Shown piece by piece: positions 1-64,000 of a stretch of 64,000 nt of DNA; position 1 is the stretch's first letter; the number at the start of each line of letters is the position of its first letter. The DNA comes from Xanthostigma xanthostigma (Eukaryota; Arthropoda; Insecta; Raphidioptera; Raphidiidae). The position numbers and the translations under genes were made by a program. The DNA lies in assembly GCA_963575645.1 (NCBI GenBank), contig OY754475.1:7316001-7380000 (forward strand), written 5' to 3'. Below the pieces are notes generated by a model, which saw nothing but the letters and a program-made list of their open reading frames with translations, was not told the origin of the DNA and ran no database searches.

Positions 1-145
1 AATGATATCTCGGTTGCCATAATCGAATGATCGATTATTCGGCCATAATCGAAATATATCGATTATATCATTCATAATCGCCCAACACTAGTTTGTACTG
101 TCGGCATTGCCGCTACAGCGAACTGAATGAAATTCTGTATTCTAG

Positions 146-541
<396 letters not shown>

Positions 542-721
542 AATTAAGTTTGCTGCATTTTCGTTAGAGGGAACCAGTAAACAAAAAATAGGACGCATGG
601 TCTTTATTTATTCGATATTAATTTTGTATTAGCAACCCCATAAAATACATTGCAAAGCGAATTCCAGTTTTTTTTGTACCTTTAATTAAGATTATTTTAA
701 CAAGTGTATTCATACGAAACA

Positions 722-727
722 AATAAA
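722..727 (+). promoter_or_regulatory. Poly(A) signal of PCNA
   Basis: AATAAA about 180 bp after the PCNA stop. The convergent neighbour's transcript ends in the same 330-bp gap, and TTTATT strings (minus-strand AATAAA) occur at about 735-760, so the two 3' UTRs may overlap. The sites are read from sequence only. Confidence 0.6.
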
Positions 728-875
728 TAGTATTGTTTTTATTATATAAATATTTTTATTTATGTTTTTACAGGGAATGAAATAGATGACAAAAATGAGA
801 TATTAAAATTAACAAGTTCAATATTCCAAAAATGTAAACGTATTCTATAGTATTAAAAACTATTCAGTATAAAAT

Positions 876-2327
876 TTATGAAGTACTTTGCAATGATTGT
901 TCGGGTTGAGTTTGGCTTTTTTCTGAAGAGACGTCCGTAGAGCTTATTATTTTATCGTGGAGTGTTCGTAAATGCCTCAGTAAGTTACTTTTTACATTAA
1001 ATCCTTTGTTGCACAGGGTACACACAAATGGACGCTCTCCTGAAAATAGGATGTACGTGAAAATACTGAAAAGCAATCGTGTTGTAGTTTTTGAGACCTG
1101 AAACTTACCTGTATGAGTTCTTCGGTGGATCATCATACTTGCATGTGATGGGAATCTGAAAATAATCGTTTTGAGAATGTTGATTGACGACCAATACTTC
1201 CATTTCATCTCTAAATCAGGGCGTCTAATTTGTAACATTAATAAAATACACATCTTTTAGGATTTTTATTTTTCGTATTAAAACTTTCTTTTTAAAAAAG
1301 TTCATAATAATAGTATATTGTGCGACTAGTGAGAGAAGGAGAAGATTCCATGAGCGTGAAATCTGCCGCACGAGCTTAGCGAGTGCGGTAACACGCGAGT
1401 GGAATATTCTCATTCGATCAATGGTCGCATATAATACTTTATTCAACTAGCACGAGTAATATGTAATCGGGGACCTGATAAAAGAGGGAAAAATAATAAA
1501 TCACTTCATTGATTGTCGTACCCACCGCCCTCGATGCACACAAGATGTCCATGACTTTCGCTGAATGCGATGGTGTTTTCATATATACAAATCGCTACCG
1601 CATTCCTATTGGTCCAGAAACTATGCAGTAATAATTCATTACCGTACAGTTTTGGCTCGCTACCGCGTTCCTATTGGTTCAGAAACTATGCAGTAATACA
1701 TTATCGTACAGTTTCGGCTCATTATTAGCACTCTACGTGTCAACATGAAGTAATTTATTATTTCTCCCGAATTTAGCAGGGCCCCGAAATTATATATTAC
1801 TCACGCGTGTTGAATAAAATCTATTAATGCACTGAATGTAGATTTTTCCCGAATGTCAAATTCGGTAAAAATTCGCGCTGTATATTTGACTGATAATTGT
1901 TATTGTTAATTCGTGGTGAATCAAAATACTTTTAAGTTTATTTACTCATTAAGGGGAGTGAATATCCGAACTGTAGTGGGCTTTGAATTAAAAGTAACTG
2001 TAGGGGCGTAGTCAAAAAAAATTGCGCATCACTTGATAAACAAAAAACGAACGTAATTATGGTGACGGAACGTTAAGCTTGAGCACATTCCACCGATTAT
2101 TATTACTGGAAAACTAGAAGGTCTTACCTTTTGGTACAAATAGGACATATTTTAAGACTGCAAGCCCTAATTTGTCTGTGTCTCATTTGGTTCGTCGCGC
2201 TGTCGTTACTGAGCGCCAACTCTTGCTCGGTATGTGTTTGTTGAATATGTCTGACCCATTCGGCCGGAGTTGGAAACGTTTGTTGGCATAAGTCACAAAC
2301 TAGCGGAGGCAATTTTACATTTTCATC
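876..2327 (-). CDS. Alternative 3' exons encoding three C2H2 zinc fingers
   Basis: Three minus-strand exons: 2328-side acceptor TAG then 2327-2128, 1155-1109, and 1039-876. Each has clean GT-AG borders (donors AAAAG|GTAAG and ACAG|GTAAG; acceptors TTTCAG). Joined, they give 136 codons and a stop, in one frame. The product has finger 1 (CDLCQQTF, WVRHIQQTH), finger 2 split over the first intron (CPICTKR + FPSHASMMIHRRTH) and finger 3 (CTLCNKGF, LLRHLRTLH) with a TGERP linker, then a Ser/Gln-rich tail. Finger 1 is a close relative of the finger in the BTB exon, so this looks like a duplicated, alternatively used 3' end of the same gene. The donor inside or after the BTB exon that would join them was not found, so linkage is inferred. 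The largest intron carries a foldback repeat. Confidence 0.75.
1437..1822. repeat. Foldback element in the BTB gene intron
   Basis: Imperfect inverted arms of about 70 bp: 1438-1510 and the complement of about 1745-1820 share the order ATTCAAC, CGAGTAATAT, CGGGG, CTGATAAA-like and AAATAATAAAT. The interior holds a 65-bp tandem duplication. No coding capacity. Confidence 0.65.
1592..1721. repeat. Tandem duplication, 65-bp unit, two copies
   Basis: Units start at 1592 and 1657 with TCGCTACCGC. Both run through TATTGGT, CAGAAACTATGCAGTAAT and the ACCGTACAGTTT region with a few differences. They lie inside the foldback element. Confidence 0.8.
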
Positions 2328-2916
2328 CTAGAAAACGAAAATACAATTTTATTTCTCGATTGTAATGAAAATATACGGTATCTTGTATCAGTATAATTCG
2401 AGGATGGTTATGAACATGTTTCAGTCGCGAGCAAGACTGCGGGTCAAGTGTAAGACCTTGGTATTGTGTACCCCGCGAACTGCTTGTGGCTCTTCTACAA
2501 GGTTCAATAAACACACAAATAATTAAAACTGTTTGTGTATTATAAAGTTTAAATAAAGGTAATTTTTAACGCTTATTTAGATAAAAAAAAAAATTTCATA
2601 TCTTAAAGAGGAAAAGAAGAACACTAGAGTGAAGTTGCCGTTTTTCTCCATGTAGGCTTTTCGAGCTCCTGATTGGTTCCCTTTTCTATCATGAAGTTGC
2701 ATGCGATACCTCGAGCAATTCAATCAATATATATCTTACAAGGAAATCTCGAGAGCAAGCTATACTATAAGAAAAATGTGGCTCTTTTAGGGTTACTTTT
2801 CTAAAATGCAAAAATGTGGCCGCGTTCGAATAAGGTTGCCGACTTCTCGATTAGACAATTTAAAGTACTATCAATAAATAACCCTTGCGTTTGGAGGCTT
2901 CAAATGTTCAGAAAGA

Positions 2917-2922
2917 TTTATT
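2917..2922 (-). promoter_or_regulatory. Poly(A) signal directly after the BTB exon stop
   Basis: On the minus strand AATAAA follows the TAA stop with no gap. This supports use of the BTB exon as a terminal exon. Confidence 0.6.
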
Positions 2923-4119
2923 TTATAATCTGACCATTGGAGGTTTTCCTCGTCGTTGTCTTTTAGCTGGCTGATGCAAATCTGAGTGCGCTTCGATATG
3001 ACGAACCCAATCGGCCGGCATCGTGAAAGTTTGAGAGCACAATTCGCATGTCAACGGAGAATAAATATTTTCTTCCTTTTCGTCGTCGACTGTAATATTA
3101 TATTCGGCTTCTTCTTCGTCGGGAAATATTATTTCAGGTTTGATGGTCATTTCCGCTTGAAACAATTCGTTTTCGGATACTTCCGAGTCTTGTAGTTGTT
3201 CCCATTCAATCGGTTCTTCTTTTATAACAAAATATTTCATATTGTCATCTTTATGATTGCCTTTTTCTTCTTTTTCTTCATTTTTGTTATCGGTTTCTTG
3301 TTGACTTGGACGGGTCAGTATTATCTTAACAATACCATCACTGGATTTTATTCTATTTTCTTCAACGACGCCGCTTTTGGACACTACGTGTTCACTTTTA
3401 GAATTGCTTGTACCGGGTTTATTTAATTCATCTTGGTTTGCCACAAGCTTGACGCACATGCTATTGGATTTTATCGGTGATTCATCGTGTGTTTTAGATT
3501 CTATTATTTTTATATTAGAACTTGTCGAAACGATTTTCTCAACTTGCATACGATCCGGAGTAGTGGCTTGAATCAGTGCAGGTATTGAATTTTGCTGAGT
3601 GGAGGACAGTTTGGTTTTATTGTTATCGGAAGTAATCAGTTTTTTAATAACGGGCACGGTTCTTTGTTGTTTGTTTTCTGATGGCGATACGTTTTTCTGT
3701 TGCGATTGAACTTGTGGTTGGGTGTCCGGTTCGGTTTTTGGGCGCCACAATCCGCGTATTTTTAAACAATCGCCTGCTTTTAACACATTTTCTAGAATAT
3801 CATTTGAAACTGTTGTTTCACCGCAATACATGTACTGAATTAGTGTTTTTAATGTTTTGTAATCGATTTCTGATGGCAGCATTACGTAAATCGGTAAGTT
3901 TGTTAAACATTTTAATTGATTTTTAAAAATGTTTTGAAAATATACACTACACAACGACAATATAAATCTGTGAGCTTTTATCTGACCCCCTTCTGAAGTA
4001 CATAAAATCGTATCGGTGTAATATTCTGACTGCAACAATGTCGCTACAGATGTATGTAAATGTACGCCAAATGAATGCCATTTTAATTGATAATTTTCAC
4101 TTATTAATGATGTGGCCAT
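2923..4119 (-). CDS. BTB/POZ zinc-finger protein, single-exon isoform
   Basis: A 398-residue BTB/POZ transcription-factor-like protein. The N-terminus has the insect BTB signature: QLKWHSFGVHL, then DTILCTSEGGQIKAHRFILS and a VFQNIF-like segment, ending near LKAGDCLKIRGLW (about residues 1-125). BTB domains dimerise and recruit co-repressors. Residues about 126-345 are a low-complexity, Ser/Lys/Glu-rich linker. Near the C-terminus is one C2H2 finger (CELCSQTF, then WVRHIEAH), followed by a basic KRQRRGK tail. The start is the first ATG before the BTB fold. An AATAAA follows the stop directly, so the exon can be terminal. Fingers further downstream look like an alternative 3' end (separate entry). 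The family resembles lola, mod(mdg4) and fruitless in layout, but I cannot name an orthologue. Confidence 0.9.
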   Translation of the reverse strand: MATSLISENYQLKWHSFGVHLHTSVATLLQSEYYTDTILCTSEGGQIKAHRFILSLCSVYFQNIFKNQLKCLTNLPIYVMLPSEIDYKTLKTLIQYMYCGETTVSNDILENVLKAGDCLKIRGLWRPKTEPDTQPQVQSQQKNVSPSENKQQRTVPVIKKLITSDNNKTKLSSTQQNSIPALIQATTPDRMQVEKIVSTSSNIKIIESKTHDESPIKSNSMCVKLVANQDELNKPGTSNSKSEHVVSKSGVVEENRIKSSDGIVKIILTRPSQQETDNKNEEKEEKGNHKDDNMKYFVIKEEPIEWEQLQDSEVSENELFQAEMTIKPEIIFPDEEEAEYNITVDDEKEENIYSPLTCELCSQTFTMPADWVRHIEAHSDLHQPAKRQRRGKPPMVRL

Positions 4120-4149
4120 TTTGTTGTTAATTTTGGCGCGAAAGTTTTC

Positions 4150-6800
4150 ATAAAATGGAGGACAATCGAGTTTGATTGTTTACTTTGCAACAATAAACTT
4201 GTATTAATTTGTTCAGTGTGTTTGTAATTTAAATCATACAAAATTGGTTTCGCTTTTTAAAAACATCCCCTTTAGAAATAGATGTCATTGTTAAGTTATT
4301 TATTAAAAACAAAGTAACGATTATTGTTCATTCAGGTAACCGCGAAATACAGTCTTCAATTTACCGCGTATTTAAAAGAATTTTTTTTTAAACTATAATA
4401 AACCACGTTACGATTTAAACATTTAAAATTAAACAAACGAAATCGTCAATGAAACAGAAACGATCTATAAAAATACTTTTTGTGGAATGTTTAGAACGTA
4501 TTTGGCTGGAATTTTAAGTCTGTACGTGCAGTCAATGAACACAATTATTTACATAATAACTTATTCACAATTTATTTACACTTAATAAATATTGCTTATT
4601 GAAATGTAATGACTGTAGATGATTTCTGGTATTAGTTTCAATAAAAACATGTGACTGTCTGGAGAAACAAGTGAAACAACACTGAAAGATATTTGCTTGT
4701 ATGCTGATAATTGGACTGCTTATGCAGAAGAAGATAGCGAAAACCAGTAGTGCTCCTAAAAATCGATAATGAAAGCGGCGCTATTGATTTTATTCAACCA
4801 ATCATAACATTCCATTTATCTGTATCGATCCACAACCCCTAGTAGCGCAGCGAGACACGCCGGCTCAAGTGATGGGGGTGATGAAAACGATTCCAGATAT
4901 TGTCGGCGGTTCCTCTTCCCGGAATCGAATCGTTTGAATCGATTCCTCCACGCTTCTGATGTATATAATGGTATACAATATTAATCAATTTATTCTTTTT
5001 ATCTATTTCTAAAATATTAATTATTAAGATAAATTCTTAAGATAATTAACCATTGTAAAGACGCGCTGAACTCAAAAATTCAATCAAAAATCGTCTGTCT
5101 CAACTAATTTAGAAACTAGGCGTGTTTCAAGTTTTCAAAGATTAACGCCCGTAAGCTCTAAACGAAAAATGGCATAAATATTATCGTCGACTTTTTGATA
5201 TCAGCCAGTCATTGTCTGCAAGTTTGCGTTTTATCTAAATAAATGATCAGTGCGATTTCTCATAATGAAACGAAAAATGTACTCAGCACTTATTTTCATT
5301 TTTTCGGAATATTAAAATCAAATACGCAAAATTTGCTAATTATACTGACTTGATGCTACAAAATTCATATTTTTCGACGTCTATAAGTGCTGCAGCTAAT
5401 CAATTTTTATAGAAAAAACCATTTGAATTGCGCGTTAACACCACCAAAAGGACGCGCAAAGATAACATTGTAGTAACAATAATAATACATTAAACGCCTG
5501 TGATGCAGGCAACTAAAGTACACTGCTGTATGAAAGCTTGTCTGCTTGCAGGTAGATATAAAAGAAACATTGATTTATAGACACGTATCATTATATAGAT
5601 TTATTTTAATTCAATTTCGGATCAACAATAATTATTACGATGCATCACAATAAATTCTTCTTATTATTATTTTATAACTACATAAGATATAGAATAATAA
5701 AATACAGTAGAAAAGCGCTAAATAAAAGAATAAACAATATCGATTCTTTGCTTGTAGCCTGTGGGTATACACGTTGCATTTGCTTTTTTTATGCGGTATT
5801 CATGAAAAAACTATAATGCGGGTTTGTTAAACCTTTTTCTTCTTTATTATCCATTTCTTTGCTTATTATTTGCTATTTATTTTCTTAAAGATTACATATA
5901 ATTCAGCAGATACTTGGTAATGATCGCTTTTTTGTTGTAACAATAATCTCAAACTAGTAATGTACGGAGACAGGTTAATATAATAATGTCGTTAATAATG
6001 ACTAGTTTTCATTATTGAATGAATAATGAACTAATGAGTTCTATGACAAAACAACAGTATTGATTTATTTATAATTATTTTTTGAACGAATTTTAAGCTT
6101 TTGAACGGTTCGTTTTTGAACGACGAATTTGTTTATAACTTTGAATATCTGTCGATATTTACTATAACATACCTATCCTGTAAAAATTTAAATATTGTTA
6201 AAAAAGAACACGTCTTGCAATTATTTTAAAATGTGTCTTGAAAAGTATGGTGGATACAGATATATTCGACCGGTAGATTGTATTATTGTATATTTCTTTG
6301 TCTTCTAATTTTAAAATTGTGTTTTTATAGACATAAATATAGACGTTAAAATAATAAGTAATTAAAATGTTTAATTTATTATGGTAAATTTTAAATAATA
6401 GGTACAGAACTTTGTGATCAGCTATAGAGCACAGCACTTAGAACTAAGATGTTGATTTTTAAATGAGGTAGAAGAAGATAGAATAACAGAAGTATGTCTT
6501 GTATAGTCAAGGAATAAAAATATGTTTACATTATACTTTTTAAAGCTTTTTAAAAACCAATTAAGAATGGATTTGTACTTAAAAGTGTAAATATTTTTGA
6601 AAAAATAAAAATATACTTTAGTTTAAGCTCTATATGGGTATAAGTTTAGTAAAGTTCTTTCTGAATACAATTATATATTTAAATAAACGCAAGTATTTTT
6701 GTATGTATGAACATGGTAAAATGCTCATTAAAATACCAAATATCTGTCAAACTGTAGTTTTTGAATGTTTATATTTATTTTAATACAAAAATAGAGTTTT
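4150..6800. other. Intergenic, no gene seen
   Basis: Separates the divergent BTB gene (-) and vimar homologue (+), and so probably holds both promoters. No reading frame of recognisable family, no RNA gene and no long repeat was seen. A short open stretch near 4690-4750 was considered and rejected. Confidence 0.5.
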
Positions 6801-6809
6801 AAACATAGA

Positions 6810-9800
6810 ATGATGGACAGTAAGTAATTGTAATTAAAATTTAAATAGAACGTTTAAAATTTTACATTTACAGAAAAGTTGGTTATGTATATAAACACAA
6901 TTTTATTTTTCAGATTCTCCAAAAATTTATTTTGACTTATTGCAAAAATCTATCGACGAAAATAACGAAGAAATGGTTTTATCAGTTTTAAATGACATAT
7001 GCAAAACTGAAAATGCAAACATCGAAAACGTACAACCTTTGAAGTCTTTACTGAAATATAATAATACAGAAATAGTGACGAATGCTACCAAAACGATAGC
7101 AGAATTAGCGAAAATTGCCTCAAATCGCCAAATGTTGTCAGAGAATGATATTATAATGAACATATTGTCACTTTTGGATACTGAAAATACGTTATGTAAA
7201 ATACAAGCATGTCGGGCACTAGCCAATATTTGCTACGAGAGCGATAATGTCAGAAGTATTTTATTTGAAAATAAGTGTCTAGAAAAGATACTTAACATAC
7301 TCAACACAAATGTACAACAGTACAACGACACCGGCACAGAAAATTGCGTAACGGAAAATGCAAAAATAAGTTCGAGTAAAAGCGGAGATAGTTTAAACCA
7401 GTGTTGTTCCAAAGTAAATCATTTTATAGAATCGCGTAAACAATTGCGTAAGGTGTCATGTGGGCTATTGTTTAATTTGCTGATGTCGAATAACACTATA
7501 CAGAGTAAAGCCTTAGAACTGAATATTTTAAAAACAGTCGAAAAAATATTAATCATCGAAGCAGCGAGTGTCGAGAGTTCCGAAGATTGCATAACTCATT
7601 TATTGTTAACGTTAAATTTATTAATCGATAGCGAAACGGAACTGTGGATATCTGAAAACGTTTGTAAATGTTTAGTTCGCATTTTAAAGGAATCTATGAA
7701 CCCGGATGTTTCGGAACTGTGTTTAGAAATCTTGCATTCGCAAGCAGAGAACGGTAATAAATATAAACATTCTTTGTTGTTCCGAAACTGTAGTCAAAGT
7801 GCCTAATTTTTACACGCTTTATATTAGTTTCACTTGTCAGTTTGTATGTATGTATGTATGTTTGTTTGTAAACTCGTTTGGACTACAGCAAGTGGTTTAT
7901 TACTGTAGTATAATATGCCAGCATTGTAACTATACACTGGCTAGCCATGCGGTCTAAGGCACGGGTCTTCGCTGACGTCGTCTCTCGGAATCACGGGTCG
8001 TGGGCTCTAATCCCGTCCACGCCGAAAAAAAAATTGTTTTTTTTTTCGGCAAATTTTTGACAATAAATCGAACTAAAAAGTGGAAAATAAATATAGTTAA
8101 AACTAAAAAACACGCTTTATATCGAACTAAAAAGTAAAAAATATTTTTTTTAAAATAAGCTTAAAACAATAATGAATAAAAAATACAAGTATTATTGTGA
8201 AAAAAGCGTGGGGCGCTCGATGTACGAAAATGTGGAACAAAGCGCCCCACGCTTTTTTCACAATAATACTTGTATTTTTTATTCATTATTGTTTTAATCT
8301 AATTTAAAAAAAAATATTTTTTACTTTTTAGTTTGATATAAAGCGTGTTTTTTAGTTTTTTTTAAACTATATTTATTTTTTAAGTGAAACTTCTGTAGCT
8401 GTCTTAAAATTTCGGTAACATTAAAAGACCGCGCACACTTGATAACGCATCGATGAAACGAGTTCATAACTCTAAAGAAGTTTCACTTCCACCGCAAACT
8501 TATGCGAATGAGGCTTACAAAATATTCTCAAGTATTCCTGATTTCTGTTGTATTGGGATTTACGTGTTTTTATTCTTTTCGCAGATGATATAAAGTTGCA
8601 CTTGGCGAAATATGGACTTTGTGAATTATTATATAATTTACTCGAAAAACACAAAGAACTTGCAAACGATGAAGATAGCAGAGCACTCTTGAAAATGGCT
8701 TGTAATTTAATTGTTTTAGTATTAACGGGAGGTAAGTAACCGATTTCTCATACTTGGATCACAGTTTAATCAGCGCAGTGTAAAACCTAATTAACTCACG
8801 CATTCCACATAAGCTATGAAAGCTCATTAAGTAGTTTTATTGAATTTATTCCAAATTGATTGAATAGCATGTCGCTGGGGTGCTCTTAAAAAATATTGTT
8901 CCAAGTACAAACCCACAATTTCCGGGTTCTAATCCGAGAACTGGTAAAATCTGTTATTAAAAAAATAATAGGTGGAAAGTATAAATCGGGTACTAAGCCC
9001 AAATAACTTGAAGGTCTTAAAAAAAAGAAAATAAGTACGTTCTATGTGCTTCGTTGATGTTAAAGCCGGCCCTGTTTTGATTGAATGTTTAGAATTAATT
9101 TTTTTTTAATAGATGAACCAATGAACCTACTGTATTCAAACGGTGAAGGAAATGTTTATAATAACATGGTTAGCTGGTTAGAATCGGAGGACAGCGATCT
9201 TCTAATTACTGGAGTCTTAGCGATCGGGAATTTTGCTAGACAAGATAATCACTGTATAAAAATGGTTGAGAATGGCATATCGAAGAAATTACTAGGTATT
9301 TAATGTTACAGTACAGTTAATTATTTGACAAATGGGACCAACAGTTCACAGATGCGGGATAAAATGAACGCAAATCGAATGAAAAGCCGATATAAGTTTA
9401 AATTTTTCACGTCGGCTCACCTTTGTTTTTTTAACTTTTCAAGAAACCAGTGTACTTATGTACACTCGTAAGAAGTTATACTACTTTGGCCTGATTAAAA
9501 CTAATTTTTAATTTGCATGCAAATATTTTAGTGTAATAAAATAATAAAAGGACGGGCATAAATATAGCTTAGACGCTACGCGCCTGCGAACCTGGTCTCT
9601 ACCATACTCTATCCTCTTCACTCAGTGAACCAAAAAAACAACTGCAACGATGTATAGTGAAGGCGCGTCCACTAGTGTAAATTAACTAACTATTCTGTCG
9701 ATAGCCTTTTTCTGCAAACAACTTCACACTGTTAATTTTGATGTTACAATCGGCAACTTCATGCTGTTAATTTTGATGTTACATCATAAAAATTCACTCT

Positions 9801-11351
9801 CGTAATTTTTTCGTAACGCGCCGAGAGAAGTATGACTTCAATAAATACAAAGCATGGATGAATGAACTGTTTGTCGGATAATCGAGTTTATATCGGATTT
9901 AAACTCAATCGGTATGAAGACAGTTCTTAAGCCCGTATTATTATTTACAGAGATTTTATCGAATCACAATTCGCCGGACAGCGATTTGAGACTTCAGCAT
10001 GCTGTTTTGAGCGCGTTAAGAAACTTAGTGATACCGCCTCAAAACAAAGCGCAAGTTCTCAAGGATGGCCTAATAGATATTATTTATCCATTGGCTGAGT
10101 CACCGCACTCACCGGTTACCTTTAAGCTTTTGGGTACACTTCGTATGGTCATCGACGGACAAGGTAATTTCTTTATCGGCAGTATTGTTAACAATTAACA
10201 GTTCATAGATGTCATCAGAGCTAAGCATTTTAGCTGTGCAAGTGTGTAGGCTTTCACGGCCGGTGTTGATCCAAATCTTCTTGGTTTTACGGGCTTGTAT
10301 GCCGTGGTCCATTGGTATTTCTACCTGACGTTTCGTCTACCACTGCGGTAGACATTATCAAAGGCGATGTGGTAGCGGGCGAAGTGTCCTTCTAGGCTGC
10401 TCACAGGTAAGTGTGTCGACAAGTGCGGTACTTCCGTCTTTTATTGTCAGCGTGCTCGTGTTCTCTGCTCTCTGTGGATCACGGCATACAAGCCCGGAAA
10501 CCAAGAAGATTTGGATTTTAGCTATGTTCCAGCCTCTATGCGAACGATAATATTGTCACAGTCATGTGCAGTAGCGAAAACGAAACTGTTTTGTATCGGT
10601 TTTATGCGCATGCGTGGACTTTGAACTGTTTTGTGACTGGACAGTTTTAGAACCGTTCTCACCTTGGTCGGAACACGTTTTAGCTACTGCGCATGACTTA
10701 CGATAACATTACCGTTCGCAGGGAGGTTGGAACGTAGCTTTTTATAAATAATAGTATTTGTTTTCAGTTGAAACAGCTGTAAACTTATCGAAACGAATTG
10801 ACTTTCTTGAAAAACTTGTGTTCTGGTGCTACACTACTGACAATCTTGGAGTTAAGGGTGAATCGTCACGATTGTTGGCTTGGCTGATAAAGAACGCTCG
10901 CAGTAAAGAATGCGCGTTAATTATAATTAAAGTTCCCGATACCGTTAAATGTTTGGTCGATATGATACCTTCACAGCATGCTGTGATGCAGATAGAAGCC
11001 CTGCTTGCCCTGAATTTGCTGCTGGGATATTCTAAAAACAAGAGTGATTTACCCGGTGCTATCGATAATGAATGCGGTTTAACTAAATCCGAACTGGATG
11101 ACATTTTAATCAAAGCGAATATAGGTACAGGTATTGCCACTTTACTCGAGAATCATTTGCAGAAATTGGAGAAGGAAGTTCTTAGTAACTTAATTGCTTT
11201 ACTTAGTATTATTGTCAAGTCGAACGCCGTTAAGAAACATTTAAAAGAGTGTAATGTTGCTTTAGAATTGAATAAAGCCACGAGTAATGAGAATTTTAAA
11301 AAACTGTCCGAACAGCTATCGACGATTGCTACTGAAATCGATTCGGCTTAA
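6810..11351 (+). CDS. vimar: RAP1GDS1/SmgGDS (vimar) homologue, armadillo-repeat protein
   Basis: Homologue of RAP1GDS1 (SmgGDS; Drosophila vimar), an armadillo-repeat cytosolic protein that binds polybasic small GTPases of the Rho/Rap type and acts as chaperone and exchange factor. Proposed exons: 6810-6819, 6914-7753, 8585-8731, 9113-9295, 9951-10163, 10768-11351. All use GT-AG and all internal junctions are phase 1; the sum is 1977 nt, giving 658 residues. The human protein has 607. Diagnostic stretches are ACRALANICYES, LAIGNFARQDNHCIKMVENG, HAVLSALRNLVIPPQNKA, FKLLGTLRMVIDGQ and GESSRLLAWLIKNARSK, in the same order as in RAP1GDS1. The N-terminal half is more divergent and has a Ser/Asn-rich insert near residues 135-160. 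The first mini-exon (MMD + split codon, donor GTAAGT) is the least certain part. Introns contain a composite SINE and a foldback element. Confidence 0.9.
7937..8024 (+). repeat. tRNA-like SINE head, copy 1
   Basis: Has an A-box-like TAGCCATGCGGTCTAAGG and a B-box-like GGGCTCTAATCC at tRNA spacing, resembling the D-arm and T-arm of a long-variable-arm tRNA (Leu or Ser type). It has no full acceptor stem, so it is a tRNA-derived repeat and not a tRNA gene. Confidence 0.75.
8103..8355. repeat. Long hairpin (foldback) with 25-nt loop
   Basis: Near-perfect inverted arms of about 110 bp, from CTAAAAAACACGC inward to GCGTGGGGCGC. They enclose the loop 8217-8241 (starts TCGATGTACG, ends GGAACAAA). 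In copy 2 this loop is found reverse-complemented. Confidence 0.85.
10200..10510. repeat. Dispersed repeat with CGTTTCGTC hairpin motif, copy 1
   Basis: In the last intron of the vimar homologue. Contains a stem GTCTACC/GGTAGAC next to GAAACGTC (on the minus strand, 10327-10361). Flanks encode the phrases GCCGTGGTCCATTGG and CCCGGAAACCAAG, which also occur at 61741-61905. The inner part carries CTACCACATCGCC in inverted order relative to that copy. Confidence 0.7.
10520..10739. repeat. Foldback element just before a splice acceptor
   Basis: Inverted arms of about 55 bp: AGCTATGTTCCAGCCTC...GTGCAGTAGC on the left and GCTACTGCGCATGAC...GGAACGTAGCT on the right. The right end lies 28 bp upstream of the last vimar exon. 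A partial relative is at about 14125-14225. Confidence 0.7.
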
Positions 11352-14300
11352 GTGACGTTTGCTCATCGGTAGTGTTCTAACCTCAAACTTTTTGCTGTTC
11401 TACAGTCGTTTCTTCTATAATGCGTTATGAGTTGTTAACAATTGGCGAACGGAGCTATGAAAATTCGCGCAGTAGTAATAGGGAAACTTAAGAAGTAGGG
11501 TTAGGTGACGTTTGAGTTAAAAGGAAGAATATTATCATTCAGTTATCAGGATGAATTGTGATATTGGTAGCGCGTCTTTGTGATTTTATTCCCATGTTTA
11601 TCTACCGCGTATGAACAAATTCGCGCATTACAAACACGCGTTATAGCAGAAGAGACTGTACTCTTATTGTTTTGACCTTTAGAAAATCCAGAGAAAATGT
11701 TTTTGAGTTTAGAACATCGTTGATAAAGTTTAGCTTTGATGAATTTTGGGAGAGAGCAGATGTTACGTTTGTATTTTAGAGCCAATTATGCAACGAGAAA
11801 GATATAATAGTGCTCTTAATATTAAAGTTGTTACAAATTTCAGTCGTTAAATATCAATGCTTATTTAAAAGCAGCCACCAGATTTCTTACAATCTAAATA
11901 TTTAAATTTGAATTGTGCCAAACGGGTACTTTTTACATTTTTTGAAATTAGAAAAACAAGCTATACGTACCAAACTTTTACTGGAGCTAGAAAAACGGAC
12001 CAATAGGGCAATAGGCATTGCTAGAACAAAATATTCTTTAGTATTTTAAAAGTTTTGACTATTTAAAATTTTGAAGATATTTAATCGGTCATTCGTGCAG
12101 TTGCATGAATGATTTCGTAAAACCACAATATTGTAATAACTTCACATTATCTCTATAAAAAATTCATTCTTTGAAAAGTTTGACTCGATAGCGATTACGT
12201 CTTTGGTTTGCATAGTGCAAGGTATAAACAGTTGAAGGTCATATTGATTGAGTATTTTTGTTATTCAATAAGATGTTGAATTGTTTTTTTACCTGCAAAA
12301 AGCGAAACATTAATTCTAAAATGACATCGAATTTGAATCGATGTTGTTTTTTTTTCGCTTGATGTATCGATAGTGAAACAAAAACAAGCATTCACTATGT
12401 ATCGATCGTTAGCTCTGATAAATATATTTATTAAAAAAACAAATGCTGTTTGGTGATAGGGAAATTTGAATGCAGCACAGATTCTTATGACTACATTTAT
12501 TGCAATTATTTTTTATAGCAGAGTGGATAATGAAATAATAACTTATTTCTTATTTGTGATAAATATGAAGGAATGTTAAAATAAATTAAACAAATAGTCG
12601 ATTTAAACAATCGAGCACTTTGATTGTAAAATCAAACTTTGAGTCGATTTGATTAATTCAACTGATTGCAATTATTTCGATTGTAAATTGTCCATCACTA
12701 TCGTGAAGTTAGTAGCATTTGACAGATACATAATTTGAGGTTGTGACTGTCGGAGCGGAACTATGTAAAAATAGTATATGAAATTGTATTAAGAAAACAT
12801 GAAATCGGAGAAGTCGACAAGCAAAACTACTTACGTAGACAGTAGCCCTGCATAAAAACTATTATTTGAAACTTAAAGTTGATAGATTAATTAATTTGTG
12901 ACCGCGTGTCACGAAGGGTTAATATGGAATTAGTGTTCAATACAGCCGTGTTGAGATTTATATAATTATTTTATGATCTACTCCATTAAAAATTCATTCT
13001 CAGTATATTCAAAACCATTTAGATAAATATTTAGAAACGAAATATATTATTTACAATCCGAATAATACAGGGAACCCGTTGTAAGAAATAGTTAACATTT
13101 ATAATTCATGTTTTTGACACGATTATTTCAAAGCAGTCTTGTGATACTGAGTTGTGACCCATTTGTAAAACAATCCATAATTATAATATTGCAATTTCTA
13201 TGGATTAGAGTGTATTTGAATTTTGGGTGGGCTGACATCTTATGCATCGATATAAAGAACTGAACTGCTAATCTGGGCTATGCAAGCGAAATGGTGCAGA
13301 AAGAGAGACCGATATAGTTGCATCTTTGTTCATCAACTCTTTATCGTCAGCAGGTCTACATGCCACACGTAGATCGACTGATGTAAAGAGCCAATAAGAT
13401 ATGCCCCAACTTTATCGCCTATTTTTTCCTACGCCTTCGAACGCGCAGTTTAATTATTTATGTCGATAGTTATATCAGTTATGATAATGTCGATATTTAA
13501 GTCAATTTTTTTTATATTGACGTTTATTTGGTACACAACGTATATTGCGGTTACTTGTAGTAACTCAATGATATTATTTTGTGCAATTGTTTTTACGTAA
13601 TGCTTGAGCTTCTGAAAAATTGTTCCAAAATATTTTTTCTTTAATAAATAAGAGTAAGACTGCAAAAGTATTATAAATATCATTAATTAATCTTTTTTTT
13701 TGTTTTGCTATGTAGTGAAAGTAGCAGTATTTAAAATAAAATTAAAGCATTTCATTGAAATTAGTATATAAGTACTTATATTAATTTTTTTATTAAGTTT
13801 TATACTTTCTTATATACATCTTTTTTGTATTGATGGATATTTAATAATATATACTTGCCATTTGTTTTTTATAGTTTTGGCTCTTGTTTATACAGAATAC
13901 TAATTAAAATTATACTTAATTTAAAAAAAAACGAAAGTATACAGTCGTCCATGTATAGAAATCATAATTTCGAATTCTGTATAAATTTATATATAAAGCT
14001 AGAGCACGCAATGCCACATAAAACAATTCCGATACGTGATAGTTTATTGTCAAACCGATTGAATTTTAAACTGTACATTAACTAAAAACAATTGACTGCG
14101 TACAGAAGAATTCATACATAATAGCTCTGCTCCAACCTCGCTGCGGTAATATTATCGTCACAGTCTTGCGCAGTGGCTCAAAACTGATACAAACAGTTTC
14201 GTGTAAGCTACTGCGAAAGACTGACTATAATATAAACAGAGCTAATGTTTTTATTGTATCGTTCGGTGTAATATTTCAAACACAGATGGCACTGGTTAAT

Positions 14301-14814
14301 GCAATGTTTGTGGATATCATTGTACAACACAGGTACGTAATGCGGCTGAGTTGGTTCGTAAAATAGATTTTCTGCAGTCGGCAAACCGAAATAATTTCGT
14401 ACTACGATAGTTCGCCTCACAGGTAGTGTGTTAACAATTATGTATTCTTTAAACGTGGTCAGTTGGCCCCATGGTGCTAAATCAGACTGATTCTGCACAT
14501 GGCAATCTCGTATTGAAAATTGTGTATTTTAACTTGTTGCATTTTTTTAACAGTTTTTATAGTATTTTTAAGAACACAGTTTATATTATTACTAGTCAGG
14601 AAAATATTGATTGAAACAGAATAGCGTTAAAAATATGGACAACTGTATTCAGTCTAATGTGTATTAAAAAGATTGTTGACAAAGGCCAGGAATGAATCAA
14701 GTTTGTATCGATGATATCGGTCGATACCCGAGCGTGGCAAAATATCCTAAAGTAATCGAAAGCAGAAGCGTTAAAATCTTTGCTTAAAATCTTTGATTAA
14801 CGTCTGATTGGAAC
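11352..14814. other. Intergenic, mostly featureless
   Basis: No convincing exon or RNA gene. AT-rich with short open frames only. The segment 14125-14225 (CTCCAACCTCGCTGCGG, then TGCGCAGTGGCTC) is a diverged partial copy of the foldback element at 10520-10739. Confidence 0.5.
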
Positions 14815-15040
14815 TCTTCAATAAATAAAATTATCGACCAATTTTTCAGACAATATATTAACAAAAAATATCAATAATACATTAAACAATTAACGTTTCG
14901 ATCCGGATTTGGATCTTCTTCAGAACGGATCTAAAAATATAAAAATAATTAATAATTAGTTAATCGTTTAATGTATTATTGATATTTTTTGTTAATATAT
15001 TGTCTGAAAAATTGGTCGATAATTTTATTTATTGAAGAAG
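14815..15040. repeat. Foldback element with hammerhead-like centre, copy 1
   Basis: Arms of about 80 bp: TCTTCAATAAATAAAATTATCGACC at the left is matched by its complement ending near 15040. The centre on the minus strand (14923-14892) reads CTGAAGA, A, GATCC, AAATCC, GGATC, GAAACGTT. It shares arms and flanking sequence (a CTTTGATTAACGTCTGA block) with the element at 46583-46785, so the two are one family. Confidence 0.8.
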
Positions 15041-17442
15041 CGTTAAAAATTACGCACGAACGGTTTTTGGAAATCGTGGAAGTTTTCTGTTTCAGTCAAT
15101 GATATTTCAGTTTTTTATCACCGCGTATTTAAATGATCTCACTGAGTTTTTTGAAAATGTAAATTCAAAAACGTCACAGTGGAAATATATTGTTACGAAG
15201 CTTTTTTTAAAAATTGCTGTTAAAAGTTACACCTTTTGTTTTGTTAAGGTGTTGGTGAAAGCTTTCGCAATAAATTGTTGTATTTTTGTTTTGAAAATAT
15301 AAATTTTTATAACTAATATTGATAAATGCATGAACAGTATTGATTTCATTACGAGTGACTATTAAAATATAATAAAGGATTTTAATCTTGTAAAAATATT
15401 TACGATTGTGCTAAATTCTATTTTCTATTTGTTGCAAAAAAAGAATTGTTTCGATAAAAGGTATAAAAAAAATTATATGACGCTAGATTTGTATTCGTGA
15501 TTTTTTGCACCAATTTAAAATTGTTATGCCTATAGTTTTCCAGTACAATATGAATTGAAATCCGTGTTTGAATTTCATATTATATAAATTTTTAAAAGTT
15601 TTACAACAATAAATAGTTCAGATTTTGTAATTTGTTTATGGTTACGGCGTTAAGTTATGTAATCAATGTGCTCAGACATTCGGAACCGACGGATTGGCTG
15701 TGTATGTGTCCGAACGCATTCCAATTAATTATGTTCTCTCGTGGTACATCAAAGAAAGTTTTGTTTTAAACCCGAATGACACACTCGACGTGAGCGGCTT
15801 TAACATACGTCTCCAGATTCCTTCCAGCTTCATACACCGGCGTTGGTTTGCTTTGAAACCAATATCTGTACGCGTCTTTATACTTGTATGGAGACTTTAG
15901 AATATGATTTTCAAATCTAGACAAACACAGTCATCCGTTTATAGTTCGTAGCCTATTTAGAAGAAAAAATATTGTTAAAAAGAGCTATGTTTAATTGAGT
16001 TGAACGATATAAAGGTTCCTTCAACTTAAGTAGGAATATTGAAGATTACATTATTACAAAATCTGGTCTATTCCTAACGTTATACATAAATTTGTTGTGT
16101 GGGCCAAAAAACTCATATTATAAACTTTGAAATTATGTATTTGCTATTTATTCCCAGTTAAATAAAGTTATTGAACACATTTGATGACTTTTTTGTTTGG
16201 TAGTGAAAGGGTTAAATATAAAAATCAGTACAGTGTGTCTTTTTGTTAATTTATTCAGAGATCATATACGTATTTGATGTCTTTGTTTCGTACGTCAATC
16301 ATATGAAGCAGTTGAATGATTTGATACAAAATAACGTAAGCAAACATTGTAGTGTTGCATCATTGTTTAGCTTACGAATTATGTATAAATGTTTCTTTTT
16401 CTAAATAAGAATTTCATAGTTTTATCACAAACGTCGCTGCAGTAATAGAGCGGCCACGTAAGTTGGACGAGTGTCATCAATTGAAATTTCAAGGAGTTTT
16501 CTAGTGAAAACTCGTAAAAATGTTCACAGATTTAAGTAAAAATGAATTGTGATAAGCAGTTATAGTGTCTGTCGTGTTAATATAATTATTAGCATCTGGT
16601 ATGTAGTATTTTCGTTTGTAAATGCTTGACTTCTTCACCTTAATTTATATTAATTTTAGGGTTAAGAAATATTCCTTTTTTTAAAGTACCGTGTTCCTCA
16701 ACATGATAAGCAATTTTTTAATTGCACGCCAATTAATATAATCATTTCTTTATTTTATTGTGATATATATCGCGTGGTTGATTAGATTGATTTCTTATTG
16801 ATACCAAAAAGACATTCCTGTAATTAGCATTTCTTGGAATGCTTGCAATTTTATTAAAATGCTAATTACGCTGTTATTGTATTTTTGCGAAATACATTAA
16901 TCTTGCCGTTTTAGCAAAGCTGGCGTATTTAAAATGCATGTGCAATTTGACTGTTTTTTTGAAATTTTATTTCAGTAATTATGATATTGATCTTTAAAAC
17001 TTCTCTTTCTGGATATTAGTATCATTTCAATTTTGAAAACGTATTTCAGGATATATATTAGTTAGTTAACAATTGGGTATATCAATAATTCGCTAATGAA
17101 TATGATGTTTAAGTTGTATGTGTCATTTTCATAGGGGTTGGGCGATGTTTATCATTGATGGGTCGGGTTTTATGGGGTTTTTTATCAAGCTACTTTCTCG
17201 AATTTATTATATCGTGTTTGACAGATCGTTTTCAAATATGATGATTATGTACACTTTCTCTGCAGTTTAGCCTTCGTACTAGTTTCGTTATTAAAAGTAG
17301 GTCAAACTCTATTTTTGAGGTTAGGGTTACTGCTCCACCTAGTTCGAGGTCTAGTGCAGGCTATTATAAGTACCAATTATCTCATAATTTATTCACGCCG
17401 TTAATTTCTGTATCGTGCTCACGAAATGTGTATTTTTTTCAG
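15041..17442. other. Intergenic / upstream of Sec24
   Basis: No recognisable coding exon. It must contain the promoter and any first non-coding exon of the Sec24 gene, since an acceptor lies at 17441-17442. A 68-codon open frame near 15694-15900 matches nothing I recognise. Confidence 0.45.
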
Positions 17443-17487
17443 AATATAACTATAACGGTTTAAAAAAGTAAAAATAAAAAAAAAAAA
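17443..17487 (+). other. 5' UTR part of the first coding exon of Sec24
   Basis: The acceptor TTTTTTTCAG ends at 17442, so the exon begins about 45 bp before the ATG. The leader ends in a long A-run directly in front of the start codon. Confidence 0.55.
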
Positions 17488-20400
17488 ATGCCTCAACCAC
17501 AATCGTTTCCGAACAACCCTTTGCTAAATCCGAACCTACAAAACGGTTTACCATCTCAACAGCAACAATCGCCCGTAAAATTTTCATCAGCAATACCGTC
17601 TTCACAATTGCCGGCTCGAAAACCTTTACCATCCTCAAATGGCTTACAGCATTCCTCGAGTCACTCATCGCGTGATTCGTCACCGTTGCAGTGGAAACAT
17701 CAAATACCCGCTTCGCAGCTGCCCCCAGGAATGTCGAGCCTACCTTCCCAAAATCCACAGCCCGCATCTGGACCCAGTAGAAATATCCCTCAAAAAACTA
17801 GCGGTAACTTACTATTAACGCAAGCCCAAGAACCTACGAATCAAAACATATTGCTTGGAGCAAACATGAATATGTTCAATCCCAACTCACCGTCTTTGGT
17901 AACTAGCTCACCGCGCCAGATCGTACAGCTAGTAGGTCCGAGTGCCGTCACAAATCCATCGAGTGAAAATGCGACTACGCAAGTATCGTCGAAAAATACA
18001 GGAAATCATAATGCTGAATCGTTACCTCAAACGTCGCAAAGTAGTCATGTTAAACCTCAACATCCGAGTCAGAATATTTTCCCGCCTCAGTTGGCGGGTC
18101 AAAACGCCGCGCTGCCTCCGAATAGTCAAAATAAACATCCACAACCGATTCAAAATGTTTTTCCATCACAGACGACTGCTCAAACGATAAAATTGCAGCC
18201 GGTGCCATTAAATCAAGATCAACAGCCTTTATCGGGCGAACAGTTTCCTCAGCGAACGTCTGCTCCCCAACAAATCCTTCAGCCGACGGTTACGCGACAG
18301 CTTCCTCCCAAACCATCAAATGGCGAAGCTCAAAGTATTCAACAGTCAGTTCAGAATGTAGTTTTAGACCAACAAAATAAGCCTCCGATTCAAAACGTGA
18401 CGGGTCCAGCGATGTTCAGTCCTCGTGAAATCGACCCAAACGCAGGACAAAACGACCCGAGTCAATTCCCGCTGAACTATTTACACCAGCAGAAAAATTT
18501 TACTTTAAATTCAAACACAAATTCGACGAATTCTTTAAATTCGAGTATACCCTCGGCGTTCGCTAGTTCCCCGCAGTTTAATAATGCTAGTCACAAATCG
18601 CATCAACAGCCACAAAATACGTTTTCTCCTAATATTCCAGTGTCATCTCAGAGCGTTAAATATCCATCTCCTAACCAGAATATCAATCCTCAACAACAGA
18701 GTGTTGCTAGCATGCCTCCGAAGCAAGGTAACCAATTCAGTCAACAATTTGTTCCACCTAATCTAACCGCATCGCCTCAATTCAATTTGGCGGCAACTCA
18801 AAAACCACAACAGCCGAGTCCGAATATTCAACCGGCAGGTTTTAATCAGAATCAGCCGAACTTAATGCAACAAAATCAACCGAACCCGATGCAACCGAAT
18901 CAACCGAACTCGATGCAACAAAATCAAGCGAGCCAACCCAGTTATCCAAACCAACAGTTTCAGTATCCAAACGTCAGTCAATCGTTACAACCGAAACCGT
19001 TGAATCAGTTCAACGGACCTCCAAATAAATCGAATAGTCCACAGTTGCCTCCTCAACATCCCGGTTATCCACCGACTTCAAATTTACCGCCTCAAAGTCA
19101 ATCGATGGGTCCTCCGAAAGGTCCTCCAGAGTTGTCGACGGCAAGTCAATATTCTCCTGCTCAGCATTCACCGTTGACGCGGAAATATCCGACACCTAAC
19201 GCCGGCTATCCTAATCAAAATCTCAGACAACAAACTTTTCAGTCTCCTGTACCGACTAGCTTTATGCCGCCAAATCAAAATTCCAATGTCTTGCCGCCTC
19301 ATCCGAATTATCCGGTCCAACCGTTATCCGGACCGACACAAACCAATTATCCGTATTCGACAAATACTCCCACTTCTCCTGGCGGCAATTATATGAACAT
19401 AAATCAACAATTTAATAATATGAACATCACACAAACCGGTTTCAATCGGATGTGGGGAGCTGAAAATATCGATCTTTTACAACACCGAAACGTTTTGCCG
19501 GCTGAAAAAGTGGAACCTCCGAAAATTAGATTGCTTCAGGAATGCATGGATGCTGCCAACTGCCATCCGGAGTAAGTATCAAATTCCAAAAAAAAAAATC
19601 ATTGTAAAAATGTCGATTTTTTTTCTTAATAAAACCATTCTTTTTTTGTAGCATATTTCGATGTACCTTAACGAAGGTTCCTGATACATCGTCACTTTTA
19701 AATAAATCTAGACTACCACTTGGAGTTTTAATACATCCTTTTAGAGATTTAAATGTAAGTATTCATTTTTTGCTAACTTCATATTTATCATGAACATAGT
19801 GAGAGAGATTGTCACCGTTTTTTTGAAGTGAAAACTTCTTTAGCGGCGTTGTACACTTTTTTTGTAATGGGTAAAAAATGTTAAACTCGCGTCAGGCGTC
19901 AGGTAAAGTAAGAACTGGATGAGCGAGAAAACTCTAATTTATACAACGTTAGACATCTAGCGTTGAAATATCGTACCTACATAAAAATGCAATCTATGAT
20001 ACAAACCATTTTGATCGAAAATTCGTCAGACGTTAATATTCAAGTTTTCACTTCTCCCGGCACTCCCGGAGTGCGAACCTTTTTTTTTTGTCGACATGCG
20101 TTGCAAAATTGGTCTCCGCGAAAAGCGCTTTTATTTTAACGTGATAATATATAACCTATGTCCATCCTGAAGATCCTTTCTAAATATTGGTGCAAAAATT
20201 TTTGAAATTGGATGGGTAGTTTCGGAGATAACTTCCTACATCCAAATTAACAAATTTTGCCTCTTTATAAGATTTGCCCGCCCCCAATCTATACTAAGAT
20301 CAGGGGCGGGCAAATCTTTTGATCGCCGGGCCACATAGCTGATGAAAAATTGACCGCGGGCCAAAAATTTGCAGAGCAAAAAAAAAAGGTCCTCACATTC

Positions 20401-23400
20401 TATTTCCGCATTTGGAGAGCAAAAAAAAAGCGCCTTAGGTCCTTTATTCGTCTGTTCTGGCCCTGCTATTTCTTTACTATTTTTCTAAAATTTATAAAAT
20501 GCTTTGCGGGCCGCCATTTGCCCAGGCCTGGTATAGATAAACGTTTTGCCTATATAATAGACATCTTCACGGTCTACAAGGCAGAAAAGTTATATAGATC
20601 CTGAAGGTGTCTAAAAAGAAGCCGAAACTTTCATTTTTAAATGAATTTGTCTCTGTTCCTCAACAATTTCTTTGTTTTCAATATTATAATTATTCTGTTT
20701 ATTTTATTTGAAATTTGTTTTTGTATACGTTTACCATTATTTTAATTTTGAACTTTACACTTTTAAACAAAGAACTGTTTAGTGTGTGTGTATTTATTTA
20801 ATTTTTTTATCTAATTACGTGAAAAATGTTATCTTAAGTAATTGCATGTATTGTTGCTTTATTTATTCTGCAAATGAGTCCGTGAAATATTAAATTAAAT
20901 ATTCTTTTCATAGTAAAAATGATAGCAATACTTTTCTTCTATTTAAATATTGTTGATATGATCTTCATCTATACTCCAGAGTCATATCAAACTTTTCGTG
21001 GCGTTAAGGAATTCGCAAAGTCGATTTCATTTATTAAATTCTCAAGATAGTTTGCTTCTATCTTGTTTGCTTTGTTTTATTTCACAATTCTTAGTCATTT
21101 CTACAGCTGTTGAGGATAATAAATAATGTTTGGCCACTTACTCTGTAAGACACGCCTCTCCATAATAGCTATCTTTAAAAATAACAAATTGTCGACAATT
21201 TTATAATTAGAGAAAACTCTTCGAGAATTTTAAAAAACATTATTTTATAACGATTGAGTTTAAAGTCTTTAACGAAACCACGGTGTGCGAAACAAATTTG
21301 AATACGTGTTTTATATAACTTTGAAATTTATTCAAAAACTTTTTCATAAGACTATTCAGTTTGTTCTATCTCAAAACATATTTTTGAGGTTAAGATATGT
21401 TCAGTTGTTTTGTATTTGTTTTTAATTAAATAGCGTGAATTTTAAATTGAACTAATTTTCTATGCTGCATGACTATTGGAAAGAACAAAACAAAACACGC
21501 GTAAAATTGTATAACCTCTTTCTTTAAGTCGATTAAGTAAGATAAATTATTTTTAAGATTTAAAACACTTCAGAGATTACATTTACTAGACTCGAGCTTT
21601 CGTGATAGTTTCATGCATTTAATTCTTCTGTTTTTAATTTGTTTTATAGCAGTTGCCTGTCATTCAGTGCAGTACAATTGTCAGGTGCAGGGCTTGTCGG
21701 ACATACATCAATCCGTTTGTATATTTCGTCGACACCAAAAGATGGAAGTGTAATTTGTGTTTTAGGGTCAACGAATGTAAGTTTTAACCGAATGGTATTT
21801 GTGAAAACGAACGTATTCCAATATTAATCTTGCGTTTTTTTACAGTACCTGAAGAATTTCAGTATGATCCTGTTAGCAAATCGTACGGCGATCCGTCTAG
21901 GCGACCGGAAATCAAATCTAGTACTATTGAATATATCGCGCCATCAGAATATATGGTGAGTATATTTTCTTGTTCTCACTGCCTGGTGAGGCGCTAGACT
22001 TGCTACCGAAAAGCTGTTGTAGCATGTCCTTCGGCACTAAGTATTTTACTGTCTGATATGAAGCTCTACTTTATTATGTTGTGATCGTTTAAAAATGTAT
22101 TGTGGTCTTTATAATAAAATATTGTGTGTCATTACACTCAGAAGAAGGGAAACCTCTTATTAGTAAGCTAAATCAGTAAAAAATATTCCAGCCAATTGGG
22201 CGACGGGACCATTCCAACTTCAAAAATGTTGACATTTGATTATAATAAAGAAAAATTTCTGATATCGCGTGAGGTGACGCGGGTAATGGCTAGTATTCAA
22301 TATGATATTAACTATTCGTTGCCATGGTTATCTACATAGTATGTTCCACGTCATGTAAAAATTAATCAAAGCATGCCTAACTAGTTTATTTCTGACAGAT
22401 CCATAAAACAAAAGAGTGGATGATTTTTTTTTTATTTTCAAAATATTTCCGAAACTATAAAGTTTAGGAAAAATTTTTTTTAACAAAGCTTTCTTGAAAA
22501 AATAAATAGAATAATCAGCCGTTATGAAAAGTATACCATTATTATATAAAAAATACCGTTTTAGCATATGTCTCTTCTGCGCATGCGCCGATTTTCCCCA
22601 AAAACAATAGGGCTCTTCATATTTGCATACCAAACATCCTCCCAAAATTTGGTTTCAATCCGGTCATCCGTTTGACCTGACAGACTAACAGACGCACAGA
22701 GATTTTCCAAAAATATGTTTTTTGGATTCGGGGGACCTCAAAACGGAAAGACATTGTGAAGTTTTTGACAAGTGATTTTTGACCTAAACTAGTACCATTC
22801 CCCATTTGTGGGTTGGAATGGTAATAGTTCTCTTACGATACATCTTGACACTAGTTTGAACTATTAATCGTTTCGAAACAGTTAAATTATATTTTTCAAA
22901 AACATTTGCTGAGTAATTAATTTTTTTTACTGGCATGCTAAATACGCTATTGAATAATAGAGGATACAGTGCGTTTCCCTTCTGCGTTCCCCAACTTGGT
23001 TACACTTAAATGACCTTGGAATGATTTCTGTGTACAGTTGCGGCCACCGCAACCTGCAGTCTACCTGTTTGTACTGGACGTTTCGCAAATGGCGGTCGAG
23101 AGCGGTTACTTGAGAGTGTTGTGCGACACACTCATCGACGAGTTGGAAAACTTGCCCGGCGATTCCCGTACGCAGATCGGCTTCATTTGTTTCAACAGTG
23201 CGCTCAGGTTTTATTCTCTAGCCGACGGTTTGAGTCAACCGCACGAAATGATCGTGGTCGATATCGAGGACGTGTTCCTACCGTGTCCGGACAATCTATT
23301 GGTTAATCTCAGAGAACGGAAGGAAATGGTTAAGGATCTGTTGGTTCAGTTGCCGAACAGGTTTATCAATTCGCACGATAACGGATCGGCCTTAGGTGCT

Positions 23401-26400
23401 GCGCTTCAAGCTGCATTTAAAATGATGGTAAGTAGTGCAGTTTTCTATTGAGTTTATCTAGAAACTAGCGGTCCGGTTTATAGATTATCACCGTTTTTTT
23501 GTCGACTTACGTTGCAAAATTGGTCTCCACGAAAAGCGTTTTTATTTTAAAGGTGGCACTTCACATGACTATTTGTGTTCGCTATTGGGTGTTTGTTGTA
23601 TTTGGCAAAATATATGACGTTCAAGACAAACATGCAAATAGAGGCAAATACGACCATCCACACATGGCAGTCAAATAGCAAACACTTAAACATTTGGCAG
23701 CAGAACGCAAGGTTCAAAATTCCAGGAATTTTAGCACTGTTTCATTGTCCCAATTCATTTTCAATAGTAATTGTTCCAGTTCTCGCTCACAGCACAGACA
23801 CAAAAATACTGCATATCCGTACAGGTTCACGGCGCGTGCGCTTCTGAATATGGCCATTGTGTGGACGGTTTATTTGCGTATTTGCCTATTTGACTCCTTT
23901 GATGTGCCTCGAAAAACCGACAAGCGCACGGTAACGCGTATTATTTTGTCAAATAGACTGTCCACACATGGTAATTGTTTGCCAAACAAATACAAATAGC
24001 CATGTGAAGTGCCGGCATAACGCGATAACATCCTGAAGGTCCATTCTAAATATTAGTGGGAAAATTTTTGAAATCAGATGAGTAGTTTCGGAGATTACCG
24101 CCTACATCCAAACGTGCAAACTTTACCTCTTTATAATATTAGTGTACATTTGCAGTGTAAATGTAGAGTGACTGGACCATCTCAGAAATCACCTTTAGGT
24201 GGAACATTTCAGTTTCAAATATGCTTATGCGAATTAAATTTATTGAACTGAGCGAAGACATTTGGATTGAGTGCCCAAATTGTTGATCGCAAAAAAAAAT
24301 TGTTTGGATAACCGAATTTATTCATAACGAAATTTCTATTGTGTTACAGTCTCCAACCGGTGGTCGCGTTTCAGTATTTCAATGCATATTGCCAACTGTG
24401 GGACCAGGCGCTTTAACGTCACGCGAAGTGCCAACACAAAGATCATCTGCCGAAGTGGCTCATTTGAACCCAGCGACAGATTTTTATAAACGGCTTGCGC
24501 TCGATTGCAGTGCGCAACAGATCGCCGTCGATTTGTTTGTTCTCAACAGCCAATATGTTGATCTTAGCACAATATGTAAGTTTGCTTTTTACACGCTTTA
24601 TATTAACTTCACTTGTAAGTTGTATGTATGTATGTATGTATGTATGTATGTATGTATGTATGTTTGTTTGTAACCTTCCTTTGGACTACAGCAAGTGGTT
24701 TATTACTGTAGTATAATATGCCAGCACTGTAACTACAGTGGTAGCCGTGCGGTTTAAGGCACGGGTCTTCGCTGACGTCAACTCTCGGAATCACGGGTCG
24801 TGGGTTCTAATCCCGTCCACGCCGAAAAAAAAAATTGTTTTTTTTCGGCAAATTTTTGACAATAAATCGAACTAAAAAGTGGAAAGTAAATATAGTTTTA
24901 AAAAAAACTAAAAAACACGCTTTATATCGAACTAAAAAGTAAAAAATATTTTTTTAAAATAAGCTTAAAACAATAATGAATAAAAAATACAAGTATTATT
25001 GTGAAAAAAGCGTGGGGCGCTTTGTTCCACATTTTCGTACATCGAGCGCCCCACGCTTTTTTCACAATAATACTTGTATTTTTTATTCATTATTGTTTTA
25101 AGCTTATTTTAAAAAAAATATTTTTTACTTTTTAAGCGTGGGGCGCTCTATGTACGAAAATGTGGAACAAAGCGCCCTACGCTTTTTTCACAATAATACT
25201 TGTATTTTTTATTCATTATTGTTTGAAGCTTATTTTAAAAAAAATATTTTTTTACTTTTTAGTTCGACATAAAGCGTGTTTTTTAGTTTTTTTTTAAACT
25301 ATATTTATTTAATTAAAGTATTCGGAGTGTTCTAGAGTGGTTTATTTTGTAGAACGTTAGATGACGCAGCGTATGACGTTTAAGTTTACCAGTTCGTTAT
25401 TTGAATGATCATTCAACGCCAGTAAGCACGTCAAATAGAAATAAACCGTTATTTTTTCTTTTTTTTTGTAGCTGGTATAAGTAAATTCAGTGGCGGCTGT
25501 ATTCATCACTATCCTCTTTTCAAAGCGAGCCGACAGATTCAATGTCAGCAGTTTGATAGTTGCCTTCGGAGATACCTTACACGGAAAATTGGCTACGAAG
25601 CTGTCATGCGGATCCGGTGTACCAGGTAAACAATGATCAATAGCTATAAATATAGGTTAGGTTCAATGCCTCTAACGCTATGCTAAACAAACGTGACGTC
25701 ATAGTCTTGTGAACATTTTGTAGCACCTAACTAGGCGCTTCTTCAATTCGACATTTGCTATGAATATGAAATGTTTCAACTTTAAACCGATTTCATCGGT
25801 TGTTGTTATTCTAACCTGAAAATTGTAAGTTCTAATTTTTGTGATTGATTATTTTGCAGAGGCTTATCAATACATACTTTCCACGGTAATTTCTTTGTAC
25901 GCTCAACCGATCTGTTGTCATTACCGAATTGCAATCCGGATGCCGGATTTGGAATGCAGGTTTCAATCGAGGAGAATTTAACCGATTTACAAACGGTGTG
26001 CTTCCAAGCTGCTTTATTGTACACGTCCAGTAAGGGTATGTTACCAACTTTTTTATATAGTCAACTCATAAAAAATAAATAATTAAATTTTATCCCAAAA
26101 CATTGATTCCTTAAAAATGTCAAAAACAAGTAAGCACATTTTTTATGAATTAAGTATTTCAAAAAAATATGAACGTAAAGTAAAAGAACGACCTAATCGA
26201 AACCGTCGGTTTGTTTTTGGCTGAAGCTGATTATTCAGCCGGGCTCTATTTCTAATATTTAACATGTTGATGGTGTTGGGGTAAATTTTGTTCACTTTTA
26301 TGCATCGAATCTTGTTGAAAACAAAATTTATAACCTCAAAAAATGTAATTTTTTTTAAGGTGAAAGACGAATCAGAGTTCATACGTTATGTTTACCGATC

Positions 26401-28224
26401 GCTACGAATCTTTCTGAAATTTTAAATTCGGCTGATCAACAATGCATTGTCGGATTATTAGCTAAAATGGGTAAGATTCTTCATACAATAAACATATTGA
26501 AAGTGATATATGAGTCGTAATGTCATTTGTTTTGTTTTTTCTTTTACAGCCGTCGATAGATCGTTGTCTTCATCGTTGACGGACGCTAGAGACGCTTTCA
26601 TCAACGTTGTAACCGATGTGTTGTCGGCCTACAAGTTGGCTCTAAACCAAGGTTCTGGCTCCGGTGGTGGATTGTTGGCCCCGCATTCATTGAAACTTTT
26701 GCCGATGTACATTAGTGCGTTGCTCAAATACGTATGTAACATTGTTTTTGTATTATTTGAGGTTAAGTACTCTTAAGTTAGTTGAGCGCCTGAACGCATT
26801 AAATATGGACAGTGGATAGTACGAAAATCACAATCGCAGGATAAGGGTGCCATCAACTTTTGTTTTTTGTTCGTTGATTCTGATTGGCTAGTGTCATAGA
26901 TAAAGGATATAGAACAAATGAATATCGTTGTTGGTTCTGTAATAGCTCCTATGTGCATAGTAGGCAGATTTTTACGTTTTTTAGATGAAAAGATTCAGGA
27001 AACGGAGCTCTATACACTAGTAATACCTCCAAATTAATTTTACAGTAACCAACAAGGGGAAGTAACTCTTATGTGAAAAGTTGTATCAAATAATTCCTCC
27101 CATGTGCCAATAAATCCGAAATTAACGTTAAATATTTTTTAAGAAAATACTTTGTCTTAAGATAAGTATGAATTAGTAATATACCTCTGAAATTGCTAGT
27201 TCTTACCATCCATTGCTGAAATAACCACTTTTTGTCCTTTCCTGCAAATTTTACTTTTTGCACATATGACGATATACTCCATACTAATAATAACATAGTT
27301 ATGTTAACTGTGGACATGGTTATGTTTACGGGGGACATGGTTATGCTCACGGGGGACACGGTTGTGTACAATCCCTCTTTTTTAGAAAAATTAAAATAGT
27401 GTCGCGGTACGTTTTAGGTTTGAGTTATAAAATTCTAACTAAACGACGTGCATTGTCGGAATTGATTTATTGTTTTGATTTTAGGTGGCTTTTAGAACGG
27501 GTCAAAATACCCGTTTAGACGATCGCGTGTTTGCAATGTGTGAAATGAAAACTTTGCCTCTCGGACAATTGATTCAAGCGATATATCCCGATTTATATCC
27601 GATACATTGTTTAACCGAAGAAGGCGGCTTACCGACAGAGGATGGCAGAATTATTCCGCAGCCCGGACGCTTGCAGCTCAGTGCCGAAAAGTCAGTTTAC
27701 ATTTTCGGTGTAGTTTCGGAGAACGTGTCGAGCCCGTTGTTTATAAATTGTTTTTTATTTTTATTTCAGACTCGATTCTCGCGGAGCCTATTTATTAGAT
27801 TGTGGTCATCACATGATCGTCTATATCGGTCATAATGTCAATCCGCATTTTATAAATAATGCTTTAGGCTTTCAACATTTCTCCGCGATTCCGGAAGAAC
27901 TTCTCGAGTTTCCGAAGATTGAAACGCCTGAAAATGAGCTGTTGCATTTGTTTGTCGGTAATTTGAATGAAGAGAAACCTTTTAGTGCCACAATACAGAT
28001 AGTCAGGTAAGAAAAACAACTGATTTTGTTTGTTTCTGAGATAGATCTTTCTTTGTTTCGTAAGCGTTCTGTTGTTTATATCTTTATTCAATCGATGGTT
28101 GTTTTTTCGTAGGGATGATAGTCCACAACGTGTCCTTTTCACGGAAAAACTGATCGAAGATAGGATAGAAAATGCATTATCGTATTACGAGTTCTTACAA
28201 CATCTAAAAGCGCACGTGAAGTAG
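17488..28224 (+). CDS. Sec24AB: SEC24A/B-type COPII coat cargo adaptor
   Basis: Sec24 binds Sec23 and packages cargo into COPII vesicles at ER exit sites. Exons: 17488-19571, 19652-19754, 21650-21776, 21846-21955, 23038-23427, 24350-24575, 25472-25625, 25860-26035, 26360-26470, 26550-26731, 27485-27690, 27770-28006, 28113-28224. All are GT-AG; the sum is 4218 nt, or 1405 residues in one frame. Residues 1-660 are Pro/Gln/Asn/Ser-rich and disordered, as in SEC24A/B, with an imperfect NQPN-type repeat. Then come the zinc finger (C742, C745, C763, C766), the trunk (from LRPPQPAVYLFVLDVS, about 809), beta-sandwich and helical regions (YLTRKIGYEAVMRIRCTR, GLSIHTFHGNFFVRSTDLL, ERRIRVHTLCLP), and the gelsolin-like domain (about 1290-1385). 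The end ENALSYYEFLQHL is typical. The donor after exon 11 (GTCAGT) is weak but keeps frame. Confidence 0.95.
20080..20275 (-). repeat. Helitron-like non-autonomous repeat, partial copy
   Basis: In the second Sec24 intron. On the minus strand it shares GCGCTTTTCGCGGAGACC, AATTTTGCAACG and GTCGAC with the elements at 23464-24140 and 57104-57418. On the plus strand it ends TTTGCCTCTTTATAA. The terminal CTAGT is missing, so it is truncated. Confidence 0.55.
20301..20530. mobile_element. hAT-like MITE, no clear target duplication
   Basis: Ends are CAGGGGCGGGCAAA and, inverted, CAGGCCTGGGCAAA, as in hAT-type elements. The flanking octamers match poorly (4 of 8). The left end also pairs with AAGATTTGCCCGCCCC just outside, which may mark a rearrangement. 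Confidence 0.5.
22208..22822. repeat. Dispersed repeat with ACCATTCCAAC ends
   Basis: In the fourth Sec24 intron. Terminal inverted sequence ACCATTCCAACTT/ACCATTCCAACCC. The inner part (CTGCGCATGCGCCG, CAATAGGGCTCTTCATA, GGTTTCAATCCG, CATCCGTTTG) recurs at 40545-40806, at 51140-51400 (inverted) and at 37205-37600 (inverted, interrupted). Confidence 0.7.
23464..24140 (-). mobile_element. Helitron-like element carrying a nested MITE
   Basis: In the fifth Sec24 intron. Read on the minus strand it ends CCGGACCGCTAGT, a Helitron-type CTRRT end, after GTCGACAAAAAAACGGTGATAAT. The other end is the TACCTCTTTATAATATTAG block. The element is split by 23552-24014, and the two halves rejoin to match 20080-20275. 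The Helitron assignment rests on the terminus only; there is no Rep/helicase. Confidence 0.6.
23552..24014. mobile_element. MITE nested in a Helitron-like element
   Basis: About 460 bp with inverted ends GGCACTTCACATGRCTATTTGT. TAA flanks both sides, consistent with the 3-bp duplication of PIF/Harbinger elements, though the outermost 3-4 bases of the ends differ. No coding capacity. Confidence 0.6.
24591..25312 (+). mobile_element. Composite SINE plus hairpin element, copy 2
   Basis: Starts 16 bp after the exon-6 donor of Sec24. Same order as copy 1 but longer: a TATG microsatellite of about 12 units (24619-24668), the tRNA-like head (24738-24824) and a hairpin block (24913-25283) with an extra half unit. 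Two loops are present: 25021-25045 is the exact reverse complement of the copy-1 loop, and 25147-25171 has the copy-1 orientation with one mismatch. Confidence 0.8.
24738..24824 (+). repeat. tRNA-like SINE head, copy 2
   Basis: A-box-like TAGCCGTGCGGTTTAAGGC and B-box GGTTCTAATCC. It is closer to a real tRNA promoter than copy 1, so this may be the less decayed copy. Confidence 0.75.
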
Positions 28225-28415
28225 AACGTAACAAATGGGTAAGTGAGTATATAAATAACACATCTAAACCGAAGGAAACGGTCTCGAACTTAAAAGTGTA
28301 GAATTATTAAACAGAAAACAATAGTGCTGTGAAAAGATTCGTGTCTAATATATGTATTATTTAAAACTATTAAACGTTATCTTACTATTTTTTTAATGCT
28401 CTATAAAATATTTTC

Positions 28416-28421
28416 AATAAA
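28416..28421 (+). promoter_or_regulatory. Poly(A) signal of Sec24
   Basis: AATAAA about 190 bp after the Sec24 stop, the first one downstream. Confidence 0.6.
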
Positions 28422-28439
28422 CGTAAGTTTTTTCTCCCG

Positions 28440-31190
28440 ATATTATCCAAACTTCTGCCATATTTTATTGTTATTTTTAAAGAACTTATAATACAATATA
28501 ATCTTATTTATTCAAAACATATTTATTTTTCTCGGGCATTATTTGTTTTTGGTTGATAATGCTACGGTTTTATAATTTTAAAGAAAACTGTTTCATAGTT
28601 ATTTTATTACGTCATGATTATATTGTATTACGTTTCAATACATTATTTGTTTGGGAAAACTCAGTAAAATGGAGACACCAATATTTAGTGTTGATTTACT
28701 GATGTGATTTTATGTGGTCGACACCAACAAACTCAAATCGTTTTGATTTATTTAAATGGATAGTTTTTTAGTCACGCAACCATCGTTATGATAAGTCCAA
28801 GTAAAAAATAACGGATTCGTGTTTATAAATAGAACAGTATGTATATTTTACTTCGCATAAAATAATAATTATTTATCAATAATGAAAAATAAGATTGCAA
28901 GATTTTTCTAAATCTTTTCGTGCAGTTTCAAGCAGTTCGAGGTATAAATTTTAGTAGTTCATTGGCTTAGATCGGATAGATCTAGGCTAATAAATGCAGA
29001 GTAAGTTCATCAAAGACTTATAAACGAGCTTTCGAATGTAAAATTGTAAATGTCGATATTCTATTATTACTTTTATATTATCCTTGCTAAGTATAAACGT
29101 CAAGTACCAGAGTTCGGGATATTTGGTGTCTGGATGGCAACTTATTGAGATATTAGCGTGAAAAACTATGCTTGCATTCGCATACAGTGAAAGATATGTA
29201 GGTAACTAATATTATGGTGGCTATGTTTGCAGCGAACTTCACGTGATTGTGATGACCTTGATTATTAGTGTTTGATGTGAACGCTAGGTGCTGCCTGAAC
29301 AAATGAAAATCTTGCAATTTTGTTACGTTCTATGTATGTTGTGTTAATTAAAAATAACAGAAAAATCAGCCTGTGTTATAATTTTGATATTCTCTATTAT
29401 AGAAAATCGTTTTTAAGTCGAGAAAAGGTATGGCCGAGGATATTTTATCAATGCAAATAAAGAATGTTATCTTTTAAAGTAAATTGTCTATAAAATACGA
29501 TAGGAAACAAGCTTCGTTTTTTAATAGATAAACATTTTATATAAAAAAAGCTTTACTTCTACCGTTTATTGCTACTTTTTTGAGCACGCTGAAAATTTGT
29601 TTTCACTGATTGTAGCTTATTATGCGTTTGAATTTGTAAAGTCTATGTATGTCGTTTAATTTATAAGACTTTTTTATAATTGAAAATTGATTGTGGGGAT
29701 CTCTGATTGTGGTAGCAATTTTTCTTCGCCATATAATAGTGTTTGGTTTCGAAATTCAAAAATGTCTAAGATAATTTTTACTACGAAAGTGACACTGCCA
29801 AAATAATATAATTCGAATATAGTACAGGTTAATTCGAGGAGAACCTGTAACGGGAAATTTAATCATAAAAAAAAGTATGTCTGGTTTTCGAAAACATATT
29901 TGCTGCCATAATTTGGTTCTAGCTTCAAATTGTTATTAAAGTTTTATTTGTATAAGGTGACCGTTTTTACTCGATCGAAGTACGTAACAATAACAATTCA
30001 TAATTTTTCGATAAATTAACTTACTTTTCTACGTATTCTAAAAGTCGGCAAGGAAGAAATTTAAATGTGGAATCGGAATAATGTGATTGGATGAACTGTC
30101 CTGTTTTAATTACGAAATGTAACGAGAATAAAAAAGAAGGGTTGTCCGGCTTAAAGCGAGTAAAATGATCAACTTGTCTGCGTAGGCAATTTATTGTTAC
30201 TTGACATTAGTAGAAGATATTTTTAGTGTTTCAAAAAATGTAGCGTCTGTTCTGAACTCATCAATCTATAAAAATTCAATACGATGAAGTATGGGATTGT
30301 TTATAATAACGTGTCCAATAATTTGGACGTTATCTTTACATTGTGGTAACTCAATGTCAAAATATAGGTTATATACATTTTTTGGTACAATAATTTTATT
30401 TGTGCCCTGTTAATTAATTATAAATAAATTAATATTTACTATGTATATCTAAAAATAAACTGTACATTGTAGCCAGGGACTTTTGATGTTTTGTTTTTTA
30501 TTACAAAACTACCGCTACTAATTCCATTTTCATATACTTCCTTGTACATTTCCGAACGTTTTTTGTTAGCTAATCGTTTATCGAATGATGATGTTAAAAT
30601 AGCTGGAAATATATTTTAAGCGTGAATTTCTGTGACTATTGACTTTGATTATGTTTAATCATTGCTAATATTTCTTTGTTTGTTTGGTTCCTAAGATAAG
30701 ATAAAAATTTATTAACAAGAATACGGTATTATTGTGCAATTAGAAAAAAACAAAAGAGCGTTGTGTGCCAAAACAAATGATTCACCTTGAACGCAATTAA
30801 AAGAGCATTAGTTTAACGACTTTTAGTGAGTCATAAACAATGTTTGAATCATGTTTTTTGTTGGTATAATTATAAATGAAAAACAAGCGATTAGGAACTT
30901 TTTTATTTCTACCTGTTCGGTAACTTCTTTAGTTTTCCAAGAATTTAACGTTTCATTTATCAATAAACTTGCTTTTTTTATTTAGATTTGCGTTTGTTTT
31001 AAAAATCCAGTATTTAAAAATAAATGAAAAATAGGAAATAATAAAACGACTACCTATGTAAATCTTTATGAAAAAAGTTATTTAATTAGAAAAATGATTA
31101 ATAGTTATTATTTAGCATCAGTACATAGCTTGATTACAAAAACATGTTAGAAATAAAAATAAAGTATAATATGTTATAATCTATCCGTTA
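28440..31190. other. Intergenic, nothing recognised
   Basis: AT-rich spacer between the converging Sec24 and stathmin genes. No exon, RNA gene or clear transposon was seen; stathmin's 3' UTR must occupy the right end. Confidence 0.5.
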
Positions 31191-31208
31191 TCGATAATGT
31201 GGGTTGCT

Positions 31209-31973
31209 TTAAGCAGAAGACGAAGTCACTTGTTCGGCAGGTTTTGGACTATTCGTCAAGTTCGCTTTGTTTTGGCGGACAAGTTCGACGTGGCGATCGT
31301 GGTTCTTCAACTTTTCTTTCTGTTGTAATTCTAATTGGGCACGACGGTTTTCAGCTTGTTCCAATTTCTCTTGAATTGTAACATCGAGCTGTTGGAATTT
31401 CTCAGTATTGCTATTACGTACCTTGTTGACTTGGTCTTCGTGTTCCCGAAGCCTATCGAGCATTTTTTTAATATTTTCGTCGCGCTGAGCCGCCGCAGTT
31501 TTCAGCTTATCTTCGATGGCACTTCGAACCTCGTCGACTTGTTGTTCGATAGATAATCTAGTTTTATCGACATTTTCAATGTGCTCTTTCATTTTGTTTT
31601 TTAAATCATTAATGTAAGCTTCGCGTTTTTCTTCATGGGTTTCCATTTTTTGGTCCAGAGCTTCTTTTGTTTGATTGATGAAAAGAGCTGTTAGTTCATC
31701 TTTCTTCTTTGACGCCTCTTCAATTTTCAACATTTTGGCAGTTATTGCAGCCATTTTATTTGCCTCTAACGACAATCTTCTTTCTTCTGCAGCCTTTAAT
31801 TTTTCCTCTATAAGTTGGGCTGAAGTTTTTTCTTTTGGAGAAACTGGACGCTTTGGCAAGGTAGGCTCTCCTACTGGTTCCGCCAATATTACTTCATAGC
31901 TAACACCGCCCTTAGTTTTTTCTTGGCTTCTGATTTCCGCTGCCTCAGATCCAGTAACTTTGTTATCACTCAT
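31209..31973 (-). CDS. stai: Stathmin, uninterrupted reading frame
   Basis: A 254-residue stathmin-family protein, which sequesters alpha/beta-tubulin heterodimers and promotes microtubule disassembly in the cytoplasm. After a short acidic leader it has the family N-terminal motif EIRSQEKTKGGVSYEVILAE, then PKRPVSPKEK (likely phospho-sites) and LIEEKLKAAEERRLSLEA. The rest is one long heptad-like helix with repeated ENIKKMLDRLREHE-type blocks that bind tubulin. The C-terminus is extended and basic, ending in a Ser run. The whole frame is free of introns. On the minus strand ATCGCAG (acceptor at 32000-31999) lies 25 bp before the ATG, so a 5' UTR intron is likely and argues against a processed copy. 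No poly-A tract follows the stop. Confidence 0.93.
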   Translation of the reverse strand: MSDNKVTGSEAAEIRSQEKTKGGVSYEVILAEPVGEPTLPKRPVSPKEKTSAQLIEEKLKAAEERRLSLEANKMAAITAKMLKIEEASKKKDELTALFINQTKEALDQKMETHEEKREAYINDLKNKMKEHIENVDKTRLSIEQQVDEVRSAIEDKLKTAAAQRDENIKKMLDRLREHEDQVNKVRNSNTEKFQQLDVTIQEKLEQAENRRAQLELQQKEKLKNHDRHVELVRQNKANLTNSPKPAEQVTSSSA

Positions 31974-32009
31974 TATGGCAAAAATTAGAAGTTAATAACT
32001 GCGATTAAA

Positions 32010-33263
32010 CAATATATACACGTAGAAACTGCAGATGTTCAACTTGCAATAAGATATAATTTATAATAATAAAATTAAGATAAAATATTCGATAAAATTC
32101 AAACAAAGATAAAATGCGTCTGCACAAAACGTTCCAGTTTGTACGTTAGTTTGACTGAAGCTAGCAAAGCAATCGAATTAACTTGTCACTTTTTAAATTT
32201 TGTAAAGGAGGCTCCAGACATTGTACAAAACATTTGTGCAACACCCGTGTGCGTTAATACATTTAATATGTATTTTTATTAACAATACTTGCAACTGTTC
32301 ATTAGAAAACTAAATAAATTGGTAGAAATACATAATTTAATTAATAATATTGTAGACAATCGCTCTAAATAACTTCATTATTTTCATAACTTTGTAATAA
32401 ATTGCAGAGTGTATGTCCCGCTTAAAATATATATAAATACGAAGTTGTCTGCATATAAAACTTTGTTTTGACGTTTCAAACAAATATGGCGTCTTTAAAC
32501 TTAAAAATATTCAAATATTTAAATTTAATAATATTCAGGTGTTTTATGAATGTAGTGTCAAAATTTAGTATATTTTCACTTTCTTTGAGCATAATTAACT
32601 ATACAAACGCGGGGTTAATTTTTGCATGATATTCTGCCTTTATTATACAAATTACCTCAGTTATAATGATGTAGTAACCTGCACACAATTTTGTTTTTAC
32701 AGCTGCTGTTGCATTTAATGATTTATCACACAATATATAGATTGTTTGTATAATTGTTTTATAAATATGGAATAAAAGTCACCGCAGTGCTAAGCTTAGA
32801 ACGAGTCATCGAGAGTGATATCAATAGAATCAGTACCTCCGTATGTTTGTGTATCCGTAACAAAAAAATTGATACTTGTTGAATTCATTCCTATTTATTT
32901 TTAGTTAAGTTTGATAATGTCATTCCATATCTATCGAGCAAGTATTTTTCAGATACAAGCAGAAGAGAAGTGCAAGCAACAAAAACTTGGTAATTTTAAT
33001 AACAGAGGACTCCATATAACATCGTTCATTTGCTGACAATACGGATTATAGATGAAGATTTCATCGGAACTATTTATTTTACAAATTTATAGTGGCAAAA
33101 TATAAAATATGAACGGCTTAGTAACTATTGTTCGACAAGGAACAAATACGATTGAATAACTTTTAAGTTTCGATTAGCTGGTAACCGTTAGTCGAGAATA
33201 TCTGAAAGTACAATTATTCGTAGCGAAAAGTATTTGTTATTCCGATTATACTTGTTATAGTAG
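32010..33263. other. Upstream of stathmin, nothing recognised
   Basis: Presumably holds the stathmin promoter and 5' non-coding exon. No open frame of note. Confidence 0.4.
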
Positions 33264-33271
33264 GCTACGTA

Positions 33272-33801
33272 TAGCGTTGCCAGGCGTCCGGATAAAGCCG
33301 GACATAGTTATGCTTTTTGATTGCGTGTCCGGCCAAAATAAACGGTGTCCGGCTTTTGTTAGGCTTTTTACATTTCGCAAACGAGCGAGCGTTGAGCGTG
33401 GCCGAATATGAATAATGATTTTATTAACTTAAATAAAAGAAGTTTTGTTTAGTTTAGATTGTTTTTTATTTTATTTTGGGAAATAATAGCAGGTACATAA
33501 GACTTATTTGTGCAATTGCCTTTCATTAGAATTTAAGAAGAATTTAAAATGTTGATAAATGTTTATATAGAATTTAATTTTGACTGATGACTTTGGCTGA
33601 TTAGTAATAAAGTATTTGAACTGGTAATACACTTCATGGTAATAATCAAAAAAGCTTGATTTTACATACAATTTTTTTGTCGTACCTATTAATACTGAGA
33701 CAAAATCCTCAATAATGTAGGCTGTCCGGCCTTTTTACCCAAATGTCCGACCAAACTGGCTGATCTATCCAGCTATTTGGCTTGGCGACCTGGCAACCCT
33801 A
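33272..33801. mobile_element. hAT element, 530 bp, perfect 8-bp target duplication
   Basis: Bounded by GCTACGTA at 33264-33271 and 33802-33809. Ends are TAGCGTTGCCAGG and the inverse TAGGGTTGCCAGG. The subterminal parts repeat GTCCGG. No transposase frame, so it is non-autonomous. Confidence 0.85.
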
Positions 33802-34245
33802 GCTACGTAGGTATCTGTTCTCACTATTACCGACATGATCTTAATATTGATATGTTACGTTACCTTCTGTCGGATCGTTGTTAGCTCATGGCATCCAACC
33901 TGTGGCTGGCTACTCGTTTCATTGTGTTACGTGTAGTCTCTGAAATGTAGAATGTAAGTATCAGTACTCAGTAATATATACAAAGGAACAATTACTCGAA
34001 TCAAAAGAGCCAAATTATTCCCTATCCTGAAAAGTACTGATTAACAATTTATATGTGTTGGATCATTGTGCAAACATTCAGTTGTTTATTATACGTCACA
34101 AAGCCTCTTAGAAAATGCGTTTTTGTCTGTATTTTTAGTAATTCATATTATTAGCAAAAAATGAATCGAGTGCTATTTGTCATTGAAATTTTTATTTATA
34201 AAATTATATCAATAAAATCTTAACTGATACATTGTATATTATAAT

Positions 34246-34778
34246 TAGTGATGTGCCGGATCGTTAAAAATGTATATCCGCGGATACGGATCTGAATACG
34301 GATATTTGGTTTCAAGATCCGCGGATACGTATACGGATACGGATCTTAACTTTCTTAGAGTACGCGGCGGTACATATTGCACATCAACCTTCGGAAAGAG
34401 ACTATCTGTTATGGTAAAAAGTTATTGACCTCTTTAAGAGTAACTCTCATAACAGATTGTCTCTTTCCAAAGATCGATGTGCAATATCTCATTATAAAGA
34501 TAGTTTTTTGGTACCTTTGAGTTATGTACTATGGGTATGGTACTCACTACGATAAATGTTTGCAATATAAAGGTGCCAAATACGATTTTAAAAAATAAAA
34601 AATAATCTGAATGGAATTTAACAGTTTTTCATTATTACCTAATCACCTATATATATAAAATTTCATCTATGAATTGAAAATTAATAAGGTAAAAGATCCG
34701 CCAAAAACTAACGGATACGGATCTTTCTTCTCCCTCGGATATTCGCGGATACGGATACGGATATCCGGCACATCACTA
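34246..34778. mobile_element. hAT-like element, 533 bp, perfect 8-bp target duplication
   Basis: Bounded by ATTATAAT at 34238-34245 and 34779-34786. Inverted ends TAGTGATGTGCCGGAT are perfect. Subterminal blocks repeat GGATACGGAT many times. The interior has its own inverted repeat (TTGCACATC, GAAAGAGAC and complements, about 34377-34490). Confidence 0.85.
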
Positions 34779-34786
34779 ATTATAAT

Positions 34787-36220
34787 ATACGCAAACTGTC
34801 TAAAGCTTTTATAACATTGAGTTGATATGATTTAAAATTTTTCCAAGGATGTTATTGCTTTTTTCATCTGCTTTCCTCAATGAACAATAATTTGTCATTA
34901 ATAACTACAGCAATAATTTTACTCGGTTTTTTAAAAACAAAAATAATTGTTTGTACATAAATAAATATTAATTATAACATCTTATGTTCTTAAAAACTTT
35001 TAAATATAAACATAAATCGCTTCACACTACATCATATAAACGTGGTACTTCCCTGCATATGCGCAAAGTGTGAAAAGTTTCGTTAGGACGTTATCGCCTA
35101 TCCTTGTTCAATTAGTCGTAGCGTCAATGTCTCTATCTGCGTTTGTTGTATTTACGTAAGGACACGGGAGCCTGCCTACCTGTGCATAAGGATTGTGGGA
35201 GAAGGTCTACCAGTCTGCTGTCAGTTAACCGGGAATTGTTGCAAAGTGTACATGTGCGCGTTATAATCATTCCAAGTTAATAAATTAATATTGTCAGTAC
35301 TATTATCTCTTATTGTCTAACAAAATAAAATATCGCTTCTTGTTTATTGTTGCTGCTGCTTCCTGAAAATTATTAAAAAGGTAGGCTTCCATTTTTTTAA
35401 ACGATAAATGTTCTCGAAGTTTAAACTTTTTAAGTTATTATTTTGTTGTTTTCCTATGATATTTTGTTTTTTCAGTACATATTTACTGGAATTATTGAAA
35501 ATGTTCTAGTATATGAACATAATTATATTTAATGTCAATTTATATTTTTGTAATAATCAAAATTTTATTCAGGTTATGATTTATTTGACATGAAATGTCA
35601 TTTGTTTATAGTAACTGAATTTTGCACGTCTACCATTTATTAAAACTAAATTATCAAACAAATTACTTGCCTAGATTAGACATTTTATGGTAAATATTAA
35701 TTTAATTACCGTTGATTATCATTTCATGTATTATTAAAATAATATAGGTATAGTCTATAGCTACTTTATGTTGATAAATATTTAAAGGAAGCTATACCAA
35801 AGTTTTGAATTATTTTCTGTACCTAAACGGGATTCTGGATAATATACCTAGCTGTTTGTAATAGCTATAATATGGCTATACACCTACCTTTTAAAGCGTT
35901 ATAGATACCTACTTTTGGTTTCAAAAATAATTTTCGTTTTTTAATAATGCTATAGTTTGCCACTTTAAAACATATATCAAGTAGATCTAATAACGACAGT
36001 AGTTAACATTGGCGTAGCAAGAGGAGGGGGGGCAGGTGGGCCTTATAATATAATACGATTTTTTTCGATATTTTTGAGTCCCCCTTTCGGCTACGCCGCG
36101 TAATGAGCGATTCACACATGCGTTTAAAAAAACGTAAACATATATCCCTTTAAAACGGACGAAACTTTTTTTGTTTTTTGTATTGTATGAAGTATAGGTA
36201 TTCTGATTATTATTTATTAT
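34787..36220. other. Spacer, nothing firm
   Basis: AT-rich. A fragment near 36010-36110 (ATTGGCGTAGCAAG to GGCTACGCCGCG) looks like a decayed relative of the hAT MITEs to its right. Confidence 0.4.
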
Positions 36221-36233
36221 AGGGACTAAAGAA

Positions 36234-36399
36234 CAGTGGCGTAAGAATAGGGTGGCAGAACGGGCATAATGCCACGGGCTCCCGGCCGGAAGGGGCCCCC
36301 GCTAAGAGAGCCGTATAAGCTCATGGGAATCCTAAAATGTATTATTACAACATTTAGTAAATTTTGCCACGGGCCTCAAACGGTATAGTTACTCCACTG
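36234..36399. mobile_element. hAT MITE, 166 bp
   Basis: Inverted ends CAGTGGCGTAAG/CAGTGGAGTAAC. Flanking octamers CTAAAGAA and CAAAAGAA differ at one position. Confidence 0.75.
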
Positions 36400-37204
36400 C
36401 AAAAGAAGCCCAGAAAAATTAATTGAAAAAAAATGTGTCCCTGCTTAACTGTGAAAATAACCCGCACGAAATAACCGTGCGAAACCGGTTACTTTCGCAA
36501 AAAATAATCTGTTTTGTTCGAAAAGTGATATAATGCCAACCAATGACTATGCTGCATTCATTATAAGTAGGTATATAATAATTACTATATGAAGCATTGT
36601 GTATTTACCCAATGTGCGGTGAGCGAAGGCAACAAATCGCATCGAAAATATATCTGCGTCTCTTTTTTCAAAGTAATTCCTTGGTAATTCCGACGCAATA
36701 TATTATATTAATATAATATTAGCAGGGAATATATCTCTCTTTTTCTAAAGTTTTATGTCTGTGTTTATGGCGTTAGCCAATCAGAACCAACGAGCTCTTA
36801 CGACTTAAAAAAAGACAGAAGTATATATTTGCGCCCTAATGGTTCGATTGCGATTTTATTCCTATAATGCTCGGTATATAATAAAAGTATATGGGTTGCA
36901 TTATTTGAACGGAATGACGTGTGCAACGGTTGCTACGCAGTCACGCAGCGGCCCCGCACGTTTAAAAAACGCGCGTATGCTCCGGATCTTAATAAGCCAT
37001 CAGATTATATCACGCGCATCTGTATCTCGTCTAAATATTATATTATGTATTTTGGCATCTGTTCTCTTTCATAAATCAATTAGATATGTTATATTGACTT
37101 CACATGCAATTTTATTAAATACAGACTGTTCCATAGAACGCAGTACCTACCTGACTATTTTTTTCCATTTCAACACAAGTGGGGAACGGTATACGTACTA
37201 ATTT

Positions 37205-37600
37205 AGGTCAAAATTCACTTTTCTCAAAATTTTACAATATTTTTTCGTTTTGAAGTCACATGAGTCCAAAAAACATGTTTTTGGAAAAAGTCTGTTTGTC
37301 TTAGAGCAGTGGCGTAGCTAGGTATGTGTGAAATGGGCCCTCGCCCTCGCGTTGGGGGCCTCGCGCGAGACCATCTTGTGTGCTAACTTGAGACCAATAA
37401 CGTCATGAACTATATTAGGCTTTCTGTTGTATATACAAATATGGTTGGATCACTTCATTGATCTAGGCCCTAGGGAATAGGTATCTACTGGAAGAAAAGG
37501 GACTCGCTGAGGTGACTTCGCCCACGTCTAGATTAGTCCATGCTACGCCACTGTCTGAGAGCACGATACAGGTCAAACAGATGAGCGGATTGAAACGTTT
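37205..37600. repeat. Dispersed repeat (same family as 22208-22822), interrupted
   Basis: Inverted relative to 22208-22822. Left part 37205-37306 and right part 37562-37600 are continuous in other copies (CACGATAC, GGTCAAAC, GATGAGCGGATTGAAAC). A hAT MITE splits it. Confidence 0.7.
37307..37553. mobile_element. hAT MITE nested in an older repeat
   Basis: Inverted ends CAGTGGCGTAGC. Target octamers TCTTAGAG (37299-37306) and TCTGAGAG (37554-37561) differ at one base. The empty-site sequence is shown by related copies of the host repeat. Confidence 0.85.
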
Positions 37601-37609
37601 AATATAAAA

Positions 37610-39665
37610 AAAAACAGGTAAATCGGGCGAGTCGTTCTTGAATTATAAACGTACGGGCAGACAGACATGGTTGATTTATATGCACGTCTGGCAATGGCTT
37701 GTATGGGGGGTAAAGGGGGTAATTACCCCCCCATAATAAAAAAATAAAACTGAAAATAATACGAATACCTGGCTAAAAAATAAAACTTAAAAAATACTTC
37801 CTAAAAAAAATTTGCAAAATTGGTTTGGGAATTAATATTTTGCTTGACCCCTTCCTTCGTGAGTATTCTTGTGTTATACTAATAAAACTTTAAAAAACTA
37901 TTGATTTTTTGCTTTACCCTCCAGAAAAAAAATATCTACGCCCTTGCTTACAAGTCACGCCCTGTATAATTTTATAAGCACGCACGACGTGCGTAGCTTT
38001 AAAATCCAAAAGAGAAAGTTTTTTAAAATCTCTGTGACAATGGCCAAAAAAAAAAAAACGTATCTCACTTCGTTATACACCCTCAGAAAGCTTGCACTAC
38101 ATTAATTTTGTAGATTGAAGTGAAATTGGCAATGCGATTAAATATTTAATTCAATACGATTCCAGAAAGGTGACGTATGTAGACTCCGCGTTGACTCATA
38201 TAGTGAGTCGACTGTAATTATGATTCAGCCGATCAGAGCAGTTATCGGCGACCTTAAAGATTTAAGCAAATAATGAAGTTTTGATGGAAAATCAAAACAT
38301 TTATTAATTTTAAAATTTAAGGAAAAATAATAAATAATGAACTAGAAAATATAGACGCCTTTTTGCCGCGGTTGATAATAGCGTTTTGTTCGTTAGCTAG
38401 CTAACTTTGACTGCACTGTCGTTTATAATACAAGATGTCAGACTGATAGTAATCGCTATTATGAAACGTTCTGAAGCGAGGCGAATAAAGTTGATGAAAC
38501 CGTATATATAGGCAATGTGTCTGTTTCAAGCGTGATGATTGATTGATGACCGGTTTCTGTAGACATATAGTTACCAGCGTGTTGAGTAACTTCGATGAAT
38601 TTGATTATACAGACGCGGATTTATAAAGGCTCGGCGACGCTTCGGGTAAACTCGACATTTGCCGTTTCAGTTTTCAGTGCGACTTATATTTTGTTTAAAA
38701 TTTTTTTAAGTATTTTTTTTTATTACTCATGCGGGAAAAGTGGTATCTTTACGCAACTGTTACGGCTGAAAAGTAGCTATTTTCATTTGCGTGCGGAAAC
38801 TTTGTTTGTCGCACTGAAATTATTGTTTGCCGCACGCAAATTCAGAGTTACCATAGTTACCAATACAATAACAATTTTAACTGAATTTTCAATTTTTTAA
38901 TGATTTAATTTTAATTTTTATTACTTCTAATTTCTTTTTTTAATTCGTAATAAAATTTTAATTTAATTTTATTCGTAATAAAAAATAGTACCTATGTGCA
39001 ACTCGTGCGGCATTGTCGATTGCCCCCTCAAGCGAATGAGCGCACATTGTAAAATGTTGTCCCAAAATTTTGCCCCGAGAAATAAAATAGAATTTTTGTC
39101 TTGGCGACGTCTATGTCAATAGCCGCTCTACCATCTTGAGTTCTAACGAATGGGAAGGCGTTGCGTTGTTTCATTGCTTTGCCGCTCCATTGAGCGACCC
39201 GTACTATAATGATAAGTCACTTCTTGGATTTTGGTCAAAGACTGTGTAGTGTTTTGTACAATTTATAATAAAAAAATTAAACCTCGTTTTAATAAAACCA
39301 ACCTAATCAGTTTCAAACTTCATACGGAATGCTGACTACGTCGGTATTCCATCTGCTGACTTAGTGTGGTACTGGTTTGAGTGTGTTAATTCGTACACAT
39401 TGTGATGACTGATGATACATGCGCATCGTTCTCTTCGTTTTATAATGAGAAGTGCACAAATTATATGTTTCATCACGGCGTGTACGAATTGACACAGGTA
39501 AAATCGATTCAGAAGAAATCCGTACAATGACAAAAGAACATCAATAACGTCAAAACTATTAAATTTAATGATTTGCGGTCGACCACCAGTTCTAATAATG
39601 CTCTAAAAAATCTTAATAATATTGAGCCTTTGCAAATATTTTGCAATTTTTCGATCACTAACTCT
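37610..39665. other. Repeat-rich spacer without genes
   Basis: No host exon. The block 38860-38940 (ACAATTTTAACTGAATTT and the following T-rich run) recurs at about 55325-55395. The phrase CTTTGCCGCTCCA at 39178 recurs at 58916. Both point to decayed dispersed repeats. Confidence 0.4.
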
Positions 39666-39674
39666 CAGATTATA

Positions 39675-39986
39675 TACGCGCCACGAATCTAAAAGGCTCG
39701 GAAGTTAGATGCGAATGCGGGCTTGCGCTTGTACAATCTGTCTAAAAACTACAAACTCGCAACTCAACAGAACTAAAATAACAACAACAACTTGACAATA
39801 GCGTACTCGACTGTACTTTAAAGCAGGAAAGCGACATGTGACAAAGGCAACGAGCGATCACGGCCAATCACCAACGAGCGCACGTTCCGTGCAGGTAGCT
39901 GGGAGGTGGTGGGAGTCACAACGGCTCTAAAATGTGCCTTGCGACGCTGTTTGTGACTTCCGAACCTTTTAGATCCGTGGCGCGTA
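39675..39986. mobile_element. MITE with CGCGCCACG ends, copy A (inverted)
   Basis: About 310 bp with inverted ends ACGCGCCACGRATCTAAAAGG. Inner landmarks GTGATTGGCCGTGATC, CTTTAAAGTACAGTCGAG and CGCAAGCCCGCAT are shared with copies B and C in the opposite orientation. No coding capacity. Confidence 0.85.
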
Positions 39987-40544
39987 TTATACCGGGTAAC
40001 GTAGGTTTCTGAAACGCGCAGTAGATGTAAATATGAAGTTCCGACGGCATCGGTTAGCAAAATAAACAGTTTTAACGTGAATTGTAAATAATTTTTGAAA
40101 TGTGTTCTCATTTCGTGATGTGGTTAAATATTTCACGTTTTTTTAATCGATATTTGCAAATTAGAAAGAAAAATTAACAAAAATAGTTGGTTTTGATATA
40201 GCTGCAGGAGCGTATCCTAAACTTTTTTGCGTATTTTGAAGCAGAAATTCATTAAAATGAAGTTAGTGTTCTAAGTAGAGTTCTTACGTAAGTGATTACA
40301 AAATTTATAAGCACTATTTGCGGTCGCTATTGTTTAACATGATATATAGATAGTCACTTTGCGTAGCATATTGAAAAACCAACAAACGTGAGTACCCAGA
40401 GTGCTTATTTTGCTATGCACTTGCTAATCAAAATATTTTAGAAACTATGCAGTTAAAAAAAATTACAAAACTTTCTTGTAAAAATATAGATAGAATAATG
40501 TAAGCCGTTATGAAAAGTATATCAGTATTATGTTAAAAAAAACA

Positions 40545-40806
40545 ACGTAATAGCATTTATCGTTTCTGCGCATGCGCCGATTTCTTCCAAAAACAATAGG
40601 GCTCTTCATACTTACATATCAAACATCCTCCCAAAATTTGGTTTCAATCCGCTCATCCGTTTGGCCTATATTGTGTTCACAGACTAACAGACGCACAGAC
40701 CTTTTTTCCAAAAATATGTCTTGAACCTCAAAATGAAAAAAATGTGAAAAGTGAATTTTGACCTAAATTAGTACCATTCCTTACTTGCGGTGTTGGAATG
40801 GTAAAA
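40545..40806. repeat. Dispersed repeat, copy of the 22208-22822 family
   Basis: Same orientation as 22208-22822. Shares CTGCGCATGCGCCGATT, CAATAGGGCTCTTCATA, TTTGGTTTCAATCCG and the end GTTGGAATGGTAA. Confidence 0.7.
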
Positions 40807-41448
40807 AACAGTCTGGAAACAAAAACATGTCGGATTTTGTATTGAACAAAAATGAAAAACAAACGAACACACTCCGATTCCGGTTTGTTTTGCTTTAGTC
40901 AAACAAAAACTAACGAGTTTGTATTTAATGTGGATTTTGTACAAAAACAGTTAGCCCTTATTGATTATCTTATCGTGAGCGGTTTCTCTACTTCTTCGCC
41001 TATATATTTACATTTTATACATAAAGCTTACTGTTTACTTTAAAACATACACTATTAATTAATGGATTCATCTGCATGTCAGTTTTTTTTACGAAAAGTT
41101 TAGAAGATTAATTTAAAATTGTTTACGTTATCTGTACATAAATATAATAAAAATGTATTTCTGCGTGTCAGTTCTGGTGCGACCTTCATTAAACTTGCAT
41201 AGTTTTATAGGAAAAACTACATTTTTTTGCGATTATAAACTTATTTGCAGTTGGTAAACTGATCGCGAGCTATGTCGATGTGATGGGGACAAGAGTTTTC
41301 CAACGGCAAAGCGGGAAAAATCTTCGAGACTCGGTTCCCGTGATGAACAAACTATTTACATACCTACATGAATTAATAAATTAGGGGTTATGGCTTAATA
41401 GCCCTTTATGCACATCATCCTAGAAGAATTTTTGTGCTCCCCCTTGAC

Positions 41449-41860
41449 CTGGATCTAGTCCTCCAATAGTTTGGATCTTCTCATGAACTCCAGATGATTG
41501 GTGACTAAATTGTCCTGAAGAATTACTCCACTCTGTTCAATGTATCCAAAGAAGGTTGTCCTGTAGGCTAAAAGAATAATTATGTTCCCCATTGTCCTGG
41601 ATCTAGTCCTACAATAGTTTGGATCTTCTCATGAACTCCTGAAGATTGGTGACTAGATTGTCCTGAGGAATTACTCCACTCTCATCAATGTATCCAAAGA
41701 AGGTTGTCCTGTAGGCTAAAAGAATAATTATGTTCCCCATTGTCCTGGATCTAGTCCTACAATAGTTTGGATCTTCTCATGAACTCCAGAAGATTGGTGA
41801 CTAGATTGTCCTGAGGAATTACTCCACTCTCATCTATGTTTCCAAAGATGGTTGTTCTTC
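41449..41860. repeat. Tandem repeat, 148-bp unit, about 2.8 copies
   Basis: CTGGATCTAGTCCT recurs at 41449, 41597 and 41745. Units are highly similar (GTTTGGATCTTCTCATGAACTC, TGGTGACTA, TTGTCCTGA, AATTACTCCACTCT). The third unit is cut off where the retroelement coding remnant begins. The period is not a multiple of three. Confidence 0.9.
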
Positions 41861-42112
41861 TATATAGGCTAGGGCCTCGCATTCGAACAGTAGATGGTTG
41901 GCTGATTCGTCCTCCATTTCGCAAAATCTACATTGTGTCGACTGTGACGTACCCCCATCGTGTATAGTTGCTTTCTCAGGGGTGCAAGATCCCAACCACT
42001 TTCCTGAGTTTAGGTCTACTGAGTCCTCTGTAAGCCTGTTTGAAGGGCCCACAAACATTCTTTTCTGGATTCGAGCTCCAGTCAGTGGTTTGCTGATTGT
42101 GGGTCCATACAT
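41834..42112 (-). pseudogene. Non-LTR retrotransposon remnant (C-terminal, Cys/His motif)
   Basis: A 92-codon minus-strand fragment with CRFCEMEDESANHLLFECEAL, the C-terminal Cys/His segment seen after the RNase H region of Jockey- or I-type pol proteins (C-x2-C, then H, then C). The rest of the polymerase is absent upstream. The 148-bp tandem repeat follows its 3' side and so probably forms the element's 3' tail. Confidence 0.65.
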
Positions 42113-42117
42113 ACCTA

Positions 42118-42172
42118 CAAGCTCGTGCGGAACCCTCGGCGCGCGAGTCCGACTAGCACTTGGCCGGGTTTT
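42118..42172 (-). repeat. Widespread insect repeat fragment
   Basis: On the minus strand: CCCGGCCAAGTGCTAGTCGG, then ACTCGCGCGCCGAGGGTTCC. From memory this phrase is common in several insect genomes. It directly abuts the retroelement remnant. Confidence 0.5.
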
Positions 42173-42475
42173 TTTTTATTTATTTTATGCGTCTACGTTC
42201 AGTTTTCGTTGCAGAATTTACGTGTTAAATTGAGCCACCTTGTACATATACCTACGTATGATCAACAATATTATTTTAATAACTATAGATAACATAAGAA
42301 CGGTGGGTAATTAAATACGATATCGCGCAATCTAAACGTTATTAACGTACCATTGATTTTATATTAGATTCGCGATTAATACAGTCCACTAAATACGAAC
42401 AATGATCGTTTAGGCGCTCAAATTGATTAAGCAAGCGTTTTCGCTGTTTATGCCAATTATAGAGATTTTTAAATG

Positions 42476-43437
42476 AAAATAATAATAATAATAATGCGTT
42501 TAACGTCCGTTTCTCGACTTTTTAAGCTATTGCATAGCTTCTATCGCGGGCTTTGAGCGCGGCGACCGAATCAAGAAATTCCGTAACGAAAAAACCTAAC
42601 ACCCTCCACTCCAACCGGCTGCACAGCGGTGCGGCGTTGACAGCCGTGCATCGTCTAACGTCGTTTCAGTTCGACTTCGGCACGGTGTTTGTGTGCTCAT
42701 AACTGCATAACTGCTCATAACTGATTCTATCTTTATTTGTGTAGAAATGAATTTATATATAATACTGCTATAAAAATAACCTAAATTATTTAGGTTATGT
42801 GCAGAGAAAGTATATATGATATTATATCTATATAAATGTACATCGCGCGAAATTCTATGATCAAACTCTTAATATCGTTCTTTTTGTTCAAATTTTTTGA
42901 ATGAATAATTGTTTTGGTGTGTAATTACACTATTTATACCTTATTATTTATACCTAGCTATTTTCGTTTTATAGAGAAGAAAAACTTAAAGACCTAAAAA
43001 GAATATGCAATAGCTTTACCGCGGCAGTCCCCGAGTGCCACACGTATTTTTGTCATAACAGACACCATTCGCACCATTACTATTTTCCATCCATCGCACT
43101 TCCCGTTATTTTCTGCATTTTTTCAACTTCAACTTAATTAATAGCAATGGGCGAGTGAAGGAATTTTTAGGAAATTAAGGATAAGGTAGACAAATTTTGA
43201 GCATAGAAGTCTGACAGATAATCGGCAATGGCCTTAATAAGGAACCATCTCGATATTTATCTGGAATTATTGAGGGAAACCATGGAAAATCTCAACAAGA
43301 TGGCCGGTACAGGAATTACCGTTTCTCGGCGAGAGGCAGTAGGAAAAAGTCCTAGTCACATCTGCCCCCGCCGGGACTCGAACCCGGTACCTCCCGAATG
43401 CGAGTCTAGTGCTCAGTCGTTTTTTACCGACTTCTAA
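42476..43437 (-). mobile_element. tRNA-derived SINE, interrupted by a 530-bp insertion
   Basis: Minus orientation. The tRNA-like head at about 43363-43427 has B-box GGGTTCGAGTCCC and the tRNA-like phrase ACTCGCATTCGGGAGG. The body runs to 43050, is broken, and resumes at 42520-42476 with a (TTA)n tail. An uninterrupted but headless copy at 63173-63507 shows the original join: CTCGACTTT followed by ATGTCATAACAG. Confidence 0.8.
42521..43049. mobile_element. Insertion within the SINE
   Basis: Starts TTAAGCTATTGCATAGCTT and ends with ATGCAATAGCTTTACCGCGG plus a short tail. The AAGCTATTGCATA blocks at the two ends are inverted copies, suggesting a transposon with internal hairpins. Class not determined. 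Confidence 0.6.
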
Positions 43438-44020
43438 AAATAGTTTTTTTTATATACAGATGTTTCAAAAGTCCCGGAACGGCTTAATATTTCTTATCGG
43501 GTAAGCCGAACTAAAAATGTTAAAATGTTTTTTTTCATTTTTTCTGGTCTATCGAATTTCAAAATTACTTATTAATTCAATAAAAATGTTCAATTCAGGC
43601 AACCAATTTTACAGTAATGAAACATTTTGAAGACGGCAATCGTTTGAAAAGCGTTTCTTTAACGATTTGTGCATATTATTAACGCGAGAAAAAAATAATT
43701 ATTTTACAGCTTTAAAATAAACAAATGTAATATTGCGAAACGCACTCAATTTTATTTAATATGCGTTACAGATGCTGAAAATATGTGCTAATTAATTAAC
43801 ATGTGTTGTAAAACCGTCACTCGAGTATATATAGAAAAAGATTCTATCAAATAGTGCTTTGATTTGTTTTAAAATTAAATAAAAAGTAAGTTAAAAAACT
43901 AAAACCCGACTACTGAAAAGTATGAAACAAGAACATATTCTCATCTGAGGATAGCCGTGGTCGTAATATGCCTCCTACCCATAGAAAACAATACCTACAT
44001 TTTAACAGTAAGTATATTTC

Positions 44021-44448
44021 TTAAGAGTATTCGTCCCTGCAAACACCCCCTGCACCCTTCATCTCAAATCTTTTTCCCTCGCCTAAAAACGGTTCGCGCT
44101 CTCCCGACGCTATTTTTAAAGCTAGAGGATTCTGGTAAACGCCAAATGAAAGACAAAGAATCAGACTACAGATCCTTCGGGCGATTTTTTTGAAAAACAG
44201 TTTCGCCTACGTGTGAAATATTACGTAACTTATTATTTTTTTCAAAAGGTTGTAAGTTTTTCCAGGAATTTTTTTTCAAAAAATTCGCCTGAAGGATCTG
44301 TAGTCTGATTCTTTGTCTTTCATTTGGCGTTTACCAGAACCCTCAAGCCTTAAAAATAGCGTCGGGAGAGCGCGAACCGTTTTTAGGCGAGGGGAAAAGA
44401 TTTGAGATGAAAGGTGCAGGGGGTATTTGCAGGGACGAATACTCTTAA
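44021..44448. repeat. Long-arm foldback element, TTAA at both tips
   Basis: Arms of about 170 bp, over 90% identical by eye, separated by about 80 bp. Both tips read TTAAGAGTATTCGTCCCTGC. The TTAA could be a piggyBac-type target duplication, but the ends lack the usual CCC start. Open frames in the arms are mirror images of each other and not genes. Confidence 0.85.
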
Positions 44449-45125
44449 TTGCATTATTATTGTCAATACAACATTTGCACCAAATTAAATACACTCTTTA
44501 ATAAGTAAATTCATATCCGCTAACTTGTGTTTTCTTGAAATTTGTAAGTCCGGTCCTGTCTGGCCGATTTTATTTAAATTTTTGCAGCACATTTTAATCT
44601 ATACTAAAGGGTTAAATTTCAACTTGACTTACAAATATTGTTATTTCGAATTTAAAACTTATTTATATCAAAATAAAATATTGCCTATAATTACTCAGGC
44701 ATAGTATGTAGTTTTTATTAGTGCAGGAATTTTCAAAATCGGTTCAGTAGTTCCAGTGACTACCTCTACAAACAAATTTTGCCTCTTTATATAATAGTAC
44801 AGATAGACGCGCTAGTGTTTTGTCTTCGGAACAAAAGAATGCAATTTTATTGAAATATGACCGCTAATAAACAACGTGCTGTATTCAGGTTATGCTTTTT
44901 ATGAGCGCGAGAAATAGTCATAAAAGATAAGATACGAGTCGTTTTTGTTTGTAGATTATGTTTTGTTTGTGAAAGACATAATATACCTCTATATTGCTAT
45001 TACAGATTTATTGCTGTTGTCATGACAACCGAACCTTGCAGTAGAGATCGCGCGATTTGGTAGTTTGAAAACTGACGATGAAAGTTTTGTCAATATTTTC
45101 CGTGGCGTAAAAATTAGATATAGTA

Positions 45126-45429
45126 CTCGCCATGGATCTAAAAGGTTCGGAAGTTATCCACAGCGTCGCAAAGGCACATTTTATAGCCGTTGATACTCGC
45201 ACCACCTCCCAGCTACCTGCCCGGAACGTGCGCTCGTCGGTGATTGGCCGTGATCTCTCGTTGCCTTTGTCACTTGTCGCTTTCCTGCTTTAAAGTACAG
45301 TCGAGTACGCTATTGTCAAGTTGTTATTGCTATTTTAGTTTTGTTGAGTTGCGAGTTTTTCAACAGACTGTACAAGCGCAAGCCCGCAATCGCATCTAAC
45401 TTCCGAGCCTTTTAGATTCGTGGCGCGTA
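45126..45429. mobile_element. MITE with CGCGCCACG ends, copy B
   Basis: Left end decayed (TCGCCATGGATCTAAAAGG), right end intact (TTTTAGATTCGTGGCGCG). Inner sequence follows copy C closely. Confidence 0.8.
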
Positions 45430-45611
45430 TAGCTTTGTTCGCACAACGGATCCGAAACCGGCAGCAAACTGACTGCGGTTTCTGTAAATGTTAATTTTAT
45501 GCTTTGGTATTCAGAATACATTGCAGTCACGGTCAATTATTTTTTTAGACGAGTTCAGAAAAAAAAACAATATTGAGTAATAAGTGAAGAACAAGCGATC
45601 CAAAAATTAGT

Positions 45612-45872
45612 TAATGACAATTTTGAAGACAACGTCTACAGTGGCCAAAGGATCCAGAAAAACGCAATTACATATTATATTAAATTTGCATTTATTTACG
45701 TACTAACGTTTCGAAGGATTACCTTCATCCTCTGAGGATGAAGATAATGATGAAGGTAAATTCTTCGAAACGTTAGTAAATATAAATGCAAATTTCATAT
45801 AATAATATGTACCTAATTGCGTTTTTCTGGATCCTTTGGCCACTGTAGACGTTGTCTTTAAAATTGTTATTA
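45612..45872. repeat. Foldback element with hammerhead-like centre, copy 2
   Basis: Arms of about 100 bp (GACAATTTTGAAGACAACG and GTCTACAGTGGCCAAAGG on the left, complements on the right). The centre at 45732-45774 reads CTGAGGA, T, GAAGA, a loop, TCTTC, GAAACGTT. The opposite strand of the centre holds a partly matching, degenerate version. Confidence 0.8.
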
Positions 45873-46276
45873 AATATTGAGTAAGTCACCGAAATTTTAA
45901 AACACATTTTCAAGTCTCGAAGAAGTTGATTCTGCAATCGACTCGAGTCGTTTAGAAATTTTAATGGAACAAATTAACTTGTTAAACTGGCTTGAGACGT
46001 CGAATTAGCAAGATTTTTGCTCTAACACAATACAATTATTATATAAATGAATTGAAGATATTTAAATTAACTTCGAGAGAGTGTTAATTTGTGCGAATTG
46101 TTTGTTATAATTACTTGAGTGGGATAGCATTGTTATCCACGATACGAGGGCTGTTTCAATAATTTTACGATCTGTATCTATTACATACGAAATTCTTTGT
46201 ATTTATGTTTGTGTGTGACTTTTATCTAAAAAAAACTATTTGACGAATTTTGATAACCCTAGTAGGTACTACAGGC

Positions 46277-46529
46277 CAGGGATGGCGAACAGATTATTGA
46301 TTGAGGTTCAAAATCGAAATTATTTAAAATATGCTAGATGCCGAAAACAATTGACTATCACCAAATAACAAATGGCGCTCAATGTATTATCAAAATTATA
46401 GTTTTTATCTATGTTTGATTCATTATTTGACAACTAAATTTCTTTGGTTGTTTGTCGGTACGCCATGGCTACGTTAAACATTTAAAAAAAAAAATTGGCA
46501 CGTAGGTGCAGAAAGGTTGGCCACCCATG
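46277..46529. mobile_element. hAT MITE, 253 bp
   Basis: Ends CAGGGATGGCGAAC and inverted CATGGGTGGCCAACC. Flanking octamers CTACAGGC and CTATAGGC differ at one base. Confidence 0.75.
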
Positions 46530-46582
46530 CTATAGGCTATGCTTTGTTTCACTATTTTATCGCAAAGCTTATTAATTTAAAA

Positions 46583-46785
46583 TAAATAAAATTGTCGACC
46601 AATTTTTCTCAGACCATATATTATATTGATAAAAAATAAAAATAAAAATCAAATATAACGCAAGATGAAGAAGATCCAAATCCGGATCGAAACGTCATCT
46701 TGTGTTATATTGATTTGTATTTTTATTTTTTGTCAATATATGGTCTGAGAAAAATTAGTCGACAATTTTATTTATTTGAAGAGGT
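46583..46785. repeat. Foldback element with hammerhead-like centre, copy 3
   Basis: Same family as 14815-15040. The centre on the plus strand (46665-46696) reads ATGAAGA, A, GATCC, AAATCC, GGATC, GAAACGTC. The arms CAAGAT/ATCTTG continue directly as the outer stem. The expected first C of CTGA is an A here. Confidence 0.8.
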
Positions 46786-47194
46786 CTATTCAGACGTTAA
46801 TCAAAGATTTGAGTCTTATTAATTTAATTTAATTAATTTTTCGGCATATACTTCTATACAAATACCTGTATATAAAATCGTAACGTGTTGTCAAGTCGGA
46901 GTAGTATTCCCTCTTCTCCCGCGCCTGTGCTCTATAAGTTTAACGGTACATATAAGTCGTGAAACAGCCAGTTTCAAGTGATTCGTCTTATGACTTCACA
47001 TGGCGCGAAGTCTACAAGTGCTCCTGTAGCCGGAGACTTTTTGACTTTCATGAATAATAAAACATGTGCGGTAGTTTCAGACTATATCTCATTTTGCTCT
47101 CATAACAGGGAGCTGCTGTTCCCGGACAACGTTGGGTAAATACGACTGTATTCCATTACAAAAGTCCACAACAGCCTAACGTGTCTATCTTTGA

Positions 47195-47245
47195 TAGGTA
47201 CCCACAAATTCGAGCGAAGCCGGACCGAGCTGCTGGTTTATAATA
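47195..47245 (+). repeat. Possible Helitron-like 3' end fragment
   Basis: ATTCGAGCGAAGCCGGACCGAGCTGCT resembles the end of the element at 57104-57418, but the terminal CTAGT reads CTGGT. Upstream body not aligned. Confidence 0.35.
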
Positions 47246-48567
47246 AAACTTGTTTGTCTACACGCGTCACGTAAAAACTACTGACCCAATTCGGATGAAA
47301 TTTTTAGGACTCAGATTAATAAGTTTCATGCGATTTCAACTTGTCACTGGTATTCGAAACTCATTATTCCGGAATCGATGATGCGATATTGGAGGCATGT
47401 CTCACGCCGTTCGCGTCGTTTTCTTTTTCTATTTTTTGAGCGACTCTTGTAAACGGCCGGGTAGAACAATACAAATCCCAGTCGAACACGAGTGAAGTAT
47501 TGAGGCAGCTATGAGAGTGCCCGGTAGAAGGAGGTCTGCAGACAGACAGAAACGGAACGACGAAAAGAGAGAGAGAGGGACAGACGCGATATGAAAACAG
47601 GTGGGTGTTAAAATCACCAGTAGCATTTTGGTTGTTTGAAACAGTTCACCAGGCAATAAAGGCACGCGCGTATAACTGACGTTAACGGTTAAATGTTTGT
47701 TCGTTTGTACACACAAACACACACACACGTTTGCAGATGTTGCAATTTGTATCTCCCTCTTTAACATTAACTTACGTCTAGAGTCTAGACTCTGGAATGT
47801 CGAAGATTAGCAAATGTGTTCCTATAGGTAGCTAACATTACGCTAATGGATAAAATGGCTGCCGTGTTATTTTCTTCCTTTGCTAGGATACTTGCAAACA
47901 GCGCTTTATCCAGTAGCGGCGCTAGAACATTTTTAACGGGCGGTCAGAATGGTCAACCGAGGTTACCGCCTAACACGAGCTAGGAATGAAAGATGGGGGG
48001 GGGGGTCATTACAATAGGTCATATGCATGTATTTTTTTTATATTTTTAATAAATTATTTAGTCAACCATAACACGGAAAAAAATTGATAATCATTTAAAA
48101 ATGTAATATTATCATTAAAAAAAAATATTAAATTTCACATTCAAAAATAGCCAGTTTAAACAATCGGCCATGTTGGCGGGCTTATGTGACGTCATGATAT
48201 ACGATGCATGTCAACCTTGATGTCAAATTGTCAATGTTCTAAATGAAGTTTATTTGTTGTTTTCTCTAAATACTGACGTAAACTTACTGTGAGACGACCC
48301 AGACGCCATGGAAACTGTTATTGATATATACTCTGACGTCACGCTGCGTTTTGAAAATTCGAAAATAGCGCGTATTTTCTACGTTTCTATTTTATTGTAT
48401 TTTTTTCAGTGAGTAGATTAATAAAATAACCGTTACGATATGATCAGGAACTAAAATATATTTCAAAATAAAAATTTAAACTAATTTGGAGTCTCATGCA
48501 TATGACCTATTATGAATCACATCCATGTTTATGATGTCTTATTTTTTTTTTAAACACTAGTCAACAA

Positions 48568-48904
48568 TAGGGCTGTAACAAACCGTATATATTCGTTACT
48601 GAGTAACGGGTACATCGTCTGACTTGAAGTAACGAATCGTTACTTACAAATTCATTTCGTTACTCGCATTTGTCGTACCCATGCCAGTTCGACTCGTTTG
48701 ATGCGGTTATACGTTATACGAACGAAGTCATATCACGCATGCGACGCGCCTCGATGCGATGGTACATGCTTGATGCTGTTAGTACACGATTGTATGTCGT
48801 ATGAAAAGTAACGAGTAACGTAACGATACGAAAGTAACGGGTACTGGTTCTTTAAGTAACGAATACATACCGGTACACAATTTCTCGTTACTTTTACAGC
48901 TCTA
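48568..48904. mobile_element. hAT MITE, 337 bp
   Basis: Ends TAGGGCTGTAACA and inverted TAGAGCTGTAAAA. Octamers GTCAACAA (48560-48567) and GTCAATAA (48905-48912) differ at one base. The interior repeats GTAACGA and its complement many times. Confidence 0.8.
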
Positions 48905-49308
48905 GTCAATAATAACTACAATATACACTATAACACTAGTCACTACTGCCATAAGCCGAGCGTCGTGCATCATGTACGACATAGGTACGTACCTTTCGAG
49001 TCGAAGCCGTCAAAAGTGTTGACTGAATGAGATAGATTCAGTGAACACTTCTGGCATATGACAGTGATAGGTGCTTATTTGCACTAATGTGGTAATGCAG
49101 CTCAAAGCCGATCTAAATAACACGCTATACACCGGGGGTATCCGATGATGACGTTTCAGAACGCAAGAAAGTCAGCCACACAGAACGCACACGAGCTTTG
49201 TGGTCTGTCAGTGGCGTTGATTATGTAACTATCACACTATGTCCTATAACATTAAATGTTGGTTAAAATATAGAAAATAGAATTCCTTCTAAAATTATGA
49301 AGTATAAT

Positions 49309-49616
49309 ACGCGCCACGGATCTAAAAGGTTCTGAAGCTAGTCACAAACAGCGTCGCAAAGGCACATTTTAGAGCCGTTGTGACTCCCACCAGCTACCTG
49401 CACGGAACGTGCGCTCGTCGGTGATTGGCCGTGATCGCTCGTTGTCTTTGTCACTTGTCGCTTTCCTGCTTTAAAGTACAGTCGAGTACGCTATTGTCAA
49501 GTTGTTATTGTTATTTTAGTTTTGTTGAGTTGCGAGTTTGTAGTTTTTCAACAGACTGCAGAAGCGCAAGCCCGCATTCGGATTTAACTTCCGAGCCTTT
49601 TAGATTCGTGGCGCGT
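49309..49616. mobile_element. MITE with CGCGCCACG ends, copy C
   Basis: The most complete copy: TACGCGCCACGGATCTAAAAGG at the left, TTTTAGATTCGTGGCGCGTA at the right. It sits in ATAATA...TATTAT, so the short target duplication cannot be told from the ends. Confidence 0.85.
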
Positions 49617-50130
49617 ATTATACGTAACATTTTGCTTGTTCTGCAACGCTCATAGAGGAACCACCACTGAGTTTTTCTATTATTTTGTGTCGGGAATGTT
49701 GAAAATGAAAGCAAAAAAAAATTTGGTATCTTATCTTTTACATAATAGGGTAACAAGGTTTGGTCGTCTGCTGATGGCATTCAGTCTACTATTTCGGTAT
49801 TTTATTTGTCTGTACTCTAGTGTTAAAAATGTAAAAACTCGATGCACTTATCTTCACATAGAAGATGCATCCATTTTGTTAGTGTACTTGCAGGGCTCAC
49901 AATCATATTATAGCAGTTTGTTGATTATAAAATCGGTCTGGAATGTTAAAACTTAGTTAGGTAACAAATAGTTGAGTGTGCTATCTCTACACAATATAAA
50001 GTTCGATCGTAGACGTTAACGGAAGTAACTGAATCGTTAGTTCATTTTAGTTTTCGAGCATCTATAATCCACATTAGTTCTTTATCAATCATATAATGAC
50101 TATATAGTACTATCTTCTCTAAAGCGGCCT

Positions 50131-50660
50131 ACACACCTTGATATTAGCTGCGATGCAGGCATCGACTCTTATGTTTCATGATGCAACTAGCAGTGTGTGT
50201 AGTACTGAATCACGTATTTGGCATCAGTTGCGGCTTGCAGCGATGCAGAGTCTGGAATCCTATTTTGGTCGACGAGCCACGACGCCGAGTCGGTGATGCT
50301 GATGCAAGTTTCAGTGTGTATAGAATTGCGTCGATGCCAAGACGATATTAATTTATTTTCCCGCGCCATTTTAGAGGTTACTTTGTTGTTTGTGTGTGTA
50401 AATTCCATGATGGAAAGTGATCGTTTATTTTGGGAAGAGTTCATAAACATTTGTCATCTGCATACGTGCTTTTGGAATACAAATGTACTTTTAGCTCTTC
50501 CAATAAATGTGCATTTGAATAACGTTTTCTTTCTATAAACCATCTTTTTGACCATTTCCTTTTTGATTTCCTTTTATGGAGTATAAAGAGTGCCCCAACT
50601 ACTGCTAATAAAACTGGTTTTGGAAAAACGTACCTCATTTTATTCGTCAAGCACTAGGCA
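50131..50660. pseudogene. PIF/Harbinger transposon remnant with two antisense ORF pieces
   Basis: Minus strand 50650-50480 encodes KRKWSKRWFIERKRY then HLLEEL, like the N-terminus of PIF/Harbinger transposases. Plus strand 50408-50482 encodes LFWEEFINI then HTCFWNT, like the start of a MADF DNA-binding protein, the usual second gene of these elements. They meet head-on near 50483, so the middle, with the DDE catalytic part, is deleted. The left end near GGCCTACACACC may be the terminus; the right end is not clear. Confidence 0.55.
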
Positions 50661-51139
50661 CCTAGAAAATAACTTAATCTACTGTTCTTGTGTTGCATGA
50701 ACATGGAATCGATTCAGGCATCGCAATAGGTCGCTTAAGCAAGACTCCTCGGAGTATCGCTTAAAAATGCGTTGTAAATATTGGGTCAGTGGCACACATA
50801 AGCACACTAACGAACAGAGAGGCGTTTCGTTTAATATTTATGTTGATTTGACATAAACGGTTTTGTCTGACGGCCGCAGATGTAGCTATTTGCGGAATAT
50901 GAAAATTGTGTTTTTTTTATTATAACGACTGCATAATCAAGTGTATATTATGAAATGATTAATGTATTTTGTCGTCGACGAATCCAGAAGCTTTTCTAAA
51001 GACCTAAATGAAAATAACTCAATATTAACTTCATTTGAATAATTCTAGCGTATAGAGAAACTTCCTCATTATTTTTATAATCTTGATTCACGTATCTTAT
51101 TACTTGTTATTGCTTTATGAACAAGAATGGTCAGGGGCG

Positions 51140-51400
51140 GAGTTAGTTTTTTACCATTACAACTCCAATTTGGGTCAAATTTTCTTTTCAAAATTTCACA
51201 GTTTTTTTGTCGTTTTGAGTTCCCCGAGCTCAAAAAACATTTTTGGAAAAAGTTTGACTGTGAACACGATACGGGTCAAACGGATGGGCGAATTGAAACC
51301 AAATTTTGGAACGATGTTTGATATGCAAGTGTGAAGAACCTTATTGTTTTTGGGGAACGCCGGGGCATGCGCAGACGAGATATTATATGCTATAAAGTGG
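51140..51400. repeat. Dispersed repeat, inverted copy of the 22208-22822 family
   Basis: ACCATTACAACTCC start, then TTTGGAAAAAGTTTGACTG, CACGATACGGGTCAAACGG, GAATTGAAACC and CGCATGCGC-type end. Confidence 0.7.
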
Positions 51401-51659
51401 CGTTTATTAATTTTCCAACATTTGAACCAGTACGACCCTGTTAAAAAATTTCATAGCACGATGGCTATGTAAAATTCATGTACTGCATGATAATATTTAT
51501 ATTTCTAGAGCGTTATACTATTGTTATCGTGAAGTTTGTTCGCTGTTGTTTAATATTTTGTAGTGAATTTATTTCTCATGCATAAACACTGATTTATCTT
51601 CGCCGTTATTCATTGTATCTCTTTGTAATTTCAGCGTTGTTAAAAACTTAAAACAACCG

Positions 51660-52980
51660 ACTTAAGGTAGTTCACTCGCGACATAGTCGTAGACAAAAGT
51701 AGGTATAGCGTACCAACCATAGAGATATAAGTAACTCGAGTTCGCTAGTTCGTATGCTTGCTAGAAGTGAGAGTGACCTCAGTTGAGAAAGAGAGAACGT
51801 TGCAGAAAGTCCAGAAAACCAGATATCTGTTGACTCAAATCAGCATTGTTTTGTATCATTAGTTACCACAGAGATAAGGAACTTTTCTCTCTCTGAATTG
51901 CAGACACTTTTACGGCTCACTCGCGTACTCTAGTATAATATCTCTATGGCACCAACAGTTAATGATTCGCCGTGAGTTTTTGTAAGAGACTGTACCCAAC
52001 ACATTTACAAATACACTCCTATATAATTTGGAATATAATAATAATAATAATATAATAATTTGGAACTTATTGTACCTACATGTTTTGAGGAAATAAAATA
52101 AATAAATAAATAAAATTACAACTTGCAAGTACAATAAACATACATATATAATATATCTAACATTTGATTTTAAGAAAGTAATTTCTTAATTTTTTTAATT
52201 GATGCTTCTAATTTATTCATTCAGCAATTAACCTAATTAATGGCTTTTGCTTTTGATATTCCGTTATTCAATATTCATTAAGCAATTAAAAAAGGTGTAA
52301 TTTTCATAAAAAAATATTTCGTTAGTAAAGTTATTGAAACCTTTTACTTCCACCGCATTTGAATCTTTTCTCCCACCATATCTTGTGTTTTAAAAATCTG
52401 TGTACATTTGCTACTCTTAATAATATTTATTTCAGTTATTTTTGAGACATGTTTATTTTCGACTATTTTACCTTAAGTATTCTTAAAAATCATGAACAAT
52501 TCTAAATTCATCAAAAACAGTCTTATTCATTCATAGCAAAATCGAAAAAAATGTCACTTTCGAAAAAATATTAAAATAAAACAATACTCATGTGATCTCC
52601 ATGGTAATTTGGCTGCTACAGATTGACAAAATTTGCGACGTTAGCAATTAATGTCGGCTCAGAGAAAAAGGAAAGTAATCATTCGATGATCAGTTGCAGT
52701 CTGACAACTTTGATATAGATTTGTTTTCAGCGAGTTCGTTTAGAATGTGATTAGTTGCGGGCTGCAAAACATGTGAGAAATGCTATGTCCCTTTCATTTA
52801 TTTGTCTGAGGATCTGGTATAATTTTCTTTGCTGGCTCGCAACACTAATAAATTATAACTCACTTATATAATGAAAACTTGACAATGGTCTTTCATATTC
52901 CGCTGTGTAATTTTCAAAACCATTTTTAAAGCACGTATTATGTATAATGACGGGTCTTTTGAGCATTTCCAGAGGCTTGT
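51660..52980. other. Spacer without recognised features
   Basis: AT-rich, with an (AATA)n run near 52090-52112. No gene or bounded repeat seen. Confidence 0.4.
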
Positions 52981-52990
52981 AGTATCTTGC

Positions 52991-53572
52991 ATACAGTATG
53001 TAAACACGTAAGGTGCACATAGGGAAATTAACATTGGGAAAAAAAGACTGGATCAGAGTGAGCCTTGAAATCTTGTTTTTCAATTTGACAGATAATATTC
53101 TTTTGCAAAATGAATGTGTATACTACCGAAGAAAATATTCAAATGATTACAACATAATCGGACTTTTTTTATTAATGGGATATTAAATTCCCAAAAATAC
53201 TTAAATATGGCGCGAGATCAAATATCTCCGCCTAATCGTGTTGAACGTAAAGACATTGGGTCACTGATTTACCAACGCGCATACGTCATACCAGTCAGAC
53301 AATTTTTGAATGAAATGTTTCCAAACAGATGGAGTTTTTTTTTTGTTTTATTTTTGTACAAAAAAAATAAAATAATGATTTATAAGAGCTTTTTATTATT
53401 AAAAAAGCCAACTAAAATAAAAATAAATCAAAATAAAAAAATAGAAATCCTCAAGATTACCACGATAATTCAATAGAAATAACAATTAATGCAGTCATGG
53501 CTAACTCTGATCCAAGTATTTTTTCCCAATGCTAATTTCCCTATGTGCACCTTACGTGTTTACATACTGTAT
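52991..53572. repeat. Foldback element, about 75-bp arms
   Basis: Left arm ATACAGTATGTAAACACG, AGGTGCACATAGGGAAATT and onward; the right arm is its complement, ending at 53572. The interior has a short AT-rich frame with no known family. Confidence 0.8.
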
Positions 53573-53726
53573 ATGTAAAAAGCTTGTACAGTTTCCTTGT
53601 AAAGTTTCTTTTATCTTTGGCTCGTCAGTACTTTGTTCAGACTGTACCTGCTTCCTTCAATGTTGCACCATTTGTACTGTACATTCACCAATAAAAGTTA
53701 AGGCCGCTGCGAAGATGGATTTCAAA

Positions 53727-53855
53727 ATTAGAACCAGAACTATTTTTCGTGCTTGCTTCTCTGCTGACTCTGAGCAAGAACCAATCAGGAAGCAGTATCT
53801 TGTTATGTGGACGACGCATGGGCAAACGTCCACAAACAAACGTTACGCCATAGTG
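53727..53855 (+). repeat. Dispersed repeat, copy 1 of an inverted pair
   Basis: CTATTTTTCGTGCT, CTCTGAGCAAGAACCAATCAG and GGACGACGC here match the complement of 58208-58332. The apparent proteins from both places derive from the same repeat. Confidence 0.65.
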
Positions 53856-54371
53856 TGTGTCATATTCAGAGACAATAAACGTTTACTTTTGTAGACTTAA
53901 TATTAATATAATCAGTCCAGTACCCAGAATCACTAGTACGGCCAATCAGCTGCCAAATTGTAGCCTTGGACAAAACATGCATAATTTTGTAGTAGAAAGT
54001 AGAAACTTCTTTACCTGCACTAAGTTTCGTAGACAGATAGTATATTATAGACGCTAGACAGTAGAGGTCATTTGTGTTAATAGTTTCATCTCGATGTATT
54101 AAGGAGGTTGAGCCGTTTTACGAAGATAATGAAAAAATCTGAAATAAAGTTTTTTTAATAGATTTTTTTTATGGCAAAATTTTCTGTAAAAAATCTAAAA
54201 TCATTAGGAGATTTATAAAGTTAAAAATTAAAAAAAACTTTTACATGTAGTCTTATGGAAAATATGTCAACCTAGCATGCAAACGGTACATTTTAATTTT
54301 TTGCAAATAACCAAATAATGTCAGCAGTTCCGAAAACTAACTATGTAAAGCATAGATGTCTTACGCATATT

Positions 54372-54400
54372 GCACATACCGCTAAACTAGCGGTATGTGC
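54372..54400. repeat. Perfect 13-bp hairpin with 3-nt loop
   Basis: GCACATACCGCTA, loop AAC, TAGCGGTATGTGC. No T-run follows and no flanking gene, so its role is unknown. Confidence 0.85.
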
Positions 54401-54608
54401 TTTATTATCGCTTTGTGCGTCAGAGCTGACTTTCGTTCATATAAGAAGTTATATCTAAGTTAATTTCACACGAAATCCATTCAAATTGAAGCTTTTTGAA
54501 AAGAGGAGATTCTAATCTATAAAACAGAACCATTTTTAAATCAATTCGAGTTCATAAATACTATTAAAATTGTAATTGAAAATCACAAACAGCAGTTGTC
54601 GGTTGGTC

Positions 54609-54643
54609 TGTACGTATGTACGTATGTACGTACGTACGTACGT
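54609..54643. repeat. GTAC/GTAT microsatellite
   Basis: About eight units of TACG/TATG in a row. Confidence 0.85.
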
Positions 54644-54889
54644 CACGACTCTACAGATCGCAATTTTGGTCGGATTGCCTTGGGTTATATTTTATTCACT
54701 TTGTTTACTATCAGACCAGAACCCTATTTAAATTCACTAAAATGTGTTCAGTAGTTTAATTTTTATAAACAGTTTTATTTTATTATTTTTGACAGCTAAT
54801 AGTTTAAAAAAACAATATAATAATTGCTGTGTAAATATAGTGTAATCCATAAAACAAGTGCTACACTTCTATACCGTGATAACACCACT

Positions 54890-54978
54890 ACACGTAGTAG
54901 GGCGCCGTGCCGTAATGGTTATGCCGTTGGATCCCCAAGGGCAAGGTCCTGGGTTCGATTCCTTACGAGATCATTGAG
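54890..54978 (+). mobile_element. tRNA-derived SINE head, second type
   Basis: A-box-like GTGCCGTAATGGTTATGCC and B-box GGGTTCGATTCC, followed by a long T-rich tract. No acceptor-stem pairing, so not a working tRNA. Differs from the heads at 7937 and 43363. Confidence 0.7.
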
Positions 54979-54999
54979 TTTTTTTCTTTTTTTTTTCTT

Positions 55000-56660
55000 T
55001 TTATTTTGTTTTATTTTATTCCACTTGATATTAATTATATATTATATTATGTATAGTTCTTAATTTTTTTTATTTTTGCAAACTTAAAAAAAATATTTTT
55101 TCAATTTTTAATTATTTATTTCTTTAAATTTTTAAATCTTTTTAAATTTATTAAAAATATTTTTTAATTGTTATTTTTTTATCATACAGTGGAAAACTTG
55201 CGGGATGTGCACTTTTGGTTTTGCCAACTATTTTAATATTTTTTCCAATTTAATTAGGAGACTTTTAATAAATAAAAAAAAATTATTAAACCTTAGCACT
55301 TTTCGATTATGGACGTTTATTCTTGACAATTTTAACTGAATTTCCAACTTTTTAATAATTTAATTTTAATTTTTATTACTTCTAATTTCTTTTATTAATC
55401 ATTTACTGCAAAAAATATGTAAAATACAGATATTTACATAAATTTATTATATCTAACCTATAACATTGTAGAAAAAATTCAAAAGTTAGTCCATTAAGTA
55501 AAATACTGAAATAATTAATTAATATTAAAAAAAATGTTTATTTATGCCTTTATGACAATAATTTATTGGTATCATCGACTTATAACCTTTTGTAAAAATT
55601 TATTATGGAAAAGTTCCCATTTAGAATTCGACTTACTTTTGATCTGGACTGTAACGCATCAACCTCCTTAAAATATTCGTAACTTCTGTTGGTGCGTGTA
55701 TAACGTTGTGCTTTACCTGAATTTTTCACTTCACCTTATGACTGAAGGGCTCTTCTTTTTGTTGTGCCTTCGAGCTCGTTTCTTCAAGGCACGTTCAAAT
55801 ACCGATATTCTGTTGTTTTATTGTACGATGTACTCTACTTGATTGCTTAGCTGCAATTTCAATAAAGTCGTATTTCAAACAGACCAATGCGCAGTAGCAG
55901 AAAGCGTTGTCAGAAAATCTGATTTGACAGTGTGACCTTATGAAAAATTTATATGAATTTATAGAGAAAAAAGATTTTGAAAATGTAAAAAAAACATGTT
56001 GCCATTTGAAATAAAAAATGCATGTACACTTGCGGTTGAGTTTAAAGTACAAAAAACTATACGTCATCTGTTTTTGATAGTAAGACTCGAGTTGAACAAA
56101 TATTTCAACAGTTTTCTACACTTATTCATTGTTACCACTTTTGGTGGTGAACACACTGTATAACTGACATCGTGATCCTATTATTAGATTTTGTTCTTAT
56201 GGGAATATTTGTAACGTATTTCATTTTTTTTTTTTGCAGATTGCTGTGTCGGCAGTTTGCTGATTGCAGTAAAATTGGTGAGTAAAAATTATTATTACAT
56301 TTGTGCGTAGAACTATTTAACAAAAAAATTTCGAGGTAGCAAACGTTTTTACTGCATCATTCTTCTAGAATCTAGATCGTATGGTACAAATTATCTAATT
56401 TGAATTTTCTTGCGTGATCAAAGATGTATTGAACTAGCAAAATTAAACCTTTCAAAGGGAATTATCGATGAAACGTTTTTGAGAGATTTCATCAGATATT
56501 GTTTTGTTTCCTCGAAGGTAGATTTCACATTATATTTTCGTTTGATTGTGAATTTAATTACATTTAGGTACTGCATAGAAGCAAACATCGGAATTATACG
56601 TTCAAAGGTATTAACTTTATGAATTTTATATTCACTGTCATGTTGCTGATAGATTATTTT
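55000..56660. other. AT-rich spacer
   Basis: Contains the T-rich block shared with 38860-38940. No gene found. Confidence 0.4.
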
Positions 56661-56677
56661 GTTACGTTCGCATAGTA

Positions 56678-57054
56678 CAGGGGTGCCCAACCAGTCGATC
56701 GCGGCGTAATTTTAAGTAGATCTTTATACTTTATCTATTCTAACATCCAAAAATTCAATTTTCAAACTAAATCGAAGTATAGTGAAATTTTTATTCAAAT
56801 TAGATTCAAATTGGACAGTGTCAGCGATCTCATTAAAATTACTTCACTATATTCCTAATTTCGTTTCTTTATTTTTTTATATATGACTATACTCGATATT
56901 GTATAATTTTTGTTCCTACTTAAATTTTTAATAAACTTTTTATATTTGCAACGTTATAAAAGCGATTTTTATTTTTTTCCCGCATATTGGTAGATCGCGA
57001 TGACACTATTTAAAAAAAAGTAGATCGCATCTACTAATAGGTTGGGCAATCCTG
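56678..57054. mobile_element. hAT element, 377 bp
   Basis: Inverted ends CAGGGGTGCCCAACC and CAGGATTGCCCAACC. Octamers GCATAGTA and ACATAGCA agree at 6 of 8. Subterminal TCGATCGCGG and GTAGATCGC blocks. Confidence 0.7.
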
Positions 57055-57103
57055 ACATAGCAGATAATACATGTTCATTGTTTAATTGTGATGGAAAAAC
57101 TGT

Positions 57104-57418
57104 TTTTCTACCCGACTACGGCGAAGCCAAAAGGAAGGATTATGAGTTTAGCAGTCTATGTATGTTTGTATTTACGGATGTTCCACCGTAGCGCCTAAAC
57201 TATTCATCCGATTTTGATAAATAAGGTGTCAATCGAATCGTTATTATGGCCCGGATAATATAAGCTACATTTATTTTTGAATTTTGGTCCTAGAGGGGAG
57301 TAAATTGAAAGCAAATAAAAAATAAGCGCTTTTCGTGGGAACCAATTTTGCAACGGAAGTCGACGAAAAACGGTGGCAATCTACAAATTCGGGCGAACCC
57401 GGACCGGGTCGCTAGTAG
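57104..57418 (+). mobile_element. Helitron-like non-autonomous element
   Basis: Starts near TTTCTACCCGACTACGGCG and ends CCCGGACCGGGTCGCTAGT, a small hairpin followed by a CTRRT-type end as in Helitrons. The last 110 bp match the minus strand of 20080-20275 and 23464-23551. No coding capacity. Confidence 0.6.
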
Positions 57419-57845
57419 TCTATAAAAAGATGAGATTCAGTTCGGCGATTTATGCGTACACCCTGTACATGTACTGTTTTAACCCTCTTTGATTGGTATG
57501 TGTTCTTGTTTGTCTAATTTGAAACAAAGTATTGCTATTTTCTAGATTCGGTTTTTTTTATATATTTCGAATTGTTGTTTTATGTTCGCGCTGCGTTATA
57601 AATACACGTTTTATGATGGCAAGTTCGGAAAATAAATACATAAACAATTTTGTTTTCGTAGATCGAAAACCAATCGGCCATAAATAAAAAGGGGAATCGG
57701 CTATACGGGTCGCAGGTGGAAGAATATTTAGGCAGCTGTGTGTACATATAAATAGAATTTTATGTACAGACTGAACTTGAAATTGAATAAAAAATTGATT
57801 TGTCATAACATACATAAGTTTGTAATCAATAAACATTCTGTAAAA

Positions 57846-58052
57846 AACTAGCCAAGTCTCGATGGAGCTGCTTGTTTATCTCTAAAAAGTAATGAAATAT
57901 AGACAAAGTCGTGCTCAGTCTAAGGTTCCTTACTGCGATTTCTTTATTATAATATTATTATAATAAAAAGGAACCTTGGACTTGGCACGACTTTGTCTAG
58001 ATTTCATTACTTTTTAGAGATAAACAAGCAGCTCCATCGAGACTTGGCTAGT
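57846..58052. repeat. Near-perfect palindrome, about 90-bp arms
   Basis: AACTAGCCAAGTCTCGATGG at the left is mirrored by CCATCGAGACTTGGCTAGTT at the right. The spacer, about 57934-57968, is itself AT-rich and partly palindromic. Few mismatches, so a young foldback element. Confidence 0.9.
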
Positions 58053-58207
58053 TCCTCGCTAAAGACTACTAGTTTTCGAGCGCTTGTTTCTGAATTAATT
58101 TTATGTGCTCGCTTCACACGAGGCGTCTTTTCAAGTTTGTTTTGGAGATGGATTTGGGGCACATGACAGTTCAAATAAACACAAAGCAAAACGTGTCTGC
58201 TGTCTGA

Positions 58208-58332
58208 GCTAAATTACGCCGTGTTGGTTTGTGGGAGTTTGTTCATGTCGTCCACGTGACAAGTTCCGCTTCCTGATTGGTTTTTGCTCAGAGCAAGCAG
58301 ACGACCTAGCAAGAAAAATAGCCCCTGTTCTA
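58208..58332 (-). repeat. Dispersed repeat, copy 2 of an inverted pair
   Basis: Complement of 53727-53855; see that entry. Confidence 0.65.
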
Positions 58333-58849
58333 ATTAAAAAAAAAACATATTGTGAGCCTGCGGTGACATCATTTACAGTCTCGTACCCAGAAGTCCAAAC
58401 ACCGTATGCGCGGCCTAAAGATGTGTGTGTTTTGTACCTTTCTGTATATAATATCAACAAATAATATTTATACGGAGTATTTTGCACATCGGCGACCTTA
58501 CAGAAAATGGAAAGTCTCTTTTTTAAAAGCTTCTTCACACTTGATTTGAAGCTTTCTCGAAAGTTACACGCTGCGATTTTTTCGCTTATATAAAAGATAA
58601 AACTTGAATTTTTTAACATTATCGGATATTACGTTCTGCGATCCTTTGAACAATATTTGCGTTTCCTTTGAGTGTAAAAATTGTTTTACGGTAGCTTTTG
58701 CTTTTTATTGCGTGCTTACGAAAAAAAAATAGGAATATGGAAAAATAATATCGTGAGAGCTTTGCGAATTCGAGTTTGTTTTATTTAAAACTTTTTTTTG
58801 TTTATATAGTGTCTGTCCTGATAAAAAATTATGCGCTAGACCAGTGGCG

Positions 58850-59180
58850 TCCCAAACTTATTTGACCCCTTTTCCAGAAAAAATATTACCGGTATATACA
58901 TTACATTGTTTCCTTGCTTTGCCGCTCCAGTAAGTAGGTTGTACTATCTACTTAAATTCGTAATATATCCAGAAACCGCAGACAAAAAACTAAAATACAA
59001 ACGTTTTCCGATTATTTTTTACGAAAACTCATTTAAAATTATATTTAAAAAATATGGTGTAGGTGCCGGGTATTACGGTGGAGGTGCCGGGTATTATGGT
59101 GTACCGTGTAGAGCAGTGGTTCCCAAACTTATTTGGCCTACCGCCTCCTTTCCAGAAAAAATATTACTCAGCGCCCCCTG
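58850..59180. repeat. Two hAT-like end fragments and a short tandem repeat
   Basis: CAGTGGCGTCCCAAACTTATTTG at 58850 and CAGTGGTTCCCAAACTTATTTG at 59115 are the same end in the same orientation. Between them, GGAGGTGCCGGGTATTA-type units of about 21 bp occur twice (59060-59100). Confidence 0.5.
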
Positions 59181-59378
59181 GAAATTATTTTTGTTAAATA
59201 GAAATTAAGCCGAAATATAATATATGTATTAATGTTTCTACCTTTTTCGTAAATTACAGTAAAGAAAGGTGTAAATTAGAAACATTGAAATTTGAAATTA
59301 TGAAACTATTTATTGAACTCAGAATTCATCGGCCCCAAATGCACCTGTGGCCAAATTTGTGACAAATTTGTAATGATC

Positions 59379-59574
59379 AATTATTATTGGATGGAGAAAT
59401 AGCGGCTATGGTTCAATGAATGCTGTACTTTGTATTATTCATTTAATATATTATCTTACGTTTCGGCACCTTGTTTATTGCCATCTTCAGAGATTCTAAT
59501 TATAAAATATTAAATGAATAATACAAAGTACAGCATTCATTGATCCATGGCCGCTATTTCTCCATACAATTATT
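59379..59574. repeat. Foldback element with hammerhead-like centre, copy 4
   Basis: Arms of about 75 bp (GGAGAAATAGCGGC, CAATGAATGCTGTACTTTG and complements). The centre on the minus strand (59490-59458) reads CTGAAGA, T, GGCA, a loop, TGCC, GAAACGTA. Confidence 0.8.
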
Positions 59575-59579
59575 TCGAT

Positions 59580-61730
59580 TAAGGATCGCAACCTCTACAA
59601 ATTTTGTAGTAGAAGATAATAATCAATTATTATCGTAACGAATATCGTTTTGAAGTTTTGTAGGCATATTCTACATAATATTTCGAACATTTAGAAGCAA
59701 AAAAAAAGAATATTTTTGAGCTGTTGTGCCTCCTTTAAGTCGACCTTGATTGCGAGAATAGTCAACAATTAAATAAACTTTTTTGTTATTATTGATTTTG
59801 TGTTAAATCTCACTTAATGCCAGTTTATTGTTGAACACAATAAAAGTTGTAAGGACAAGACACGGCTTCAAGTTTCAACTGTTTGTCGTTAAAAAGTTTT
59901 ACAGGCTCAAAACATAACCTCCCAAAACGCGCCCACACACACCCAAGTCGCTGTGAGCTTAATGAGAATTGTTTTAGCTGTAAACGATATATTCTGGTCC
60001 AATAAAATCGTACCCTTGTAAAAGACTTAATAGTCGAATGCAGGAGGCTGTGGACTTATAGCTCTTCTATTGTCTTCAATAAATTCTGCCGGCGTTTGTT
60101 TTCTCTTTAAAAAAGGATCTCCACTTTCAAAAGTCGACATATCCACAGGCTACTCGTTTTGTGTACTGTTGAAGCCGCCTCCTTAAATACAATCAATGTA
60201 TATAATTACTGTTTTGATATGATTTTGATTGACTGCCATTTTGGTTTTATACTATAGCACGGCAGTGGAAGTATTTCAGGTAAACGTAGGTCCATTCCCA
60301 CCTGTGGAGAGATAAGAAAGAAAAACGAACAGATTTCTCAAAACAATAGATTGTTTGGTCGGTACAGGTGTTATTTCGGGCCCATAGTAGTCAGAGAATG
60401 TACAGCACCACTTTCCTCTACCATTCTGAGAAATTTGTGAAATAAAAAAAAACTATGAAAGGAATACACAGTAGGTCAATAACATTATTATATTTACTAA
60501 TCACTTAGAAACGTGAAAGTGATAATTCTGTACAATGAATGGTTAGATTACAAAAAATAACATTTTTATATTTAACATATTGTTTGATTATTGCTATTAA
60601 CCATGAACTGGGGGTGGAACCCTGACAAAGAGATCGCGCTTAATTATCAAAGGGAACAGGGAAATTACATATTCAATAAAAATTAATTAAGTTAATACTA
60701 CATGACAAAACTAGGAGCGAACATCATACCTTTACGCCGAGTATTGTACTTACAGATGGGTATTATTTATTCTAATCATACTTTACAAAAATGTTTGACG
60801 ACGACGGGTAATTAACCACTTCATTGTCGTAAATGAAGTCCAAAAGTGACTCGGAGGTGTTGTTTAAATAATTATTTAATAATTTCTTCCATGAGCGTCC
60901 TTTTACGTGTGACTTCCTCAAACACCGAAAAACAACTTAATGTTTATTATTTTTCCGTAACTAATAAATATTTATTTTCATTATTTAAAAACCTTAACAA
61001 CTATTGTTTGTCACTTTTCACTCTTTGAATCACAAGTACCGCGTTTCTAGTGTCCGCCGACTTGATCACAACTTAGACACTTATAGTTTATATGTCCAAG
61101 CCATGCGATCCAAATCGTACCGCACACGCAAATACCCGCGAAATCCACGACTTAAGATTTCTTTTTTTTTTTAATAATAATTTTATACTAGCATTAAGTA
61201 ATTGTCGCGGTGCTATGGCACCACGTGACAATACGTAATCTGACAGTGATATGGACACTCAAATTTCGTGTTAACTACGGAGCTGGTTATATAAAGAACG
61301 GGTGACGTCATTTGCTCTAAATATCACGGCCTATTTATTACTACCCACATACTTGTCCAGCGTGATTTTGATAGTTGATCAGTTGCGATCAGTTTTAGGC
61401 GGCGTATTTTTTTTTTTTTTTTGTTATAAAATGGCGGTTGGCCCGTAAATTACTGTGAAATTAAATAAACGCCGTTGTGTTGCGGCAAAAATTTCTAATA
61501 GGAAGCGGGGATCTAGTATTTTTTATAAATATTTTTTACAACCACATTATAAGTTGAGCACACCCTTTATAATATACGCAGTCGAAATGAGAATCATAAA
61601 ACGTTAAACGAACTTTCGTTGTCGAAGTTTCTGTCTTGAGAAATAAAACTTAATTGTAGAAATGTCATCGAATTTCGTATACGCAATTTATATTTTATTG
61701 TGATTTTAATTGACCGAATTTAATAAAAAA
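59580..61730. other. Spacer without recognised features
   Basis: No gene, RNA gene or bounded transposon identified; short open frames only. Confidence 0.4.
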
Positions 61731-61740
61731 ATGTGGAAAC

Positions 61741-61905
61741 GGGTTGCTCACAGACAAGTGTTACCTGTGAGCAGTCTAGAAGGACACTTCGCCCGCTACC
61801 ACATCGCCTTTGATAATGTCTACCGCAGTTGTTGACGAAACGTCAGCTAGAAATACCAATGGACCACGGCATACAAACCCGGAAACCATGAAGATTTGCA
61901 TTTTT
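61741..61905 (+). repeat. Dispersed repeat with GAAACGTC hairpin motif, copy 2
   Basis: Shares GGACACTTCGCCCGCTACC, ACATCGCCTTTGATAATGTC and CCAATGGACCACGGCATAC with the complement of, or direct, 10260-10510. The stem next to GAAACGTC is partly decayed here (GTC/GAC only). Confidence 0.7.
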
Positions 61906-61909
61906 TGAA

Positions 61910-63170
61910 AATTTTCAATAGCGGGAAGTTAAAACGTTACGTATATTGATAACGAAAAGAAAAAAAACTTTTCAATCAAACACATTAACTCAGTTTTAAA
62001 AGAACACAACTAAATTTTAAAAATCATTTCATCGCTCCGTCTCTTTTCTAAGTTGAAGCAGTTCAGAATGAGAATCATTTAAATTGAGTTACGAATTATT
62101 TATTATTAGCTACAGAAGTGGATATATATTATATAGGTACATTGAAACCAAGTGGCTGCAGCGGTTCTTAAAATTTTTCAGTTGAACTGCACAAACCAAA
62201 GCGATATTAATATAGGTACGGTTTGAATTTACAAAGCTAAGCAAATAGTAGATTGTGGTATGTAGCGAGTTATAATCCGACGAGTCTTGATATTATGTTT
62301 AGAACGAGCGCCAGCGAATTTTGACAGTCACACGAATCGCTATATCATTAAGCACGAGCATCGATTAAACCTCTTTATTCACAGCAACGTATTTTATACC
62401 TGGAGCTAATGGCCTTTGCTGCCGAAGCCTCAAAAAAAAAAATAAATAAACACGAGCTAAATATGGTATTTTTTGCACGAGCTTCTTTAAAATAAGCTCA
62501 TTTTCAATTCATTTTCAAAAAAAATTTGAGTTTACTTTTGAGCAATCGTCACTTCTAGATAATTAAAAAAAATATTTCACTTCACCACACTAGTGCGTAA
62601 TGTGTCAGTTTACATATGCCTGTATACATTTCATTAAAAACAGAAATAGTGGTGCTAGTGATGTTTTGATGATTTCGATTCTTGTCGTTATAGATTTACC
62701 AACCGTCGGTTTAGAGCCACGGACTCGACTTGCCCGACACAGTATTAAATGAAAGGAAATTCTCGTATTCGGCATATTTTTTAAATTATTCAAAGCATAC
62801 TTACTTTCTATACCCATCTCTCTTTCTCTTTCGTGTGTTTGTATAATGCAGTTATCCTTGTTGCTCCACTTAATACGAAATCATTTTGTATTTCTGATAA
62901 AGATGATAAATTATGAAAATAATTTCACCAATCTCTTTTCTAACGTTTTTATTATTTTCATTCGATGAATTTTCTTCTCGAAAGTACCACATATTTCATG
63001 AGAAATATTTTTTTATTAAAATGTGGCGATGTTAAAATACCTGATTAATTTTTACGAAGTGGACATAACCGTTTGTAAACTTGGAAAGGTATAAATTTAT
63101 TTTTCTTTGCGCAAAGAATAATAATTCCAGATAAAAAATATGGGTTCCTATTTAAACAAGTAGAACTTTT
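61910..63170. other. Spacer without recognised features
   Basis: AT-rich. No host exon or bounded repeat seen. Confidence 0.4.
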
Positions 63171-63172
63171 TC

Positions 63173-63507
63173 CTACTGCCTCTCGCCGAGAAACGGTAAT
63201 TCATGTACCGGCCATCTTGTTGAGGTTTTCCATGGTTTCCCTCAATAATTCCAGATAAATATCGAGATGGTTCCTTATTCAAGGCCATGGCCGATTACCT
63301 GTCAAACTTCTATGCTCAAAATTTTTCTACTATATCCTTAATTTTCCTAAAAATTCCTTCGCCCATTGCTATTAATTAAGTTGAAGTTTAAAAAAAATGT
63401 AGAAAATAACGGGAAGTGTGGTAGAAAAAAAATAGTAATGGTGCGAATGGCGTCTGTTATGACATAAAGTCGAGAAACGGACGTTAAACGCATTATTATT
63501 ATTATTT
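63173..63507 (+). mobile_element. SINE body, headless copy
   Basis: From CTGCCTCTCGCCGAGAAACGG to a (TTA)n tail. It is the uninterrupted counterpart of 42476-43341 in the opposite orientation; the tRNA-like head is missing. Confidence 0.75.
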
Positions 63508-63632
63508 AAACAAATAGAGGAGACCTTGATATCTAGGAGGCACCTCCACCAAATGAAAAAAAAAAAAAACTACCCCGTTGATTCCTTACAATTTTTGTCC
63601 GATTTTTTTTTTCGAAAATCCTTCCTCTACGT

Positions 63633-63956
63633 CAGAGGTGTCCCACTGATTCTTCTAAAGGGCCATTTATAAGATTTTGGGTGTGTTAGCGGGCCAGACT
63701 CTAAATTAAAAACTAAGACACATACTAAATTAAAATCTTCGTTTATTTAGTTTAAATCAATTTTCATATAAAGGTATAATAAAAGGGGTAAATTATCTTG
63801 AGCTTGAGGATCCAGACACCTGAGGTCTCTTTTTTTGATAAGCTCATTGATGTCAGGTGTCTAAAATCCTCACTGGATAGATCCTGGTCGCGGGTCGTAT
63901 TGAGATGACTCGAGGGGGCCGGATGCGGCCCGCCGGCCGTATCTTTGACATCACTG
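63633..63956. mobile_element. hAT element, 324 bp
   Basis: Ends CAGAGGTGTC and inverted CAGTGATGTC. Octamers CTCTACGT (63625-63632) and CTCTACGC (63957-63964) differ at one base. Contains GGGCCGGATGCGGCCCGCC near the right end. Confidence 0.8.
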
Positions 63957-64000
63957 CTCTACGCAATAATAGGATGTTCGAATTTTAAAAATCCAGTATT

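Follow-up and report, generated by a model that had tools for sequence, protein, structure and literature searches.

The window analysed here, a stretch of 64,000 nucleotides from Xanthostigma xanthostigma (contig OY754475.1, positions 7,316,001 to 7,380,000), holds within 46568-46827 two half-copies of one element that meet head to head. The palindrome that an earlier note had placed at 46583-46785 is real, and its sequence and coordinates match the description given there. The predicted RNA fold of this range has an energy of -100.4 kcal/mol, compared with -29.7 kcal/mol (sd 3.5) in 200 shuffles, none of which equalled it (z -20.25). Complementarity is 96% between 46577-46622 and 46735-46780 and 94% between 46622-46652 and 46710-46740. 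The range is too short, as the right side reaches approximately 46814 through an unmirrored tail of about 33 bp.

The left half-copy (46581-46668, minus strand) is an inverted, tail-less pLTR arm of a Penelope-like retrotransposon (PLE), with 85% identity to positions 700-792 of the reference half-copy. The right half-copy (46666-46814, plus strand) comprises an arm and the tail, with 93% identity to reference positions 671-824. The left half ends at the join, where a TGA is common to both halves. Lying across this hinge is the remnant of a hammerhead-like motif (46665-46696, plus strand), whose intact form in relatives is CTGAAGAAGATCC...GAAACGTC. The tail (46781-46814, plus strand, start approximate) is found at the right end only (pattern P- / P+ T+ at L001), and its equivalent in a diverged relative, L108, sits where the open frame starts. 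The whole is flanked by a perfect 13-bp target-site duplication (TSD), CTTATTAATTTAA, at 46568-46580 and 46815-46827.

A second twin copy of the same PLE was located by blast at 14764-15048 (minus strand), and its TSD, tail and core were read by eye. The 13-bp TSD AGAAGCGTTAAAA occupies 14764-14776 and 15036-15048, the tail is present at the left end only, and the core is intact with GTT (14892-14923, minus strand). Additionally, a 73-bp piece at 55094-55164 (minus strand) resembles the PLE coding region (73% identity, E 7e-6). Pfam matches elsewhere in the window are to BTB, armadillo and stathmin.

Penelope-like identity and copy number

The intact hinge form, CTGAAGAAGATCCAAATCCGGATCGAAACGTC, opens with the canonical CUGANGA. 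With up to 3 mismatches this core pattern matched the genome (623 Mb, 28 contigs) 5,924 + 6,020 times, 11,944 matches in all, while its reversed control gave 0 genome matches. A first DNA search of the same genome had returned at least 94 matches, with 40 of 1,013 candidates scored, and a protein search for the family returned at least 112. The 100 exact cores listed, which lie on contig C1, include 12 neighbouring pairs less than 5 kb apart, every one of them head to head, with spacings of 62-4,733 bases.

The wider head-to-head pairs L081, L082 and L086 enclose coding sequence and have in common a reverse transcriptase (RT)/GIY-YIG region that is 98-100% identical at the DNA level. The L086 frame of 367 codons shows 33% identity, across 333 residues that take in the GIY-YIG motif, to the frame of L074, in which RVT_1 and GIY-YIG both score above the Pfam cut-off; for L086 itself RVT_1 scored 25.7 bits, just below the cut-off of 29.6, and GIY-YIG was not called. 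In L108, whose arm region is 75-79% identical to the reference and whose pLTRs are direct, the order is arm, tail, an 835-codon open frame (stop to stop), arm and tail. This frame opens at the tail (SDVNQRFE...), has its first Met soon after it, and is homologous to the L074 frame, so that an RT plus GIY-YIG frame is joined to the same arm, as in a PLE. In L107, an 822-codon frame is followed by arm and tail, and on the 5' side L107 is joined head to head with an inverted copy of that coding region. Pfam assigned no family to the long L107 and L108 frames, and a PDB sequence search with the long frames found nothing. Based on these sequence relationships, the window element is almost certainly one insertion of a dispersed PLE.

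Thirty GIY-YIG loci (L043-L072) were examined as possible partners, and few had an arm or tail nearby. PLE pieces or very short twin stubs were also seen in five of eight 10-kb stretches, three of the eight having been chosen for such matches (L073 5437-5508, L074 6370-6587, L075 3049-3367, L078 1973-2092 and L080 752-893). Stubs lacking a core probably add many copies beyond the 11,944 core matches. Two copies carry other elements. A transposase-like frame matching DDE_Tnp_1_7 (Pfam 26.5 bits), presumably of the piggyBac type, is nested in the right half of the wide PLE copy L086 (2548-3288, minus strand). The right arm of the twin at L096 (contig C1, 5297465-5298497) is apparently broken by another palindromic repeat, possibly a MITE, with an TTATTTATT-like end.

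The hammerhead-like motif and the window hinge

The hinge of the window copy reads CAAGATGAAGA-A-GATCC-AAATCC-GGATC-GAAA-C-GTC on the plus strand, with helix II formed by GATCC (46673-46677) and GGATC (46684-46688), GAAA at 46689-46692 and GTC at 46694-46696. The earlier note had remarked that the first C of the canonical core is A here and that an extra base precedes helix II. Both observations hold: position 3 is A, and one additional A is present. The origin of the A at position 3 can be read from an intact relative, L041, with ...CAAGATGACGTTTCGAT... in its inverted half and ...ATTTCTGAAGAAGATCC... in its direct half. In the window copy the halves are fused at the common TGA to give CAAGATGAAGAAGATCC (CAAGA/TGA/AGAAG). 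Position 3 is A because the neighbouring base belongs to the other half, past the TGA join. Relatives of the window copy keep CUGAAGA with C3 intact. On this sequence comparison the C-to-A change is a junction artefact and no ribozyme variant. The same hinge with at most 1 mismatch occurs at 3 places in the genome (the window, L002 and L003), against 11,944 cores; 37 additional matches at 2-3 mismatches could include further cases.

A canonical type I hammerhead core includes C3, which is A in the window copy, and a C3G substitution abolishes activity of the hammerhead of an anole PLE (PMC11167929). Furthermore, the minimum-energy fold of 46656-46705 closes the drawn core, with A46665-U46666-G46667-A46668 paired to U46698-A46697-C46696-U46695, so that in GUC the C is paired to G5 and the U to A6. 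Since C3 is replaced and the predicted fold pairs G5 and A6 into the GUC, we consider it very unlikely that the window copy acts as a ribozyme.

The motif is better preserved in the family at large. An unfiltered pattern (CTGANGA, 6-24 bases, GAAAC) gave 8 matches in the 30 GIY-YIG loci. Owing to the overlap of L052 and L054 these represent 6 distinct places. All 8 fold a helix II of 4-5 pairs after a single spacer base, and none did in 20 Markov controls. The extra base is thus shared by all 6 distinct helix II-forming motifs next to GIY-YIG genes in these loci. The sequence of helix II varies, being GTTGT/ACAAC, GCCT/AGGC, GCTA/TAGC and GGCCA/TGGCC at other PLE loci and GATCC/GGATC in the window's. 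In an alignment of cores from 5 loci the L043 spacer is out of register; GUH is absent at L053, and an unfiltered match at L080 does not form helix II. By eye, the helix I pairs adjoining the core number 3-5 in L043, L049, L050 and L052, 3 in L108 and 1 in the window's subfamily. In another PLE family, at L052/L054 (contig C5, about 12.171 Mb), two hammerhead-like motifs flank the element head to head, and the head-to-head arrangement therefore extends beyond the window's family.

Hammerheads of PLEs are described in two reviews as minimal motifs lacking helix III that may work as dimers (PMC6155905, PMC7761336). The family motif, the window copy excepted, looks like such a hammerhead in its sequence: it has CUGANGA, a pairing helix II of changing sequence, GAAAC-GUH, a location in the pLTR and no room for a helix III hairpin in GAAACGUC. 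The canonical set of helices I, II and III is not formed, and helix III would be possible only between two motifs, because GAAACGU contains the self-complementary ACGU. Compared with the small PLE hammerheads of these reviews, the one base between A9 and helix II is a possible difference; the window's subfamily retains (by eye) one adjacent helix I pair, and the window copy lacks C3.

The earlier note had proposed an Rfam search as a check. At gathering scores the whole window gave 0 matches, and up to E = 10 the scan of 46540-46840 and 7 relative loci (L012, L013, L014, L018, L022, L039 and L041) returned sub-threshold microRNA, CRISPR-repeat, snoRNA and similar models but no hammerhead. For Rfam's models this is the outcome that the note had named as speaking against its reading. 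As the models overlook similar motifs in the 7 scanned relatives as well, the null result is nevertheless compatible with hammerhead ancestry. Thus the note was right that the hinge bears a hammerhead-like motif and that PLEs are the proper neighbourhood for it; its foldback DNA element with a ribozyme for a hinge did not stand.

Target-site duplications, tails and joins of twin copies

Of 44 twin copies, 31 reached a TSD score of at least 10 (median 13, some scores taking in a few element bases), as opposed to 13 of 853 re-paired flanks of different copies; 13 of the 44 fell below it. In a second batch the corresponding figures were 12 of 13 and 11 of 156. Copies L005 and L008 were left out of the counts as duplicates of L002 and L003.

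Tails were scored in a consecutive sample, places 1-45 of the exact-core list taken in order (41 loci: L087-L106, L109-L128 and L081), which avoids selection by likeness to the window. All 27 twins with both outer ends readable carry a tail on exactly one end, the arrangement of a pLTR with a 30-40 bp tail on one copy that is expected of a PLE. The other 14 loci were unscored, being single halves, nested copies or copies with one end beyond the stretch (L088, L089, L095, L100, L101, L103, L104, L113, L114, L116, L122, L123, L126 and L128). One of the 27, L121, has an extra tail-like fragment just outside (score 17, threshold 16). Among 40 loci selected by similarity, and hence biased towards the tail, 25 have one tail and L040 has no tail; L004 is nested, and a single end can be seen in another 13 (L009, L011, L012, L018, L023, L024, L027, L030, L032, L033, L034, L036 and L042). 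The tail-less ends of L014 and L020 are weak matches, with scores of 15 and 17 where shuffles reached 15 at most. The pairs picked for spacing include four with one tail each (L082, L083, L084 and L086) and one, L085, apparently with tails at both ends about 5 kb apart. Of the single halves, L101 has a tail and L100 lacks one; a TSD was recognised by eye in both.

The joins vary from copy to copy. By alignment ends, the half-lengths of 42 copies combine into 39 different pairs (L020 and L084, 2 of the 44, gave none; the values of 668-669 for L081, L082 and L086 are the reference edge), and in most copies the hinge lies elsewhere than in the window copy, the motif occurring once per half in longer copies. 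At L007 and L019 the join falls in the self-complementary helix II. Arm identity has a median of 0.933 within a copy and 0.854 between copies (32 copies), the own partner arm being best or tied in 16 of 32, with L025 and L093 as exceptions to this likeness.

Proposed route of insertion

Very probably, the window element arose when a PLE inserted as a very short head-to-head twin. The RNA of this PLE would bear a small hammerhead-like motif, lacking helix III, slightly upstream of the frame. We infer both-strand priming, two start sites in X. xanthostigma and an order of steps as follows. The PLE protein, with its reverse transcriptase and GIY-YIG nuclease, would cut the two strands of an AT-rich target at positions about 13 bp from each other, and each cut strand would prime a cDNA on the PLE RNA near the start of the frame. 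If one cDNA begins at a proximal site and its partner at a distal one lying about 33 nt beyond, a single tail results. Both cDNAs would run back through the hammerhead motif to unequal lengths, and their ends would be joined at a few matching bases by chance microhomology. In the window copy synthesis of one cDNA would have ended within the arm and that of the other within the motif, with the TGA joining the two, so that the hinge of the hairpin happens to be a remnant of the motif.

The principal alternative is that the inverted half of a PLE insertion arises by self-priming, in which a single cDNA, or else an antisense transcript, folds back so that its own end primes the copying. For rotifer PLEs whose inverted junctions bear palindromes such an origin has been proposed (PMC3846280), and it agrees with the likeness of arms within a copy and with joins such as those of L007 and L019 at self-complementary points. 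A strand copied back on itself should, however, give equal termini, and the one-tail rule (27 of 27) therefore favours priming on two target strands from two RNA start sites. We regard self-priming as improbable, if still the strongest of the competing explanations, and two-strand, two-site priming as likely. Against the latter stand the tail-less twin L040, the two apparent tails of L085 and the 13 of 44 copies whose TSD score is below 10. Additionally, the RT start of the anole PLE did not differ in vitro between the top and the bottom strand (PMC11167929), which counts against a simple strand rule.

Three further explanations seem to us scarcely credible. The long near-perfect inverted repeat with a central motif had suggested to the earlier note a foldback or MITE-like DNA transposon hinged by a hammerhead ribozyme. 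The symmetric inverted ends and uniform structure of such a transposon were not found: the ends are asymmetric with one tail, the joins are copy-specific and copies grade into RT/GIY-YIG coding sequence, while at the hinge C3 is lost, the fold pairs through the core and Rfam reports no hammerhead. A palindromic stub with the window hinge, copied as its own unit by PLE enzymes, could explain the three places with that hinge at no more than 1 mismatch, but these copies have three arm subtypes and three TSDs, so that the hinge more likely formed separately at the TGA than spread as a unit. A non-autonomous animal retrozyme, of the class of small repeats with type I hammerheads and circular RNAs, would likewise be short and non-coding with a hammerhead-like motif, and such elements are regarded as mobilised by PLEs (PMC7229834). 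The same source describes them as direct tandem repeats (PMC7229834), whereas the listed exact-core pairs within 5 kb are inverted in 12 of 12 cases, and copies of this family continue into PLE coding sequence.

Two-site, two-strand priming of a PLE has a close parallel in PAc, the Poseidon PLE of Anolis carolinensis, whose protein cuts and extends both strands and begins reverse transcription at two internal sites that bound the tail; its hammerhead mutants still insert (PMC11167929). The present family resembles PAc in a hammerhead-like motif near the frame start and in AT-rich targets and, on the proposed route, would also do so in a tail equal to the RT-start spacing and in two-strand cutting and extension (PMC11167929). 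It differs in that the PAc frame starts within the hammerhead, whereas the first Met of the L108 frame follows the tail, and in that PAc lies in tandem repeats, whereas the copies sampled here are mostly head to head (PMC11167929). The main text on PAc does not report end pairs of single insertions (PMC11167929). Similarly, the Penelope elements of Adineta vaga have head-to-head inverted pLTRs, TSDs and joins at microhomology or palindromes, with an optional 31-bp tail on one inverted pLTR and TSDs of 8-10 bp (PMC3846280). They are of low copy number, whereas there are thousands of copies here; their authors favour self-priming, and the paper does not mention a hammerhead (PMC3846280).

Inverted pLTRs, a tail restricted to one pLTR and minimal hammerheads are thus already known from PLEs. 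The twin arrangement also recalls LINE-1 twin priming, in which two cDNAs of opposite orientation are joined in one TSD-flanked insertion, the 5' part being inverted and the start region not duplicated. In contrast, both halves here cover the same RNA region. Among the open-licence literature matches listed, no title was found on counting tails per insertion.

The window finding is ordinary within its family, an apparent ribozyme-hinged foldback that becomes an explainable insertion product, and it serves as a warning that palindromes left by twin insertions can be mistaken for ribozyme folds. What deserves a specialist's attention is the one-tail rule, which separates two published ideas, self-priming and priming on both strands. 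The family is a large natural data set on PLE integration in which this rule is testable at scale, given the roughly 12,000 core matches of a single genome. Whether every twin PLE insertion follows a regular cycle of two RT starts, one per strand, with self-priming excluded as the main route, we put at somewhat short of an even chance. If true, such a cycle would explain the head-to-head pLTRs, the single tail and the TSD of about 13 bp together. Retention of the motif in an abundant family though helix I is nearly gone would then mean that cleavage is not needed for insertion.
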